This document shows positions 1 through 64,000 of a stretch of 64,000 bases of DNA, piece by piece. Position 1 is the first letter of the stretch. Every line of letters begins with the position of its first letter. The notes beneath the pieces were generated by a model. The model had not been told where the DNA came from. It did not search any database and saw only the letters and a program-made list of their open reading frames with translations. This stretch comes from an uncultured Pelagibacteraceae bacterium (GTDB lineage: Bacteria; Pseudomonadota; Alphaproteobacteria; Pelagibacterales; Pelagibacteraceae). Where the stretch lies: the NCBI GenBank assembly GCA_902538255.1, contig CACBEJ010000001.1, forward strand, positions 240,021 through 304,020, written 5' to 3'. A program made the position numbers and the translations under genes.

Positions 1-2
1 AA

Positions 3-827
3 AAAATAAACGAAAAATTAAAAAAAGAAAAAGTTGATATAACTTTACCTGAAAGACCATTTGTTAGAGGAAAAGTTCATCCGGTCTCACAAACCATTGA
101 TGAAATTTCATCTATTTTCTCTGAAATAGGATTTAGTGTTGAGGAAGGCCCTGATGTTGAAAATGAATATAACAACTTTACTGCTTTAAACACACCTGAC
201 AATCATCCAGCAAGAGATATGCATGATACATTTTACTTAGATGAAAACAAAGAGGTTTTGTTACGAACTCATACTTCACCAGTTCAAATTAGAACAATGC
301 TAAAAGACAAACCCCCATTTAAGATCATTGCTCCTGGGAGAACTTATAGATCTGATAGTGATCAAACACATACACCAATGTTTCATCAAGTAGAAGGTTT
401 GCATATTGATACAAACATTAATATGGGGCATTTGAAAGGATGCTTGAATTATTTTATTAAAAAATTTTTTGAAGTCGAAAAAATTCAAATGAGATTTAGA
501 CCTAGTCATTTTCCATTCACAGAACCATCTGCAGAAGTCGATATTGGTTATGAAATAAAAGATGGTAAAATAATTATCGGAGAAGGAGATAAGTGGCTTG
601 AAATTTTAGGTTGTGGCATGGTGCATCCTAATGTTTTAAGAAATGTAAAAGTAGACCCATCTAAATATCAAGGATATGCCTTTGGCATAGGTATAGACCG
701 ATTAGCGATGCTTAAATACGGCATTAATGATTTAAGAGCGTTTTTTGATTGTGACTACAGATGGTTAAATCATTTTGGTTTTGATCCACTTGATGTTCCT
801 TCAAATTACAGAGGTTTAAGCAGATGA
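3..827 (+). CDS. pheS: Phenylalanyl-tRNA synthetase alpha subunit (5' truncated by window edge)
   Basis: Frame is open from base 3 ([36 protein letters not shown]...); class II motifs [10 protein letters not shown] and [16 protein letters not shown]-like; followed by pheT. Confidence 0.96.
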
Positions 828-3232
828 AGATTACATATGATTGGTTAAAAGATCATTTAAAAGTAAGTGCTAAAGAAGATAAACTTCTTGAGAAACTAAC
901 AGACATAGGTCTTGAGGTTGAGAGTATTGAAAACTTATCTGAGGGATTAGATTTATTTAAGGTAGCAAAAATTACAAAAACAGAAAAGCATCCTAATGCA
1001 GATAAACTTAAAGTTTGTGATGTTGATGTTGGTAATAAAGAAATTAAAAAAGTTGTTTGTGGTGCTGCAAATGCGAGAGAGGGCCTTCTTACTATATATG
1101 CCCCACCAGGCGCAATAATTCCAAAAAACAAAACTAAACTTGTTGTTGCTAAAATAAGAGATGTTACATCTTATGGAATGCTATGTTCTGAATCTGAATT
1201 GAATTTATCAGATGAAAGTGAAGGGATTACTGAGCTTCCGTCATCAAAATATGCAAAAAATATTGGAAAAAGTTATTTTTCTAAACCAAGTTCTAATCTT
1301 ATAGATTTATCAATTACACCAAATAGACCAGACTGTCTTGGTGTTCGGGGGATAGCGAGAGATTTATCAGCTGCAGGTTTTGGAAACTTAAAACCAATAA
1401 AAGATAAAAAAATAAAATCTAATAAAAAACAAACCTTAAAAGTAAAAATAACAAAAGAAAAAAATCAAGGCTGTCTATCTTTTGGTAGCTGCTTGATAAC
1501 TAACGTCAAAAATACAAAAAGCCCTCAATGGCTTAAAGATAAATTGATTTCTACAGGACAAAAACCAATATCTGCGATTGTAGATATTACAAATTATGTC
1601 ATGATTGATATTAATCGTCCTTTGCATGCTTACGATGCTGACAAAATTGATAATGGAATAATTGTTAGAAATTCAAAGTCAGGAGAAGAATTTACTGCTC
1701 TAGATAATAAAAATTATAAACTAGATGATGGAATGTGTGTAATAAGTGATAACAAAGGTGTATTAGGTCTAGGAGGAATTATTGGAGGAACAAGATCTAG
1801 TACAGAGCTAGATACAAAAAATGTTTTATTAGAGTCGGCTTATTTTGATCCAAGATCAATCAGAAAAACTGCAAAAAAATTGAATATCGATACAGATGCT
1901 AAATTTAGATTTGAAAGAGGCATTGATCAATTATCTATTGAAGATGGATTAAATAAAGCAGCTTTTTTAATCAAAGAAATTTGTGGTGGTGAAATTAGTA
2001 AAATAGATATTCAAAAAATTGAGTCTTATAAAAACAAATTAATAAAATTTGAACCAAAAACATTTGAAAAAATTACTGGTTTTAAAATTTCAATCAAGGA
2101 AATGATAAACATTCTAGAAAAACTTGGTTTTAAATTAAAAAAAGAAAAAAAATTCTTAAAATTATTAGTTCCCTCTTGGAGACCAGATATTATTCAAGAA
2201 ATTGATGTAGTTGAGGAACTTGTAAGAATTTGTGGTTATGAAAAAATAAAAATAGAAAATCCTATTAAAGAAAGATTAAAAAATACTTTAAATCCAACTC
2301 AAAAGTTATTTCACTTTCTTCAAAGGGCAGTAGCATCTAAAGGATATTTGGAAGCAATTACTTGGTCTTTTACAGACTCTAAATATAATGATCACTTTAA
2401 AGAATACTGTAAAGAAATAAAAATTATAAATCCAATTAGTTCTGAATTGGGAGTATTAAGAAATTCAATTTTTTCAAATTTAGTAATGAACATGAGCAAA
2501 AACTTAGATAGAGGAATTAAGGATCTATCAATATTTGAAATAGGGCCAATATTTTATGGTTCACAACCTGGAGAACAGACTACAGTTCTTTGTGGTTTGT
2601 CCGCTGGAAAAAAATCTAGACTTTCATGGATTGAAAAAGAGAGGCATATTGACGTTTTTGACATTAAAAGAGATGTTATACAAACTTTAGTAGAAGCTGG
2701 TTATGATTCAGAAAAATTTTATATTGACGATGAAAGCCCTAATTATTACCATCCAGGAAAATCAGGTAGAGTATTTTTAAATAAGGGAAAAGATGAAGTC
2801 GCTGCTTATTTTGGTGAAATTCATCCGAATATCATCAAAACACTTGATATTAAAACAGATTCTTTAGTAGGATTTGAAATATTTCTAGACAATTTAAAAC
2901 AACCAAAAAAATCTTTAAAAGATCTAAAATCAAAATATTCGGTATCTGACTTCCAAAAATCTGAGAGAGATTTTGCATTTATAGTTGATAAAAAAATAAG
3001 TGTGCAAGATTTAGTAAGTGTTATATCAAATATTGATAAAAATTTAATTTCAAATATTAAAGTTTTTGACGTTTACGAGGGAGACAATATTCCTGAGAAT
3101 AATAAATCAATTGCTATAAGTGTTACTATACAATCGTCGGAAAAAACTTTAACGGATAATGACTTAGAAAAAATTAATAATTTGATTATAGAAAAAGTTG
3201 AAAATAAAATTGGTGCTAAAATCCGTTCCTAA
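824..3232 (+). CDS. pheT: Phenylalanyl-tRNA synthetase beta subunit
   Basis: 802 aa; N-terminal tRNA-binding domain, B3/B4 and B5 regions, C-terminal anticodon-binding fold; overlaps pheS by 4 nt. Confidence 0.97.
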
Positions 3233-3235
3233 AAA

Positions 3236-5044
3236 ATGAGTTCAATTGATAACATAAGAAATTTTGCAATAATTGCACATATTGATCATGGAAAATCAAC
3301 TATTGCTGATCGCATTATCCACAGTTGTGGTGGATTAACTGAAAGAGAGATGAAAGCTCAAGTTTTAGATTCAATGGATATTGAAAGAGAAAGAGGTATC
3401 ACGATTAAAGCCCAAACAGTTAAATTAAATTATAAAGCTAAAAATGGAAAAAATTATATTTTAAATATTATTGATACTCCAGGTCATGTAGATTTTAGTT
3501 ACGAAGTAAGTAGATCTTTATACGCATGTGAAGGTTCAATTTTAATTGTAGATAGTACACAGGGTGTTGAAGCACAAACTTTAGCAAATGTTTATCAAGC
3601 TTTAGATACTAATCATGAGATTGTACCGGTTTTAAATAAAGTTGATTTACCTGCATCTGATTTAGTTAGAACGAAAAAACAAATTGAGGATGTGATAGGA
3701 ATTGATACCGAAAATGCAATTCCATGTTCAGGTAAAACTGGTGAAGGAATAGAAAATATCTTAGAGCAAATAATTACAACATTACCTGCTCCTGAGGGAA
3801 AAAGTTCAGCGCATTTAAAATGTTTATTAGTTGATAGCTGGTACGACACGTATCTAGGCGTAGTAATTTTAGTCAGAGTGATTGACGGTAAACTTTCAAA
3901 ACACATGAAAATAAAGATGATGTCAACCAATCAAGAATATATTGTTGAAAAAGTAGGAGTTTTTACCCCAAAACCAGTAGATATAAATGAATTAAAAACA
4001 GGTGAAATTGGATTTATTACAACTGGGATTAAAGTTTTATCTGAAACAAAAGTTGGAGATACAATTTGTGATGCTTTACAACCATTAAAAGAAGCACTGC
4101 CTGGATTTAAACCAAGTAAACCAGTGGTATTTTGTGGATTATTTCCTGTTGATAGTTCAGAATTTCAGAAACTAAAAGATGGTTTAGCTAAATTACAATT
4201 GAATGATGCTAGTTTTTCATTTGAACCCGAGTCTTCATCTGCTTTAGGCTTAGGTTTTCGATGTGGATTTTTAGGTTTACTCCATTTAGAGATTGTTACA
4301 GAAAGACTAGAAAGAGAGTTTGACGTAAATTTATTAACAACAACACCAGGAGTTGTTTACAAAGTTCATTTACACAATGGAAATATAATCGATTTACAAA
4401 ATCCATCAAGCTTACCTGACCCCACTTTAATTAAATACGTAGAAGAGCCTTGGATAAAAGCAACAATAATAACACCTGATCAATATTTAGGATCAATAAT
4501 TAAAATGTGTCAGGATAAAAGAGGTGTTCAAACTAATTTAAGTTATTCAGGAAATAGAGCTGTAGTAAATTATGAACTCCCTTTAAATGAAGTAGTTTTT
4601 GATTTTAATGATAGATTAAAATCTATGACTAGTGGATATGCTAGTTTTGATTATGAGATTATTCAACATAGAGAAGGAGATTTGGTAAAACTTGGAATCT
4701 TAGTAAATGGTGAATCTGTTGATGCTTTAGCCATGATGATACATAAGGATTTTGCTCAAAAAACCGGAAGGGAAGTTTGTGAAAAATTAAAAGATTTAAT
4801 ACCACGCCATAATTTTATGATACCACTGCAAGCTGCAATAGGTGGAAAAATTATTGCAAGAGAAACAATAAAAGGATTTAAAAAAGATGTGCTCACTAAA
4901 ATTCATGGTGGCGGTGCAACAGATAGAAAAAGAAAATTATTAGAAAAACAAAAAAAAGGTAAGGCCAGGTCCAAACAGTTTGGAAGAGTAGAAATACCAC
5001 AAGAAGCTTTCATAGGCGTGCTAAAAATTAATAAACAAAATTAA
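3236..5044 (+). CDS. lepA: Elongation factor 4 (LepA)
   Basis: 602 aa; [35 protein letters not shown], LepA C-terminal domain. Confidence 0.98.
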
Positions 5045-5048
5045 TATT

Positions 5049-5756
5049 ATGAGATTTTTGAGAGATTTTTTTAGAAGTATAAAATATAAATTAAAATTTA
5101 TTGGAATAAAAAAAAACTTAAATTATAGCTATTTATCTAATGGCAACACAAATCAAGAATTAAAGGATTTAATGGATCAGTATGGAAGCGACAAAGGGGG
5201 GAAAAATAATCATCATAATTTCACTTATTACTATTCTCAAATATTTAACAGTAAAAAAGAAAAAATAAAAAATTTTTTAGAGATTGGATTGGGTACAAAC
5301 AATACAGATATTCCAAGCAATATGGGACAGGAGGGAAAACCATTAGCTTCACTTAGAGCTTGGAGAGACTATTTTGTTAACGCTAATATTTATGGCGCTG
5401 ACATTGATAAAAGTATCTTAAAAAATGAGGAGAGAATCAAAACTTATTTTGTTGACCAAACTAATTCAAAATCTATTGCAGATATGTTCAAAAATATTGG
5501 TATTTCTAAATTTGATGTGATTTTAGAGGATGGTCTTCATGAATTTAATGCCAATATTTGTTTTTTTGAAAATTCAATTAGATTTTTGGCTGATGATGGG
5601 ACTTATATTATTGAGGACGTATATTACAAAGATCAAGAAAAATTTATAAAATATTTTGAAAAAAAAAAATATAATTTTTCAATTATTGATATCTTTCACC
5701 ATAAAAATATTGCCAATAACTGTTTGATAGTAATAGAAAAAAATGAGAAAGAATAA
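5049..5756 (+). CDS. Class I SAM-dependent methyltransferase-like protein (surface glycan type)
   Basis: NFLEIGLGTNN...ASLRAWRDYFVNANIYGADID...FDVILEDGLHEF resembles methyltransferases of polysaccharide loci. Confidence 0.75.
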   Translation: MRFLRDFFRSIKYKLKFIGIKKNLNYSYLSNGNTNQELKDLMDQYGSDKGGKNNHHNFTYYYSQIFNSKKEKIKNFLEIGLGTNNTDIPSNMGQEGKPLASLRAWRDYFVNANIYGADIDKSILKNEERIKTYFVDQTNSKSIADMFKNIGISKFDVILEDGLHEFNANICFFENSIRFLADDGTYIIEDVYYKDQEKFIKYFEKKKYNFSIIDIFHHKNIANNCLIVIEKNEKE

Positions 5757-6552
5757 AATTTTTGACTGCATAACTTTTTTTGATGAAAATTTTTTAACTA
5801 ATTTAAGATTTGAGATTTTAGATAAAGTTGTAGATTATTTTATTGTTTGTGAATCCAAGTTTGATCATAAGGGTGGTCCTAAGCCTATAAATTTTTTTTT
5901 AAAGAATAATAAATTTAAAAATAGAGTGAGACATTTAGTTATTGAGGAACAATTTCCAGATTTATCAAATGGATGGTTAGCAGAAAGTTATCAGAGAGAA
6001 AAAATATTTAATGGTTTAAATGATGCAAGTGATGATGATTATATTATTTTTTCTGACTCTGATGAAATTCCCAACCCAAAAATATTAGAAAATTTTTCTT
6101 TAAAAAAAAAATTTGCAATTTTTCTTCAAAAAATGTTTGTTTATAAAATTAATATTTTTAATAAATATGAAACACCCTGGGAGGGTACAAGAATTTGTCA
6201 AAAGAAATTTTTAAAAAGTTTTACTTTTTTAAGAAAAAAAATTGTTAAGAGAAATGTTTTCAAACCTTTTTGGAGAGTTGATATTGAAAAAAATATTGAA
6301 ATAATTGAAAATGGAGGCTGGCATTTTAATAATCTCTATAATATAGAAACAATCTCAAAAAAAATTAAAATATTTCCTCATTCTGAATTTCATTCAGACG
6401 AATATACAAATTTAGAAAAAATTAAAGTAAGAATAGATAATCTAGAAGATCTTTTTGGTAGGGGACATGTATATGAAAAAGTTTCGTTAGATAAAAATTA
6501 TCCACAATATATTCTAGAAAACTTAAAACTCTTCAAGGATTATATAATTTAA
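5743..6552 (+). CDS. Glycosyltransferase family 17-like protein
   Basis: IFDCITFFDENFLTNLRFEILDKVVDYFIVCESKFDHKG and DYIIFSDSDEIPNP are GT17-like. Confidence 0.8.
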   Translation: MRKNKIFDCITFFDENFLTNLRFEILDKVVDYFIVCESKFDHKGGPKPINFFLKNNKFKNRVRHLVIEEQFPDLSNGWLAESYQREKIFNGLNDASDDDYIIFSDSDEIPNPKILENFSLKKKFAIFLQKMFVYKINIFNKYETPWEGTRICQKKFLKSFTFLRKKIVKRNVFKPFWRVDIEKNIEIIENGGWHFNNLYNIETISKKIKIFPHSEFHSDEYTNLEKIKVRIDNLEDLFGRGHVYEKVSLDKNYPQYILENLKLFKDYII

Positions 6553-6553
6553 A

Positions 6554-7249
6554 GTGTTTAAAATTTTTTTTTTAATAAAGAGCAAATCATCATTTAAAAT
6601 ATGTTTGAATTTTTTAATAAGTAAATTTAAAAACATTCTAGATAAAAAAAAAATTGTATCATCTAAAAGGAAGCATCAATCATTTATAAAGACCAAAAAA
6701 ATTACAAAAGATTATTTTTCCTCACATGCATTTAACTTTTTGAATTATTTAAAAAATTTAAAAGCAGACTTTGATTACCTTGAGATAGGATCTTATGAGG
6801 GTAATTCAGCAATATTTGTAGCTAAAAATTTTGATAAATCAAAAATATATTGTGTAGATAACTGGGAACAAACGAATGAATATGCTGATCATAAGAATTA
6901 CTATAGTGTTGAAAAAAATTTTGATCTTAATATAAAAGATTATAAAAATGTATCTAAAATTAAAATGTCTAGTGACGATTTCTTTTTAGAAAATAGAAAA
7001 AATTTTGATGTAGTTTATATTGATGGTTATCATTATGGACCTCAAGTTTTAAAAGATTGTAAAAACGCTTGGAAATACCTTAAAAATAACGGCTACTTAG
7101 TTTGTGATGATTATATTTGGAACTTTTATAAAAATATAGAAGAGAATCCATGTTATGCTATTAATCAATTTTTAAGTGAAATTAATGGTTATTTTAAAAT
7201 TGAAAAAATTTCAAATAGTCAAATTTTTATAAAAAAGATTAATTCATAA
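6554..7249 (+). CDS. Class I SAM-dependent methyltransferase, GTG start
   Basis: DYLEIGSYEGNSAIFVAKNF...IYCVDNWEQ...FDVVYIDGYHYGPQVLKDCKNAWKYLKNNGYLVCDDY. Confidence 0.8.
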   Translation: MFKIFFLIKSKSSFKICLNFLISKFKNILDKKKIVSSKRKHQSFIKTKKITKDYFSSHAFNFLNYLKNLKADFDYLEIGSYEGNSAIFVAKNFDKSKIYCVDNWEQTNEYADHKNYYSVEKNFDLNIKDYKNVSKIKMSSDDFFLENRKNFDVVYIDGYHYGPQVLKDCKNAWKYLKNNGYLVCDDYIWNFYKNIEENPCYAINQFLSEINGYFKIEKISNSQIFIKKINS

Positions 7250-7262
7250 AGTTTTATAACCG

Positions 7263-7346
7263 ATGAAATATAAGTTTTTTAACATATGCCAAGTATCTTT
7301 AAAGAGAGACATTTCACTTACAATTAAAAATTACGAAAAATTTTAA
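7263..7346 (+). pseudogene. Possible relict of a polysaccharide-type gene (27-codon ORF)
   Basis: Translates as MKYKFFNICQVSLKRDISLTIKNYEKF*; read in another frame, the following bases give FKDYII*, as at the GT17 C-terminus. Confidence 0.3.
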
Positions 7347-7374
7347 AGACTATATAATTTAAAATATATTTTTA

Positions 7375-8226
7375 ATGAAAAATTTATTTCTTTGTTCATT
7401 TGCAAGCTCTGATTTAAAAAGAAGCGCAGTAAGATTTGAAGAGCAAGCTATTAATATGCGTATTTATAAAAAAATCAAAATATATGGATATAACGATTTA
7501 TCGAAAGAAAAAAAAATACAAATCAGCAATTTTTTCAAAATTAAACAAAAAAGATTATATGGTTATGCTTGTTGGAAAGCATTTGTCATAAAAAAATTAT
7601 TAGATCAGATGCCAGAAGACTCTATACTACAGTATTCTGATATAGGTTGTCACTTAAATTCTAAAGGCTTAAATAGACTAGAGGAATACGTTAGACTGTG
7701 TGATAAAAATGGTATTTTAACATTTCAGTATAAAAAACCGAATTTTGAAAACTTCAATAATTTTAAATTTCAAGAATATTACGAATATCAATATACAAAA
7801 GCAGATGCTTGGAAATATTTAAACATTAGCGATAATTCAGAAATATTGAAAACAAAACAAATTTGGTCTGGAACAATTTTTTTTAAAAACAATAAGTTTG
7901 CTAGGGAGATATTGGACAAATGGAATAGTTTATTAGATATTAACAAATTAATTGATGATAGTGCTTCTATATCAAAAAATCATAAAGATTTTATAGAACA
8001 TAGACATGACCAAAGTTTATTTTCATTGATATGTAAAAAAAGAAACGTTTATAGTCTTTCAGCCTCAGAATGTGAATGGGCTGAAGTAAATAATTCTAGA
8101 ACATGGGATCATTTAATTAATTTTCCAATCCATGCAAGAAGAGATAAAAGATATAATTTTTTAAAACGTTTTTTTAATAGACAAAAAAAAAATCTTAACA
8201 GGATGTTTAATTATGAAAAAAATTGA
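7375..8226 (+). CDS. Putative glycosyltransferase / nucleotide-diphospho-sugar transferase-like protein
   Basis: RLYGYACWKAFVIKKLLDQMPEDSILQYSDIGCHLN and WSGTIFFKNNKFAREILDKWNSL pattern; sits in glycan islet. Confidence 0.55.
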   Translation: MKNLFLCSFASSDLKRSAVRFEEQAINMRIYKKIKIYGYNDLSKEKKIQISNFFKIKQKRLYGYACWKAFVIKKLLDQMPEDSILQYSDIGCHLNSKGLNRLEEYVRLCDKNGILTFQYKKPNFENFNNFKFQEYYEYQYTKADAWKYLNISDNSEILKTKQIWSGTIFFKNNKFAREILDKWNSLLDINKLIDDSASISKNHKDFIEHRHDQSLFSLICKKRNVYSLSASECEWAEVNNSRTWDHLINFPIHARRDKRYNFLKRFFNRQKKNLNRMFNYEKN

Positions 8227-9010
8227 AATGTATTGTGTTACAAATAAAGATTCTCCTCATTTAAATAAGACTCCTTATAATCTTGCTGCTGTTGGAAGAA
8301 ACCACTTTTCAAAAAATTATCTTAGGTGTGATAATAAAGACAATATTTTTTACAAAGAAAAAAATTACTCTGAGTTAACATTTCATTATTGGTATTGGAA
8401 AAATATGTTAAGTTTTAATAAAAGTGAGTGGATCGGATTTTGTCAAAGAAGAAGATTTTGGATTAAAAAAGAGTCAGTAGGTCAAAGAATAAACGTAAAA
8501 AATCTCAATGATCATTTATTAACCCATATTCCTGATAATATTGGAGATATAGAAAGTATAATATGTGAATCCATATCTGTGACTGGATCTAAAAGAAGTA
8601 AAATTTTTAAAAGAGGCTGGAGAAATATAATTAAAAATCCATCAATTTTTTTTAATAGAAAAAAACACAATATTTTACTTCATTTTGATATGTATCACGG
8701 ATACGGAAATCTAAATAAAGCAATCAACGTCTTGAACGATGAGGATAGAGAAGAATTTAGAAATTTTGTTAATGTAAATAATATCTTTAATCCACATATC
8801 ATGTTCATTTCAAAACATGAAGTTTTAGATAAATGGTTTAAATCATTGTTTCCATGGCTGGAAAGATGTGAGAAGGTATTTGGATTTAATGATTTACTTG
8901 GCTATGATAAAACTAGATTGTATGCTTATTTAGCTGAAAGATATCTTTCATTTTGGTTTAAAAAATATACCAAATATTTAGAGCAGCCATGGATTACAAT
9001 TGAAACTTAG
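8213..9010 (+). CDS. DUF4422-like exopolysaccharide/glycosyltransferase protein
   Basis: [33 protein letters not shown] resembles the DUF4422 motif. Confidence 0.55.
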
Positions 9011-9099
9011 GAGAGGTGGCCGAGTGGTTGAAGGCGCACGCTTGGAAAGCGTGTAAAGGAGCAATTCTTTCATGGGTTCGAATCCCATTCTCTCCGCCA
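9010..9099 (+). tRNA. tRNA-Ser (anticodon GGA), CCA encoded
   Basis: Acceptor GGAGAGG/TCTCTCC, anticodon loop CTTGGAAAG, long variable arm, GGTTCGAATCC T-arm, GCCA end; first base is the G of the upstream TAG stop. Confidence 0.96.
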
Positions 9100-9181
9100 T
9101 TAATTAAGCCTTATATTTCAACATTAATAAACACTTTTTATTAATTGTTTAAAAAGATAAATCAGCAATTATTTTAAAAAA

Positions 9182-9190
9182 TGTTATAAT
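9182..9190 (+). promoter_or_regulatory. Possible extended -10 promoter for gyrB
   Basis: TGTTATAAT (TGN-TATAAT) 23 nt upstream of the gyrB ATG; no good -35. Confidence 0.4.
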
Positions 9191-9203
9191 TTATTTTTCC
9201 TAA

Positions 9204-11264
<2,061 letters not shown>

Positions 11265-11266
11265 AA

Positions 11267-12547
11267 ATGAAGTTTTTTGAAACTTCAAAATATTTTTCAT
11301 TTAAAAAATCAACTTATATAACATTAAGATGGATTGGAATTATAGGTCAATTGATTGCAGTAAATTTTGTATATTTTTTTTTAAATTCTGACTTTAATGT
11401 TACCACATCAAATATAATAATATTTTTTGGTGTATTAAGTAATTTATATTTGATTTTTATTTATAAACAAACACAACTTTCAGATAGGTCTGCATTTCTA
11501 TTCTTACTAATAGATATTTTGCAATTAGGTATTCTTCTTTATTTATCAGGGGGGGTAACCAATCCATTTGTAATTTTTATATTAATACCAAGTGTTTTTT
11601 CTTCATCAAACTTAAGTTTAAGAACTAATACTTTATTAGTAATACTAACAATAATTATAATTATATTTTTAACACTTGATCACAAAGATTTGCCAATTAA
11701 TTTAAATAGTGATTTTCATAATAATCATTATTTTTATTATTCCATCCCAATATCATTAATCATAGCTTTAGTGTTCTTAAACTACTTCGCAATGACATTT
11801 GGAACACAATCTAGATTGAGAAAAGAAGCTTTAGGCAAAATGGAAGAAGTAATGGCCAAAGAACATGAGCTTTTATCTTTAGGTGGTCAGGCTGCTGCTG
11901 CAGCACATTCTTTAGGAACCCCGTTATCAACAATTACAATTATTGCTCATGATTTAATGAAGCAATTTAAGGGACAGAAAGATATAGAAAAAGATATTGA
12001 ATTATTAAATAGTCAGGTTAACCGATGTAATGAGATTCTAAAGCGTTTAACTCTTAATCCCGTTGAAGAAGATGAATTTATTGATAAAGATATTAACATG
12101 AGAGATTATTTGAATGAAATTATTTTGTCATTCAAAGAAATTAGTAAAAAAAATTTTGTGTTTAATTTTGATCAAGACTCAAACCCCAAAAAGATAAATA
12201 AATCAATTGAAATAGTATACGGACTAAGAAATTTTATAGGGAATGCTAATAAATTTGCTAAAAACACTATTTTCATCAATTTAAAAAGTGATAGTGAAAT
12301 TACGGAGATTACCGTTGAAGATGATGGATATGGTTATCCTAGAGACATTATTTCAAAAATTGGAGAACCCTATTTAAAATCTAATTATTCTAAAGATAGA
12401 TCGAAGGAAGGTTTAGGTCTTGGATTGTTTATTGGAAAAACCTTACTAGAAAAAAATTTTGCATCAGTGAATTGTAGGAACTCAAAAACCCGTAGTGGTG
12501 CAGAAATTAATATAAGATGGAAAAATAAAGAATTATTTAATATTTAG
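11267..12547 (+). CDS. regB: RegB/PrrB/ActS-type sensor histidine kinase
   Basis: N-terminal TM segments; [28 protein letters not shown]-box typical of Reg[18 protein letters not shown]-binding motif. Confidence 0.85.
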
Positions 12548-14343
12548 TGATATTTTTTTTTTGTATCAAATAGTGAACTTAGTTGAGATATCATGACATC
12601 TCCTAACTCATTAACATCAGTTATTTTTATTGCTTTGTCATAATATCTTGAAACATCATGACCTATTCCTATAGCCAAAACTTCAATATCAGATTTATTT
12701 TCAATAAATTTTACAATTTTTTTTAAGTGTTTTTCTAAAAAATCTCCAGAATTTACTGAAAGAGTTGAGTCATCAACAGGGGCACCGTCAGAAATTACCA
12801 TTAAAATTTTTCTTTCCTCTTTTCTCTTTTTGATTCTATTATAAGCCCATGATATAGCCTCTCCATCAATATTTTCTTTAAGCAAACCTTCTTTGAGCAT
12901 AAGTCCCAAATTATTTTTTGCTTGTCTCCAATGAGTATCTGCTCCTTTGTATATAATATGTCTTAAATCATTTAATCTACCTGGTGTTTTAGGTTTTGAA
13001 TTTTTAGTCCAAAGCTCTCTGCTTTGTCCACCTTTCCAATTTTTTGTTGTAAAACCTAAAATTTCTACTTTAACAGAGCATCTTTCTAGAGTTCTAGACA
13101 AGATATCTGCACATATAGCTGCGATTGTAATTGGCCTTCCTCTCATAGATCCAGAATTATCAATCAAAAGAGTTACAACTGTATCCTTAAAATCTAAATC
13201 TTTTTCTTTTTTAAAAGATAAAGAGTTATAGGGATCAATTATAATTCTTGGAAGTTTTGAACTATCTAGCAAGCCTTCTTCTAAATCAAATTCCCATGCT
13301 CTATTTTGTTTTGCAAGTAATTGTCTTTGAAGCTTATTTGCTAATTTTGTAATAACATCTTGAAATCCAACTAGCTGTTGATCTAAACTTTTTCTGAGTT
13401 TAAATGCTTCATCAGCATTTTCTAGATTCTCAGCTTTTACAATTTCATCAAACTGTGATGTAAATATTTTGTAATCTAGATTTATATTATCAATATTTTT
13501 TTTTACTATTTGTTCTGAATTTTTTTCATCAGATTCAACTTCGTTGAGTTGCTCATCTAAGCTAAATTCATCAATACTATAATCAGCGTCCAAAGAGGCT
13601 TGAGTTTCCTGGTCATTGTTTTCATCTTTATTATCTTCTTTATCACTGTTTTGGTCATCATTTGATGGATTGTCTTGCCCTTGATCCTGATTTTCTTCCT
13701 CTTTTTCGTTATCTTCATCACTTTGAAAAATATCCATTTCTTCTAATATCTGTGAAAACTTTGAGGAGTAAGTGTTTTGATCTTCTAGATTATTCATTAA
13801 AAATTCTTTATGTTTTTCTATAGAATTTTCAAAGTCTTTCTCCCAAAAATTTAACATTCTAGAAGCTAGAGTATTTAACTTTATCTTATGAAAGTTTTTA
13901 AGCATATATAGCTCAAAAGCTTCTGCAACGGGCACATCCTCTTTTGTTTTTAATTGATCTTTTCTTTTACGATTAATTATTTGTGCATAGTTTTCATGAA
14001 AGTTTTTTTCTATACCTTTAAGCATTTGGCCCCCCAAAGCTTCGTATCTAATCTTTTCAGCAATAGTATAAAGTGATCTAGAGGAAGTATTACTAGGTAA
14101 ATTTTTTTTATAAATTAACTCATCAGAAAATTTTTTTTTGAGCGCTCTTGAGTCGGTCTCAGCACGCAGCCTCATAAAGTCACTAGGGTTTGTAAGATTA
14201 TCGATTTCTAATGAAATAATATCTTTAGTTTTTTTTTCCTCAACGTTTTTTTTATTTAAATCAAAATCATCTGAAATTACTTTTGCTGTAGAGTTTAAAG
14301 CAATCCTGAATTTTTCTTTTAGGTTGTTTTCTCTAGAGCTCAT
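12544..14343 (-). CDS. cobT: CobT-like cobaltochelatase subunit (vWA domain)
   Basis: Acidic middle region; [45 protein letters not shown]. Confidence 0.88.
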
Positions 14344-15318
14344 TTAAATTTGTATATTAACTAAAGACTCTGGCAATTCCTCTCCAAAACATCTTTGATA
14401 ATATTCTGCGATAGTATTTTTTTCAATATCATCGCATTTATTTAGAAAAGTTACTCTAAAAGCGTAACCAACATCTTTAAAAATTTCTGAATTTTCAGCC
14501 CAGTGTAATACAGTTCTAGGGCTCATTACAGTTGAGATGTCTCCTGCAATAAATCCTTTACGTGTAAGAGATGCTACTTTTATCATGTTGGCAACTTTTT
14601 CTTTGCCTTTTGTATTATTTAGACTTTTATTTTTAGACAATACAATATCCATTTCTTTATCTAGGCTAAGATAGTTTAATGTTGTAACAATATTCCATCT
14701 ATCCATTTGACCTTGGTTAATTTGCTGTGTACCATGATATAGACCTGTAGTGTCACCTAGACCAACGGTATTTGAGGTAGCAAATAATCTAAAAAATTTA
14801 TTTTGTTTAATAACTTTGTTTTTATCAAGTAATGTAAAATTTCCTTCAGCTTCTAAAACTCTTTGAATTACAAACATTACATCAGGTCTACCAGCATCAT
14901 ACTCGTCAAAAACAAGTGCTACTGGATTTTGAATTGACCATGGTAAGATACCTTCATTAAATTGAGTTACTTGTTTACCATCTTTAAGTACTATCGCGTC
15001 CTTTCCAATCAAGTCTATCCTACTTACATGACTATCTAAATTTACTCGAATACAAGGCCAATTTAATCTTGCAGCAATCTGCTCAATATGAGTAGATTTG
15101 CCTGTACCATGATATCCTTGAACTAAAACTCTTTTATTAAAGGCAAATCCTGAAATAATGGCTAAAGTAGTATCTCTATCGAATTTGTAGTTTTTATCAA
15201 TTTCAGGAACATATTCATTTTTGTTTGAAAATGCGTCCACTTCCATTTCTGATTCAATTCCAAAAGTTTGTTTTAATGAAACTTTAATATCCGGTTCTGT
15301 ATTAAGATTTGGTGTCAA
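14344..15318 (-). CDS. cobS: CobS-like cobaltochelatase subunit (MoxR-type AAA+ ATPase)
   Basis: [49 protein letters not shown]. Confidence 0.9.
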
Positions 15319-15835
15319 TTTTTTCTCTATAGGTATTTTTTAATTGAGTGTAAGCCAATGTTATAAGTTTAAGTTTCTCCTCGTATTTTTTATTTCCCGA
15401 ATTCATATCAGGGTGAAATTTTTTCACAAGTAATTTGAATTTATCTTGTATTTTCTTCCACTTTAAACCCACAGAAACCCCTAATATTCCAAAAGCTTTT
15501 ATATCTTTATGATCAAATTTAAATTGCCGCATATGATTGTATTCTCCATTTATTTTTTCTTTATCGAGCTCGTCTCTCAAAGTTGTGTTCCACAATACTT
15601 TGAAAAAATTATCTGAGGAGCTAAAGCTTTGCGTGGGTTTGTGCCAAGTCATGTCAGATTTTAAAAAATCCATTACTTGATCATCATTCATTCCTGAAAA
15701 ATAGTTCCAATTTTTATTAAATTCTTTTACATGCTCAAGGCAAAGCATTCTAAATTTTCTGCTATTATCTTTTTCAACTGGTGCCTTATATTCACCTATT
15801 TTATTACAATTATTCCAGTCACAAATATTTTTCAT
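15302..15835 (-). CDS. J-domain (DnaJ-like) protein
   Basis: C-terminal J-domain with [35 protein letters not shown]; start set at internal Met ([10 protein letters not shown]); overlaps cobS. Confidence 0.8.
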
Positions 15836-15850
15836 GATATATAATATCAT
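15834..15850. repeat. Inverted repeat ATGATAT-ATA-ATATCAT between divergent start codons
   Basis: 7-bp perfect arms with 3-bp centre. Confidence 0.6.
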
Positions 15851-15852
15851 AT

Positions 15853-16113
15853 ATGGATATAAATGAGTTAATTACAATTGTAAAAAACAAATTATTAAAT
15901 CAAATTAATATTGAAAGTATAAATATTGAAGACAAATCTTTTATTCATAAAAATCATAAAGGAAATCAAGAAGGAAAATATCATTTAAAATTAATTATCG
16001 TTTCTCAAGAACTAAAAAAAATGAATAAAATTGAAAGTAATAAAAAAATTTACAAGATTTTAGATCAAGAATTAAAAGAATTTATTCACTCAATCCAAAT
16101 TTTAATTAATTAA
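15853..16113 (+). CDS. BolA family protein
   Basis: 86 aa; helix-turn-sheet pattern and divergence from CobS/J-protein genes as in other alphaproteobacteria. Confidence 0.7.
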   Translation: MDINELITIVKNKLLNQINIESINIEDKSFIHKNHKGNQEGKYHLKLIIVSQELKKMNKIESNKKIYKILDQELKEFIHSIQILIN

Positions 16114-17208
16114 AAATTTTTTTAGAAATAAATTTAACTTTTTTTTGGAATATTGTTTGTTGTAAATTGGCTTACCAATTTTTTTTAACAAAACTAAGTT
16201 AATTTTTTCAGAATTATTTTTTTTATCTTTGATCATAAAAGATAAAATCTTATTTAAATCCCTGATAGAAAAATATTTTTTTATAGAAGAAGGTAGACTA
16301 GAATTATCAATATGATTTATAATTAAATTATATTCATTTTTACTAAGCATGTTTTCCTTAAAACTAAAACTCAGTGCCGTTTTCATTCCAAGTATCACGG
16401 CTTCACCATGATTTAGTTTATGGCTGTACCCTAAGCCTGCCTCATAAGCATGGGCAAATGTATGGCCAAAATTTAATACTTTTCTTAATGATATTTCTTT
16501 TTCATCTTTCTCAACTACTTTTTTTTTAATTTTACAACTTTCATAAATTGCTTTTTCAATAAATGGAGAAGAAAGACTTAAAATCTTTTTAAAATTTTTA
16601 TTTAAGAAACTAAAAAATTTTTTATTATTAATTAATGAATGCTTTAATATTTCTCCATATCCACAAATTATTTCTCTTTTTGATAAAGATTTAAGAAATT
16701 GAATATCTGAGAGAACTAGTGATGGTTGATAAAAGCTTCCTATTAAATTTTTACCATATTTAGAATTAACTCCAGTTTTCCCCCCGATTGATGAGTCAAC
16801 TTGAGCTAAAAGAGTTGTTGGTATATTTACAAACTTTAGGCCTCTTTTGAAAAGATTAGCTGCAAAACCACTTACATCGCCTGTAATTCCTCCACCTAAA
16901 GAAATTAAAACATCATTTCTTGAGAAGTTTTTATTTAATAAAACTTCTAGAATTTTGTTAACGTTATTTATATTTTTATTTTTTTCACTAGCATTAAAAA
17001 ATAACACAAAAATACTTTTATTTTTAAAAGACCTTTTAATATCTAAGACAAATTTTTTTGGAACATTTTTATCAACAACAATTAAACATTTATCAAAATC
17101 AATTGAATTTGATTTAAAAATTTTTGATACACTTGATGTTAAATTTGATCCAATAATTATTGGATATTTTTGGGTTTTAGTTATTATATTTAATCTAGTT
17201 TGTTTCAT
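16102..17208 (-). CDS. aroB: 3-dehydroquinate synthase
   Basis: SLGGGITGDVSGFAANLFKRGLKFVNIPTTLLAQVDSSIGGKTGVN. Confidence 0.96.
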   Translation of the reverse strand: MKQTRLNIITKTQKYPIIIGSNLTSSVSKIFKSNSIDFDKCLIVVDKNVPKKFVLDIKRSFKNKSIFVLFFNASEKNKNINNVNKILEVLLNKNFSRNDVLISLGGGITGDVSGFAANLFKRGLKFVNIPTTLLAQVDSSIGGKTGVNSKYGKNLIGSFYQPSLVLSDIQFLKSLSKREIICGYGEILKHSLINNKKFFSFLNKNFKKILSLSSPFIEKAIYESCKIKKKVVEKDEKEISLRKVLNFGHTFAHAYEAGLGYSHKLNHGEAVILGMKTALSFSFKENMLSKNEYNLIINHIDNSSLPSSIKKYFSIRDLNKILSFMIKDKKNNSEKINLVLLKKIGKPIYNKQYSKKKLNLFLKKFLIN

Positions 17209-17707
17209 AAATTTCTAAAATTTTATTTACTATTTCACTTTTAGTAAGATTATCACATTTTATTTCATATAAAGCTTTAGAATAAATGTTAGATCGTTTC
17301 TTAATTAAATCAATTAACTCAGTATCGGTTGCATTAATCGCCAATGGTCTTTTTTTACTGTTTTTAATTCTATTTAACAATGTTTTATCATCCCAATTTA
17401 ACCAAAAAGATAAATGATTTTTTAAAATTTCTTTTCTAATATTGTTATTTGTAAAAGCCCCCCCGCCAAGTGAAATCACAGTAGAGTTTAATTTAAGTTT
17501 TTTTAAAGTTGTTTGTTCCTCAATTTTTCTAAAATAATCCTCACCCTTAACTTCAAAGATTTTTTTTATTGTAATGTTTAAATTTTTTTCAATTTCTTTA
17601 TCGATATCTACAAAATTTAATTTTAATTTCTTAGCTACTAAGGATCCAATAGAGCTCTTACCAGAACCCATCATCCCCAAAAAAACCAAATTTTCTTTTG
17701 ATTTCAT
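17195..17707 (-). CDS. aroK: Shikimate kinase
   Basis: MKSKENLVFLGMMGSGKSSIG Walker A, VISLGGGAF, KRPL; internal start preferred over ORF-track start. Confidence 0.93.
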   Translation of the reverse strand: MKSKENLVFLGMMGSGKSSIGSLVAKKLKLNFVDIDKEIEKNLNITIKKIFEVKGEDYFRKIEEQTTLKKLKLNSTVISLGGGAFTNNNIRKEILKNHLSFWLNWDDKTLLNRIKNSKKRPLAINATDTELIDLIKKRSNIYSKALYEIKCDNLTKSEIVNKILEIYETN

Positions 17708-17764
17708 AAGTTTCTTTATTGAAAAAACATAAATATGTCTTAATTTGAAATTATTTAAAACTAT

Positions 17765-17947
17765 ATGCAATTCATTAAAAACACAAGTTCAGGCAAGGCA
17801 AGCATCATAGGACTCGTGATTAAATCTATAATCGGATTAGGGGTTATTTTAGGCATTATTTTTTTTCTAAGTACAATTGATTTTCCTGCACCTAAAAAAG
17901 AAATTGAAAAAATTATTCCAAATGAAAATTTTAAAATTGTTAAATAA
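17765..17947 (+). CDS. Small single-pass membrane protein, unknown function
   Basis: 60 aa with one TM (IIGLVIKSIIGLGVILGIIFFL); overlaps the next CDS start. Confidence 0.55.
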   Translation: MQFIKNTSSGKASIIGLVIKSIIGLGVILGIIFFLSTIDFPAPKKEIEKIIPNENFKIVK

Positions 17948-19685
17948 GAAAATTCTTTTAATTAAATTAGTTTGTCTTATTTTTTTTACACCTGCATTTG
18001 CAGAAGAGAAACCGATTGATATTTGGAATATAGAAAAAAAAGATAATCAAGTTATTTCAGAAACAAATATTTCAAATGAAAATTCTAGCGGCACTACTCA
18101 GAATAGTGTTTACGAACTTCAAACAAATAAACAAACAGATAATATTAAACTTGATAAAGAATTTTCATCAAAAAAAATTAAAATTGTTGGACTATATGAT
18201 CCTAGTGAATACGGTTTGAGTATGGATATGTGGTCAAATTCTGATGGAACTAAATTAAAAAATTTATTTCAGAATATTAATAAGTTTAATCTTTCAGAGG
18301 ATGCATCTGATATAATGCATATATCTTTATTAACCAACGCTTATTCTCCAACTCAAAATATTACTGAGAAAGAATTTATGAGCTTCAAATCTGATTGGTT
18401 AATAAAAGATGCAAACTTAGAATTAATAGAAGAATATTTAATTAAAAATCAAATAATAAATTTGCATCCAAATTTAACAAGATATTTAGTTGATAGTTAT
18501 TTATCAGAATCAAATGTTAAAAAATCCTGTGAAATTTTTTCTAAAAATTCTGAACCCATTAAAGATGAATATCTATCAAAATTTAATTTATATTGTTTAA
18601 TCAATTATGGAAAAAATGAAGAAGCACAACTAATCTTAGATTTAAAAAAAGAGCTAGGTTTTGAAGATAGTTATTATGAAAACAAAATAAATTATCTATT
18701 TGGATATTTAGATGAAGTAGATAAAGAAACATCAATAAATTCAATTTTAGATTTTCATTTAGCTCATAGAACTAACCCTGAGTTTTCTTATGAACCAAGT
18801 GAAGATACACCTAAAATAATTTGGAAATATCTTTCAGCTGCTAATTTACTTTTTAAAATTCAAGATATAGAGATTACTGACGTAGAAAAAATTTCTACAA
18901 TAGAAAAAGCTGTTAATGATAAAAATTATTCTGAAGAAGAGTTATTCGAATTTTATAAAAAATTCCAATTTAATATAAACCAATTTTTAAATGCAAAAGA
19001 GGCATATAAATCTCTATCTTCAATCGAGGGACGCGCTCTTTTATATCAAAGAACTCTTTTAACTGAAGAACCAAAAATCAAATTAGAATTTATAAAGATA
19101 TTAAAGGATCTATTTATATCTGATGAAATAGGTGATGCTTTTGATTTAGAATTAAAAAAATTTTTAGGTGAAATTAATGTTGAGGATGTGCCCTCAAATT
19201 TTACGACATTTTATACTAGTAATCTGAACAAGAAAGAGACAGTAGATAAAAAGATTAAATATAATAGTAAAATTTTACATCAATCAAAACTTATAAATTA
19301 TTTCAATGGGGACTATGCAAAATCAAAAATTGAGGAGGACTTAGACAAATTTTTAAAGAAAATTAAAAAAGATAAAAAATATTTTTTATCAAAAAAAGAC
19401 ATAATTTTTCTAGAGGCGCTTAAATCTGACGGAGTTAAAATTTCAAAAAAATATGATGGCCTTTATGAGGTGAAGCAATCAGAAATGCCAGCCGATATTC
19501 AAACAATGATAGACAATAATGAGATTGGTGCTGCATTGTTGAGAATAATTGAGGTAATTGGGCCTGACAAAATTGAAAATATTGATGAAGATACAGTTTA
19601 TTTTATTATCAATACTTTAAATCAATTAAATGTTGATTTAATTAGAAACAAACTATTGCTTAAAGTTCTTCCTTTAAAAGTATAA
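17922..19685 (+). CDS. Secreted/periplasmic protein of unknown function
   Basis: Signal peptide MKILKLLNKKILLIKLVCLIFFTPAFA; no motif recognised. Confidence 0.7.
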   Translation: MKILKLLNKKILLIKLVCLIFFTPAFAEEKPIDIWNIEKKDNQVISETNISNENSSGTTQNSVYELQTNKQTDNIKLDKEFSSKKIKIVGLYDPSEYGLSMDMWSNSDGTKLKNLFQNINKFNLSEDASDIMHISLLTNAYSPTQNITEKEFMSFKSDWLIKDANLELIEEYLIKNQIINLHPNLTRYLVDSYLSESNVKKSCEIFSKNSEPIKDEYLSKFNLYCLINYGKNEEAQLILDLKKELGFEDSYYENKINYLFGYLDEVDKETSINSILDFHLAHRTNPEFSYEPSEDTPKIIWKYLSAANLLFKIQDIEITDVEKISTIEKAVNDKNYSEEELFEFYKKFQFNINQFLNAKEAYKSLSSIEGRALLYQRTLLTEEPKIKLEFIKILKDLFISDEIGDAFDLELKKFLGEINVEDVPSNFTTFYTSNLNKKETVDKKIKYNSKILHQSKLINYFNGDYAKSKIEEDLDKFLKKIKKDKKYFLSKKDIIFLEALKSDGVKISKKYDGLYEVKQSEMPADIQTMIDNNEIGAALLRIIEVIGPDKIENIDEDTVYFIINTLNQLNVDLIRNKLLLKVLPLKV

Positions 19686-19706
19686 AAATTATAATAAAAT
19701 CAAGTT

Positions 19707-20225
19707 ATGGCTATCAGAACTATAATAACAGAACCTAATAAATTACTTAGACAAATTTCTAAACCAGTTAATGGAGTTGGTAAAGAGGAGCAAAAATTGA
19801 TGGATGATATGCTTGAGACAATGTATGACGCAAACGGAATTGGTTTAGCAGCGATACAAGTTGGTGTACCAAAGAGAATTATTGTAATGGATATAAGTAA
19901 AGATGAGAATAAAAAAGAGCCAAGATATTTTGTAAATCCAGTTATTAAAAATAAAGATCCTGAAAAAGCAACTTATGAGGAAGGATGCCTTTCTGTGCCA
20001 AATCAGTTTGCAGAAATTGATAGACCTAGTAAGTGTGAAGTAGAATATCTTGATTATCATGGAGAAAAGAAATTACTTAAGGCAGATAGTCTTCTTGCAA
20101 CATGTATTCAGCATGAAATGGACCATTTAGAGGGGATACTATTTATTGATTATCTTTCAAAATTAAAAAGATCAATGATAATTAAAAAATTATCTAAGAA
20201 AAAATCTACAGCAGCAATTCTTTAA
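19707..20225 (+). CDS. def: Peptide deformylase
   Basis: GIGLAAIQVGV, EGCLSVP, QHEMDHLEGILFID. Confidence 0.97.
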   Translation: MAIRTIITEPNKLLRQISKPVNGVGKEEQKLMDDMLETMYDANGIGLAAIQVGVPKRIIVMDISKDENKKEPRYFVNPVIKNKDPEKATYEEGCLSVPNQFAEIDRPSKCEVEYLDYHGEKKLLKADSLLATCIQHEMDHLEGILFIDYLSKLKRSMIIKKLSKKKSTAAIL

Positions 20226-20227
20226 AC

Positions 20228-21151
20228 ATGTTAAAGAAAATAGTTTTTATGGGTACTCCCATGTTTGCTGTTCCAATTTTAAAATCACTTTATCAAAATG
20301 GATATCCTGTTTCTTGCGTTTATACTCAACCACCCCAAAAATCTAAAAGAGGTCAAAAAATTAACAAGTCACCTATTCAATTAATTTCAGAAACTTTAAA
20401 TATAGAATTTAGAACACCAAACTCATTAAAAGAAAATATAGAGGAATTAGAATATTTTAAATCATTAGAGGCAGATTTGGCAATAGTTGTTGCTTATGGT
20501 CAAATTATACCAAAGTCATATTTAAATTTAACTAAAAAAGGATTTATTAATATTCATGCTTCTATTCTTCCAAAGTGGAGAGGTGCTGCCCCGATTCAAA
20601 GATCAATTATGAATTTAGATAAAGAGACAGGAATTAGTATTATGAAAATAGGAGAGGAATTAGATACAGGACCAGTATGCAATGTTTATAAAATTAATAT
20701 AGAAAATAATTTAAATGCAGAAGATATTAATGAAAAGCTATCAAGTTTGGCTGCAGAGAAAATTTTAGATAATATAGATGATATATATGAGGAAAAAGCA
20801 AACTTTGTAGAACAAGATCACTCATTAGCGACCTATGCATCAAAAATTGAAAAATTAGAGGGACAGATAAATTGGAAAGAGGATGCTAAAATTATAATTG
20901 GAAAAATAAATGGACTTTATCCAGTTCCTGGAGCTTATTTCATGTTTAATGGTGAGAGATATAAAATATTAAAAGCAGAAATTGGACAAGCACAAGGAAA
21001 ACCAGGTGAGGTTTTATCCAACCATTTAGAAATTTCGTGCGGAGATAAAAAATCAATAAAAATAAAAGAAATACAAAGACAAGGAAAAAAGCCTCAAAGT
21101 GTTGGAGAATTTGTTTTAGGAACACAAATTAAAAAAGGTTCATTTTTATAA
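20228..21151 (+). CDS. fmt: Methionyl-tRNA formyltransferase
   Basis: VFMGTPMFAVPIL, INIHASILPKWRGAAPIQRSI. Confidence 0.97.
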   Translation: MLKKIVFMGTPMFAVPILKSLYQNGYPVSCVYTQPPQKSKRGQKINKSPIQLISETLNIEFRTPNSLKENIEELEYFKSLEADLAIVVAYGQIIPKSYLNLTKKGFINIHASILPKWRGAAPIQRSIMNLDKETGISIMKIGEELDTGPVCNVYKINIENNLNAEDINEKLSSLAAEKILDNIDDIYEEKANFVEQDHSLATYASKIEKLEGQINWKEDAKIIIGKINGLYPVPGAYFMFNGERYKILKAEIGQAQGKPGEVLSNHLEISCGDKKSIKIKEIQRQGKKPQSVGEFVLGTQIKKGSFL

Positions 21152-21891
21152 TGAATAGATACCAAATACTTATCGAGTATATAGGGACAAATTTTAGAGG
21201 ATGGCAAATTCAAAAAAAAGGCCCAACAATTCAAGGATTAATTCAAGAAAAATTATCAAAATTATTAAAACAAAAGATTATTTTACATGGTCAAGGAAGA
21301 ACGGATGCAGGAGTTCATGCATTTGAGCAATCTGCACACTTTGATTGTAAAAATAAAATAACCGATACAATTAAATTTTTAAAATCTATAAATCATTTTT
21401 TAAATTTAAAAAACATTGCAATTAAAAATATTAAAAAAAGAAACAATAAATTTCATGCTAGGTTTTCAGCAAAACAAAGAATTTATAAATACTTTATTTT
21501 TAATCAAATAAGCCAACCCATAATTGAAAAAAATAGAGCATGGCATGTAAGAAAACCTCTTAATATAGAATTAATGAAAAAGGGTGCAAAAAAGTTATTG
21601 GGAACTAATGATTATTCAACTTTTAGATCCTCAAGCTGTAATGCAAAAAGTCCAATTAAAACTATTAGATCGATAAATGTTAAATCATCAAAAAATAAAA
21701 TTGAATTTCAATTTAGTTCCCAATCGTTTTTACAACATCAGGTTAGATCTATGGTTGGTTGTTTAAAATACTTGGGAGAAAAGAAATGGGATTTGAAAAC
21801 TTTTGAAAAGAGATTTAAGTCAAAAAAAAGAACACTTTGTGCTCCACCAGCACCACCAAGTGGTTTATTTTTATTTAGAGTTCTTTATTAA
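21151..21891 (+). CDS. truA: tRNA pseudouridine(38-40) synthase TruA
   Basis: IEYIGTNFRGWQIQ, GRTDAGVHA, FLQHQVRSMVG. Confidence 0.96.
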   Translation: MNRYQILIEYIGTNFRGWQIQKKGPTIQGLIQEKLSKLLKQKIILHGQGRTDAGVHAFEQSAHFDCKNKITDTIKFLKSINHFLNLKNIAIKNIKKRNNKFHARFSAKQRIYKYFIFNQISQPIIEKNRAWHVRKPLNIELMKKGAKKLLGTNDYSTFRSSSCNAKSPIKTIRSINVKSSKNKIEFQFSSQSFLQHQVRSMVGCLKYLGEKKWDLKTFEKRFKSKKRTLCAPPAPPSGLFLFRVLY

Positions 21892-22362
21892 TTTATTTTT
21901 ATTGCTCATAGCAAACTTTTTATTTATCCGCCATCTAGACTCAGCTCTTACTATATAGCCACAACAGTTTTTCGATTTACATTTACAAGGAAATTGTTTG
22001 TAGTTTTCATCATAACCAAATCCATAATCACAGGTAAACTCCTCACCTTTTTTAATGTCTTTGATTGCTTTGACCCAAATTTTGAATCCCTTTCCATCGT
22101 AATCACAATTATTATCACAAGAGTGATTAATTAAACCTGCAGTATTCCATGGAAAATCTCCATCTAGATCATATTTTTTATTTATTGTGAATAAATATAT
22201 CGGTTTATTATTATCGTACTTTTCAGAATCTTGAGTTTGTTTTTTTGTTATAATTTTTCCAACATAGTTAATTATTTTGGTTCCCTCTTTAATGTTACGA
22301 GTTGCATAAAGTCCTCTTCCTTTATTATCGATGCCAGATCTTTTTATTTTATATAATTTCAT
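21871..22362 (-). CDS. SET-domain lysine methyltransferase-like protein with post-SET cysteines
   Basis: GRGLYATRNIKEGTKIINYVGKII, LINHSCDNNCDYD, IKKGEEFTCDYGF, CKCKSKNCCGYI. Confidence 0.85.
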   Translation of the reverse strand: MKLYKIKRSGIDNKGRGLYATRNIKEGTKIINYVGKIITKKQTQDSEKYDNNKPIYLFTINKKYDLDGDFPWNTAGLINHSCDNNCDYDGKGFKIWVKAIKDIKKGEEFTCDYGFGYDENYKQFPCKCKSKNCCGYIVRAESRWRINKKFAMSNKNKLIKNSK

Positions 22363-22395
22363 GAAGTTTTTTATTTAGAGTTTTCTAAAGAATTA

Positions 22396-23325
22396 TCAAT
22401 TAAATTCTAAAAGAGCATCAACGTGTCTTTTAGTACTATCTCGAAGTGCATTTAGGTCATAACCACCCTCTAAAATTGAAACAACTTTTCCGTTACAAAA
22501 TTTTTTAGAAGTCTCTAATATTCTTTTGGTAAGAGTGAAATAATCCTCTGTTTTTAAATTAAATTGAGCGAGTGGGTCATCTTCATGGGTGTCAAAACCA
22601 GCGCTAATCAGTATAAACTCTGGTTTAAATTCATCCAATTTTTTTGTTACACGTTCAAATGCATTCAAATACTCTTCCGAACTTGTCCCTGCTGGCAAAG
22701 GTATATTTAAGATATTATTAAATTTACCTTTTTCCTGTTCTGAACCTGTTCCAGGATAATAAGGATATTGATGAGTTGATATTAAAAGAACATTTTCATT
22801 ATCATAAAATATATCTGCGGTTCCATTAGATGCATGCACGTCCCAATCGACTATAGCTATCTTTTTATAATTATATTTTTTAATTAAATAATTTGCTCCG
22901 ACAGCAACATTATTAAAAATACAAAAACCCATTGCTTTATTATTTTCAGCATGATGACCTGGGGGTCTAACTGGACAGAAAGCATTTTTAAATTCTTTAT
23001 TTTCAACACTATCAATTGCTGCAATTATTGAGCCCACAGCATCAAAAGTTGCATTTTTGCTACCAGGTGAAATAATTGTATCTCCGTCTAATGAAGTGAA
23101 ACCTTTTTTTGGAAAAGAATTCTTTACTAAATTTATGTAGTCTTTCTTATGTGTGGTTAAAAGAATATCATCTGAAACTTTAGATGGTTTTTTCCATATA
23201 AGATTTTTATTATTAAGTTTTTTAAAATTTTCTACTATGACTGATACTCTCGCTATTTGTTCAGGATGCCCGGGACCTGTGTTGTGATTTTGAAATGTAT
23301 CTGATGTAATTAATCCAGTTTTCAC
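22396..23325 (-). CDS. Histone deacetylase family protein (acetoin utilisation/acetylpolyamine amidohydrolase-like)
   Basis: RPPGHHAENNKAMGFCIFNNVAVGANYL, IVDWDVHASNGTADIFY, ISAGFDTHEDDPLA. Confidence 0.92.
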   Translation of the reverse strand: MKTGLITSDTFQNHNTGPGHPEQIARVSVIVENFKKLNNKNLIWKKPSKVSDDILLTTHKKDYINLVKNSFPKKGFTSLDGDTIISPGSKNATFDAVGSIIAAIDSVENKEFKNAFCPVRPPGHHAENNKAMGFCIFNNVAVGANYLIKKYNYKKIAIVDWDVHASNGTADIFYDNENVLLISTHQYPYYPGTGSEQEKGKFNNILNIPLPAGTSSEEYLNAFERVTKKLDEFKPEFILISAGFDTHEDDPLAQFNLKTEDYFTLTKRILETSKKFCNGKVVSILEGGYDLNALRDSTKRHVDALLEFN

Positions 23326-24479
23326 TTAAAATAGTTATCTAAAACTTTAGTATAAATTAAAGTTAAAGTTTTTAAATCAGATAAGGAAACACACTCTCCC
23401 ACTTTATGCATGGTTTTACCCACTAATCCAAATTCTAAACACGGAGCTATTTTTCTTATAAATCTAGCATCTGACGTACCACCAGTTGTAGATAGTTTTG
23501 GTTTAATCTTAGTAATTTTCTTAATTGTATTTTGTATCATAAATGTGGTTTTGTTGGGCTTAGTTAAAAAGGCCTCACCAGAAACACTATATTCAATTTT
23601 ATATTTAGATTTATTTTTATTACAAACTTTTTTAATTATTTTGTTTATTTTATTCCTCAATTTGTAAGATGTATGTTTGTTATTAAATCTAATATTAAAG
23701 GAAGCACTAGCTAATCCTGGAATTACATTATCAGCTGAATTATCAATATTTATTTTTGTTATTTCTAAATTTGTAGGTTGAAAATCTTTTGTTCCTTTAT
23801 CAAATCTAATTTCTTTTAACTCTTTTAGAATTTGGACTAAAGCTGTTGACGGATTGTTGGCTCTTTTTGGATAAGCGACATGGCCCTGAATTCCAATGAC
23901 AGATAATTTTCCAGTCATACTACCTCTACGACCAATTTTTATCATTTCTCCAAGTTTATTTGGATTGGTAGGCTCTCCTACCAAGCAAAAATCTATTTTT
24001 TCTTTTCTTTTTCTCAAATATTCAACAACTTTTTTTGTTCCATTAATTGCAATTCCTTCTTCGTCTCCAGTAATTAGAAGACTAATAGACCCACCAAATT
24101 TTTTGTTTTTCTTTAAAAAGACACCTACAGCACTAACAAATGCGGCTATTGAGCTTTTCATATCATTTGCTCCTCTGCCAATTAAGTATCCTTTCTTAAC
24201 AGCAGGTTTGAATGGATTAACAATCCAATCATTTAAATTACCAGGTGGCACTACATCCAAATGGCCTGCATAACAAAAATTAGGGCTTGTGTTACCAAAT
24301 CTTGCATATAGATTTTTTACAGGATAACTATTTATATCTTTGAACTCGAGTATTTTAGTTTTAAATCCAAGTTTTTTTAATTTTTTTTCTAAAAATCTAA
24401 CTACACCAGCATCAGTTTTTGTTACAGATGGAAACCTAATTAGCTCTTTAGCTAATTGTAGTTCTTTTATTTTTTGCAT
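23322..24479 (-). CDS. dapE: Succinyl-diaminopimelate desuccinylase
   Basis: FCYAGHLDVVPPG, GRGANDMKSSIAAFV, TGDEEG, GGTSDARF. Confidence 0.95.
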   Translation of the reverse strand: MQKIKELQLAKELIRFPSVTKTDAGVVRFLEKKLKKLGFKTKILEFKDINSYPVKNLYARFGNTSPNFCYAGHLDVVPPGNLNDWIVNPFKPAVKKGYLIGRGANDMKSSIAAFVSAVGVFLKKNKKFGGSISLLITGDEEGIAINGTKKVVEYLRKRKEKIDFCLVGEPTNPNKLGEMIKIGRRGSMTGKLSVIGIQGHVAYPKRANNPSTALVQILKELKEIRFDKGTKDFQPTNLEITKINIDNSADNVIPGLASASFNIRFNNKHTSYKLRNKINKIIKKVCNKNKSKYKIEYSVSGEAFLTKPNKTTFMIQNTIKKITKIKPKLSTTGGTSDARFIRKIAPCLEFGLVGKTMHKVGECVSLSDLKTLTLIYTKVLDNYFK

Positions 24480-24481
24480 TT

Positions 24482-25309
24482 TTATTCTCTTAAAAGATCA
24501 TTAACTGATGTTTTTGATCTTGTTTTTTCATCTACTTGTTTAATTATTACTGCACAATACAAAGATGGTGCTTGCGGGTTGTTTTTATCTGGCAAAGATC
24601 CTGGAACTACCACTGAATAAGGTGGAATTTTTCCATAAGTTATTTCACCAGTTTTTCTATTAACAATTTTTGTTGATTGCCCAATATACATTCCCATACT
24701 TAGAACAGAGCCTTCTCCAACAATTACACCCTCTACTACTTCAGACATTGCTCCTAAGAAAACATTATCTTCAATAATTGTTGGTAACGCTTGAGCAGGT
24801 TCTAATACACCTCCAACTCCAGTACCAGCTGAGATATGACAATTTTTTCCAATCTGACAGCAACTTCCTGCACGACTGAATGTATCCATCATAGTACCTT
24901 CATCGATGTATGCTCCAATATTTACATAACACGGCATCAATACCGCATTTTTTCCTACAAAAGATCCTTTCCTTACTGGTGAATTAGGCACCATTCTAAA
25001 ACCAGCTTTTTCATGATCTTCTTTCGTCCATCCGGCAGTTTTTCCTTTAAGTAAATGAGCTTTGTCATACCAACTACTATAAGGTCCATTTAAATTTTCC
25101 ATTGGATACATTCTAAAACTTAACATGATAGCTTTTTTAAGATGTTGATGAGTAACCCATTCACCATTAATTTTTTCAGCTACTCTTGATTTTCCACTGT
25201 CTAAATCATCAATAATTTTATTTACAGCATCCTTCAAAGATTTATCTGAATTTTGATTTACTTGATCTTTATTTTCCCAAGCTTCATTTATAATATTTTC
25301 AATACTCAT
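24482..25309 (-). CDS. dapD: Tetrahydrodipicolinate N-succinyltransferase
   Basis: Left-handed beta-helix repeats; MPCYVNIGAYIDEGTMMDTFSRAGSCCQIGKNCHISAGTGVGGVLEP. Confidence 0.96.
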   Translation of the reverse strand: MSIENIINEAWENKDQVNQNSDKSLKDAVNKIIDDLDSGKSRVAEKINGEWVTHQHLKKAIMLSFRMYPMENLNGPYSSWYDKAHLLKGKTAGWTKEDHEKAGFRMVPNSPVRKGSFVGKNAVLMPCYVNIGAYIDEGTMMDTFSRAGSCCQIGKNCHISAGTGVGGVLEPAQALPTIIEDNVFLGAMSEVVEGVIVGEGSVLSMGMYIGQSTKIVNRKTGEITYGKIPPYSVVVPGSLPDKNNPQAPSLYCAVIIKQVDEKTRSKTSVNDLLRE

Positions 25310-25313
25310 AATT

Positions 25314-25985
25314 TTAAGAGTTTTTTAATAACCTTATTTCTTTTAAAAATAAAGAAAGATTTTCTATTTTGTAATCAATATATTCTTCATCAGACTCTTT
25401 TTTACCCCAGTATTGATCATTGATTAACCAAACTGTTTTTGCTCCTCTCTCTTTTCCAATAGATAAATTTTTTGCAATATCTTCTATATAAAGTGTCTCG
25501 GTTGGATCGATTTGAAATTTTTTGACCATAAGGTCAAACGCTTTTGCTGCAGGTTTTGGACTGTATTCAGCATCGACAATATCAAATACACCATCAAATT
25601 GATCATCAATTCCTAAGTGAGTAGTAATATTTTTAACATGTTCTTTGCTACCATTTGTAAAAACAAATTTGTTTAGGTCTATATTTTCTAGTTCATTCCT
25701 TAAAGCAGTATCTTTTTCTAAAAATCCCAAATTAATATCATGAACGTAGTCTAAAAATTCTTTTGGAGGTATATCATGATGGATCATTAAACCGTTAAGA
25801 CTAGTATTATATTTATGAAAATAATTTGTTTGTAATTCTTTTGCTTCTTTTAAATCTACATTCAATTTATTTGAAATGTATTGGGTCATTTTTTTACTGA
25901 CCTGTCCAAACACTCCTTCAAGATCAGCGTACAGTACACCGTCACAATCAAATAAAATGTTCTTAATATTTTTTAATTCTTTCAT
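25314..25985 (-). CDS. HAD-family pyrimidine 5'-nucleotidase-like hydrolase
   Basis: NILFDCDGVLYAD, FVFTNGSKEHV, LYIEDIAKNL. Confidence 0.8.
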   Translation of the reverse strand: MKELKNIKNILFDCDGVLYADLEGVFGQVSKKMTQYISNKLNVDLKEAKELQTNYFHKYNTSLNGLMIHHDIPPKEFLDYVHDINLGFLEKDTALRNELENIDLNKFVFTNGSKEHVKNITTHLGIDDQFDGVFDIVDAEYSPKPAAKAFDLMVKKFQIDPTETLYIEDIAKNLSIGKERGAKTVWLINDQYWGKKESDEEYIDYKIENLSLFLKEIRLLKNS

Positions 25986-26830
25986 TGTCTTATTAAGGTT
26001 CCTGACCCTTTATCAGAGAAAATTTCCCATAAACATGAATGTGGCTTTGTTCCATTAATTATACCGACCGCAGTAACACCATTATTAATTGCATCTAAGC
26101 AGGCATTTATTTTAGGTATCATACCCTCAGTAATAGTTTCGTCTTTAATCATTTCCAAAATTTCTGATGAAGAAATTTCTTCTATTAGTTTTTTGTTTTT
26201 ATCTAGAACACCATCTACGTTTGTCATCAACAATAGTCTTCTAGATTTTAAGGATTTTGCTACTGCCATCGCAGCTGTATCTCCATTAATATTATATGTT
26301 TGATTCTCTTTCCCTAAGCCTAATGGTGAAATTATAGGAATTTTATGTTGATTAATTACATTAAATATTTGTTCGTTATTTATCTCGCTCGGTATACCTA
26401 CAAATCCTAGCTCTTCTGCTTCTGGTATAGTTTTTATAATGTTATTTTTTTTTGTGTGAATAGAGATTGCTTCTGTTCCTTTGTCTTTTAAGGAACTAAC
26501 AATATCATCATTAAAATCGATCAAAACAGACTCAACAATATTAATTATATTTTTATCTGTTACCCTTAGTCCTCGTATAAATTTTGATTTAATATTTGAT
26601 TTTTGTAGCTCTCTTTTTATTCTAGGTCCACCACCGTGTACCACAACAATTGCAAGGCCCAATTTATTTAAAACACTAAGATCAGTTATAAAGTTATTAA
26701 ATACGTTTCTATCAATTAAAACGTTTCCACCATATTTAATTACTATTAAATCATTTTTGTATTTTTCAATATATTTGTTTACTTCATTAAATGGTGGCCC
26801 ATCTTTAGGTAATATATCTTTAAGGTCCAT
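25982..26830 (-). CDS. argB: Acetylglutamate kinase
   Basis: VIKYGGNVL, VVVHGGGPRI, NGDTAAMAVAKSL. Confidence 0.96.
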   Translation of the reverse strand: MDLKDILPKDGPPFNEVNKYIEKYKNDLIVIKYGGNVLIDRNVFNNFITDLSVLNKLGLAIVVVHGGGPRIKRELQKSNIKSKFIRGLRVTDKNIINIVESVLIDFNDDIVSSLKDKGTEAISIHTKKNNIIKTIPEAEELGFVGIPSEINNEQIFNVINQHKIPIISPLGLGKENQTYNINGDTAAMAVAKSLKSRRLLLMTNVDGVLDKNKKLIEEISSSEILEMIKDETITEGMIPKINACLDAINNGVTAVGIINGTKPHSCLWEIFSDKGSGTLIRQ

Positions 26831-26847
26831 TTATTATTTTTAAATTA

Positions 26848-28527
26848 TTAGGTTACAGTTTTAACTGTTGTACGTTTCATAATAACAACCTGCTGAGCCA
26901 TCGTTAAAATATTATTAACTGTCCAATAAATTACTAGCCCACTTGGGAACGGTGCAAGAATTACCGTTAAAAATAAAGGGAAGAACATAAATATTTTTGC
27001 CTGAATTGGATCTGTTGGAGCTGGATTTAACTTCTGTTGCACCCACATACTGACCCCCATAGCGACAGGCCATGCTCCAATAACAAGGAAAGAGGGCACA
27101 TCATATGGAAACAATCCAAATAAATTAAATATAGATGTAGGATCTTTAGCACTCAAATCTTGGATCCAACCATAGAAAGGCATGTGACGCATTTCTATCG
27201 TTACAAATAAAACTTTATACAAAGCGAAAAATACAGGTATTTGAATTAAAATTGGCAAACAACCAGACATGGGATTTACTTTTTCCTTTTTATAAAGAGC
27301 CATCATTGCTTGTTGTAATTTCATTTTGTCGTCTTTGTGTACTTCCTTAAGTCTTGTCATCTCAGGCTGGAGAGCTTTCATTTTAGCCATGCTTCTGAAT
27401 GAAAAATTAGCAAGTGGAAAAAATGCTACACGAATACAAACAGTTACAGCAATAATTGCCAATCCATAATTACCAAATATTTTAAAGAAATATTCTAAAG
27501 CAGTGAACAGAGGACGTGTTAAAAAGTATAAGAAACCCCAATCAATCGTAAGATCAAATTTATCAATTTTTAAAGTTTCTGCGTACCCATCAATTACGTC
27601 AACTCTTTTTGCAGCTACTATTATTTGCAAGTATTCTTCTATATAGGAATTTCCAATTAACTCTAATGGTTCTGTTGTAACGAAGTTTATTCTGTACTTG
27701 TTTTTGTAATCCATTGTAGTTTTAAATTCTTTTTCTCTTGGTGGAATAAGTGTTGATATGTAATATTTATCTCCTAAACCCAACCATCCCTTTTGAGCCG
27801 TTCTTGAAAATTTTTTCTCTTCAATATCATCATAATCTTCCTCAATTAATTCTTCGTCTAATGTGGCGATAGGGCCCTCATGAAGAATATAAAAGTCGGT
27901 TAAGCCTTCTGGAATTTGATTTCTTATAATTTGTCCATAAGAATAGAAGTCGTAGTTTTTATCAGTAGAATTTATAACCCTTTGTTTTATGGTGAATAAA
28001 AACTTATCATCTAAAGCAATTTCTTTTTCAAAAGTAATTCCTTGGTCATTTGTCCAACTTAGTTTAATAGGAGATTGATCTGTTAATTTATTATTCCCAG
28101 AAACCGACCAAATTGAATCTGCATTTGGAATATCAATATTTTTATCAGTAGTAATAAAACCACTTTCTATTACATACCCTTCTTTAGAACTTCGTGGTGC
28201 AAGGAATTTTACTTTTTCATCACTTTCTAGGCTGACATTGTATTCTTTGAAAGTAAGATCATCTATTGCAGCTCCTTTTAAAGAAATAGATCCAATAATA
28301 CTTTGATTTTCAAATAAAACTCTTTCACTTTCTTTCAAAGCATCTTCCCTAGAGATTTCATTTACTTTTTCTTTTTGATCAAGACTTGGTGCATCTGAAT
28401 TTTGTTCAGTTTTAGTTTTTTTAGCTAAATTTTCTTTTGTTGTTGGAGGTGGTGCAAAAAATAATGAATATAATATGATTACTGCAGCTGATAAACTTAT
28501 GGCAGCAATAATATTACGAGTATCCAT
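26848..28527 (-). CDS. yidC: Membrane protein insertase YidC
   Basis: Long periplasmic domain; KEKVNPMSGCLPILIQIPVFFALYKVLF; VIYWTVNNILTMAQQ. Confidence 0.97.
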   Translation of the reverse strand: MDTRNIIAAISLSAAVIILYSLFFAPPPTTKENLAKKTKTEQNSDAPSLDQKEKVNEISREDALKESERVLFENQSIIGSISLKGAAIDDLTFKEYNVSLESDEKVKFLAPRSSKEGYVIESGFITTDKNIDIPNADSIWSVSGNNKLTDQSPIKLSWTNDQGITFEKEIALDDKFLFTIKQRVINSTDKNYDFYSYGQIIRNQIPEGLTDFYILHEGPIATLDEELIEEDYDDIEEKKFSRTAQKGWLGLGDKYYISTLIPPREKEFKTTMDYKNKYRINFVTTEPLELIGNSYIEEYLQIIVAAKRVDVIDGYAETLKIDKFDLTIDWGFLYFLTRPLFTALEYFFKIFGNYGLAIIAVTVCIRVAFFPLANFSFRSMAKMKALQPEMTRLKEVHKDDKMKLQQAMMALYKKEKVNPMSGCLPILIQIPVFFALYKVLFVTIEMRHMPFYGWIQDLSAKDPTSIFNLFGLFPYDVPSFLVIGAWPVAMGVSMWVQQKLNPAPTDPIQAKIFMFFPLFLTVILAPFPSGLVIYWTVNNILTMAQQVVIMKRTTVKTVT

Positions 28528-28778
28528 TATTTATTATCCTTTATTTCTTTTTTAACTGGATCAAATCCTTCGCCACCTCCTAAAAATTTTATTGGATGGC
28601 AGGACAAAATTCTTTTTATACTCATAAATAAACCTTTAAAAAAACCGTATTCTTTTAAAGCATCTACGCTGTATTCAGAGCATGTTGGTAAATATCTACA
28701 AGAATGACCCAATAATGGACTAATCAAATATTTATAGGCTTTGATAAATTTAATTAAAATTAAAGTAAATATATTCAT
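28527..28778 (-). CDS. yidD: Membrane protein insertion efficiency factor
   Basis: [27 protein letters not shown]. Confidence 0.95.
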
Positions 28779-29119
28779 TATTTTATTTTTGCAAAATCTT
28801 GAAAAAGAGTTTCTTTTATAATTTTGTATTCATTATTTAGCATAGAAGACTTAGCTATAACAAGAAATGAATAATCAAAGTTTATCTCTACTTTTTTAAC
28901 AGCTTCATTCATAATGTTTCTTAATCTTCTTTTAATTTTATTTCTCTTTACGGCATTACCAATTTTTTTTTTAGTCACAAAACTGATATTTAGTCTTTTT
29001 TTATCTTTATTTAATAATTTTCCAAAAAAAATACTTGCATATTTATTGGTAATCTTTTTTTGTTTAAGTAAATTTTTAAATTCTTTATTTTTTGAAAGAG
29101 CAAGTATTTTGCTTTTCAT
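28778..29119 (-). CDS. rnpA: Ribonuclease P protein component
   Basis: [24 protein letters not shown]. Confidence 0.95.
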
Positions 29120-29123
29120 TGTT

Positions 29124-29264
29124 CTATACAGAAACAGTTAGTGATTTTCTTCCTCTTGCTCTTCTTCTAGCCAAAAGTTTTTTACCACCTTTAGTTTTCA
29201 TTTTTGAACGAAAGCCGTGTTTTCGAGCTCTTTTTTTATTTGAGGGTTGATAAGTTCTTTTCAT
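29124..29264 (-). CDS. rpmH: 50S ribosomal protein L34 (missing from ORF track)
   Basis: Hand translation: [46 protein letters not shown]. Confidence 0.97.
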
Positions 29265-29361
29265 AATTAGATTTGATATAGTTTTTTATAATTTTTGCCC
29301 CTTTATATTAGTAATAATTAAAATAGCAAATAGAAGATTTAGCATTAAAATAAGAAGAATC

Positions 29362-30084
29362 ATGGAAAATACAAAAAAAATTAAATTATTCATTGGTTTG
29401 TCTTATTTACTAATTGTTTGCATATTTTTGTATTTCTTTTTTTCAAAGTTTAGTCTCTCAGAAGTTACATCCTATGATTTTCTAAGAGATAACCAATCTT
29501 ATTTTTTTGAACTAAAAAAATCCAACTTATTTTTAATTTCTTTTATTTTTTTAGCATTAACTATTCTTTGGGTTTTCCCTTTTTTAGGATTTGGATCTCC
29601 AGTTGCTTTAATGGGTGGTTTTATATTTGGAAAATGGATAGGGACACTTGTTGTTGTTTTAGGCTTGAGTATTGGTGCTACTTTTTTATACATTTTTGGA
29701 AATTATTTTTTAAAACAGTTAATTAGAGAAAAGTTTTTAAATAAGTTTCAAAAATTAGAAATAAGATTTAAACAATCTGAATTTATTTATTTATTAATTT
29801 ACCGTTTTATAGGTGGTATACCTTGGCAGCTAAGCTGTCTTTTACCAACCTTATTTAATGTTAAGGTTATAAATTTTTTCTTTGCTACATTAATTGGAAT
29901 AATTCCTCAAATTTTTTTAGCAGTTTCTATTGGTAGTGGATTAGAAAAAATTATAGACGAAAATGCTGAAGTACCAGGAATAACTGATATAATATTTTCA
30001 CCTGATATATATGTTCCTATTACAGCTTTCTTTATTTTAATTCTGATTACGATATTTTTAAGAAAGTTTTTTTATAAAAATTAG
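29362..30084 (+). CDS. TVP38/TMEM64 (DedA-like) family membrane protein
   Basis: GFGSPVALMGGFIFGKWIGTLVVVLGLSIGATFLYIFGNY, YRFIGGIPWQLSCLLPTLFNV. Confidence 0.82.
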   Translation: MENTKKIKLFIGLSYLLIVCIFLYFFFSKFSLSEVTSYDFLRDNQSYFFELKKSNLFLISFIFLALTILWVFPFLGFGSPVALMGGFIFGKWIGTLVVVLGLSIGATFLYIFGNYFLKQLIREKFLNKFQKLEIRFKQSEFIYLLIYRFIGGIPWQLSCLLPTLFNVKVINFFFATLIGIIPQIFLAVSIGSGLEKIIDENAEVPGITDIIFSPDIYVPITAFFILILITIFLRKFFYKN

Positions 30085-30158
30085 TGGTGCTCCCACCCTG
30101 TACTGACCAGGGAACTAGTCATTACCAATGACTTGTTATACCATTTAACTACAGGAGC
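30085..30158 (-). tRNA. tRNA-Thr (anticodon GGU) with atypical T-loop
   Basis: Reverse complement GCTCCTG TA GTTA AATGGTA TAAC A AGTCA TTGGTAA TGACT AGTT CCCTG GTCAGTA CAGGG TGGGAGC A CCA folds as a full cloverleaf. Confidence 0.85.
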
Positions 30159-30257
30159 TTAGAGACAAATTGTATTTTATTGATAATAAAGCATTTTTTT
30201 CAAATTATTGCCTTAATTTTTTGATGAATATGATTTATATCTATTTTAGGAAATGTT

Positions 30258-30458
30258 ATGGGAATTCATTACGATTACAAATCAACTAAAGGTAATAAGC
30301 TTATGGAAAAGCAAGCCAAAAGAGAGAGAAAGCTTGCTGAAAAAAAAGCTAAACGTTTAGCTAAAGAAGGCCCAAAAAATGAAAAAGAAAAAGGACCTGC
30401 ACTAGATCCCAATAAACCAATTTCTTTAGATTTTCTTACTAATCCAAACAAAGAATGA
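30258..30458 (+). CDS. Small basic protein, unknown function
   Basis: 66 aa MGIHYDYKSTKGNKLMEKQAKRERKLAEKKAKRLAKEG...; upstream of dcd. Confidence 0.6.
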   Translation: MGIHYDYKSTKGNKLMEKQAKRERKLAEKKAKRLAKEGPKNEKEKGPALDPNKPISLDFLTNPNKE

Positions 30459-30565
30459 GTTTAAAAGAAAAAAATGAGCGTTTAAGCTTGGCGCTTAGAA
30501 AAAATTTGAAGAAAAGAAAGCTTTTCCAAAAGAAGAATAAAAAGAAAAATGATACTAAACGATAA
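30455..30565 (+). CDS. Very small basic protein (36 aa), unknown function
   Basis: MSLKEKNERLSLALRKNLKKRKLFQKKNKKKNDTKR*; ATG overlaps upstream stop, 3' end overlaps dcd start; below ORF-track cutoff. Confidence 0.5.
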   Translation: MSLKEKNERLSLALRKNLKKRKLFQKKNKKKNDTKR

Positions 30566-31100
30566 GCAAATAATAAAATTAGCAGAGGAACATGAAATGA
30601 TTAGTCCTTTCGTGAATAAAAGTGTTGCTAATGGAATTAGTCATGGCGTTAATCCGTTTGGTTATGATCTTCGTTGTGGATCTGAATTTAAAATTTTTAC
30701 AAATATTAAAGGAGCTACAGCAGACCCAAAAAATTTCAGTGAAGATAATTTTATTACAGTAAAAGATGAAGAATCTATTTTAATTCCACCCAATAGTTTT
30801 GCACTTGCTGCGAGTCTTGAATATTTTAAAATGCCAAGAAATGTTACTGGTCTTGTTACAGCAAAATCAACTTATGCAAGGTGTGGTTTAGGTGTTCCAC
30901 CAACTGTACTAGAGGCAGGTTGGGAAGGTGTTTTAGTTTTAGAATTCTCAAATCATACTTCGAATAGCATCAGGCTTTATGCAAATAGCGGTGCAGCCCA
31001 AATCCTTTTTTTTAAAGGAGAACAGCCAGAAGTTTCTTATGCTGACAGAGATGGAAAATATCAAGGTCAAACAGGAATTACTTTAGCAAAATCAAAATAA
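30549..31100 (+). CDS. dcd: dCTP deaminase
   Basis: NPFGYDLRCGSEF, TAKSTYARCGLGVPPTVLEAGWEGVLVLEFSN. Confidence 0.96.
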   Translation: MILNDKQIIKLAEEHEMISPFVNKSVANGISHGVNPFGYDLRCGSEFKIFTNIKGATADPKNFSEDNFITVKDEESILIPPNSFALAASLEYFKMPRNVTGLVTAKSTYARCGLGVPPTVLEAGWEGVLVLEFSNHTSNSIRLYANSGAAQILFFKGEQPEVSYADRDGKYQGQTGITLAKSK

Positions 31101-31103
31101 TTT

Positions 31104-32363
31104 ATGGATAAGTTTCAAATTAAAGGCCCTTGCAAAATCAAGGGTGAAGTTGAAATTTCTGGAGCGAAAAATAGTGCTCTTGTCTTACTTGCTGCAACTC
31201 TTTTATTCGACAAACCTGTAACTTTAAAAAATTTACCTAGAGTAAGAGATATAGATACAATGTTAAATTTATTGAAGTCTCTAGGCTCTAAAATAATTTT
31301 ATCTAAAGACAAGAAAATTGTAAAAATTCAAAATCAAAAAAAGATGAAAACATTAGCTAAGTATTCACTTGTCAAAACAATGAGAGCATCCATACTTGTC
31401 TTAGGACCATTAATATCAAAATTTCATAAATCAATTACATCATATCCTGGTGGCTGTAATATTGGATCCCGTCCAGTTAATTATCATCTATCAGCTTTAA
31501 AAAAACTTGGTATGCAATATGAAATTAAACAGGGTTATATTCATGCAAAATCTAATGGAAGATTAAATGGTGCAAAAATAAATTTTCCAGGAATAAGTGT
31601 AGGTACTACAGAAAATACGATTCTTGCAGCTTCTTTAGCTAGTGGAAAAACAACTTTAAAAAATTGTGCAATTGAACCTGAGATAAAAGATCTTACAAAT
31701 TTTTTAAATGCTGCAGGAGCTAAAATTAAATGGAGTGGAAGAACTTGCTCAATTACTGGAGTTAAGTCACTAAAAGAAGTTAACTATTCAGTCATGGGAG
31801 ATAGAATAGAGGCAGGTACATTTTGTATCGCTGCTACATTAGCTGAAGGTGATTTACAGATAAAAAATTTCAATCCAAAAAATATAGCTACAGAGTTAAA
31901 ATTATTAAAAAAAGTAGGTGCAAAATTTAACACTTTTGAAAATAAAATTTTCATCAAAGGACCGAAAAAAATTAAGCCAATTAAAAATATTAAAACAAAA
32001 GAATGGCCTGGTGTAGCAACAGATATGCAGAGCCAATTAATGGTGCTAATGTGCAAAGCTAATGGTCAGAGTTCAATTACTGAAAATATATTTGAAAACA
32101 GATTTTTACATGTTGGTGAGCTTCAAAGACTTGGAGCTAAAATAAAAATTAAAAATAGTACTGCTACCATAGAGGGAAATACTAATTTTATTGGTGCCGA
32201 ATTGATGTCTAGTGACTTGAGAGCAAGTGTTGCTTTAGTATTGGCCGCAATGGTTTCTAATGGCAAATCTGTAATTAATCGTATTTATCATTTAGATAGA
32301 GGGTATGAAAAATTAGAAAATAAACTTAAAAAAATTGGTGTTAAAATCAAAAGATTAAAATAG
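31104..32363 (+). CDS. murA: UDP-N-acetylglucosamine 1-carboxyvinyltransferase
   Basis: EISGAKNSALVLLAATLL, MRASILVLGPL, GCNIGSRPVNYHL. Confidence 0.97.
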   Translation: MDKFQIKGPCKIKGEVEISGAKNSALVLLAATLLFDKPVTLKNLPRVRDIDTMLNLLKSLGSKIILSKDKKIVKIQNQKKMKTLAKYSLVKTMRASILVLGPLISKFHKSITSYPGGCNIGSRPVNYHLSALKKLGMQYEIKQGYIHAKSNGRLNGAKINFPGISVGTTENTILAASLASGKTTLKNCAIEPEIKDLTNFLNAAGAKIKWSGRTCSITGVKSLKEVNYSVMGDRIEAGTFCIAATLAEGDLQIKNFNPKNIATELKLLKKVGAKFNTFENKIFIKGPKKIKPIKNIKTKEWPGVATDMQSQLMVLMCKANGQSSITENIFENRFLHVGELQRLGAKIKIKNSTATIEGNTNFIGAELMSSDLRASVALVLAAMVSNGKSVINRIYHLDRGYEKLENKLKKIGVKIKRLK

Positions 32364-32752
32364 TGAAATATTTAGCTAAAATTATTGCAAGTGATCAAGA
32401 GGGTTTGCAGATGATTTCAACTTGCAGTTCAGCAGCTAAAGTCAAAATTTCAGAAATTAAGTATCTTGCATCTAATAAAGTATTTTTATTGTCAATCGAA
32501 AGAACTAAAGTTGAAAATGAAAATGAGGATAAAAAGGTTAATAGCATATTGAGATTTGATTTTATTGATAAAGTAAGATCAAAGAACATAGATCAATCAA
32601 ACCAAGAAGCAATTTTAGAATTAGTAGGTATAGATTATTTGAAAAATAATGATGTTTATGAAATAAATCTTATTTTTAAAAATAATTCTCATATTGCTTT
32701 AAGCACAGAAACTATTGAAGCAAGATTAGAGGATCAAAGTGAGATTAAATAA
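32363..32752 (+). CDS. DUF2948-like protein, GTG start
   Basis: Position between murA and hisD typical of alphaproteobacterial DUF2948; ISTCSSAAKVKISEIKYLASNKVFLLSIERTK. Confidence 0.65.
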   Translation: MKYLAKIIASDQEGLQMISTCSSAAKVKISEIKYLASNKVFLLSIERTKVENENEDKKVNSILRFDFIDKVRSKNIDQSNQEAILELVGIDYLKNNDVYEINLIFKNNSHIALSTETIEARLEDQSEIK

Positions 32753-32754
32753 TT

Positions 32755-34038
32755 ATGAAGATATTAAATAGTAAAAGTAAAAATTTTGATAAATTATTAA
32801 AGAATTTGCTTTTACAAAGAAAGAAAAAAATTGAGTCAAACTCTGTTTCTGTAACAAATATAATTAAAGATGTTAAAAAAAATGGAGATAAAGCATTATT
32901 AAAATATGAGAAAAAATTTAATCAAAACAACATAATTATTCCAAGTTCAAAACAAATAAAGAAATCTATAAATTCACTTGATAAAAAAGTAAAGAAAGCA
33001 ATTGATAGGGCTTATAATAGAATTTATAAATTTCATTCACTTCAAAAATTTAAAAATATTTCTTATACAGATAAATTAAAAAACAAACTTGAATATAAAT
33101 ACGTACCTTTAGAGTCAGTTGCAATTTATGTTCCTGGTTCTACAGCTTCATACCCATCGAGTGTGTTGATGAATGCTATTCCAGCAATTGTAGCAGGTGT
33201 TAAGAGAATAGTTATGATTAATCCAGGCTATAAAGGAAAACAAAATCCAGCCGTATTATACGCTGCAAAAATATGTAAAATAAAAGAAATTTATTCTATC
33301 GGGGGCCCTTCTGCTATTGCAGCAGTATCTTATGGTACTAAAAAAATTAAAAAAGTTCATAAAATAGTTGGTCCAGGAAACGCATATGTTGCAGCAGCAA
33401 AAAAAGAAGTTTTTGGAGTTGTTGGAATTGAAGGTATGACTGCAGGACCTTCAGAGGTAACAATCGTTTGTGACAAATTCTCAAATCCCGAATGGGTTGC
33501 AAGTGATTTAATTGGGCAAGCCGAACATGATATTCTTGCACAATGTATTTTGATTTCAAAAGATAAAAATTTGCTAGATAGAGTCAAAATTGAAATCACT
33601 AAACAATTAAAAGAAATTCCAAGAGCTTCTGTTGCAAGAAGAAGTTTAATTAATAATGGAATTCTTATGCATATTTCCTCAGACGCTAAAATAACAAGTG
33701 TTGTAAATAAAATTGCACCAGAACATTTAGAATTAAATATTAAAAATTATAAATCGTTAGTTTCAAAAATAAAAAATTCAGGATCAATATGTTTAGGAAA
33801 ATATGCAGTGATGGCAATGACTGATTATAATGTTGGATCAAACCATGTGTTACCAACTAATGGTTCTGCAAAATACTCAAGCGGTATAAGTGTAAATGAA
33901 TTTTATAAAAGGATTTCATACATAAACTTATCAAAAAAGGGTATTGAAAGTCTTGGACCATCAGTTATAACACTTGCAAATTACGAAGGGTTGGTTGGAC
34001 ACGCTCAATCTGTAGTAAAACGAATAAGGAGAAAATAA
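32755..34038 (+). CDS. hisD: Histidinol dehydrogenase
   Basis: [51 protein letters not shown]. Confidence 0.97.
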
Positions 34039-34040
34039 AT

Positions 34041-34256
34041 TTGTCAAAACAAGACTTACTGGAATTTAAAGGTACAGTGATAGACCTACTTCCTAACGCT
34101 ATGTTTAGAGTAAAATTAGAAAATGGACATACCGTTACTGCCCATACAGCTGGTAAGTTGAGAAAAAACAGAATTAGAGTTCTCCAAGGTGATAATGTGA
34201 CAGTTGAAATGACACCTTACGATCTTACTAAAGGAAGAATTATTTTTAGGGGATAA
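34041..34256 (+). CDS. infA: Translation initiation factor IF-1 (TTG start)
   Basis: [64 protein letters not shown]. Confidence 0.97.
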
Positions 34257-34260
34257 ATAA

Positions 34261-34335
34261 GGCTGAGTAGCTCAGGAGTAGAGCAGAGCCCTGAAAAGGC
34301 TTGTGTCGGAGGTGCGAATCCTTCCTCAGCCACCA
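34261..34335 (+). tRNA. tRNA-Phe (anticodon GAA) with atypical D- and T-loops
   Basis: GGCTGAG TA GCTC AGGAGTA GAGC A GAGCC CTGAAAA GGCTT GTGTC GGAGG TGCGAAT CCTTC CTCAGCC A CCA. Confidence 0.92.
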
Positions 34336-34415
34336 TCACAAAGTTTCATCTTGAAATAATCGTAAAAGAAATTAACTTTAAGATATAATAAATAACAAAA
34401 GGACTAAAAAATAAG

Positions 34416-34628
34416 ATGAGTACATTACAAGGAAAGATTAAATGGTATAACGGTAAAAAGGGATATGGCTTCATTGAAAGAGATGATAAAGAAAAAGATG
34501 CCTTTGTTCACGCTTCAGCAGTAAAAGCTGCTGGTATGAGATATCTCAATGAAGGTGATAAACTTGAATTCACATTAGAAGATGGTCCCAAAGGTCCTTC
34601 TGCAGTTAATTTAAAAAAAATAGACTAA
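34416..34628 (+). CDS. Cold shock domain protein
   Basis: GKIKWYNGKKGYGFIERDDKEKDAFVHASAV. Confidence 0.96.
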   Translation: MSTLQGKIKWYNGKKGYGFIERDDKEKDAFVHASAVKAAGMRYLNEGDKLEFTLEDGPKGPSAVNLKKID

Positions 34629-34642
34629 TTAAGAAATTATTT

Positions 34643-34684
34643 AAAAGGGCGTTTTATCTACCAAATAGATAAACGTCCTTTTTA
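34643..34684 (+). terminator. Rho-independent terminator of the cold shock gene
   Basis: AAAAGGGCGTTTTATCT-accaaat-AGATAAACGTCCTTTTT: long stem and T-run. Confidence 0.85.
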
Positions 34685-34857
34685 TTTATACCTTGAATAT
34701 TAATTTTTTTTGTCTAAAAGACTGCTCATGAATATAAATATTACATACAGAAAGACTTTTAGAAGTACTCACAGAAACTGTTTCCATAGCCAGTAGGCTA
34801 TTTATTTATATTATAATTTTAAATCCACATAAAATAAGATAAAAACAAAGAGGATAA

Positions 34858-34932
34858 GCCCGGGTGGTGTAATGGTTAGCACGGAAGTTTGTGGAACTTT
34901 AAGTTTGAGTTCGACTCTCAGCCCGGGTACCA
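34858..34932 (+). tRNA. tRNA-His (anticodon GUG), alphaproteobacterial type without encoded G-1
   Basis: GCCCGGG...anticodon loop TTTGTGGA...GAGTTCGACTC...CCCGGGT A CCA; base -1 is A, 1:72 is G-U, base 73 is A. Confidence 0.95.
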
Positions 34933-34936
34933 AAAA

Positions 34937-36331
34937 ATGAATAAAGAAAAAAAATTAATTCCTGGATTACCTTCAGGATTTGAAGATCGTTGGGATAAAA
35001 AACTTCTTCTCAAAAAAAAGCTTTTAAAAGCTATTGAGAATAATTTTATAAAATTTGGAGCAGAAGCTCTGGAAACCCCTTCGTTTGAGATAAGTGAAAA
35101 TATAGGATCTTTTTTGGCAGAAGATGATGCTAATCCTATGAGTGATGTATTCTCATTTCAGGACGGAGAAAAAAACATTACTCTTAGGTATGATCTTTCA
35201 AGCCCACTAGCTAGATTTGTTGCTCAAAATAATCAAGAGCTTCCATCAATCTTTAAAAGATATGCTATTCAAAATGTCTTTAGAAACGAAAAGGCCGGTA
35301 ACGGAAGGTACAGAGAATTTATGCAAGCAGATTTTGATATTGTTGGAAATGTTTATCCTGCCCAGGCAAATGCTGAGCTTTGTAATTTAATATCAAGTAC
35401 TTTGTTAGATTGTGGTCTAAAAAAAGATCAATTTACAATTAACATCAGTAACAGAAAAATAGTTCAAGGATTAATTGATGATTTAAAAATATCGGAGGAC
35501 AAGCAAGTAAAAGTAATTAGGGCAATTGATAAATTAGATAAACCAGGTTTTGGTTTAAAAGGTGTTGAAGATCTGCTTAAAAAAGAGAGAAGAGATATAA
35601 GTGGTGCAATCACTAAGGGTGCAGATTTAAATGATGAACAAGCATCTGAAATACTTAATTTTCTAAAAATTAAAAATTTAAAAGATTTAAAAGAAAAATT
35701 AAAAAATCCATTGTCTCAAGAAGGTATAAAGGAATTAGAACAAGTATTTGAAGTATTGGGTTATAGTTCAAATTTAAATCAGGTCAAAACAAATTTTACA
35801 ATTGTAAGGGGATTGGCTTATTATTCAGATTTTATTGTTGAAACAAACCTAAATTTTAAAGTTACAAATAACAAAGGTAAAGAGGTTGATATAGGCAGTA
35901 TTTGTTCTGGTGGAGCTTATGCAAAATTAATTTCAAGATTTAAAGGTGTCGATATCCCAGGCACTGGAATTAGTTTTGGAGTGGATCGATTGTTATTTGC
36001 TTTAATGCAATTGGATCAAATAAAAGTAGATATTCAAAAACCAGTTTTAGTTTGTGTAATGGATGAAAAATATCTTAAAAATTATTATGAAATTTTAGAT
36101 CTTTTAAGAAATAATAATATTAATGCTGAAATTTTTTTAGATACAAAGAAAAATTTAGGTAAGCAACTAACCTTAGCAAATAAACGTGAGTTAGATGTTG
36201 CAATTATATGTGGTGAAAATGAATTTAACGAAAATACAGTCACCTTAAAAAGTCTTAAAGGTGTTAAGGGTGAAAACAATAAAACATTTCCAAAAGAAAA
36301 TTTAATCGATGAAGTCAAAAAACTTATCTGA
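34937..36331 (+). CDS. hisS: Histidyl-tRNA synthetase
   Basis: MNKEKKLIPGLPSGFEDRWDKKLLLK, RYDLSSPLARFVAQ, FRNEKAGNGRYREFMQADFDI; ORF-track start (34889) lies inside tRNA-His, so ATG 34937 is preferred. Confidence 0.95.
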   Translation: MNKEKKLIPGLPSGFEDRWDKKLLLKKKLLKAIENNFIKFGAEALETPSFEISENIGSFLAEDDANPMSDVFSFQDGEKNITLRYDLSSPLARFVAQNNQELPSIFKRYAIQNVFRNEKAGNGRYREFMQADFDIVGNVYPAQANAELCNLISSTLLDCGLKKDQFTINISNRKIVQGLIDDLKISEDKQVKVIRAIDKLDKPGFGLKGVEDLLKKERRDISGAITKGADLNDEQASEILNFLKIKNLKDLKEKLKNPLSQEGIKELEQVFEVLGYSSNLNQVKTNFTIVRGLAYYSDFIVETNLNFKVTNNKGKEVDIGSICSGGAYAKLISRFKGVDIPGTGISFGVDRLLFALMQLDQIKVDIQKPVLVCVMDEKYLKNYYEILDLLRNNNINAEIFLDTKKNLGKQLTLANKRELDVAIICGENEFNENTVTLKSLKGVKGENNKTFPKENLIDEVKKLI

Positions 36332-37361
36332 AAATATCCTTAGATCAGTTAAGTCTAAGGGTTTTAAATATATTGATTTACCCTCAGTAATTGAGGCTAA
36401 TCATATTGTTCAAAGATCAGGAGAAAACTTTAGAAAATTTATCTTTTCTTTTACGGATCAAAACGGAAGCGAATTGTGTCTAAGACCAGATTTAACGATT
36501 GCATCTTGTTTAAGATATTTAGAAAATAATTTAAAAGGTAAGGAAAAAATTTTTTACAGTGGTCAAGCTTATCGAAAATCACAAAACAAAAAAGACTCAA
36601 TCATTAGAAATCAAATTGGATTTGAAATTTTAGGATCTAAGGATGAGAAAAATGATGATAAAGAAATTATAAATACATCTCTTAAATCACTTCAAAATAT
36701 TAAATATTCTTCAGGAACGCTAACCATTGGAAATGTTGAAATATTTAATTTGTTAATTTCAAAATTAGATATTCCAAAGAGATGGAAACTAAGATTAGCT
36801 AGACACTTCTGGAGAGAAGAATATTTTAATGAATTATTAAAAAGATTAGAAACTAATTCAGATGTTGATCCGACAATTGTAGAAATAGATAAAAAGCGTT
36901 ACGTGAAAATGCTTAAAGAGAATTTATCAAATATTGTTGCAGGAAGAACAATTAATGAAATATTAAAAAGGTTTGATCAGAAAATAAAAGATCCTAGAAG
37001 AGCTAGTAAAGGAAAGAATGTTTCCAAAATAATAAAAGATTTTCTAAAAATTAAATGTCCCATAAATAAAGCAGCAATTGAGTTAAATAAATTTTTTAAA
37101 AAAAACAAAATAAATCTAGCTGTAGATCAAAAATATTTTCCAATCTCTAATAATAAGGTTTCAAAATTAAATGTAGTATTTTCAGCATCCTTTGGAAGAC
37201 AATTAGAATATTACACCGGAATGGTTTTTAAAATTGATATTAAATCTAAAAACTCATTAAAAAATATTATTAATGGTGGTCGTTATGATGGTCTAATTTC
37301 GGACTTAGGATCAAAAAAACAAACTCCAGCAGTAGGTGCTGCTTTAAATTTAAATTACTAA
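36309..37361 (+). CDS. hisZ: ATP phosphoribosyltransferase regulatory subunit
   Basis: HisRS-like catalytic fold without anticodon domain (LCLRPDLTIASCLRYLENN...KIFYSGQAYR); adjacent to short hisG. Confidence 0.88.
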   Translation: MKSKNLSENILRSVKSKGFKYIDLPSVIEANHIVQRSGENFRKFIFSFTDQNGSELCLRPDLTIASCLRYLENNLKGKEKIFYSGQAYRKSQNKKDSIIRNQIGFEILGSKDEKNDDKEIINTSLKSLQNIKYSSGTLTIGNVEIFNLLISKLDIPKRWKLRLARHFWREEYFNELLKRLETNSDVDPTIVEIDKKRYVKMLKENLSNIVAGRTINEILKRFDQKIKDPRRASKGKNVSKIIKDFLKIKCPINKAAIELNKFFKKNKINLAVDQKYFPISNNKVSKLNVVFSASFGRQLEYYTGMVFKIDIKSKNSLKNIINGGRYDGLISDLGSKKQTPAVGAALNLNY

Positions 37362-38053
37362 TGATAAAAAATATTTTAAATATTGGAATTCCAAGCAAAG
37401 GTAGACTTAGAAAAGATGTTTTAAATATTTTTAAAAAAAATAAATTAAATCTCATTTCTGAAAGAGGAGAAAGAGATCTTTTAGGATCTATAAAACAATT
37501 TAAAAATATTAAGATTTTATATCTTCATGCAAGAGAGATCATAGAAAGACTTGGAGATGGATCTTTAGATATAGGTTTTTCTGGCTTTGATTTATTAAAG
37601 GAAAGTGAAATTAACACTCAAAAGAAAGTTAATGTGTTAAAAAGATATAATTTTGGAAAGGCCACATTAGTAGTTGCAATCCCTGATCCATGGATAGATG
37701 TACAAACAGTTGCAGATTTAGAAGAAATTGCATTTGAATTTAAAGATAAGAAAAAGAAAAGATTAAGAGTAGCAACAAAATATCCAAACTTAACAAGGGA
37801 ATTTTTGTTTTCAAAGGGCGTTACCCAATTCAAATTAATTGATAGTTTGGGTGCAACCGAAGCTTATCCTTTTACAGGCTCATCGGAAATAATTACAGAT
37901 ATCACTTCTACCGGAGAAACGTTAAAAGCAAACAATCTACGTATTTTGAAGGATGGAGAAATATTAAGATCAGAGGCCTGTATGATGATTTCTAAGTCAT
38001 CCAATAATAAAATGGGTCTTAAAAAAATAGTAAAATTACTTTCTAAAAATTAA
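37361..38053 (+). CDS. hisG: ATP phosphoribosyltransferase, short form
   Basis: IGIPSKGRLRKDVLNIF, DIGFSGFDLL, IVDI-like ITDITSTGETLKANNLRIL. Confidence 0.94.
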   Translation: MIKNILNIGIPSKGRLRKDVLNIFKKNKLNLISERGERDLLGSIKQFKNIKILYLHAREIIERLGDGSLDIGFSGFDLLKESEINTQKKVNVLKRYNFGKATLVVAIPDPWIDVQTVADLEEIAFEFKDKKKKRLRVATKYPNLTREFLFSKGVTQFKLIDSLGATEAYPFTGSSEIITDITSTGETLKANNLRILKDGEILRSEACMMISKSSNNKMGLKKIVKLLSKN

Positions 38054-38167
38054 GTCTTTCCAATAAATTAGTATAATTTTGATAATATCTAGATTTCTAA
38101 TAATTGCATAAAGTGCAACAATAACACAAATAATAAAGAATATTTTTAATATCAAAATTAGTTCCAT
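38036..38167 (-). CDS. Candidate 43-aa small membrane protein
   Basis: Hand translation MELILILKIFFIICVIVALYAIIRNLDIIKIILIYWKDLIFRK*; occupies most of the hisG-rmuC gap; could be an AT-bias artefact. Confidence 0.25.
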   Translation of the reverse strand: MELILILKIFFIICVIVALYAIIRNLDIIKIILIYWKDLIFRK

Positions 38168-38231
38168 AAAGTATTTTTAAATATTTAAATACATTAATCA
38201 AATATTTACGATAAAATAAAAAATTAGAATC

Positions 38232-39329
38232 ATGGATAATATATTGTTAATTTTACTAGTTTTGTTATTAGGCGGCGTTTTAGCTATTCTTTATCTAAAT
38301 TTAAAAACTAAGCCAAAAGATGAAAATGAAAACAAAGAAGCTGAGGAAATAATTAATTTAAAATCAGAAATATCAAGTTTAAAAGATACCTTAAACACTA
38401 CAATCAATAGCTCACTTGGTGCAATGTCGACTTCATTTAATAATCTATCAACCGGGGTTACTAAAGATATGACTGAAACTTTAACTAAGGTAGAGGAAAA
38501 AGTTGGTAATTTTAATCAACAAGTTCAACTATTAAATCAAAGCCAAGAGGGGATAACTAAAATTTTAGCTGGAGTTAAGAAATATGGAACTCTTGCAGAA
38601 TTTAGCTTAGATGCTCTAATTAAAGATTTGCTACCAGCCTCTCAATTCATGACTAATGTTAAAATGAAAGAGGATACTAGTGAACATGTTGAATTTGCAA
38701 TAAAGCTTCAAGGAGATGTTTTAGTTCCTGTTGATAGTCATTTTCCAGTAGAAAAATTCAAAGCAATTACCGATGGTCATGACGCGGAAGACAAAAAGGC
38801 TGTAGCAGATTCTAGAGCAAAATTAGCCTCAGCGTTTAAAGCAAAAGCTAAAAGTGTTAATGAAAAATATATTGTTCCACCAAAAACTACTGATTTTGCA
38901 ATAGTATATGCTCCTACAGAAAGTTTATACAAAGAGTTAACTGAATACCAAGATCCAAGTACAAAAGAATTATTAACTCAAGAGTTAATGAAAAAATATA
39001 AAGTTGTAATATGTGGACCTAATACTCTTTCTGCTTACTTACAGTCTTTACATATGGGATTTCAATCATTGAAGGTACAAAAAGGTGCAACAGAAATTTA
39101 TAATCATTTAAAAACAATCAGTACAAGATTTTCTAAACATTTTGACAACATTATAGTTCTTAGAAAAAAATTAGAAGATGCTATGGGAGTTGTTGATAAA
39201 TTTGGAACTGATGCAAGATCAATTTCAAGAACTTTAGAAAACATAAAAGATCCCGAGCAGGTTGAGAAAGCTGTACAAACCGAAAACGTGGAAAAATTTA
39301 TTGAACAAAATAGGCAGCTCAAAAATTAA
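38232..39329 (+). CDS. rmuC: DNA recombination protein RmuC
   Basis: N-terminal TM, coiled coil, LQGDVLVPVDSHFPVEKFKAI, LQSLHMGFQSLKVQKGATEIYNHL. Confidence 0.92.
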   Translation: MDNILLILLVLLLGGVLAILYLNLKTKPKDENENKEAEEIINLKSEISSLKDTLNTTINSSLGAMSTSFNNLSTGVTKDMTETLTKVEEKVGNFNQQVQLLNQSQEGITKILAGVKKYGTLAEFSLDALIKDLLPASQFMTNVKMKEDTSEHVEFAIKLQGDVLVPVDSHFPVEKFKAITDGHDAEDKKAVADSRAKLASAFKAKAKSVNEKYIVPPKTTDFAIVYAPTESLYKELTEYQDPSTKELLTQELMKKYKVVICGPNTLSAYLQSLHMGFQSLKVQKGATEIYNHLKTISTRFSKHFDNIIVLRKKLEDAMGVVDKFGTDARSISRTLENIKDPEQVEKAVQTENVEKFIEQNRQLKN

Positions 39330-39366
39330 TTTCTTTTTTTCTGTAATTACGTCTATAAGAAATCTC

Positions 39367-40053
39367 ATGCAGTGGAATCAAAAATATGATTATCCAAAAT
39401 CATCAAGAGCAACAGTTGATGGCATTAGAAAATACTTATTAGGGGAAACAAAATTACCAAGTGTCACTTCAATTTTAGATGCAACTCGATCTGAAGAAGA
39501 TAAAGCAGCATTAGCAAATTGGAGAGAAAGAACTGGGCAAAAAGAGGCTGAGGCAATTACAAAAGCAGCAAGTAGTAGAGGTTCTCAAATGCACAACTAT
39601 TTAGAGTCCTATTTACTTGGAAGAGAAAATTTAAGTTTTTTTGAAGATAACGAACAATACAAATTAATGGCTAAAGAAATTATAGAAAAAGGTTTGAAAA
39701 ATAGATTGGATGAAATTTGGGGTGTTGAATGCACTCTTTATTACCCAGAGAAGTATGCAGGTACTGCTGATTGTGTCGGAGTTTATGAAGGAAAAGAAAC
39801 AATAATAGATTTTAAACAAAGTAATAAACCTAAAAAGGCTGAATATATAGACTCATGGCTTCTTCAAACAAGCGCATATTCATTAGCACATAACATTGTG
39901 TATAACTCCAATATCAATTCTTGTGTAATTTTGGTTTGCACAGTAGATAAATTATTCCAAGAGTTTAAAATTCAAGGGCATGATTTAGTTGTTTATCAAA
40001 ATTTGTTTTTGGGAAGATTAAAAAAATTTAATGAGCTATCGGATTTAACTTAG
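39367..40053 (+). CDS. PD-(D/E)XK nuclease, MGME1/RecB-exonuclease-like
   Basis: LPSVTSILDAT, SSRGSQMHNYLE, YAGTADCVGVYEGKETIIDFKQSNKPK; internal ATG preferred. Confidence 0.75.
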   Translation: MQWNQKYDYPKSSRATVDGIRKYLLGETKLPSVTSILDATRSEEDKAALANWRERTGQKEAEAITKAASSRGSQMHNYLESYLLGRENLSFFEDNEQYKLMAKEIIEKGLKNRLDEIWGVECTLYYPEKYAGTADCVGVYEGKETIIDFKQSNKPKKAEYIDSWLLQTSAYSLAHNIVYNSNINSCVILVCTVDKLFQEFKIQGHDLVVYQNLFLGRLKKFNELSDLT

Positions 40054-40059
40054 GATTTT

Positions 40060-41496
40060 ATGGATAAAATAGTAATTTACGATACAGAAACAACAAATAG
40101 TACAATTTGGGGCTCAATAATTGAAGTAGGTGCTGTAGTTGTTGATAAAAACTTAAAAGAAATTGGTAAGCTAAATATTCGTGGCAGAATGCCCGAGGGT
40201 GAGGTTCCAAGTGCAAAGGCCTTATTAGTTAATTCAACAAGTATTGATTTACTTACTAAAGGCAATTACTCGCATTACGATTTTTTAGGCGCAGTAGAAA
40301 ATTTTTTCTCTAAAGCTGGTCCAGCATTGTTTATGGGTTGGAGTAACCTAAATTTTGATAGACGAATGTTTCATTTTAATTTTTTTAAAGGGAATAGATA
40401 TCCTTACATTACACATTCATCACCCAATAAAGAACATGACGGTTTACATGTTGCAAGAGTAGCACAAACCTTGAATCCTGAAACATTAAAGACTGAATTA
40501 ACAGAAGCTGGAAATGAAAGTCTAGCTTTAGAAGGTTTAGCTAGACAACAAGGATTTGATACGTCTCAACAACACACTGCTTATCATGATGCATTCACAA
40601 GCTTAAAAATTCTAAGAATTATAAAAGACAAACATAAAGACAATTGGGAAAATTTTTTAAGTACATCTACAAAAAATAGCGTTGAAACTATCTTAAAAAG
40701 TGAGGGTATTTATTCAATTTTCGAAAATGTTAAAGGAAAAAATATGATGTATCTTGTCTCTACATTACATCCAGATCATTGTTATCATCCATCATATGCA
40801 TCTTGGGGATATTTATTTGATTTAAGAAGAGATCCTGAACCTTTGTTAAATTTATCAATAAATGATCTTAAAGTTTATTTAAAAAAGTTTAGTCCAAAAG
40901 CACTTAGAGTAATCAAAACCAACAAAGCTCCTGTAGTTTTAGATAAAAAGTTTGCATTAAAAGAGAAGGCATATGCTGACTTAGATTTAGAAACAATCCA
41001 GAAAAGAGCAAAAATGGTTAGAAATAGTAAAAATTTTTGTAAAAATATTCAAATCATTAATAGAGAGGCCGCTGAAGAAAAAGCTCAAACTCAAACCCAG
41101 GAAGATCTGTTACCTGAAGAAACTTTATATGAAAAATTCATTCCCAATAAAGACACCCAATTATTTAAAACTTGGCATAGTTCTTCTTGGGAAGATAAAT
41201 TAAGAATGTTGGATAAGTTTCAAGATAAAAGATGTAGTTGGTTTGGGCAAAAAATTATTTATCAAGAAGCACCGCATATTTTGCCACCAGATTTATATAA
41301 AAATATAAAAAGTGAAATTGCTAGACGAATTTTAAGCAAAAATAGAGAAAAGTGGCAAACTATAGGAATGGCCTATCAAGAAATTGATACCTTAAGAGAT
41401 CAAGCATCAAATAGAGATGATGAAGAGGAACTAAAAAAATTAGATGAAATAAATGAATTTGTTATGTCTATAGAAAAAAAATATGAAATTGCCTAG
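40060..41496 (+). CDS. sbcB: Exodeoxyribonuclease I
   Basis: DEDDh motif IVIYDTETTNS...GWSNLNFDRRMFHFNFF...TAYHDAFTSLKI; C-terminal ExoI domain. Confidence 0.88.
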   Translation: MDKIVIYDTETTNSTIWGSIIEVGAVVVDKNLKEIGKLNIRGRMPEGEVPSAKALLVNSTSIDLLTKGNYSHYDFLGAVENFFSKAGPALFMGWSNLNFDRRMFHFNFFKGNRYPYITHSSPNKEHDGLHVARVAQTLNPETLKTELTEAGNESLALEGLARQQGFDTSQQHTAYHDAFTSLKILRIIKDKHKDNWENFLSTSTKNSVETILKSEGIYSIFENVKGKNMMYLVSTLHPDHCYHPSYASWGYLFDLRRDPEPLLNLSINDLKVYLKKFSPKALRVIKTNKAPVVLDKKFALKEKAYADLDLETIQKRAKMVRNSKNFCKNIQIINREAAEEKAQTQTQEDLLPEETLYEKFIPNKDTQLFKTWHSSSWEDKLRMLDKFQDKRCSWFGQKIIYQEAPHILPPDLYKNIKSEIARRILSKNREKWQTIGMAYQEIDTLRDQASNRDDEEELKKLDEINEFVMSIEKKYEIA

Positions 41497-41530
41497 TTGA
41501 CTTTAAGGCTCTAATTAATAGAAAGGAAAT

Positions 41531-41848
41531 ATGCTTACAAATTTTAAAGACGAAGATTTTGATACTAAAATTAAAAATGAAGATGTTTCAGTCATCCAGT
41601 TTTCAGCTGAGTGGTGTGGTCCATGTAAGGCACTAAAACCAGTAATGGATAAGTTATCTGATGAATATAAAGATAAGGCTGGTTTCTATTATGCTGATGT
41701 TGAAGATGGTGGAATAAATACCGGAAGTGCAGCTGGTATAAGAGGTGTTCCAACAGTTGTTATCTATAAAAAAGGCGTTGAAGTAGATAGAAAAGTTGGT
41801 GGAGTTCCCGAAAGTCACATGAAGGAATTTTTAGATAAAAATATCTAA
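41531..41848 (+). CDS. Thioredoxin
   Basis: VIQFSAEWCGPCKALKPVMDKLS. Confidence 0.93.
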   Translation: MLTNFKDEDFDTKIKNEDVSVIQFSAEWCGPCKALKPVMDKLSDEYKDKAGFYYADVEDGGINTGSAAGIRGVPTVVIYKKGVEVDRKVGGVPESHMKEFLDKNI

Positions 41849-43113
41849 TTTAAATTTAAAACTTCACCGGCAAGATATAACGATCCAGTAATCAGGATTA
41901 TATCGTTTTCTTTTACCGGGATTGACTTTATAGCATCTTCTATACTTTCCTTATAATTTATATTTGAAAAGCCGTTTAGCTTATCTTTAAGCTCTCTTCC
42001 TTTAATTGAATTAGGTTGATTAGGTATATCTATTGTAGTCAATGTAGAGATATCCTTAAAGAAACTCATATATTCATTATGATCTTTATTAGCCATCATT
42101 CCAAGAATGATGTGTTTATTGCAATCTAAACTTTCCAAGTATTCATTCAAAACTTTTGCTCCTAGTGGGTTATGAGATCCATCAACATAAAGTTTGTGAT
42201 CTTTTACAAGCTCTTTAAGTTTTCCAGATTTAATTTCTTGTAATCTTGCAATAGAATTTATTTTTAAAATACCTTTTTTAATGTGGTCATCTTTAATTTT
42301 TAAGTCTTTCAAAATTCTTAGGGTTGCAATTGCTGTTGAGACATTTTCTAATTGAAATTGACCTTTAACATTTGGCATCGGTAATTTTATTCCCCCAAAT
42401 TGATCTTCATAATAAAAGAAGTCATTTTCTTGCATTGTAAAACTATAATTTTCATTATGGAAAAACTTATTTGATCTATTATTTGAAATTGTTTTTTTAA
42501 TATTTTCTTTAATTTTATTAGTACTTTGTTTTGCAACTATAATATTTGAGTTTAATAAGCTTGATGTTTTCTCAAAAATAATTTTTTCAACAGTTTGTTC
42601 ATTTTCAGGTAGCCAATCTAAATGATCAAGGCCAATAGATGTTACAACGCTAGCAAGGTTATTTTTTAAGATATTAGTAGCGTCAAATCTAAAGAATAAT
42701 CCACTTTCAATTAAATTGATATTATCTGGGTATTGAGATGCTTTTAAAAAATAGGCTGCAGTTAGTATTTCAAAAAAGGTAATTGGTTCACCATTGTTAG
42801 CTTCCTCAACTTCTTCAAGTAAATTTGCCAAATCTTCATCGTTCAATTCTTCATTATTAAAAACAAACCTTTCATTGATACTTTTGATATGAGGACTAGT
42901 GTAGATATTACAATTGAAATTTGCTTCCTTTAAAATAGAAAACATTGCTTGGATAGTTGAGTACTTTCCATTAGTACCAACAATTGAAATTGCTTTGATT
43001 TTATCTTGATTGTTGCCTAATTTTTTGCAGAGACTTTGAATACGATCTAGACTTAAATCTATTTCTTTAGGATGCAGCTCTTGTAAGCGACTGACTATCT
43101 TCTGAAGTTTCAT
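41845..43113 (-). CDS. folC: Folylpolyglutamate/dihydrofolate synthase
   Basis: VGTNGKYSTIQAMFSIL, SIGLDHLDWL, DGSHNPLGAKVL; start within accD 3' end. Confidence 0.92.
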   Translation of the reverse strand: MKLQKIVSRLQELHPKEIDLSLDRIQSLCKKLGNNQDKIKAISIVGTNGKYSTIQAMFSILKEANFNCNIYTSPHIKSINERFVFNNEELNDEDLANLLEEVEEANNGEPITFFEILTAAYFLKASQYPDNINLIESGLFFRFDATNILKNNLASVVTSIGLDHLDWLPENEQTVEKIIFEKTSSLLNSNIIVAKQSTNKIKENIKKTISNNRSNKFFHNENYSFTMQENDFFYYEDQFGGIKLPMPNVKGQFQLENVSTAIATLRILKDLKIKDDHIKKGILKINSIARLQEIKSGKLKELVKDHKLYVDGSHNPLGAKVLNEYLESLDCNKHIILGMMANKDHNEYMSFFKDISTLTTIDIPNQPNSIKGRELKDKLNGFSNINYKESIEDAIKSIPVKENDIILITGSLYLAGEVLNLN

Positions 43114-43996
43114 TTTGTTCAGCACTTATATCAGAATTTTTCTTTAACAATATTGATAATAAGGTTCCAATTTTAGATGCAAGATCTTTACGCTCAACAA
43201 TTAAATCGACAAAACCAGTTTTTTCAACATATTCACTTTTTTGGAAACCTTCTGGAAGTTCTTCTTTAACAGTTCCTTGTATTACTCTTGCACCTGCAAA
43301 TGCAATTAAAGCTCCTGGTTCTGCAATATGAATATCACCTAACATAGCGTATGATGCGGTAATACCCCCTGCAGTAGGATCAGTGATACAAACTAAATAA
43401 GGAAGACCGTTTTTCTTTAATTCATTAATTGCAAGTGTTGTTCTTGTCATTTGAGATAAAGAAATTAAACTTTCCATCATTCTCATTCCCCCACCAGCGC
43501 TAATACATAAAAAAGGTGTTTGGTTTTCTATCGCATGCTGTATTCCATATAAAAAAGCTTCACCTTCTGCTGCTGCCATTGAGGCTCCTAAAAAATCAAA
43601 ATCAGAAGCTACAGCGGTAATTTTAATATTATTTATAGTTCCAGTAGCAACCATCATTCCACATTCTAATCCTGTTTTTTTTCGAGCACTTTTTAATCTT
43701 TCTTTATAAGGTTTAGAGTCTGTCCAATTTAGTGGATCATCTTTAGGTATTGGGGTTTTAAAAATCTTGTAATTGTTTTTTCCAAACAATATATCAAATC
43801 TTTGATGAGGTTTTATTCTATGATGACGTTTACAATCAGGACATACCCACAAGTTTTCCTCTAAATCCTTTTTTAAAATTGGACCCTTACAACATGATGT
43901 CCAGTCACTTTTTGCAATATCTTCTTTCGTAGCTCTTTCACGTATAGCAGTTTTAATTTTTTCACCTGCTTTAATAATTTTAGTTATCCAATTCAT
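43067..43996 (-). CDS. accD: Acetyl-CoA carboxylase carboxyltransferase subunit beta
   Basis: Zinc ribbon CC...CPDCKRH; CISAGGGMRMMESLISLSQMTRT, DPTAGGITASYAMLGD. Confidence 0.97.
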   Translation of the reverse strand: MNWITKIIKAGEKIKTAIRERATKEDIAKSDWTSCCKGPILKKDLEENLWVCPDCKRHHRIKPHQRFDILFGKNNYKIFKTPIPKDDPLNWTDSKPYKERLKSARKKTGLECGMMVATGTINNIKITAVASDFDFLGASMAAAEGEAFLYGIQHAIENQTPFLCISAGGGMRMMESLISLSQMTRTTLAINELKKNGLPYLVCITDPTAGGITASYAMLGDIHIAEPGALIAFAGARVIQGTVKEELPEGFQKSEYVEKTGFVDLIVERKDLASKIGTLLSILLKKNSDISAEQNETSEDSQSLTRAAS

Positions 43997-44793
43997 TGAA
44001 TTTTATTTTTTAATCTCTTTACGATATTAGTAACATTTGTGACAGCATTTTGTCTCTTTTTAATAGATCTGGAGATTTCTTTACAAATTGCACTACCAAC
44101 CACCAAACCATCAGCTTTTTTAAGAGATTGGATGGTTTTTTCTGTAATTCCAAAACCAATAACTACATTTTTTGATTTATTATGTTTTTTTATTTTGTTG
44201 TATTTTTCTAATATTTTCTTTGGGGATACTTTAAGCTTTCCACCTGTAGTAGACAACATGCTTATGTAATAAATCATATCATGAGAGTCTTTTATTATTT
44301 TTTTTAGTCTTATCTGAGAAGTAGTTGGTGAAACCAATTGAATAAAATTAATTCCTTTTTTTTTGCATTTTGATGCAAAATTCTTATTTTCAGGATAAGG
44401 TAAATCAACAACTATTAAACCATCAACTTTTGATTTTTTGCATTTTTCTAAAAATTTATTTTCATTATATTGATAGATCATATTGTAATAGCCCATCAGT
44501 ATAATTGGTTTATTTTTTTTTATTTTTTTAAAATTTTTTGCAATTGAAAATACATCATTAATTTTAATACCATTTTTAATTGCTCGGTAAGCACTTGTTT
44601 GTATTTGCCCTCCATCAGCTATTGGTGTGTTGTGTGGAAAACCTAATTCACAAATATCTGCGTAATTTGAAATTGATTTTAATATTTCTAAAGATTTTTT
44701 TTTAGTATTGTCTCCAGCTACTGTATATGTCAGTAAAGCTGGTCTATTCTCTTTTTTCACAGCCAAGAAAGTTTTACTGATTAATGAATTCAT
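43993..44793 (-). CDS. trpA: Tryptophan synthase alpha chain
   Basis: ICELGFPHNTPIADGGQIQ, VDGLIVVDLPYPE, VVIGFGI. Confidence 0.95.
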   Translation of the reverse strand: MNSLISKTFLAVKKENRPALLTYTVAGDNTKKKSLEILKSISNYADICELGFPHNTPIADGGQIQTSAYRAIKNGIKINDVFSIAKNFKKIKKNKPIILMGYYNMIYQYNENKFLEKCKKSKVDGLIVVDLPYPENKNFASKCKKKGINFIQLVSPTTSQIRLKKIIKDSHDMIYYISMLSTTGGKLKVSPKKILEKYNKIKKHNKSKNVVIGFGITEKTIQSLKKADGLVVGSAICKEISRSIKKRQNAVTNVTNIVKRLKNKIQ

Positions 44794-46022
44794 TAATTTT
44801 TACCCAGTCTTTCTCTTAAGATATCCCTATCTTTTTTAGCATCACCACAAGAGTTAACTATTATTATGTTATCTTTACTTAATTTTGGAGCAATTTTTAT
44901 CGCTTCAGCAAATGCATGACTAGGTTCTAAACTTGGATTAAGTTTTTCAAATTTAGTTACCATCACATGTGCTTTAAGTGCTTCTTCATCAGTTGCATAA
45001 GTGTATCTAGCTCGTTTTGTATCTTTTAAAAAACAATGTATTGGACTAACACCTGGGTAATCCAACCCAGCACTAATTGACTCTGTATCATTAATTTGAC
45101 CTTCATTGTTCTGACAAACATAAGAAGCTGCACCATGTAAAATTCCAATTTTAGCATTTCTACTTAAGGGAGCAGCATGGAGTTTTGATTTTTTTGGACC
45201 TCCAGCCTCTACACCAACTAATTCTATTTGAGATTTTTTAAAATCTATAAATTCACTCCAAAAGCCATATGCCGAACTTCCACCACCTACACAGTTAATT
45301 AATTTAATTTTTTTTGGAATTTTTTTGAATTCTTGTTTAATTTGTATTTTTAATTCTCTTGAAATTTGTGCTGTACTCCATCCACAAATTTTTACAAATA
45401 TATTTGGACCAACTGTACTTCCAACGCACATATGTGTAGTGTCACAATTTGATACCCAATATCTCATACACTCACTAACTGCATCAACCAAGGTTTGACT
45501 TCCTGAATATACAGGAACTATTTCAGCACCATTTTTTCTCATAGCATCACAATTTGGTTTCTGTCTCTTGATATCTTTTGCACCCATGAAAATTTTACAT
45601 TTAAGACCAAATTTCTTAGCAGCCATACTTAACATTTTACCCGCATAACCAGCACCAGTGTCACCAACTATATATTTTTTTCCCATAGCCTTACAAATTA
45701 ATGCGTGAACAGTTGCATTGTATATTTTGTGGGCACCACCATTAGCTTCTGACACAACTTTAGCCCATATTTGAGCACCACCCAAATGATTAGATAAATT
45801 TTCTAATTTTACAAATGATGTGGGTGATCCTATATAATTCTTAAAATAATAATCTCTCTTTTTTAAAAACTTCTTTTTATTTCTTAATTTTGAAAACTGC
45901 CGTGTTAGATCCTCTACAGGTTTTTTTAAAGTTTCAGGAATAAAACTTCCTCCAAATTTACCACCCCAAAAACCGTAACGATCATGCTGGTCAATTAGAG
46001 GAATTTTTTTTTTAAGTTTCAT
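44793..46022 (-). CDS. trpB: Tryptophan synthase beta chain
   Basis: SEANGGAHKIYNATVHALICKAMGKK (PLP-lysine region), NCVGGGSSAYGFWSEF. Confidence 0.97.
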   Translation of the reverse strand: MKLKKKIPLIDQHDRYGFWGGKFGGSFIPETLKKPVEDLTRQFSKLRNKKKFLKKRDYYFKNYIGSPTSFVKLENLSNHLGGAQIWAKVVSEANGGAHKIYNATVHALICKAMGKKYIVGDTGAGYAGKMLSMAAKKFGLKCKIFMGAKDIKRQKPNCDAMRKNGAEIVPVYSGSQTLVDAVSECMRYWVSNCDTTHMCVGSTVGPNIFVKICGWSTAQISRELKIQIKQEFKKIPKKIKLINCVGGGSSAYGFWSEFIDFKKSQIELVGVEAGGPKKSKLHAAPLSRNAKIGILHGAASYVCQNNEGQINDTESISAGLDYPGVSPIHCFLKDTKRARYTYATDEEALKAHVMVTKFEKLNPSLEPSHAFAEAIKIAPKLSKDNIIIVNSCGDAKKDRDILRERLGKN

Positions 46023-46641
46023 TTATTAATTTATTTAAATTGTTTAAAAAAATATTTATTTTGGATGTATCTTTTAATCCAGAAGTTTCCAAGCCTCCAG
46101 ATAAATCTAAGTAATTAGTAATTTTCTCATAATTTTTTAGATTATCATCAAATTTTATATTACCAGCTAGCATTAATTCCTTGTTTAATTTGATATTTTT
46201 AATCAGGTTATGATCAAAGCTCTGACTTTTTTCATAACCTTTACTGTCAAATAAATATAGATCTGTTACGTCAACAAATGACTTATACCTAAGAACATCA
46301 GTTTCATCTTTTATTGTTAGAGCTGTAATAATTTTTTTTTTATATTTTTGTTTTATAATGTTTATTTCGTCTGGAGTACAGTCATACAATTGATAATAAT
46401 CAAAAGGTAAACTTTGTATTTCCTCTAAAATTTTATTGTTAGGTTTTACTAAAACAGCAACAAATTCACTTTTGTTTTTTTTTACATTTAACAATTTGTT
46501 TAGAGAGTTAGGTTCAACATATCTTGAGCTTTTTGGGTAATTGCAAATAAAGCCAATAAATTTTGGGGGGTGGGGATGATTAATTATATAATTTAGATTA
46601 TCTGTGTCTTTTACACCACAAATCTTGCAACCTTTGATCAT
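46012..46641 (-). CDS. trpF: Phosphoribosylanthranilate isomerase
   Basis: MIKGCKICGVKDTDNL; LAGNIKFDD; LDLSGGLETSGLKDTSKI. Confidence 0.9.
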   Translation of the reverse strand: MIKGCKICGVKDTDNLNYIINHPHPPKFIGFICNYPKSSRYVEPNSLNKLLNVKKNKSEFVAVLVKPNNKILEEIQSLPFDYYQLYDCTPDEINIIKQKYKKKIITALTIKDETDVLRYKSFVDVTDLYLFDSKGYEKSQSFDHNLIKNIKLNKELMLAGNIKFDDNLKNYEKITNYLDLSGGLETSGLKDTSKINIFLNNLNKLINET

Positions 46642-47339
46642 TTGTTTAAATGATCAATAAGTTTTTTGGTATTATTTTTTATGTTACCTTTTGTAAGAGA
46701 TCTACCTATAACAATACCAGAAACCTTATTTTTGAAAGCCTGTTTAGGTGTCATAATTCTCATTTGATCATTTGAACTATCTCCAGGCAATCTTATTCCT
46801 GGAGTTATAATTAATAAATTTTTGTATCTTTTACGAACTGTCAAAGCTTCTTTAGCCGAACAAACTATACCATCACATCCAGATTTTTTAATTAAAGCTG
46901 CTTGTCTTAAAACCAACTGTTTTACATTTTTTGTGTGACCAATCTCTTTAAGAGATTTATTGTTAAGACTTGTAAGGATTGTAACTCCTAAAATTTTTAA
47001 ATTTTTATTTATTTTTTTTGCCTGTTTTTTTATTGATTTAAGCATTTCTAAACCGCCATTTACATGGACTGTTATATATTTGCATTTTTTTAAATCTTTT
47101 AAGCTATCAATCGCAGATAAAGCTGTTTGAGGAATATCATTTATTTTTAAATCTAACCAGAAATCAATATTAATTTCTTCTAAAAATTTTCTGCCTTTTT
47201 TAGAGTAAAAAAATTGAAGGCCAAATTTAGGAATCATATTAATCTTGTTTGTTTTTGTTTGATTAATTATTTTTCTTATTTTATTTAAATTTGAGGTGTC
47301 ACAAGCTACGAAGATAATTTTCTTTTTTATGTTATTCAT
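46638..47339 (-). CDS. pyrF: Orotidine 5'-phosphate decarboxylase
   Basis: FWLDLKINDIPQTALSAI, GIVCSAKEA, IITPGIRLPGDSSNDQMRIMTP. Confidence 0.94.
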   Translation of the reverse strand: MNNIKKKIIFVACDTSNLNKIRKIINQTKTNKINMIPKFGLQFFYSKKGRKFLEEINIDFWLDLKINDIPQTALSAIDSLKDLKKCKYITVHVNGGLEMLKSIKKQAKKINKNLKILGVTILTSLNNKSLKEIGHTKNVKQLVLRQAALIKKSGCDGIVCSAKEALTVRKRYKNLLIITPGIRLPGDSSNDQMRIMTPKQAFKNKVSGIVIGRSLTKGNIKNNTKKLIDHLNK

Positions 47340-47619
47340 CGTTAATCTTTTTTAACATTTCTTTACTCATTTTCCATGCTACTACCTTTTTTTCAGGAAC
47401 CGCTACTTTTTCGCCAGTTTTAGGGTTTCTACGAATCGAAGATTTTTGAGTTTTAGAGCGGAATGATCCAAAATTTCTTAATTCTACACCTTCGTTACGT
47501 CTCAACGCTCTTTTTATTTCGTTCAAAACTATTGTAACAAGTTTGTCTAGATCTTTATTATTAAAATTGGGGTATGATTTTTTAAGTTGTTTTAGAAGCT
47601 TTGATTTTACAATAGCCAA
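47332..47619 (-). CDS. ihfB: HU/IHF-family DNA-binding protein (IHF beta-like)
   Basis: VELRNFGSFRSKTQKSSIRRNPKTGEKVAVPEKKVVAWKMSKEM. Confidence 0.9.
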   Translation of the reverse strand: MAIVKSKLLKQLKKSYPNFNNKDLDKLVTIVLNEIKRALRRNEGVELRNFGSFRSKTQKSSIRRNPKTGEKVAVPEKKVVAWKMSKEMLKKINDE

Positions 47620-47630
47620 TTTAAACCTAA

Positions 47631-49358
47631 CTATTCTTTATCTTCCTCTTTTTTCTTTAAATCTTCAGAAAGTGACGAAAAAGGTAAATTTTTTCCACTA
47701 GCTTCACTTCCATAGGTTTTTAAAGCAATATCTCTATCTTTCTCTTCAAGGTATTTGATACTCAAAACTACTTTACGTTTTTCGTGTGAAATTTCTTTTA
47801 TACCAACATCTACAGACTCATTACCTGTCCATCTAGACGGTCTTGCATCAGCTGAATTAATAGCAATTTCTGATTTTTTGATATGAAAATCCAGAGCACA
47901 ATCCTCAGGCCTTACAGTTAATCCTTTATTATCTGTACTTATTACTTTAACAGTAATTGTGTCACCTTGTTTTTTGTCTTTGAAGAAATCAAATGGATCT
48001 TTTTGAGTTTGACGATGTCCTACCCTTATTTTTTGTTCAGACGGTTTAATTTCAAGAACTTTAACTTTTAATTTATCACCTTTCCTGTATTTACTTAATT
48101 CCTCCTCACCATTGTTTAAAAATGTTAAGTCATTTGAATGAAGGAAAGCTTCAATTTCAAGGTCTTCCACTTGCACAAATAGTGCGTATTCGTTTTTGCT
48201 TACAACTTCAGCTTCTGTTTCAGTACCAACTGGAAAACGAGTTGAAAAAATTTCAAATGGGTTTTCTTGAGTTAATCTGTAGCTTACAGCTACTCTTCTC
48301 TTTTCTTTATCTATCTCTTGTATCATTACTGGAATTTCTTGATGAATTTTAAACATTTTTTTTGCTGATACATTTTTTTTTGTCCACGAAAGCTCTGAAG
48401 AATGTAGTAGAGTGGTAAGACCTGGTTCAAGCTCTGCAAAGGCGCCAAAGTCAGTAATTTTCATGATCTTGGCCGTATAAACTTTATTTAATTCATAATT
48501 GTCGATATGTTCAAATGGGTCGGGTGATAATTGTTTAATCGAACATCCAACTTGTAATTTCTCTTTATCTACTGAAATTACTTTCAATTCTGATTTTTGT
48601 CCTATCTCAAGTATCTGATCCGGGTGGTCAACTCTGCTATAACTCAGTTCTTGAAGATGTACTAGAACATCAAGCTCACCGTTCACATTAAAAAATGCAC
48701 CAAAACTTGAGAAACCTTTGCATTCAGCATTTTTAATTATATCTCCTTCTTTGAAACGTTCTATAATTTTTGCTTTATCTTCTTTTTTAAAGGAAGAAAT
48801 TATTTCACGACGTGAAACGCATGCATTTCCACGAACCTTATCAAGTTTGATAAGGGCAAATTTTTGAGGTTCATTCATTAGATGACTTATGTCCTTTAGA
48901 GGCTTATCTGAAATTTGTGAGCCTGGTAAAAACATTAACGAGCCAGTATCAATATGCTCAACAATACATCCACCTTTACATTTAGATGTAATTTTACCCA
49001 TGATAGGTTCATTTTTTTCATATGCCTCTACCAACTTATCCCATCCTTTAATCTTTTGAGCTTTACTTGCAGAAACTAAAACTTCTCCATGTTTGTCTTC
49101 AATTTTTTCTAATAAAACAGATATTTTTTCTCCAATTTTAATTTTATCAGCAAGACCCATACTTTTTAATTCATTAATATCTAGCACCGGCTCTGATTTA
49201 AGCCCTTCTACAAAAAGAAATACAAATTTTTCAGTTATTTTATTAATCTTACCTTCTATTATTTTTCCTTCCTCGATTTGGATTTTTGAGAGTTGAGTGT
49301 TTAATAATTTTTCGAATTCTTGAGATGCTGGGCTTGTTAAATCTTTATAAATTTCCAT
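47631..49358 (-). CDS. rpsA: 30S ribosomal protein S1
   Basis: Multiple S1 repeats (GFSSFGAFFNVNGELDVLVHLQEL; ITDFGAFAELEPGLTTLLHSSEL); downstream of cmk. Confidence 0.96.
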   Translation of the reverse strand: MEIYKDLTSPASQEFEKLLNTQLSKIQIEEGKIIEGKINKITEKFVFLFVEGLKSEPVLDINELKSMGLADKIKIGEKISVLLEKIEDKHGEVLVSASKAQKIKGWDKLVEAYEKNEPIMGKITSKCKGGCIVEHIDTGSLMFLPGSQISDKPLKDISHLMNEPQKFALIKLDKVRGNACVSRREIISSFKKEDKAKIIERFKEGDIIKNAECKGFSSFGAFFNVNGELDVLVHLQELSYSRVDHPDQILEIGQKSELKVISVDKEKLQVGCSIKQLSPDPFEHIDNYELNKVYTAKIMKITDFGAFAELEPGLTTLLHSSELSWTKKNVSAKKMFKIHQEIPVMIQEIDKEKRRVAVSYRLTQENPFEIFSTRFPVGTETEAEVVSKNEYALFVQVEDLEIEAFLHSNDLTFLNNGEEELSKYRKGDKLKVKVLEIKPSEQKIRVGHRQTQKDPFDFFKDKKQGDTITVKVISTDNKGLTVRPEDCALDFHIKKSEIAINSADARPSRWTGNESVDVGIKEISHEKRKVVLSIKYLEEKDRDIALKTYGSEASGKNLPFSSLSEDLKKKEEDKE

Positions 49359-50014
49359 TAAAATTCTAAATTCCTATCTATTATTTTTTTTATTTTTAAA
49401 AAACATGACCTTTTAGTAAGGTTTGTGGTATTAATCAATAGTGAATCTTTCGTCTTTTTAAGAGGTGAAATTTTTCTACTAAAGTCACTTTTATCTCTAT
49501 TTTTAATACTTTTTAGGACTTCTTTATAAGATATATTTTTATTTATTAGTTTAAGTTCCTTGTATCTTCGTAGTGCTCTAGTTTTGATATTTGCGGTAAT
49601 GTAAAACTTAAAGTCAGCATCTGGCACAATATTATAGGTTATATCTCTTCCATCTAGACAAGAGCCATTATATTTTTTCGGAGGATTATATGCGAAATTT
49701 AATTGAAATGAGTGCACTAATTTTCTAATTTTTTTGTTCTTAGAGATAATTGCTGCCTCATTTCCAACCTCATCTATTAATAGAGATTTATTTGATAAAT
49801 CTTTTATTTTGAGATTTTTTATTTTGATTTTAAGGAACTTCAAGTTAAATTTATTTGGATACCTAAGTTTCAAATAAGCCATAAACCTATAAATTTTTCC
49901 AGTATCAAGATAAAAAAGATTGTAATGTTTTGATATTGATTTAGCTAAAGTTCCTGCCCCAGCTGCAGCTGGTGAGTCAATTGCTATTTTTAAAATTTTT
50001 TTTCTTTTTATCAT
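49358..50014 (-). CDS. cmk: Cytidylate kinase
   Basis: KIAIDSPAAAGAGTLAKSISKHYNLFYLDTGKIYR, LDGRDITYNIVPDADFKFYITA. Confidence 0.94.
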   Translation of the reverse strand: MIKRKKILKIAIDSPAAAGAGTLAKSISKHYNLFYLDTGKIYRFMAYLKLRYPNKFNLKFLKIKIKNLKIKDLSNKSLLIDEVGNEAAIISKNKKIRKLVHSFQLNFAYNPPKKYNGSCLDGRDITYNIVPDADFKFYITANIKTRALRRYKELKLINKNISYKEVLKSIKNRDKSDFSRKISPLKKTKDSLLINTTNLTKRSCFLKIKKIIDRNLEF

Positions 50015-51336
50015 TATTTTTTTAACTGATTTATTATTTTTAAAAAATTTGGAAAGGATGTTTTAATTGAGTTTTTGTCATGAATTTCCCAATCTCCACC
50101 AAATGTTAATCCTGCGATAACGCTTGTCATAAATACCCTATGATCTTTCAAAAAATTTTTAATAATAATTTTTTTTTTAACTTTTATATTTGGATTACCA
50201 AAAATCTTAATTGAATTTTTTGTTAATATAGTTTTAATACCAATACTATTTAAAATTTTATTACCCCATTTAAGTCTAGGACTCTCTTTTTGATTTAATT
50301 CTCCTATATCTTTGAATGTGGAAACCCCTTTAGCTTTGGCTGCAACTAAAAAAATAATTAGGAATTCATCAATGGCAAAGCTATTATATTTTGTAGGACA
50401 TTTAATTGGTTTTATAAATTTTGGATTTTTAATTATAATATCCGCTATCTTTTCACCTTTGTATATTTTCTTATTTTGATATTTAATTTGAACACCCATT
50501 TTTTTTAGAATAGTAATTATTCCTGTCCTTGAAGAATTTATATTTACATTTTTAATCGTAAGTTTTGCATCTTTTGTTAAAGCCGTTAAAACCATAAAAA
50601 ATGCGCTAGAACTTATGTCGGATGGAATTTTATAGTTTATTTTTTTAATTTTATTTACTTTTTTTACTTTAATTAAATCATAATTTTTTTTGATTTTAAT
50701 TTTAATGGGAAGTTTTAAGTATTTTGATAATAGTTCTGTGTGATTTCGGGATTTTTTAGCTTTTATAGTTGTTATACCCTCAGTTCTCATTCCGGCTAAA
50801 ATTACAGCACTTTTGCACTGCGCAGATCCATTTTTTTCTTTATAATAAATTGGTTTTAAATTTTTGTTCCCACAAATTTCTAAAGGTAAGTTTTTATTAT
50901 TTTTGAGTATAAATTTTGCGCCAAATTTACTTAATGGATCTGAAACTCTTTTAAAATCTCTTTTTGATAAACTTTTATCTCCGATAAGTTTAATTGTAAA
51001 AGGAGAGTTAACTAATAAACCAAGTATCAGTCTACCAAGCGTTCCAGAATTTTCAGCATTTATCTTTAGATTTTTTTTATATTTAAAACCATTTATTCCT
51101 TTTCCAAAAATTTCACATTCATTTTTTTTAATTACAACTTTAATGCCAAGAATCTTTATAGCATTGATTGCAGACAAAACATCTTCTGACATCAATAAGT
51201 TTTTTGCTTTTGATTTTCCATTAGCTAAAGCAGAAAATAAAACCCATCTTATGCTTAAGCTTTTATCTCCACTAACATTAATTTTTTTTGAGAAACCTTT
51301 TATTTTATTTTTAATAATAACTTTATTTGACATCAA
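50014..51336 (-). CDS. aroA: 3-phosphoshikimate 1-carboxyvinyltransferase
   Basis: INVSGDKSLSIRWVLFSALANGKS, ENSGTLGRLILGLL, GSAQCKSAVILAG. Confidence 0.95.
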   Translation of the reverse strand: MMSNKVIIKNKIKGFSKKINVSGDKSLSIRWVLFSALANGKSKAKNLLMSEDVLSAINAIKILGIKVVIKKNECEIFGKGINGFKYKKNLKINAENSGTLGRLILGLLVNSPFTIKLIGDKSLSKRDFKRVSDPLSKFGAKFILKNNKNLPLEICGNKNLKPIYYKEKNGSAQCKSAVILAGMRTEGITTIKAKKSRNHTELLSKYLKLPIKIKIKKNYDLIKVKKVNKIKKINYKIPSDISSSAFFMVLTALTKDAKLTIKNVNINSSRTGIITILKKMGVQIKYQNKKIYKGEKIADIIIKNPKFIKPIKCPTKYNSFAIDEFLIIFLVAAKAKGVSTFKDIGELNQKESPRLKWGNKILNSIGIKTILTKNSIKIFGNPNIKVKKKIIIKNFLKDHRVFMTSVIAGLTFGGDWEIHDKNSIKTSFPNFLKIINQLKK

Positions 51337-51339
51337 AAT

Positions 51340-52116
51340 TTAGCTTATTTTGAATGAGTTTCCAAAATAAGCTCTTTGAGCATTTGTGTCATTAATTAGA
51401 GTAGATGGTGATCCTTGAGCGATAATTTTACAATTACTCAAAATCATGGCAACATCTACACAAGCTAGTAAGTCTCTCGCTTGATGGTCGCATATGCAGA
51501 TGGTAATTTGATTCTCTTGTTGAAGATTAACAATAATTTCTTGAATCATTTTTATTGTCAAGATATCTAGCGCTGCAAAGCATTCATCTAGTAAAAGAAC
51601 TTTTGGGTCACCAAGTAAAGCTAACGCAATCACAAGTTTCTTTTTTTGTCCTCCTGATAAATATTTGGCTTTGATATCTTTTACATTTTCTAATTCAAAT
51701 TTTGTAATCATATAGTCTATTTTGTTTTTCATTAAATTTTTATTATCAATAACAATTTCTGCTATAGCTTTTAAATTATCCAATAAAGATAAATCTTCGA
51801 AAAAACCCCCATACTGAGGTACATAACCAATTTTATATTTCTTTGTTCTTAGATAAATAGGGTGATCATTAATTACCTCACCATTGATCTTTATTTTTCC
51901 TGTTTGAGGCACAATTAAACCTGTTATTAAATTAAATATTGTTGATTTACCAACTCCGTTTGGACCCAACATACCAAATATTTCACTTTCATTAATTTTA
52001 AAATTTATATTATCCAAAATTAATCTGTTACCGTATGATAATGATATATTTTCAAATTCTATTATAGAATTTTTATTTTTAAACGATTTAATTCTGAATT
52101 TTTTAACTATACCCAT
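51340..52116 (-). CDS. lptB: LPS export ABC transporter ATP-binding protein
   Basis: GMLGPNGVGKSTIFNLITGL, YLSGGQKKKLVIALALLGDPKVLLLDECFAALD. Confidence 0.9.
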   Translation of the reverse strand: MGIVKKFRIKSFKNKNSIIEFENISLSYGNRLILDNINFKINESEIFGMLGPNGVGKSTIFNLITGLIVPQTGKIKINGEVINDHPIYLRTKKYKIGYVPQYGGFFEDLSLLDNLKAIAEIVIDNKNLMKNKIDYMITKFELENVKDIKAKYLSGGQKKKLVIALALLGDPKVLLLDECFAALDILTIKMIQEIIVNLQQENQITICICDHQARDLLACVDVAMILSNCKIIAQGSPSTLINDTNAQRAYFGNSFKIS

Positions 52117-52119
52117 TTT

Positions 52120-52695
52120 TTATTTCGTTGTTTTAAATGAAACCTTATGATCTTTATCGTACATATAAAATTTAGTATTTTTAGTTTTAATGTCAATTTC
52201 AACAACATCTGTTTTTAGGACGTTATTGCTGTCTGAAAAAACAACATCATCTGATATTATCATTGAATTCCTTTGTAAAGAAAAATCCAAATATTCTCCT
52301 TTAATATTATTTTGCAAATAATTAATTAATATATTTTTGTTAAAAATAGTATCAAAATTATTAATATTATATTTGCCATATTCTGAGGAAATAAATATTT
52401 TATTTTGATTATTTAATATTATTTTAGCCTTAACATCTTTTAGAAAAATTACATTATCATTATTTATATCTATTTCACCCTCCCTAGCTGTAATTATATA
52501 TTCATTACCCCTTATATCTTTTGAGGTATACTTTACATTTTGAATAATGTTAGAAGTAAAAGATTTTTCCTCAATTTTTGTTTCATCTATTTTCACCTTT
52601 TTTTTTTCAACTGGAATTTGATAAAAATAAATAAATAAAGCTATGATTATTGATGCTAGAATGAAAATCAATAGTACCAAATTTCTTTTTGTCAT
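52120..52695 (-). CDS. lptC: LPS export protein LptC
   Basis: Single N-terminal TM and LptC-like beta repeats (YIITAREGEIDINNDNVIFLKDVKAKI); between kdsD and lptB. Confidence 0.8.
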   Translation of the reverse strand: MTKRNLVLLIFILASIIIALFIYFYQIPVEKKKVKIDETKIEEKSFTSNIIQNVKYTSKDIRGNEYIITAREGEIDINNDNVIFLKDVKAKIILNNQNKIFISSEYGKYNINNFDTIFNKNILINYLQNNIKGEYLDFSLQRNSMIISDDVVFSDSNNVLKTDVVEIDIKTKNTKFYMYDKDHKVSFKTTK

Positions 52696-53664
52696 CTATG
52701 AAATGTTTGATTGTAATAAATTATGAATATGGACTACACCAATTGTTTTAGATTTATATTTTTTGCTAAAAACGCAAAGAGATGTGATTTTCTTGCTATT
52801 CATGACTGATAGGGCTTTAGCTGCTAATTCATTTTTATCAATAGAGACAGGTTTTTTTGTCATAATTTTACTAACTTTTAATAATTGAAAATTTTCTTTT
52901 TTTTGACTAAATCTTCTTATCTGGCCGTCTGTAATTATCCCAATTGTATTTCTTTTTTTATTTCTAATTAATAAAATTCCTAATTTTTTTTCGCTTAAAA
53001 TTTTTAAAGCTTTACTCATTTGCATATTTTCATTTACAAAAGGTATTTTATTTCCTGTCAACATTATATCTTCTACTGTTTTTAATTGAGCCCCAAGACT
53101 ACCTGCAGGATGTAATTTTTTAAAATCCATTCTTCCAAATTTTTTCAATTTCATTGTTGAAATTGCTAGAGCATCTCCAAGAGCAAGCTGTGCCGTGGTA
53201 CTAGATGTTGGTACAATTCCTCCTGCTTCTATAACTTTTGGAATTAAAAGTTTAATATCTGAAGCTTTATACAAAATAGAATCTTTTTTTGAAACAATCC
53301 CGATCACTAATATTTTATTTCTTTTAGCAAATTGAATTATATTTTTTAGTTCATTAGTTTCACCTGAGTTACTTATTAGAACTAAAATATCTTTTTTTGA
53401 AATCATACCAAGATCTCCATGTGATGCCTCACTTGCTGATAAACTAAAAGAAGGAGTTCCTACTGAAGCTAGGGTTGCTGCAATTTTGGCTGCTATCAGG
53501 CCACTTTTACCAACACCACATAAAATGACTTTTGATTGACATTTGGCAATTTGGATTACTGCATCATTGAATGAATTATTAATATTTTTTTTTAGAATTT
53601 GTAATGCTTTGATTTCTAGATTAATTACATACTTAGCATCTACTATAAATTTTTTTTTATGCAT
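52696..53664 (-). CDS. kdsD: Arabinose-5-phosphate isomerase (KpsF/GutQ), SIS + CBS domains
   Basis: VILCGVGKSGLIAAKIAATLASVGTPSFSLSASEASHGDLGMI; C-terminal CBS pair. Confidence 0.93.
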   Translation of the reverse strand: MHKKKFIVDAKYVINLEIKALQILKKNINNSFNDAVIQIAKCQSKVILCGVGKSGLIAAKIAATLASVGTPSFSLSASEASHGDLGMISKKDILVLISNSGETNELKNIIQFAKRNKILVIGIVSKKDSILYKASDIKLLIPKVIEAGGIVPTSSTTAQLALGDALAISTMKLKKFGRMDFKKLHPAGSLGAQLKTVEDIMLTGNKIPFVNENMQMSKALKILSEKKLGILLIRNKKRNTIGIITDGQIRRFSQKKENFQLLKVSKIMTKKPVSIDKNELAAKALSVMNSKKITSLCVFSKKYKSKTIGVVHIHNLLQSNIS

Positions 53665-54275
53665 TAGTGTGACCAGATATCATCCCTAAATAATGCTAAG
53701 TCAAGCTCAACTCTAGTTTTAAGAAATTTTAAACAATTTTGATATAATTTTATTCTGCTTTCTCTTATTAAAATTTTATTTAATTCTTCGTGTATTTTAT
53801 GTAAATAAATTACATCATTTGCACAATATTTTAGTTGTGCAGGTGTAAGTTCACCTCCAAAGTCTGAATTTTGAAATTGTTTGCTTATATCTATGTTAAT
53901 AAATTCTTTAATAAGAGTTTTTAAAGAATGATTATCTGAGTATGATCTAGCAAGTTTTGAGGCTATTTTAGTATCAAGAATATTATTTGTTTCTGTTTTT
54001 AGGTAGTATTTAATATGTGCTATATCTGCACGAGCATAATGAAATATTTTAACTATTTTTTCATCACTTAGTATTTTTACTAAATTAGGAGCATTGTAGT
54101 TAAGTCTATCAAATTGAATAATATGAGCCTCAGAATTTCCAGTAGATATTTGTATTAGGCACAAAGGATCACGTCTGACATTTAGACCCATAAATTCACC
54201 ATCTACAGCTATTATATTGCCTAATTTCAAATCATTTGGTAAATCGTTTTTATATAATTGGATTTTATTACTCAT
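53664..54275 (-). CDS. rnd: Ribonuclease D-like 3'-5' exonuclease
   Basis: IIAVDGEFMGLN, IFHYARADIAHIKYYL, SDFGGELTPAQLKYCANDVIYLHKI. Confidence 0.88.
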   Translation of the reverse strand: MSNKIQLYKNDLPNDLKLGNIIAVDGEFMGLNVRRDPLCLIQISTGNSEAHIIQFDRLNYNAPNLVKILSDEKIVKIFHYARADIAHIKYYLKTETNNILDTKIASKLARSYSDNHSLKTLIKEFINIDISKQFQNSDFGGELTPAQLKYCANDVIYLHKIHEELNKILIRESRIKLYQNCLKFLKTRVELDLALFRDDIWSH

Positions 54276-54289
54276 TTTAACATATATAT

Positions 54290-55252
54290 ATGAAAGCAAA
54301 AAATTGTCTAATTTTTGGTGGAAGTGGTCAAATAGGTAGAAACTTAATAAGAAAGCTTACGAAGAACAATTATAAAGTTACAGTTGTCACTAGAAATATT
54401 CATCAAAAAAGTTATATCATTAAAACCCAAGCAAATGCAGGATATATTGATATTGTTGAGGCAAATATTTTTGATGAAAAAAAAATAAGGAACCTTTTTC
54501 AAAATACGGATATTTGTATAAATCTTGTAGGTATTTTGTTTGAGAATAAAAAGGGTAATTCATTTAAAAATATACATGTAGTTTTCCCTTCCATTTTGTC
54601 AAAACTTTCAAAGCAATATAATCTAAAACATTTTATTCATTTATCTTCTTTAGGAGTAAGCGAGGCTAAAAATTCTAGTTATGCTCAAAGCAAACTTGAT
54701 GGAGAAGCTGAAATCCTAAAAAATTTTCCTTTAGCTACTATCTTGAGACCATCTGTAGTCTACTCATCAGATGATAACTTCACTACAAATTTTATGACTT
54801 TGCTCAATCGTTTACCAATATTTCCACTTTATTATAATGGTAATACAAAGTTTGTACCAATTCATTGCTCAGATCTAACAGATATAATATATCATGTCAT
54901 TTCAAAAAATATTTATTCGAATATAATTGAGTGTGTAGGACCTGAGACAATAAATTTTAAAGATATAATTAATAGACTATTAAATTTAATTGGTAAAAAA
55001 AGAATATTAATTCCTTTCCCTTTGACCTTAGCAAAAATCACTGCAAGATTATTTGAATTTATGCCAAAACCACTTTTAACTAGAGATCAATTAATTCTTC
55101 TAAAATATGACAATATTCCATCTGGAAAATATAAAACTAATTCAGATGTAGGAGTTCCAAGTAAAAGGTACTTTGATATTGAAGTTGAAAAATATTGTTA
55201 TATGTGGAGAGAAGGTGGCCAATTTTCTACAGATAGATATAAATCAGACTGA
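54290..55252 (+). CDS. NDUFA9-like NAD(P)-binding complex I-associated protein
   Basis: CLIFGGSGQIGRNLIRKLTKNNYKVTVVTRN; FIHLSSLGVSEAKNSSYAQSKLDGEAEIL; RPSVVYSSDDNFTTNFMTL. Confidence 0.82.
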   Translation: MKAKNCLIFGGSGQIGRNLIRKLTKNNYKVTVVTRNIHQKSYIIKTQANAGYIDIVEANIFDEKKIRNLFQNTDICINLVGILFENKKGNSFKNIHVVFPSILSKLSKQYNLKHFIHLSSLGVSEAKNSSYAQSKLDGEAEILKNFPLATILRPSVVYSSDDNFTTNFMTLLNRLPIFPLYYNGNTKFVPIHCSDLTDIIYHVISKNIYSNIIECVGPETINFKDIINRLLNLIGKKRILIPFPLTLAKITARLFEFMPKPLLTRDQLILLKYDNIPSGKYKTNSDVGVPSKRYFDIEVEKYCYMWREGGQFSTDRYKSD

Positions 55253-55271
55253 TATTTCCCTTTTTAAAATA

Positions 55272-55769
55272 CTATGCTGATTTAATTTTCTTTTCTATAA
55301 ACTCTGGAACATCATTTTTTTCTATCCCTTCCTCTTTTTTACCTTTGGGTTGATAAGCATAAAGCAAGTGTAATTTACAGTAAGAAAAATCTTTAAGTGA
55401 TGACCTTCCACAAAAATAAAACGTATCTTCATTTGGATGACCTATCGGCCATTTACATGAATTTTCATCTAGCTCTTCTAACTGTTTAGGATTTTCAGGT
55501 TCAAAATCTTTTTCAATAATTAATGATTTAAATTTGCTTTTGCGTCTTTTTCGAAATTTGATGTTTTTTTCCTCTGATGAATTTTTAAAATTTTGATTTG
55601 AAATTGCAGACCTAGTTTTGATTTTTGCTGACAAATTAAGTCTGTGAGCTTTTCCAATTACAGCATTTCTACTTATACCACCTATAATTTCAGCAATTTG
55701 GCTTGCTGTGTATTCTTTGTTACCCCAAAGCTCTTTTAATTTTGCAATTTTTTCTTCTGTCCAGCTCAT
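55272..55769 (-). CDS. gcrA: GcrA family cell cycle regulator
   Basis: MSWTEEKIAKLKELWGNKEYTASQIAEIIGGISRNAVIGKAHRLNLS; C-terminal CKWPIGHPNEDTFYFCGR. Confidence 0.95.
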   Translation of the reverse strand: MSWTEEKIAKLKELWGNKEYTASQIAEIIGGISRNAVIGKAHRLNLSAKIKTRSAISNQNFKNSSEEKNIKFRKRRKSKFKSLIIEKDFEPENPKQLEELDENSCKWPIGHPNEDTFYFCGRSSLKDFSYCKLHLLYAYQPKGKKEEGIEKNDVPEFIEKKIKSA

Positions 55770-55920
55770 ATGTCTACATGTTGTATCTTTTTTATATAAG
55801 ATAACAATATACTGATATTAAATTAAATTAAACAATCAAAAAATAAGAGTTATCAACATTAATACACAATTAACAAAATATATATGTTTTCAATCCTTAC
55901 TTGTATAAATAATTAAACTT

Positions 55921-55935
55921 AAAAAAAAAAAAAAA
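55921..55935. repeat. A15 homopolymer immediately upstream of argD
   Basis: Direct read: 15 consecutive A, ending 3 nt before the ATG. Confidence 0.95.
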
Positions 55936-55938
55936 TTT

Positions 55939-57105
55939 ATGAGTTCTTTAGCAAAAAACTATAATAGAAAAAAAATTTCATTTAAATTTGGAAAAGGAAG
56001 TTATTTATATTCTGCTCAAAATAAAAAATATTTAGATTTTGTACAAGGAATAGCTGTTAACTCTTTAGGACATGCACATCCTAAATTAATAAAAACTTTA
56101 AATGATCAGTCAAAAAAATTATGGCATGTATCTAATGCATTTCAAATTCCAGAGGGAGAAAAATTAGCTAAAAAGTTATGTAAAAAAACTTTTGCTGATT
56201 ATGTAATGTTTCAAAATAGTGGAGCTGAAGCCACGGAAGCAGCAATTAAAGTTGCTAGAAGATATTTTTACTCAATAGGTAAACCTAAAAAAAATAGAAT
56301 TCTATGCATCAAAAACTCCTTCCATGGAAGAACTTTAGCGGCAATTTTTGCTAGTGGATCAAAGAAAATGACTGAGGGATTTGGTCCAAAAGTGACAGGT
56401 TTTGATCATTTTAATTTTGGAGATCATAATTCTCTAAAAAAGAAAATTAATAAGAATACAGCTGCAATTATGGTTGAAACCATTATGGGTGAAGGTGGCA
56501 TTAAAGTTATCCCTGATTGGTGCTTAAAAGAATTGAGATCATTATGTAATAAGAAAAAAATATTATTAATACTTGATGAGGTTCAGTGCGGAATAGGAAG
56601 ATCTGGTGATTTCTTTGCTTTTGAAAAATCAAAAGTAAAACCTGATATTGTGCCAATTGCAAAAGGAATAGGTGGAGGATTTCCTCTTGGAGCAGTTTTA
56701 ATGAATAAAAAAGTTGCATCGTGCATGACACCAGGCACACATGGATCAACATTTGGAGGAAACCCATTAGCTATGTCTGTTGGAAATACTGTCATGGATA
56801 TCATATCAAATAAGAAATTTTTAAATAATATAAAAAGTTTATCAAAATATTTTTTAATCAAACTAAATAAGATCCAAGATAAACACCCAAATGTAATTAA
56901 GAAAATAAGGGGAAAAGGTTTCTTAATTGGGATACAGTTATATAAAGATCAAACAGAATTTATTAAAAAATTGATGGATAATCAGTTATTGACTATACGA
57001 GCAGCAGAAAATGTAGTTCGTATTTTACCGCCATTAAATGTTAAAAAAAATGAAATAGATTTAGCAATAAAAATTATTGAAAAGGTCTGCTCACAGATAA
57101 AATAA
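55939..57105 (+). CDS. argD: Acetylornithine aminotransferase
   Basis: MFQNSGAEATEAAIKVARRYFY, FHGRTLAAIFASGS, ILDEVQCGIGRSGDFFAFE. Confidence 0.95.
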   Translation: MSSLAKNYNRKKISFKFGKGSYLYSAQNKKYLDFVQGIAVNSLGHAHPKLIKTLNDQSKKLWHVSNAFQIPEGEKLAKKLCKKTFADYVMFQNSGAEATEAAIKVARRYFYSIGKPKKNRILCIKNSFHGRTLAAIFASGSKKMTEGFGPKVTGFDHFNFGDHNSLKKKINKNTAAIMVETIMGEGGIKVIPDWCLKELRSLCNKKKILLILDEVQCGIGRSGDFFAFEKSKVKPDIVPIAKGIGGGFPLGAVLMNKKVASCMTPGTHGSTFGGNPLAMSVGNTVMDIISNKKFLNNIKSLSKYFLIKLNKIQDKHPNVIKKIRGKGFLIGIQLYKDQTEFIKKLMDNQLLTIRAAENVVRILPPLNVKKNEIDLAIKIIEKVCSQIK

Positions 57106-57106
57106 T

Positions 57107-58036
57107 ATGAAACATTTCATTAATTTAAAAGATATACCTGCAAAAGATTTAAGAAAAATCATTATTGATGCTAAAAGAAGAAAAAGTTTAAGAAGAAAAC
57201 TAAGTACATTAGAGACTGATAATGATGAGCCCTTAAAAGGAAAATTATTAATTCAAATATTTGAAAAATCTAGTTTGCGAACAAGATTAAGCTTTTATTT
57301 AGCTATCAAACAATTAGGTGGTGGTACTTTGACTTTAAGATCTGATGAGCTTCATTTGGGCCAAGGTGGGGAGAGCATTGCTGATACAGCTAAAATTCTC
57401 TCTACTTATGGTGATGGATTTATGCTTAGAACTGATAGTAATAAAAAGGTCGAAAATTTTAAAAAATACTTATCAATACCCATTATCAATGGTTTAAGTC
57501 CTTCTTCTCACCCAACACAGGTTTTATCAGATATTTTTACAGTTGAGGAAATAATGAATAAACCTATTTCAAAATTAAATATTTGTTGGATAGGAGATTC
57601 AAATAATGTTTTGGATAGTTTAATAGCTGCATCAGTTAAATTTTCTTTTAAATTAAGTATTGGTTGTCCAAAAAAGTTTGAGCCAGGGAACGAAGTTAGA
57701 AATTGGGTCAAAAAAAATAATAAAAAAATTTATATTTATAATAATGCTAAAAAAGCAGTGATTGGTGCAGATGTGATTTTTTCTGATAAAGTTATTTCAT
57801 TAAATGATAAAGTTAATAAGAAGAAAAAAATTCAAGAGTTTAAAAATTTTAAAATAGACAATAAATTAATGAGTTATGCAAAAAAAAATTGTATTTTTTT
57901 ACATTGTTTGCCTAGAGGTAATGAAGTGAGTGATGATGTTTTCTTAGGTAAAAAATCTCATGTTTGGCAGCAAGCACTCAATAGAGTTCACGTACAAAAA
58001 AGTATTTTATTATATTGTTTTGGAAAATTAAGGTAG
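57107..58036 (+). CDS. argF: Ornithine carbamoyltransferase
   Basis: FEKSSLRTRLSFYLAIKQLGG, HPTQVLSDIFTVEE, FLHCLPRGNEVSDDVF. Confidence 0.95.
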   Translation: MKHFINLKDIPAKDLRKIIIDAKRRKSLRRKLSTLETDNDEPLKGKLLIQIFEKSSLRTRLSFYLAIKQLGGGTLTLRSDELHLGQGGESIADTAKILSTYGDGFMLRTDSNKKVENFKKYLSIPIINGLSPSSHPTQVLSDIFTVEEIMNKPISKLNICWIGDSNNVLDSLIAASVKFSFKLSIGCPKKFEPGNEVRNWVKKNNKKIYIYNNAKKAVIGADVIFSDKVISLNDKVNKKKKIQEFKNFKIDNKLMSYAKKNCIFLHCLPRGNEVSDDVFLGKKSHVWQQALNRVHVQKSILLYCFGKLR

Positions 58037-58567
58037 TGGTAAAGGGCTATCTGAATTTTCATTTAGATATTTTATTACAGAGGCTCTATCTTTTTCTTTT
58101 CTAAGACCTGCATAAGCCATCTTTGTTCCCTTAATCCATTTTGTAGGTTTAATTAAAAATCCATTTAGTTCTTCAAAAGTCCATTCTTTATCATACGCTG
58201 CTAAAGCCTTAGAATACTTGTAATCCTCAACCGCTCCAACTTTTCTTCCCACAACATTATATAGTGCTGGACCTATAGCATTCTTCCCCCCCTTAACTAT
58301 TGAGTGACAAGCTGCACATTTTTTAAAAACTTTTTCACCATGTGCAATATCTCCCATTGCCATTAAGGCTGATATGTCAAATTCTTCTGATGACGTACTT
58401 GAACTAGTTGTTGATACGGTGGTTGCAGTTTCTACCTCAACTGAATAACCAGGTGTTTTAGGTTTCTCTACGTGAAATATAACATCAGATAATTTTCCAA
58501 TACCGATAACAAGCAGGGCAACCATTAAAACAGCAGCAACTATTTTGTTTATTTCAAAAGAATCCAT
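58028..58567 (-). CDS. Membrane-anchored cytochrome c (CycM-like)
   Basis: N-terminal TM; CAACH heme motif; GPALYNVVGRKVGAVEDYKYSKAL; MAYAGLRKEKDRASVIKYL. Confidence 0.92.
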   Translation of the reverse strand: MDSFEINKIVAAVLMVALLVIGIGKLSDVIFHVEKPKTPGYSVEVETATTVSTTSSSTSSEEFDISALMAMGDIAHGEKVFKKCAACHSIVKGGKNAIGPALYNVVGRKVGAVEDYKYSKALAAYDKEWTFEELNGFLIKPTKWIKGTKMAYAGLRKEKDRASVIKYLNENSDSPLPLP

Positions 58568-58636
58568 TTTTTCTAAATTTTGTAGTGAACGTATAACATG
58601 ATAAATTAAAAAAAAGCTAAAATTTAATGTATATAT

Positions 58637-58666
58637 TTGCCTCTATAGTTATTTAATGAGTATAAT
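58637..58666 (+). promoter_or_regulatory. Candidate sigma70-type promoter for kdsB
   Basis: TTGCCT-N18-TATAAT, ending 14 nt upstream of the kdsB ATG. Confidence 0.5.
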
Positions 58667-58680
58667 AATTTGAAAATATA

Positions 58681-59412
58681 ATGAAAACTTTAGTAATTAT
58701 ACCTTCTAGAATGTCTGCAACAAGGCTTCCAGGTAAACCGTTATTAAAAATAAATGGATTATCAATTATATCACATGTGTCTAAAGTGGCAGAAGAAGCT
58801 AATATTGGAGATGTGATTGTAGCTGCAGAGGATCAAGAAATTATTGATGATGTTAAAAGTAATGGTTTCAATGCTATTTTGACAAGCAATAAACATAAGT
58901 CAGGAACGGATAGAATTCACGAAGCACTTAAAAAATTAAATGTTAGAGATGTTGATTTCATTATGAATTTACAAGGTGATGAACCAGCAATCTACATTGA
59001 CGATATAAAAAGTTTGAATGACAAAATGGTAAAAAATAATTCTGATTTAGGAACTCTTGCTGCAAAAATAAAAGATAATAAAAACCTTAAGAATGAAAAT
59101 ATTGTTAAGGTTGTCACTGAAAACAGCCTAGAAAGTAATCATTTTCCAAAAGCAGTATCATTTTCAAGAAATTCTGATCAGGTAGAGAATATTTATCACC
59201 ATATTGGAATTTATTGTTATTCAAGAGATTGTCTTGAAAAATTTGTTAACTTAGATCAATCCAAAAATGAGATAAAAAATAGACTAGAGCAGTTAAGGGC
59301 ATTAGATAATAATATTGATATCAATGTTTCACTTGCTATGTCATCTCCAATTGGAATAGATACTGAAGAAGATTATCTAGCCTTAAAAAAAATAATGGAA
59401 TATAAGAATTGA
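58681..59412 (+). CDS. kdsB: CMP-KDO synthetase
   Basis: VIIPSRMSATRLPGKPLLKI, MNLQGDEPAI, GIYCYSRDCLEKF. Confidence 0.95.
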   Translation: MKTLVIIPSRMSATRLPGKPLLKINGLSIISHVSKVAEEANIGDVIVAAEDQEIIDDVKSNGFNAILTSNKHKSGTDRIHEALKKLNVRDVDFIMNLQGDEPAIYIDDIKSLNDKMVKNNSDLGTLAAKIKDNKNLKNENIVKVVTENSLESNHFPKAVSFSRNSDQVENIYHHIGIYCYSRDCLEKFVNLDQSKNEIKNRLEQLRALDNNIDINVSLAMSSPIGIDTEEDYLALKKIMEYKN

Positions 59413-60245
59413 TGACTAAAATTTATTTTCAAGGAACATTTGGTGCATATTCTCATTTAGCAGCTATTTCAATTGATCCTAAAGCTGAGATTTTGCCATG
59501 TAAAACCTTTGATGAGTGTTTTAACAAAGCTTCAGAGGAACCTGAAAGTAGAATAATAATACCAGAGTCTAATAGAATTACAGGCAATATTGGTATTGAA
59601 TACTTAATTTTTAAACATAGACTTAATATTTATAAAGAGCATTTTCAAAAAATTGAACATAATTTATTAGGACAACCTGGCGCCAAACTAAAGGATATTA
59701 AAGAAGTATATTCACACGCGCAAGGATTGTCTCAGTGTTCAAAATTTATAAAAGATAATAATTTAGCAGAGCATATAAGAGCAGATACTGCTGGATCTGC
59801 TGAAATGATTTCAAAAAAAAAAGATATAAAACAATCTGCCATAGCATCTTCATTAAGTGCCGAAATTTATGGCTTAGAAGTAGTTAAAAAAAATATAGAA
59901 AATGAAACAGGCAATCTAACCAGGTTCTTAGTTATGGGCAAAAATATTTTACAACCAGAATTTAAAAAGAAAACTTATATAACCTCCTTTTTGTTTAAAT
60001 TGAAAAGTAAACCAGCAGCGCTTTATCAATCGCTTGGAGGTTTTGCTATTAATGGTGTAAATTTAACTAAGCTACAAAGTTATCCAGAAAAAAATAGTTT
60101 CGACTCTTATTTTTTCTTATGTGATTTAGATGGACATATTGAAGATCCAAAAGTTCAAAAATCTCTTGAAGAGCTAGGCCTACATTGTGAGGATTTTCAC
60201 GTTCTAGGTGTTTTTGAGGCAGATACTTTGAGACAAAAAAAATAA
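59412..60245 (+). CDS. pheA: Prephenate dehydratase
   Basis: YFQGTFGAYSHLAAI; C-terminal ACT domain FKLKSKPAALYQSLGGFAINGVNLTKLQSYPEK. Confidence 0.92.
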   Translation: MTKIYFQGTFGAYSHLAAISIDPKAEILPCKTFDECFNKASEEPESRIIIPESNRITGNIGIEYLIFKHRLNIYKEHFQKIEHNLLGQPGAKLKDIKEVYSHAQGLSQCSKFIKDNNLAEHIRADTAGSAEMISKKKDIKQSAIASSLSAEIYGLEVVKKNIENETGNLTRFLVMGKNILQPEFKKKTYITSFLFKLKSKPAALYQSLGGFAINGVNLTKLQSYPEKNSFDSYFFLCDLDGHIEDPKVQKSLEELGLHCEDFHVLGVFEADTLRQKK

Positions 60246-60255
60246 AAATCTTTTC

Positions 60256-60285
60256 TTGTAGATTAGAAATTTTAACTGCTATAAT
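60256..60285 (+). promoter_or_regulatory. Promoter of SRP RNA gene
   Basis: TTGTAG-N18-TATAAT; predicted start matches 5' end of the SRP RNA stem. Confidence 0.7.
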
Positions 60286-60291
60286 GGTTCT

Positions 60292-60375
60292 GGAGGCTAG
60301 AGGTGGATGCTGCTTGAACCCGACCAGATCTTAACGGAAGCAGTCGTAGAGACAGTTATTCAGGTTCTAGTCTCC
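60292..60375 (+). ncRNA. ffs: Signal recognition particle RNA (small bacterial 4.5S type)
   Basis: Conserved core CCAGATCTTAACGGAAGCAG; closing stem GGAGGCTAGA/TCTAGTCTCC; located upstream of dnaX. Confidence 0.9.
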
Positions 60376-60385
60376 TTATAGATAT

Positions 60386-62041
60386 ATGAATAATAACTCG
60401 AAAGTATTAGCATTAAAGTATAGACCACAAACTTTTGATGATCTTATTGGCCAAGAGGTTGTTGTGGAAACTATTAATAATTCTATCAAAGCTGACAAAA
60501 TACCTAATGCATATTTGTTCACTGGAATAAGGGGAATAGGAAAAACCACAACAGCACGAATTGTTGCAAAAGCACTTAATTGTTTAAATGGTATCGATAA
60601 TTTATGTAAAGAAAACTTTTGTGAAAGCTGTAAATCTATAAGTGAGTCTAGTCATATAGATGTGCTTGAAATGGATGCGGCAAGCAAAACAGGCGTTGAT
60701 GACGTAAGAGATTTAATCGAATTTTCAAGATACAGGCCTACCTCGGCCAAATATAAAATATTCATTATTGATGAAGTTCATATGTTAAGCAAACAAGCAT
60801 TTAATGCTTTATTAAAAACTTTAGAGGAACCACCAGAATATCTAAAATTTATTTTTGCAACCACAGAAATTAAAAAAATTCCAATTACAGTTGTATCTAG
60901 ATGTCAAAGATTTGATCTATCTAGAATTAAATCCTCAGAATTATTGGATTTTATTAAAAAAATTAAGGATAAAGAAAATGGTAAAATAAGCGACAATGCT
61001 TTAAAGCTTATTGTAAAAATTTCTGAGGGTTCTGTAAGAGATTCTTTATCATTACTGGATAGAGCATTATTAAGTTTGGATGAGGGAAAAGAATTAGACT
61101 TAAATTCAGCTCAGAAAATTTTTGGGTATTTTGATAAATCTCAATTAATTGATTTGTTTGAGCTAATTTTAAAAGGTGAAGAAACAAAAGTAATAAATAT
61201 TTATAGAAATATTTATGACCAAGGTGTTGAACCAAAAGTTTTTATTAATGACTTCTTAGAGTTACTTTACTACTTTAAAAATATTAATTCCTTAACATTA
61301 GAAAGTACAAATTTTTCACTAAATGATGAAGAATTCTCAAAAATTAAAAATTTATCAAATCAAATTGATTCAGAGGTGTTAATATTATTTTGGCAATTTG
61401 CCATTTCTTCTCTTGAAGAAATTGATATTGTTTCTAATCAACACCTTTCAATTGAAATGTTCTTAATAAGACTAATGCATCTAAGTTCTGTAAAATCTAA
61501 AAATAAAGTTGAAAAAGTTGAGATTGATTTGAAGAGTGAAAATTTGGTCTACAATAAACAAACTGATTTAACTTCTAAAGTAGTCAATCAAATTAAAAAT
61601 GTTGCACAAGAGGAAAAAACCAAACCAGAAGTACAAACAGAAATTAAAGTAGAAAAAAAAATTAATATAAATGCATTTGAGGATCTTATTGAAATCTGTT
61701 CAAAAAAAAAGGAGATCAAACTAAAATACGAATTGGAAAAAAATGTTAATCTTGTAAAATTCGAAAAAAATATAATTGAAATATCTTTTAATGAAAGTTT
61801 AGACAAAGATTTTGTAAAAGATTTATCTTCAAAGCTTTTTGATTGGACTGGTGAAAGATGGATTATTACATTTAGCAAACTAAAAGGGGAAATGTCGTTC
61901 AAAGAGAAAGAAAAAAATTTAAAAAAACAATTGATAGATGAAATGAAAAATTCAAAAATATTTAAAAGTGTGATGGATAGATTTCCTGATGCAGAATTAA
62001 TAGATGTAAATTCAAAAAAAGATGGAGTTGATAATGACTGA
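60386..62041 (+). CDS. dnaX: DNA polymerase III subunits gamma/tau
   Basis: LALKYRPQTFDDLIGQEVVVETI, GIRGIGKTTTARIVAKALNC, FIIDEVHMLSKQAFNALLKTLEEPP. Confidence 0.97.
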   Translation: MNNNSKVLALKYRPQTFDDLIGQEVVVETINNSIKADKIPNAYLFTGIRGIGKTTTARIVAKALNCLNGIDNLCKENFCESCKSISESSHIDVLEMDAASKTGVDDVRDLIEFSRYRPTSAKYKIFIIDEVHMLSKQAFNALLKTLEEPPEYLKFIFATTEIKKIPITVVSRCQRFDLSRIKSSELLDFIKKIKDKENGKISDNALKLIVKISEGSVRDSLSLLDRALLSLDEGKELDLNSAQKIFGYFDKSQLIDLFELILKGEETKVINIYRNIYDQGVEPKVFINDFLELLYYFKNINSLTLESTNFSLNDEEFSKIKNLSNQIDSEVLILFWQFAISSLEEIDIVSNQHLSIEMFLIRLMHLSSVKSKNKVEKVEIDLKSENLVYNKQTDLTSKVVNQIKNVAQEEKTKPEVQTEIKVEKKININAFEDLIEICSKKKEIKLKYELEKNVNLVKFEKNIIEISFNESLDKDFVKDLSSKLFDWTGERWIITFSKLKGEMSFKEKEKNLKKQLIDEMKNSKIFKSVMDRFPDAELIDVNSKKDGVDND

Positions 62042-62351
62042 TTTTAGTAAAATTTTAGATAAAGCAAAAGAACTTGAGGCAAAAATGAAAGAAAGCCAAC
62101 AAAAAATTAAGGAGATTAGAGTTGAAGGAATTTCGGGTTCAAATTCTGTAAAGATAACTTTAGATGGAGAGGGAGAGATGCAAACAATAAAGTTATCTGA
62201 TGAAATTATGAAAGAAGACAAAACCATAATTGAAGATTTAATTGTTGCAGCGCATAATAGTGCCAAATCTCAACTGAAATCAAAAACAACCGAGGAAATT
62301 TCAAAAGCAACAGGTGGTTTTGGAATTCCTGGTTTTAAATGGCCTTTATAG
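62034..62351 (+). CDS. YbaB/EbfC nucleoid-associated protein
   Basis: DFSKILDKAKELEAKMKESQQKIKEIRVEG...; dnaX-ybaB-recR order. Confidence 0.9.
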   Translation: MTDFSKILDKAKELEAKMKESQQKIKEIRVEGISGSNSVKITLDGEGEMQTIKLSDEIMKEDKTIIEDLIVAAHNSAKSQLKSKTTEEISKATGGFGIPGFKWPL

Positions 62352-62354
62352 TAA

Positions 62355-62966
62355 ATGCAAAACATCAGTGAGATAGAAGAATTAATCAAATTAATTTCAA
62401 AACTTCCTGGTTTAGGTCCCAAATCAGCAAAAAGAATTGTTTTAAAATTAATAAATAATCGTGACGAACTTGTAAAACCTATGGCAAATACATTGGCACA
62501 AATTTATAAAAATGTAGTTAGATGCAATTCATGTGGTGCATTAAAATCAAATTCAAATGGATGTCTAAATTGTGAGAATACAAAAGAAAAATATAATAAA
62601 ATTTGTGTAGTAGAGGATATTGCGGACCAATGGTCCATTGAAAACTCAAATATCTTTCAGGGCTATTTTCATATTTTGGGTGGAACAATTTCTTCAGTTG
62701 GCCAAAGAAAAGAAGATTTATTAATTAACTCATTAGTAGAAAGAGTTAATAGAGATAAAATCGAGGAGGTAATTCTAGCAACTAGTGCAACTGTAGAAGG
62801 TCAAACAACTGCATACTACATTCAAGATAGTCTAAAAAATTCAAATATTAAAATTACTAAATTAGCACAAGGTTTGCCAGTTGGAGGAGAGATTGAAAGT
62901 CTAGATGATGGGACTTTATTTTCTGCTTTTAAAAATCGATCTAATTTGGTTTCGGACTCAGATTAG
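62355..62966 (+). CDS. recR: Recombination mediator RecR
   Basis: [17 protein letters not shown], zinc finger [17 protein letters not shown], Toprim region. Confidence 0.96.
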
Positions 62967-64000
62967 TTTTTTTTTCAATCTATTCAAATGAAGTAATGGT
63001 TCGGTATAACCTGAAGGTTGCTCTTTACCTTTAAACACAAGATCACACGCAGTTTGAAACGCTATAGAGTTTTCATAATCATCACTCATTTTAACATATA
63101 GTGGATCATCTTTGTTCTGGTCGTCTACTATTTTTGCCATCTCTTTCATTATTTCAGTTACTTGTATTTTTGTTGTAATACCATGATGTATCCAGTTTGC
63201 TATATGCTGAGATGAAATTCTAAGTGTGGCCCTGTCTTCCATCAAACCAATGTTGTTAATATCTGGCACTTTAGAACAACCAACACCTTGATCAACCCAT
63301 CTTACAACATACCCTAATAAAGTTTGTGCAGAATTAGAAATTTCTTTATTAATATCTTCTACAGACCAATTAGGTCTGTCTGCTATCGGGATTGTTAAGA
63401 GATCATCAAGCTTAGCTCGTTCTCTATTAATTAATTTTTTTTGTTCATTAAAAATATTTATTTCATGATAATGTAAAGCATGTAACGCAGCTGCTGTCGG
63501 AGAAGGAACCCATGCACAGTTCGCGCCTGCTTTTAAGTGTCCTGTTTTCTGCTCCATCATATCTTTCATCTTATCTGGCATTGCCCACATTCCTTTTCCA
63601 ATTTGAGCTTTACCAGAAAACCCACAACTCAAACCAATATCAACATTATTATTTTCGTATGCATTAATCCATTTAGACGATTTCATATCACCTTTTTTAA
63701 TCATAGGACCAGCTTCCATTGATGTATGCATTTCATCACCAGTTCTATCTAAGAAACCAGTATTAATAAAAAAAACTCTATTTTTAAGACTTCTAATACA
63801 TTCTTTTAAATTTGCTGATGTTCTTCTCTCTTCATCCATAATACCAATCTTACAAGTGTACTTAGGTAAATTTAAAACTTCCTCAACTTTAGAAAAAATT
63901 AAATCTGTAAATGCTGTCTCATCTGGACCATGCATTTTAGGTTTTACAATGTAAACTGATCCAGTTCTTGAATTATTTTTATTTTTAATATCATGGAGCG
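62958..64000 (-). CDS. glcB: Malate synthase G (start lies beyond window edge)
   Basis: [48 protein letters not shown]; frame stays open to base 64000. Confidence 0.96.

Follow-up and report, generated by a model that had tools for sequence, protein, structure and literature searches.

How is a synthetase gene translated and regulated when its start codon lies only a few nucleotides behind the gene of the tRNA that the enzyme charges? The question is raised by a window of 64,000 nt from an uncultured SAR11 member of the Pelagibacteraceae (assembly GCA_902538255.1, contig CACBEJ010000001.1, positions 240,021 to 304,020), which is the whole stretch of DNA that was analysed. Here the CCA end of tRNA-His is found 4 nt ahead of the ATG of the histidyl-tRNA synthetase gene hisS. 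The first-pass annotation of this DNA had pointed out this spacing and also the presence of hisZ and then hisG directly after hisS. Both are confirmed, the spacing by ARAGORN, Rfam and the sequence, and the gene order by the open reading frames of the window and by loci from two families. The features of the locus, in window coordinates, are as follows.

34693-34720, forward strand: putative leader promoter, read from the sequence (TTGAAT at 34693-34698, 16 nt, TAAAAG at 34715-34720)
34728-34796, forward strand: open reading frame between cspA and the tRNA for a His leader peptide, MNINITYRKTFRSTHRNCFHSQ followed by a stop codon, 22 codons, with His codons near the end
34786-34801, forward strand: candidate attenuator hairpin, ATAGCC-AGTA-GGCTAT, with a T-rich tail, terminator-like in a simple scan
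34812-34817, forward strand: TATAAT in the sequence, a possible second promoter or the T-rich tail of the hairpin
34851-34854, forward strand: AGGA, Shine-Dalgarno (SD)-like, 3 nt ahead of the tRNA, with complementarity to the 3′ end of 16S rRNA, ACCUCCUUUCU
34858-34932, forward strand: tRNA-His (GUG), with G1:U72, A73, no encoded G-1 and an encoded CCA (ARAGORN and Rfam)
34933-34936, forward strand: AAAA spacer between the CCA and the hisS start codon, from the sequence
34937-36331, forward strand: open reading frame of hisS, histidyl-tRNA synthetase (HisRS), 464 aa, with its ATG at 34937-34939
36309-37361, forward strand: open reading frame of hisZ, a HisRS paralogue and ATP phosphoribosyltransferase regulatory subunit
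37361-38053, forward strand: open reading frame of hisG, ATP phosphoribosyltransferase, step 1 of histidine synthesis

The open reading frames of hisS, hisZ and hisG overlap at their ends in the window. For comparison, loci were taken from the Pelagibacteraceae at large and from a sister family, whose loci have no tRNA-His ahead of hisS. hisZ is present in 152 of 153 loci of the Pelagibacteraceae and in all ten sister-family loci with room for it, and hisG in 144 of the 153 and again in 10 of 10.

A comparison of the spacing across SAR11 relatives had been suggested in the first-pass annotation, and the tight junction holds up well in it. In 73 of the 75 close relatives with a tRNA called by ARAGORN, tRNA-His and hisS are 4 nt apart, and in the other two the distance is 5 nt. 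In the Pelagibacteraceae at large it is mostly 3-5 nt, despite divergent tRNA-His and HisRS: this spacing is found with many different tRNA-His sequence types, and persists while HisRS identity falls to about 45%. Loci in which ARAGORN found no tRNA mostly carry a non-standard tRNA with an unusual T-loop, and this was recovered by Rfam or by a relaxed scan. The exceptions, with 23-47 nt from the CCA to the ATG, are loci L115, L117, L119, L120, L129, L130/L131 and L140, and several of these have a hairpin. In L117 and L130, two of the long-insert loci, an SD has arisen beside the hisS ATG. A pattern sample, limited to standard T-loops and to spacers of up to 12 nt, gave 39 other alphaproteobacterial genomes with an ATG no more than 12 nt from tRNA-His; hisS was retrieved from 37 of them, and in no case was it the gene at the tRNA.

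Upstream of the tRNA, every one of the 121 distinct Pelagibacteraceae regions has an ATG open reading frame with His near its end (the sequences in this and the other counts are phylogenetically related, and the counts thus overstate independence). The frames scored were those with at least 2 His in the last 14 residues and an end 35-110 nt before the tRNA; frames of this type occur in 1.1% of shuffled sequences, and two genomes used as controls gave 9 in 1244 and 14 in 1191 upstream regions. The ends of the peptides are characteristic of clades, and read RHHFHAG, NRGVHSHFHAG, RHHFHAGCTLAI, HSHRMHAKLLLSL or HHHFHAKHGLGN. Since the motifs differ between clades, it appears that His is kept while the remaining residues drift. 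The ten sister-family loci all have a shorter leader (M..KHHHYHI and a stop codon, e.g. MFNFKHHHYHI), 88-100 nt ahead of hisS. Thus a leader is found there without the tRNA, and this makes the leader older than the tRNA linkage. The simplest history would be one in which the Pelagibacteraceae later acquired tRNA-His at a site between the leader and hisS. The Rfam covariance model His_leader gave no match, even at E≤1. An initial reading of the region between cspA and tRNA-His (34700-34806) as a small RNA was superseded by the leader peptide. An Rfam match to RAGATH-12 at 34760-34836 scores 21 bits where the cut-off is 75; it is absent in five relatives and is taken to be a chance match.

The candidate attenuator hairpin of the window starts within the last His codon of the leader and contains the leader stop codon. 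In 70 of 72 distinct cases a hairpin of 6-8 bp starts no more than 5 nt from the last or the last but one His codon, vs 0.4% of shuffled sequences. The stem also shows paired changes between lineages, with GCTGGC/GCTAGC, GCAAGC/GCTTGC and ATAGCC/GGCTAT as examples. It should be noted that the stem is short and that the T-rich tail is interrupted. Efficient intrinsic termination is uncertain for this reason, and Rho or pausing may serve.

Of 106 distinct cases, 72 have a TTGNA motif that starts 35 nt ahead of the leader ATG, and in 92 the motif falls between -45 and -28, vs 8% of shuffled sequences. From this position of the motif, the transcript is predicted to start at or beside the leader ATG, and the leader peptide would thus be translated from a leaderless message. 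A promoter closer to the tRNA, either the TATAAT at 34812 or a TATAAA-like sequence near -16, would yield a transcript of tRNA-His and hisS that escapes the attenuator. A mosaic was observed in this region in loci L028 and L048 when compared with L002: the promoter-proximal part, tRNA-His and the start of hisS are identical from about the hairpin onward, and the leader peptide, cspA and tRNA-Phe are of a different allele. This points to a recombination breakpoint between the hairpin and the tRNA.

The tight junction had been taken in the first-pass annotation to leave no SD outside of the tRNA, but this is wrong for the 5′ side, where AGGA is found. AGGA, GGAG or GAGG are present in 31 of 49 distinct 12-nt leaders of tRNA-His and in none of the 104 leaders taken from other tRNAs (Fisher p ~5e-20, with phylogenetic relatedness ignored). 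In the tRNA-His leaders AGGA is confined to positions -12 to -4, and its distance to the tRNA varies from 0 to 6 nt. On the HisRS tree the motif is found in each of the two deep clades and changes 7 times. tRNA-His leaders are also predicted to pair more strongly with the 16S tail than leaders of other tRNAs or gene starts in general. The 16S 3′ end, GGATTACCTCCTTTCT, has an anti-SD that matches AGGA, and AGGA shows a peak 5-9 nt ahead of SAR11 start codons; together these argue that SDs are used in SAR11.

With a folded tRNA that is looped out, the distance from AGGA to the hisS AUG would mostly be about 8-12 nt, and up to 15 nt by another count. The geometry of such a split site is similar in most lineages, with AGGA 0-6 nt 5′ of the tRNA and the AUG 3-5 nt 3′ of the CCA. 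In half of the sister-family hisS genes an SD is found at the normal place, which suggests that the tRNA came between the SD and the start codon. AGGA is absent from clade g2-g4 (L142-L150 in part) despite a tight junction, and thus the split site is not universal. The earlier idea that a retained tRNA would be the 5′ untranslated region of hisS survives in a modified form: such a region could matter for translation, since most lineages retain an SD-like motif directly ahead of the tRNA. Taken alone, a split ribosome-binding site that spans tRNA-His is given a chance somewhat short of even. A translation start inside the tRNA, at the TTG at 34889, was also considered. The open frame upstream of the ATG varies from relative to relative and no start codon is common to the tRNA types, and this candidate was rejected.

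It is possible that the junction reflects tight packing and nothing else, in which case the tRNA would be excised in the usual way and hisS would be translated from a leaderless or AAAA-leader mRNA, with no regulation at the junction. A tRNA close to a gene is by itself nothing unusual in SAR11, where roughly one tRNA in four has an open reading frame on the same strand within about 12-15 nt (in genome G003, 8 of 32 tRNAs are no more than 15 nt from one, with similar values in G000, G001 and G015). The median gap between coding sequences is 7 nt, and an SD core motif precedes only about 12-15% of SAR11 genes. Because SDs are rare and other tRNAs also directly precede open reading frames, the missing SD beside the hisS ATG is weak evidence. 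The A-rich surroundings of the hisS AUG, which are probably unstructured, and the tight junction without AGGA in clade g2-g4 also fit with compaction. Left unexplained are the presence of AGGA 5′ of tRNA-His but not of other tRNAs, and the His leader with its hairpin. The spacing of other pairs of tRNA and open reading frame is also more variable than that of His. In genomes G000, G001, G003 and G015, the His gap is 4, 5, 4 and 4 nt, respectively, that of Leu-CAA 7, 1, 4 and 7 nt, and that of Leu-UAG and tig 10, 12, 10 and 9 nt. Compaction as the full explanation is thus regarded as rather unlikely.

For AGGA, a role other than that of an SD should also be considered, as an element of a promoter, of the pre-tRNA leader or of RNase P recognition, for example by pairing of its GG with the CCA end. 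A TATAAA-like element is present near -16 to -18, so that AGGA could fall near a transcription start site, and in some tRNA types RNA folding pairs the GG with the CC of CCA. Against this, the motif is absent from other SAR11 tRNAs, its distance to the tRNA shifts by 0-6 nt, and the tRNA-His of clade g2-g4 is of the same kind (no G-1, A73) and yet lacks AGGA. Such a role is judged improbable, to about the same degree as compaction. Quite unlikely is a feedback by analogy with ThrRS at thrS, in which HisRS would block the ribosome by binding to tRNA-His within the hisS mRNA. Such binding, like tRNA processing, had been put forward in the first-pass annotation as a possible feedback signal, and neither gains support from the present comparisons. 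A true substrate of HisRS does abut the start codon, and the acceptor end, which bound HisRS would cover, has AGGA on one side and AUG on the other. Regulation of this kind is known from E. coli thrS, whose bipartite ribosome-binding site is interrupted by a hairpin that ThrRS recognises (PMC3858243), and from yeast, where HisRS acts by way of an anticodon mimic to repress its own mRNA (PMC6542539). However, the tRNA bodies are highly variable, with G1:U72, A73 and the anticodon kept in nearly all, and attenuation would already supply feedback.

Some minor observations on tRNA neighbours belong here. tig is found after Leu-UAG in all four of the genomes named above, and His is the only cognate pair of tRNA and synthetase seen among SAR11 tRNA-ORF neighbours. 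In the window, tRNA-Phe starts 4 nt past the infA stop codon (34256-34261). Since many SAR11 tRNAs are no more than 12 nt from an open reading frame, mRNAs punctuated by tRNAs may be common in SAR11.

The reading preferred here is that of an attenuated, histidine-responsive operon, in which the leader peptide and hairpin would control tRNA-His, hisS, hisZ and hisG; on the present comparisons this is considered likely. The order would be promoter, nearly leaderless His leader, attenuator hairpin, AGGA, tRNA-His, AAAA, hisS, hisZ and hisG. When charged tRNA-His is scarce, a ribosome would stall at the His codons that end the leader frame, and the stalled ribosome itself would mask the 5′ arm of the hairpin, so that the polymerase could continue into tRNA-His and the genes for HisRS, HisZ and HisG. 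With charged tRNA-His in good supply, the ribosome would complete the leader and depart, the hairpin would form, and transcription would stop or pause before the tRNA. Supply of tRNA-His, its charging and histidine synthesis would probably be adjusted together in this way when charged tRNA-His is low. Thus a switch shared by histidine charging and synthesis, which the first-pass annotation had suggested for the junction, very probably exists, mainly by way of the leader peptide and hairpin that precede the tRNA, features that this annotation had not noticed. Only one tRNA-His gene was found per genome examined (G000 and G015 are incomplete). The controlled genes therefore include the sole tRNA-His found, and the molecule that is sensed would be a product of its own operon.

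On the read-through transcript, hisS initiation would probably proceed by the split ribosome-binding site, with AGGA 5′ of a folded and looped-out tRNA. Cleavage by RNase P would take the SD away and would leave a nearly leaderless hisS mRNA. The fuller proposal, in which a working tRNA is the spacer of a split site for its own synthetase, RNase P or HisRS lowers translation, and the His leader attenuates from above, is tentative and is held at less than an even chance.

The leader and hairpin resemble those of his operon attenuation in enterobacteria (hisL, Rfam His_leader), with clustered His codons, a hairpin just downstream, and targets in histidine synthesis or the HisRS family. They likewise resemble the His leader peptides of hisS*/hisZ in bacilli (PMC2965389), which have a short frame with His codons, a hairpin just downstream and HisRS-family targets. 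Unlike in both of these, the SAR11 hairpin overlaps the end of the reading frame, the leader is probably leaderless, there is no Rfam match, and the tRNA-His gene itself lies within the controlled operon.

For the split site, the closest likeness is to T4 genes 38 and 25, in which structure brings the distance from SD to AUG from 22 to 5 nt and from 27 to 11 nt, respectively (PMC3014915). In these and in SAR11 the SD and AUG are parted by a structure that would give a working distance, about 8-12 nt in SAR11 compared with 11 nt in gene 25. The putative SAR11 site differs in that the intervening structure would be a complete functional tRNA of 75-77 nt. The E. coli thrS operator is similar to the candidate SAR11 site in that a bipartite ribosome-binding site in the mRNA of a synthetase is interrupted by a tRNA-like structure, but in SAR11 this is a real tRNA rather than a mimic, and repression by HisRS is only hypothetical. 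Mitochondrial transcripts are also punctuated by tRNAs, and excision of the tRNA would leave a nearly leaderless mRNA in SAR11 as well. The SAR11 case differs in that it is bacterial, is limited to some genes, and has an SD-like motif 5′ of the tRNA.

SAR11 bacteria are thought to possess few regulators. Most Pelagibacteraceae, which are among the most abundant marine cells, retain a putative RNA-based histidine switch, which would act on the supply of the tRNA, on its charging and on step 1 of histidine synthesis. To our knowledge, no described attenuator controls the tRNA that it senses. If AGGA is used, the tRNA would form part of a ribosome-binding site, which would couple tRNA maturation to translation of the synthetase. 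A literature search of partial coverage found no description of SAR11 tRNA-His-hisS or of its His leader peptide. In the ranking of long intergenic regions of ‘Ca. P. ubique’ by Meyer et al. 2009, regions that contain tRNAs were removed (PMC2704228), and the leader may have gone unreported for this reason. Leader peptides hidden between the tRNAs of other streamlined genomes can now be searched for in the same manner.

The tRNA-His sequences themselves are diverse. That of the window has A at -1, A73 and G1:U72, and in its A73 and lack of an encoded G-1 it is of the RRCH type of alphaproteobacterial tRNA-His and HisRS (PMC3937112), the form described for SAR11. Unlike in that description, tRNA-His and hisS are physically linked here, and the tRNA bodies are unusually diverse in one genus. 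Strict co-inheritance of tRNA-His and HisRS as a cassette was rejected as a rule: HisRS that are nearly identical occur beside tRNA-His of different types (L001, L018), and HisRS of 42-58% identity can share a single tRNA type.

In alleles of both tRNA-His and tRNA-Phe (window 34261-34335), AG in place of GG in the D-loop goes with xGC in place of TTC in the T-loop. The loci with this change are L018, L059, L065, L071, L112, L116 and L144, and several of the AG/xGC tRNAs were missed by ARAGORN. Among tRNA-His alleles, GG is absent in 8 of 8 without TTC and present in 18 of 19 with TTC. The joint change suggests that an A18-G55 pair replaces G18-Psi55. In genomes G000, G003 and G015, which belong to one genus, most tRNAs are identical; those that diverge are tRNA-His (66-73% identity), tRNA-Arg-ACG (69%, in two of the three pairs) and tRNA-Thr-GGU (73-81%). 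From their sequences these three look like whole-gene replacements, and phage or tRNA-cleaving toxins could be the driver.
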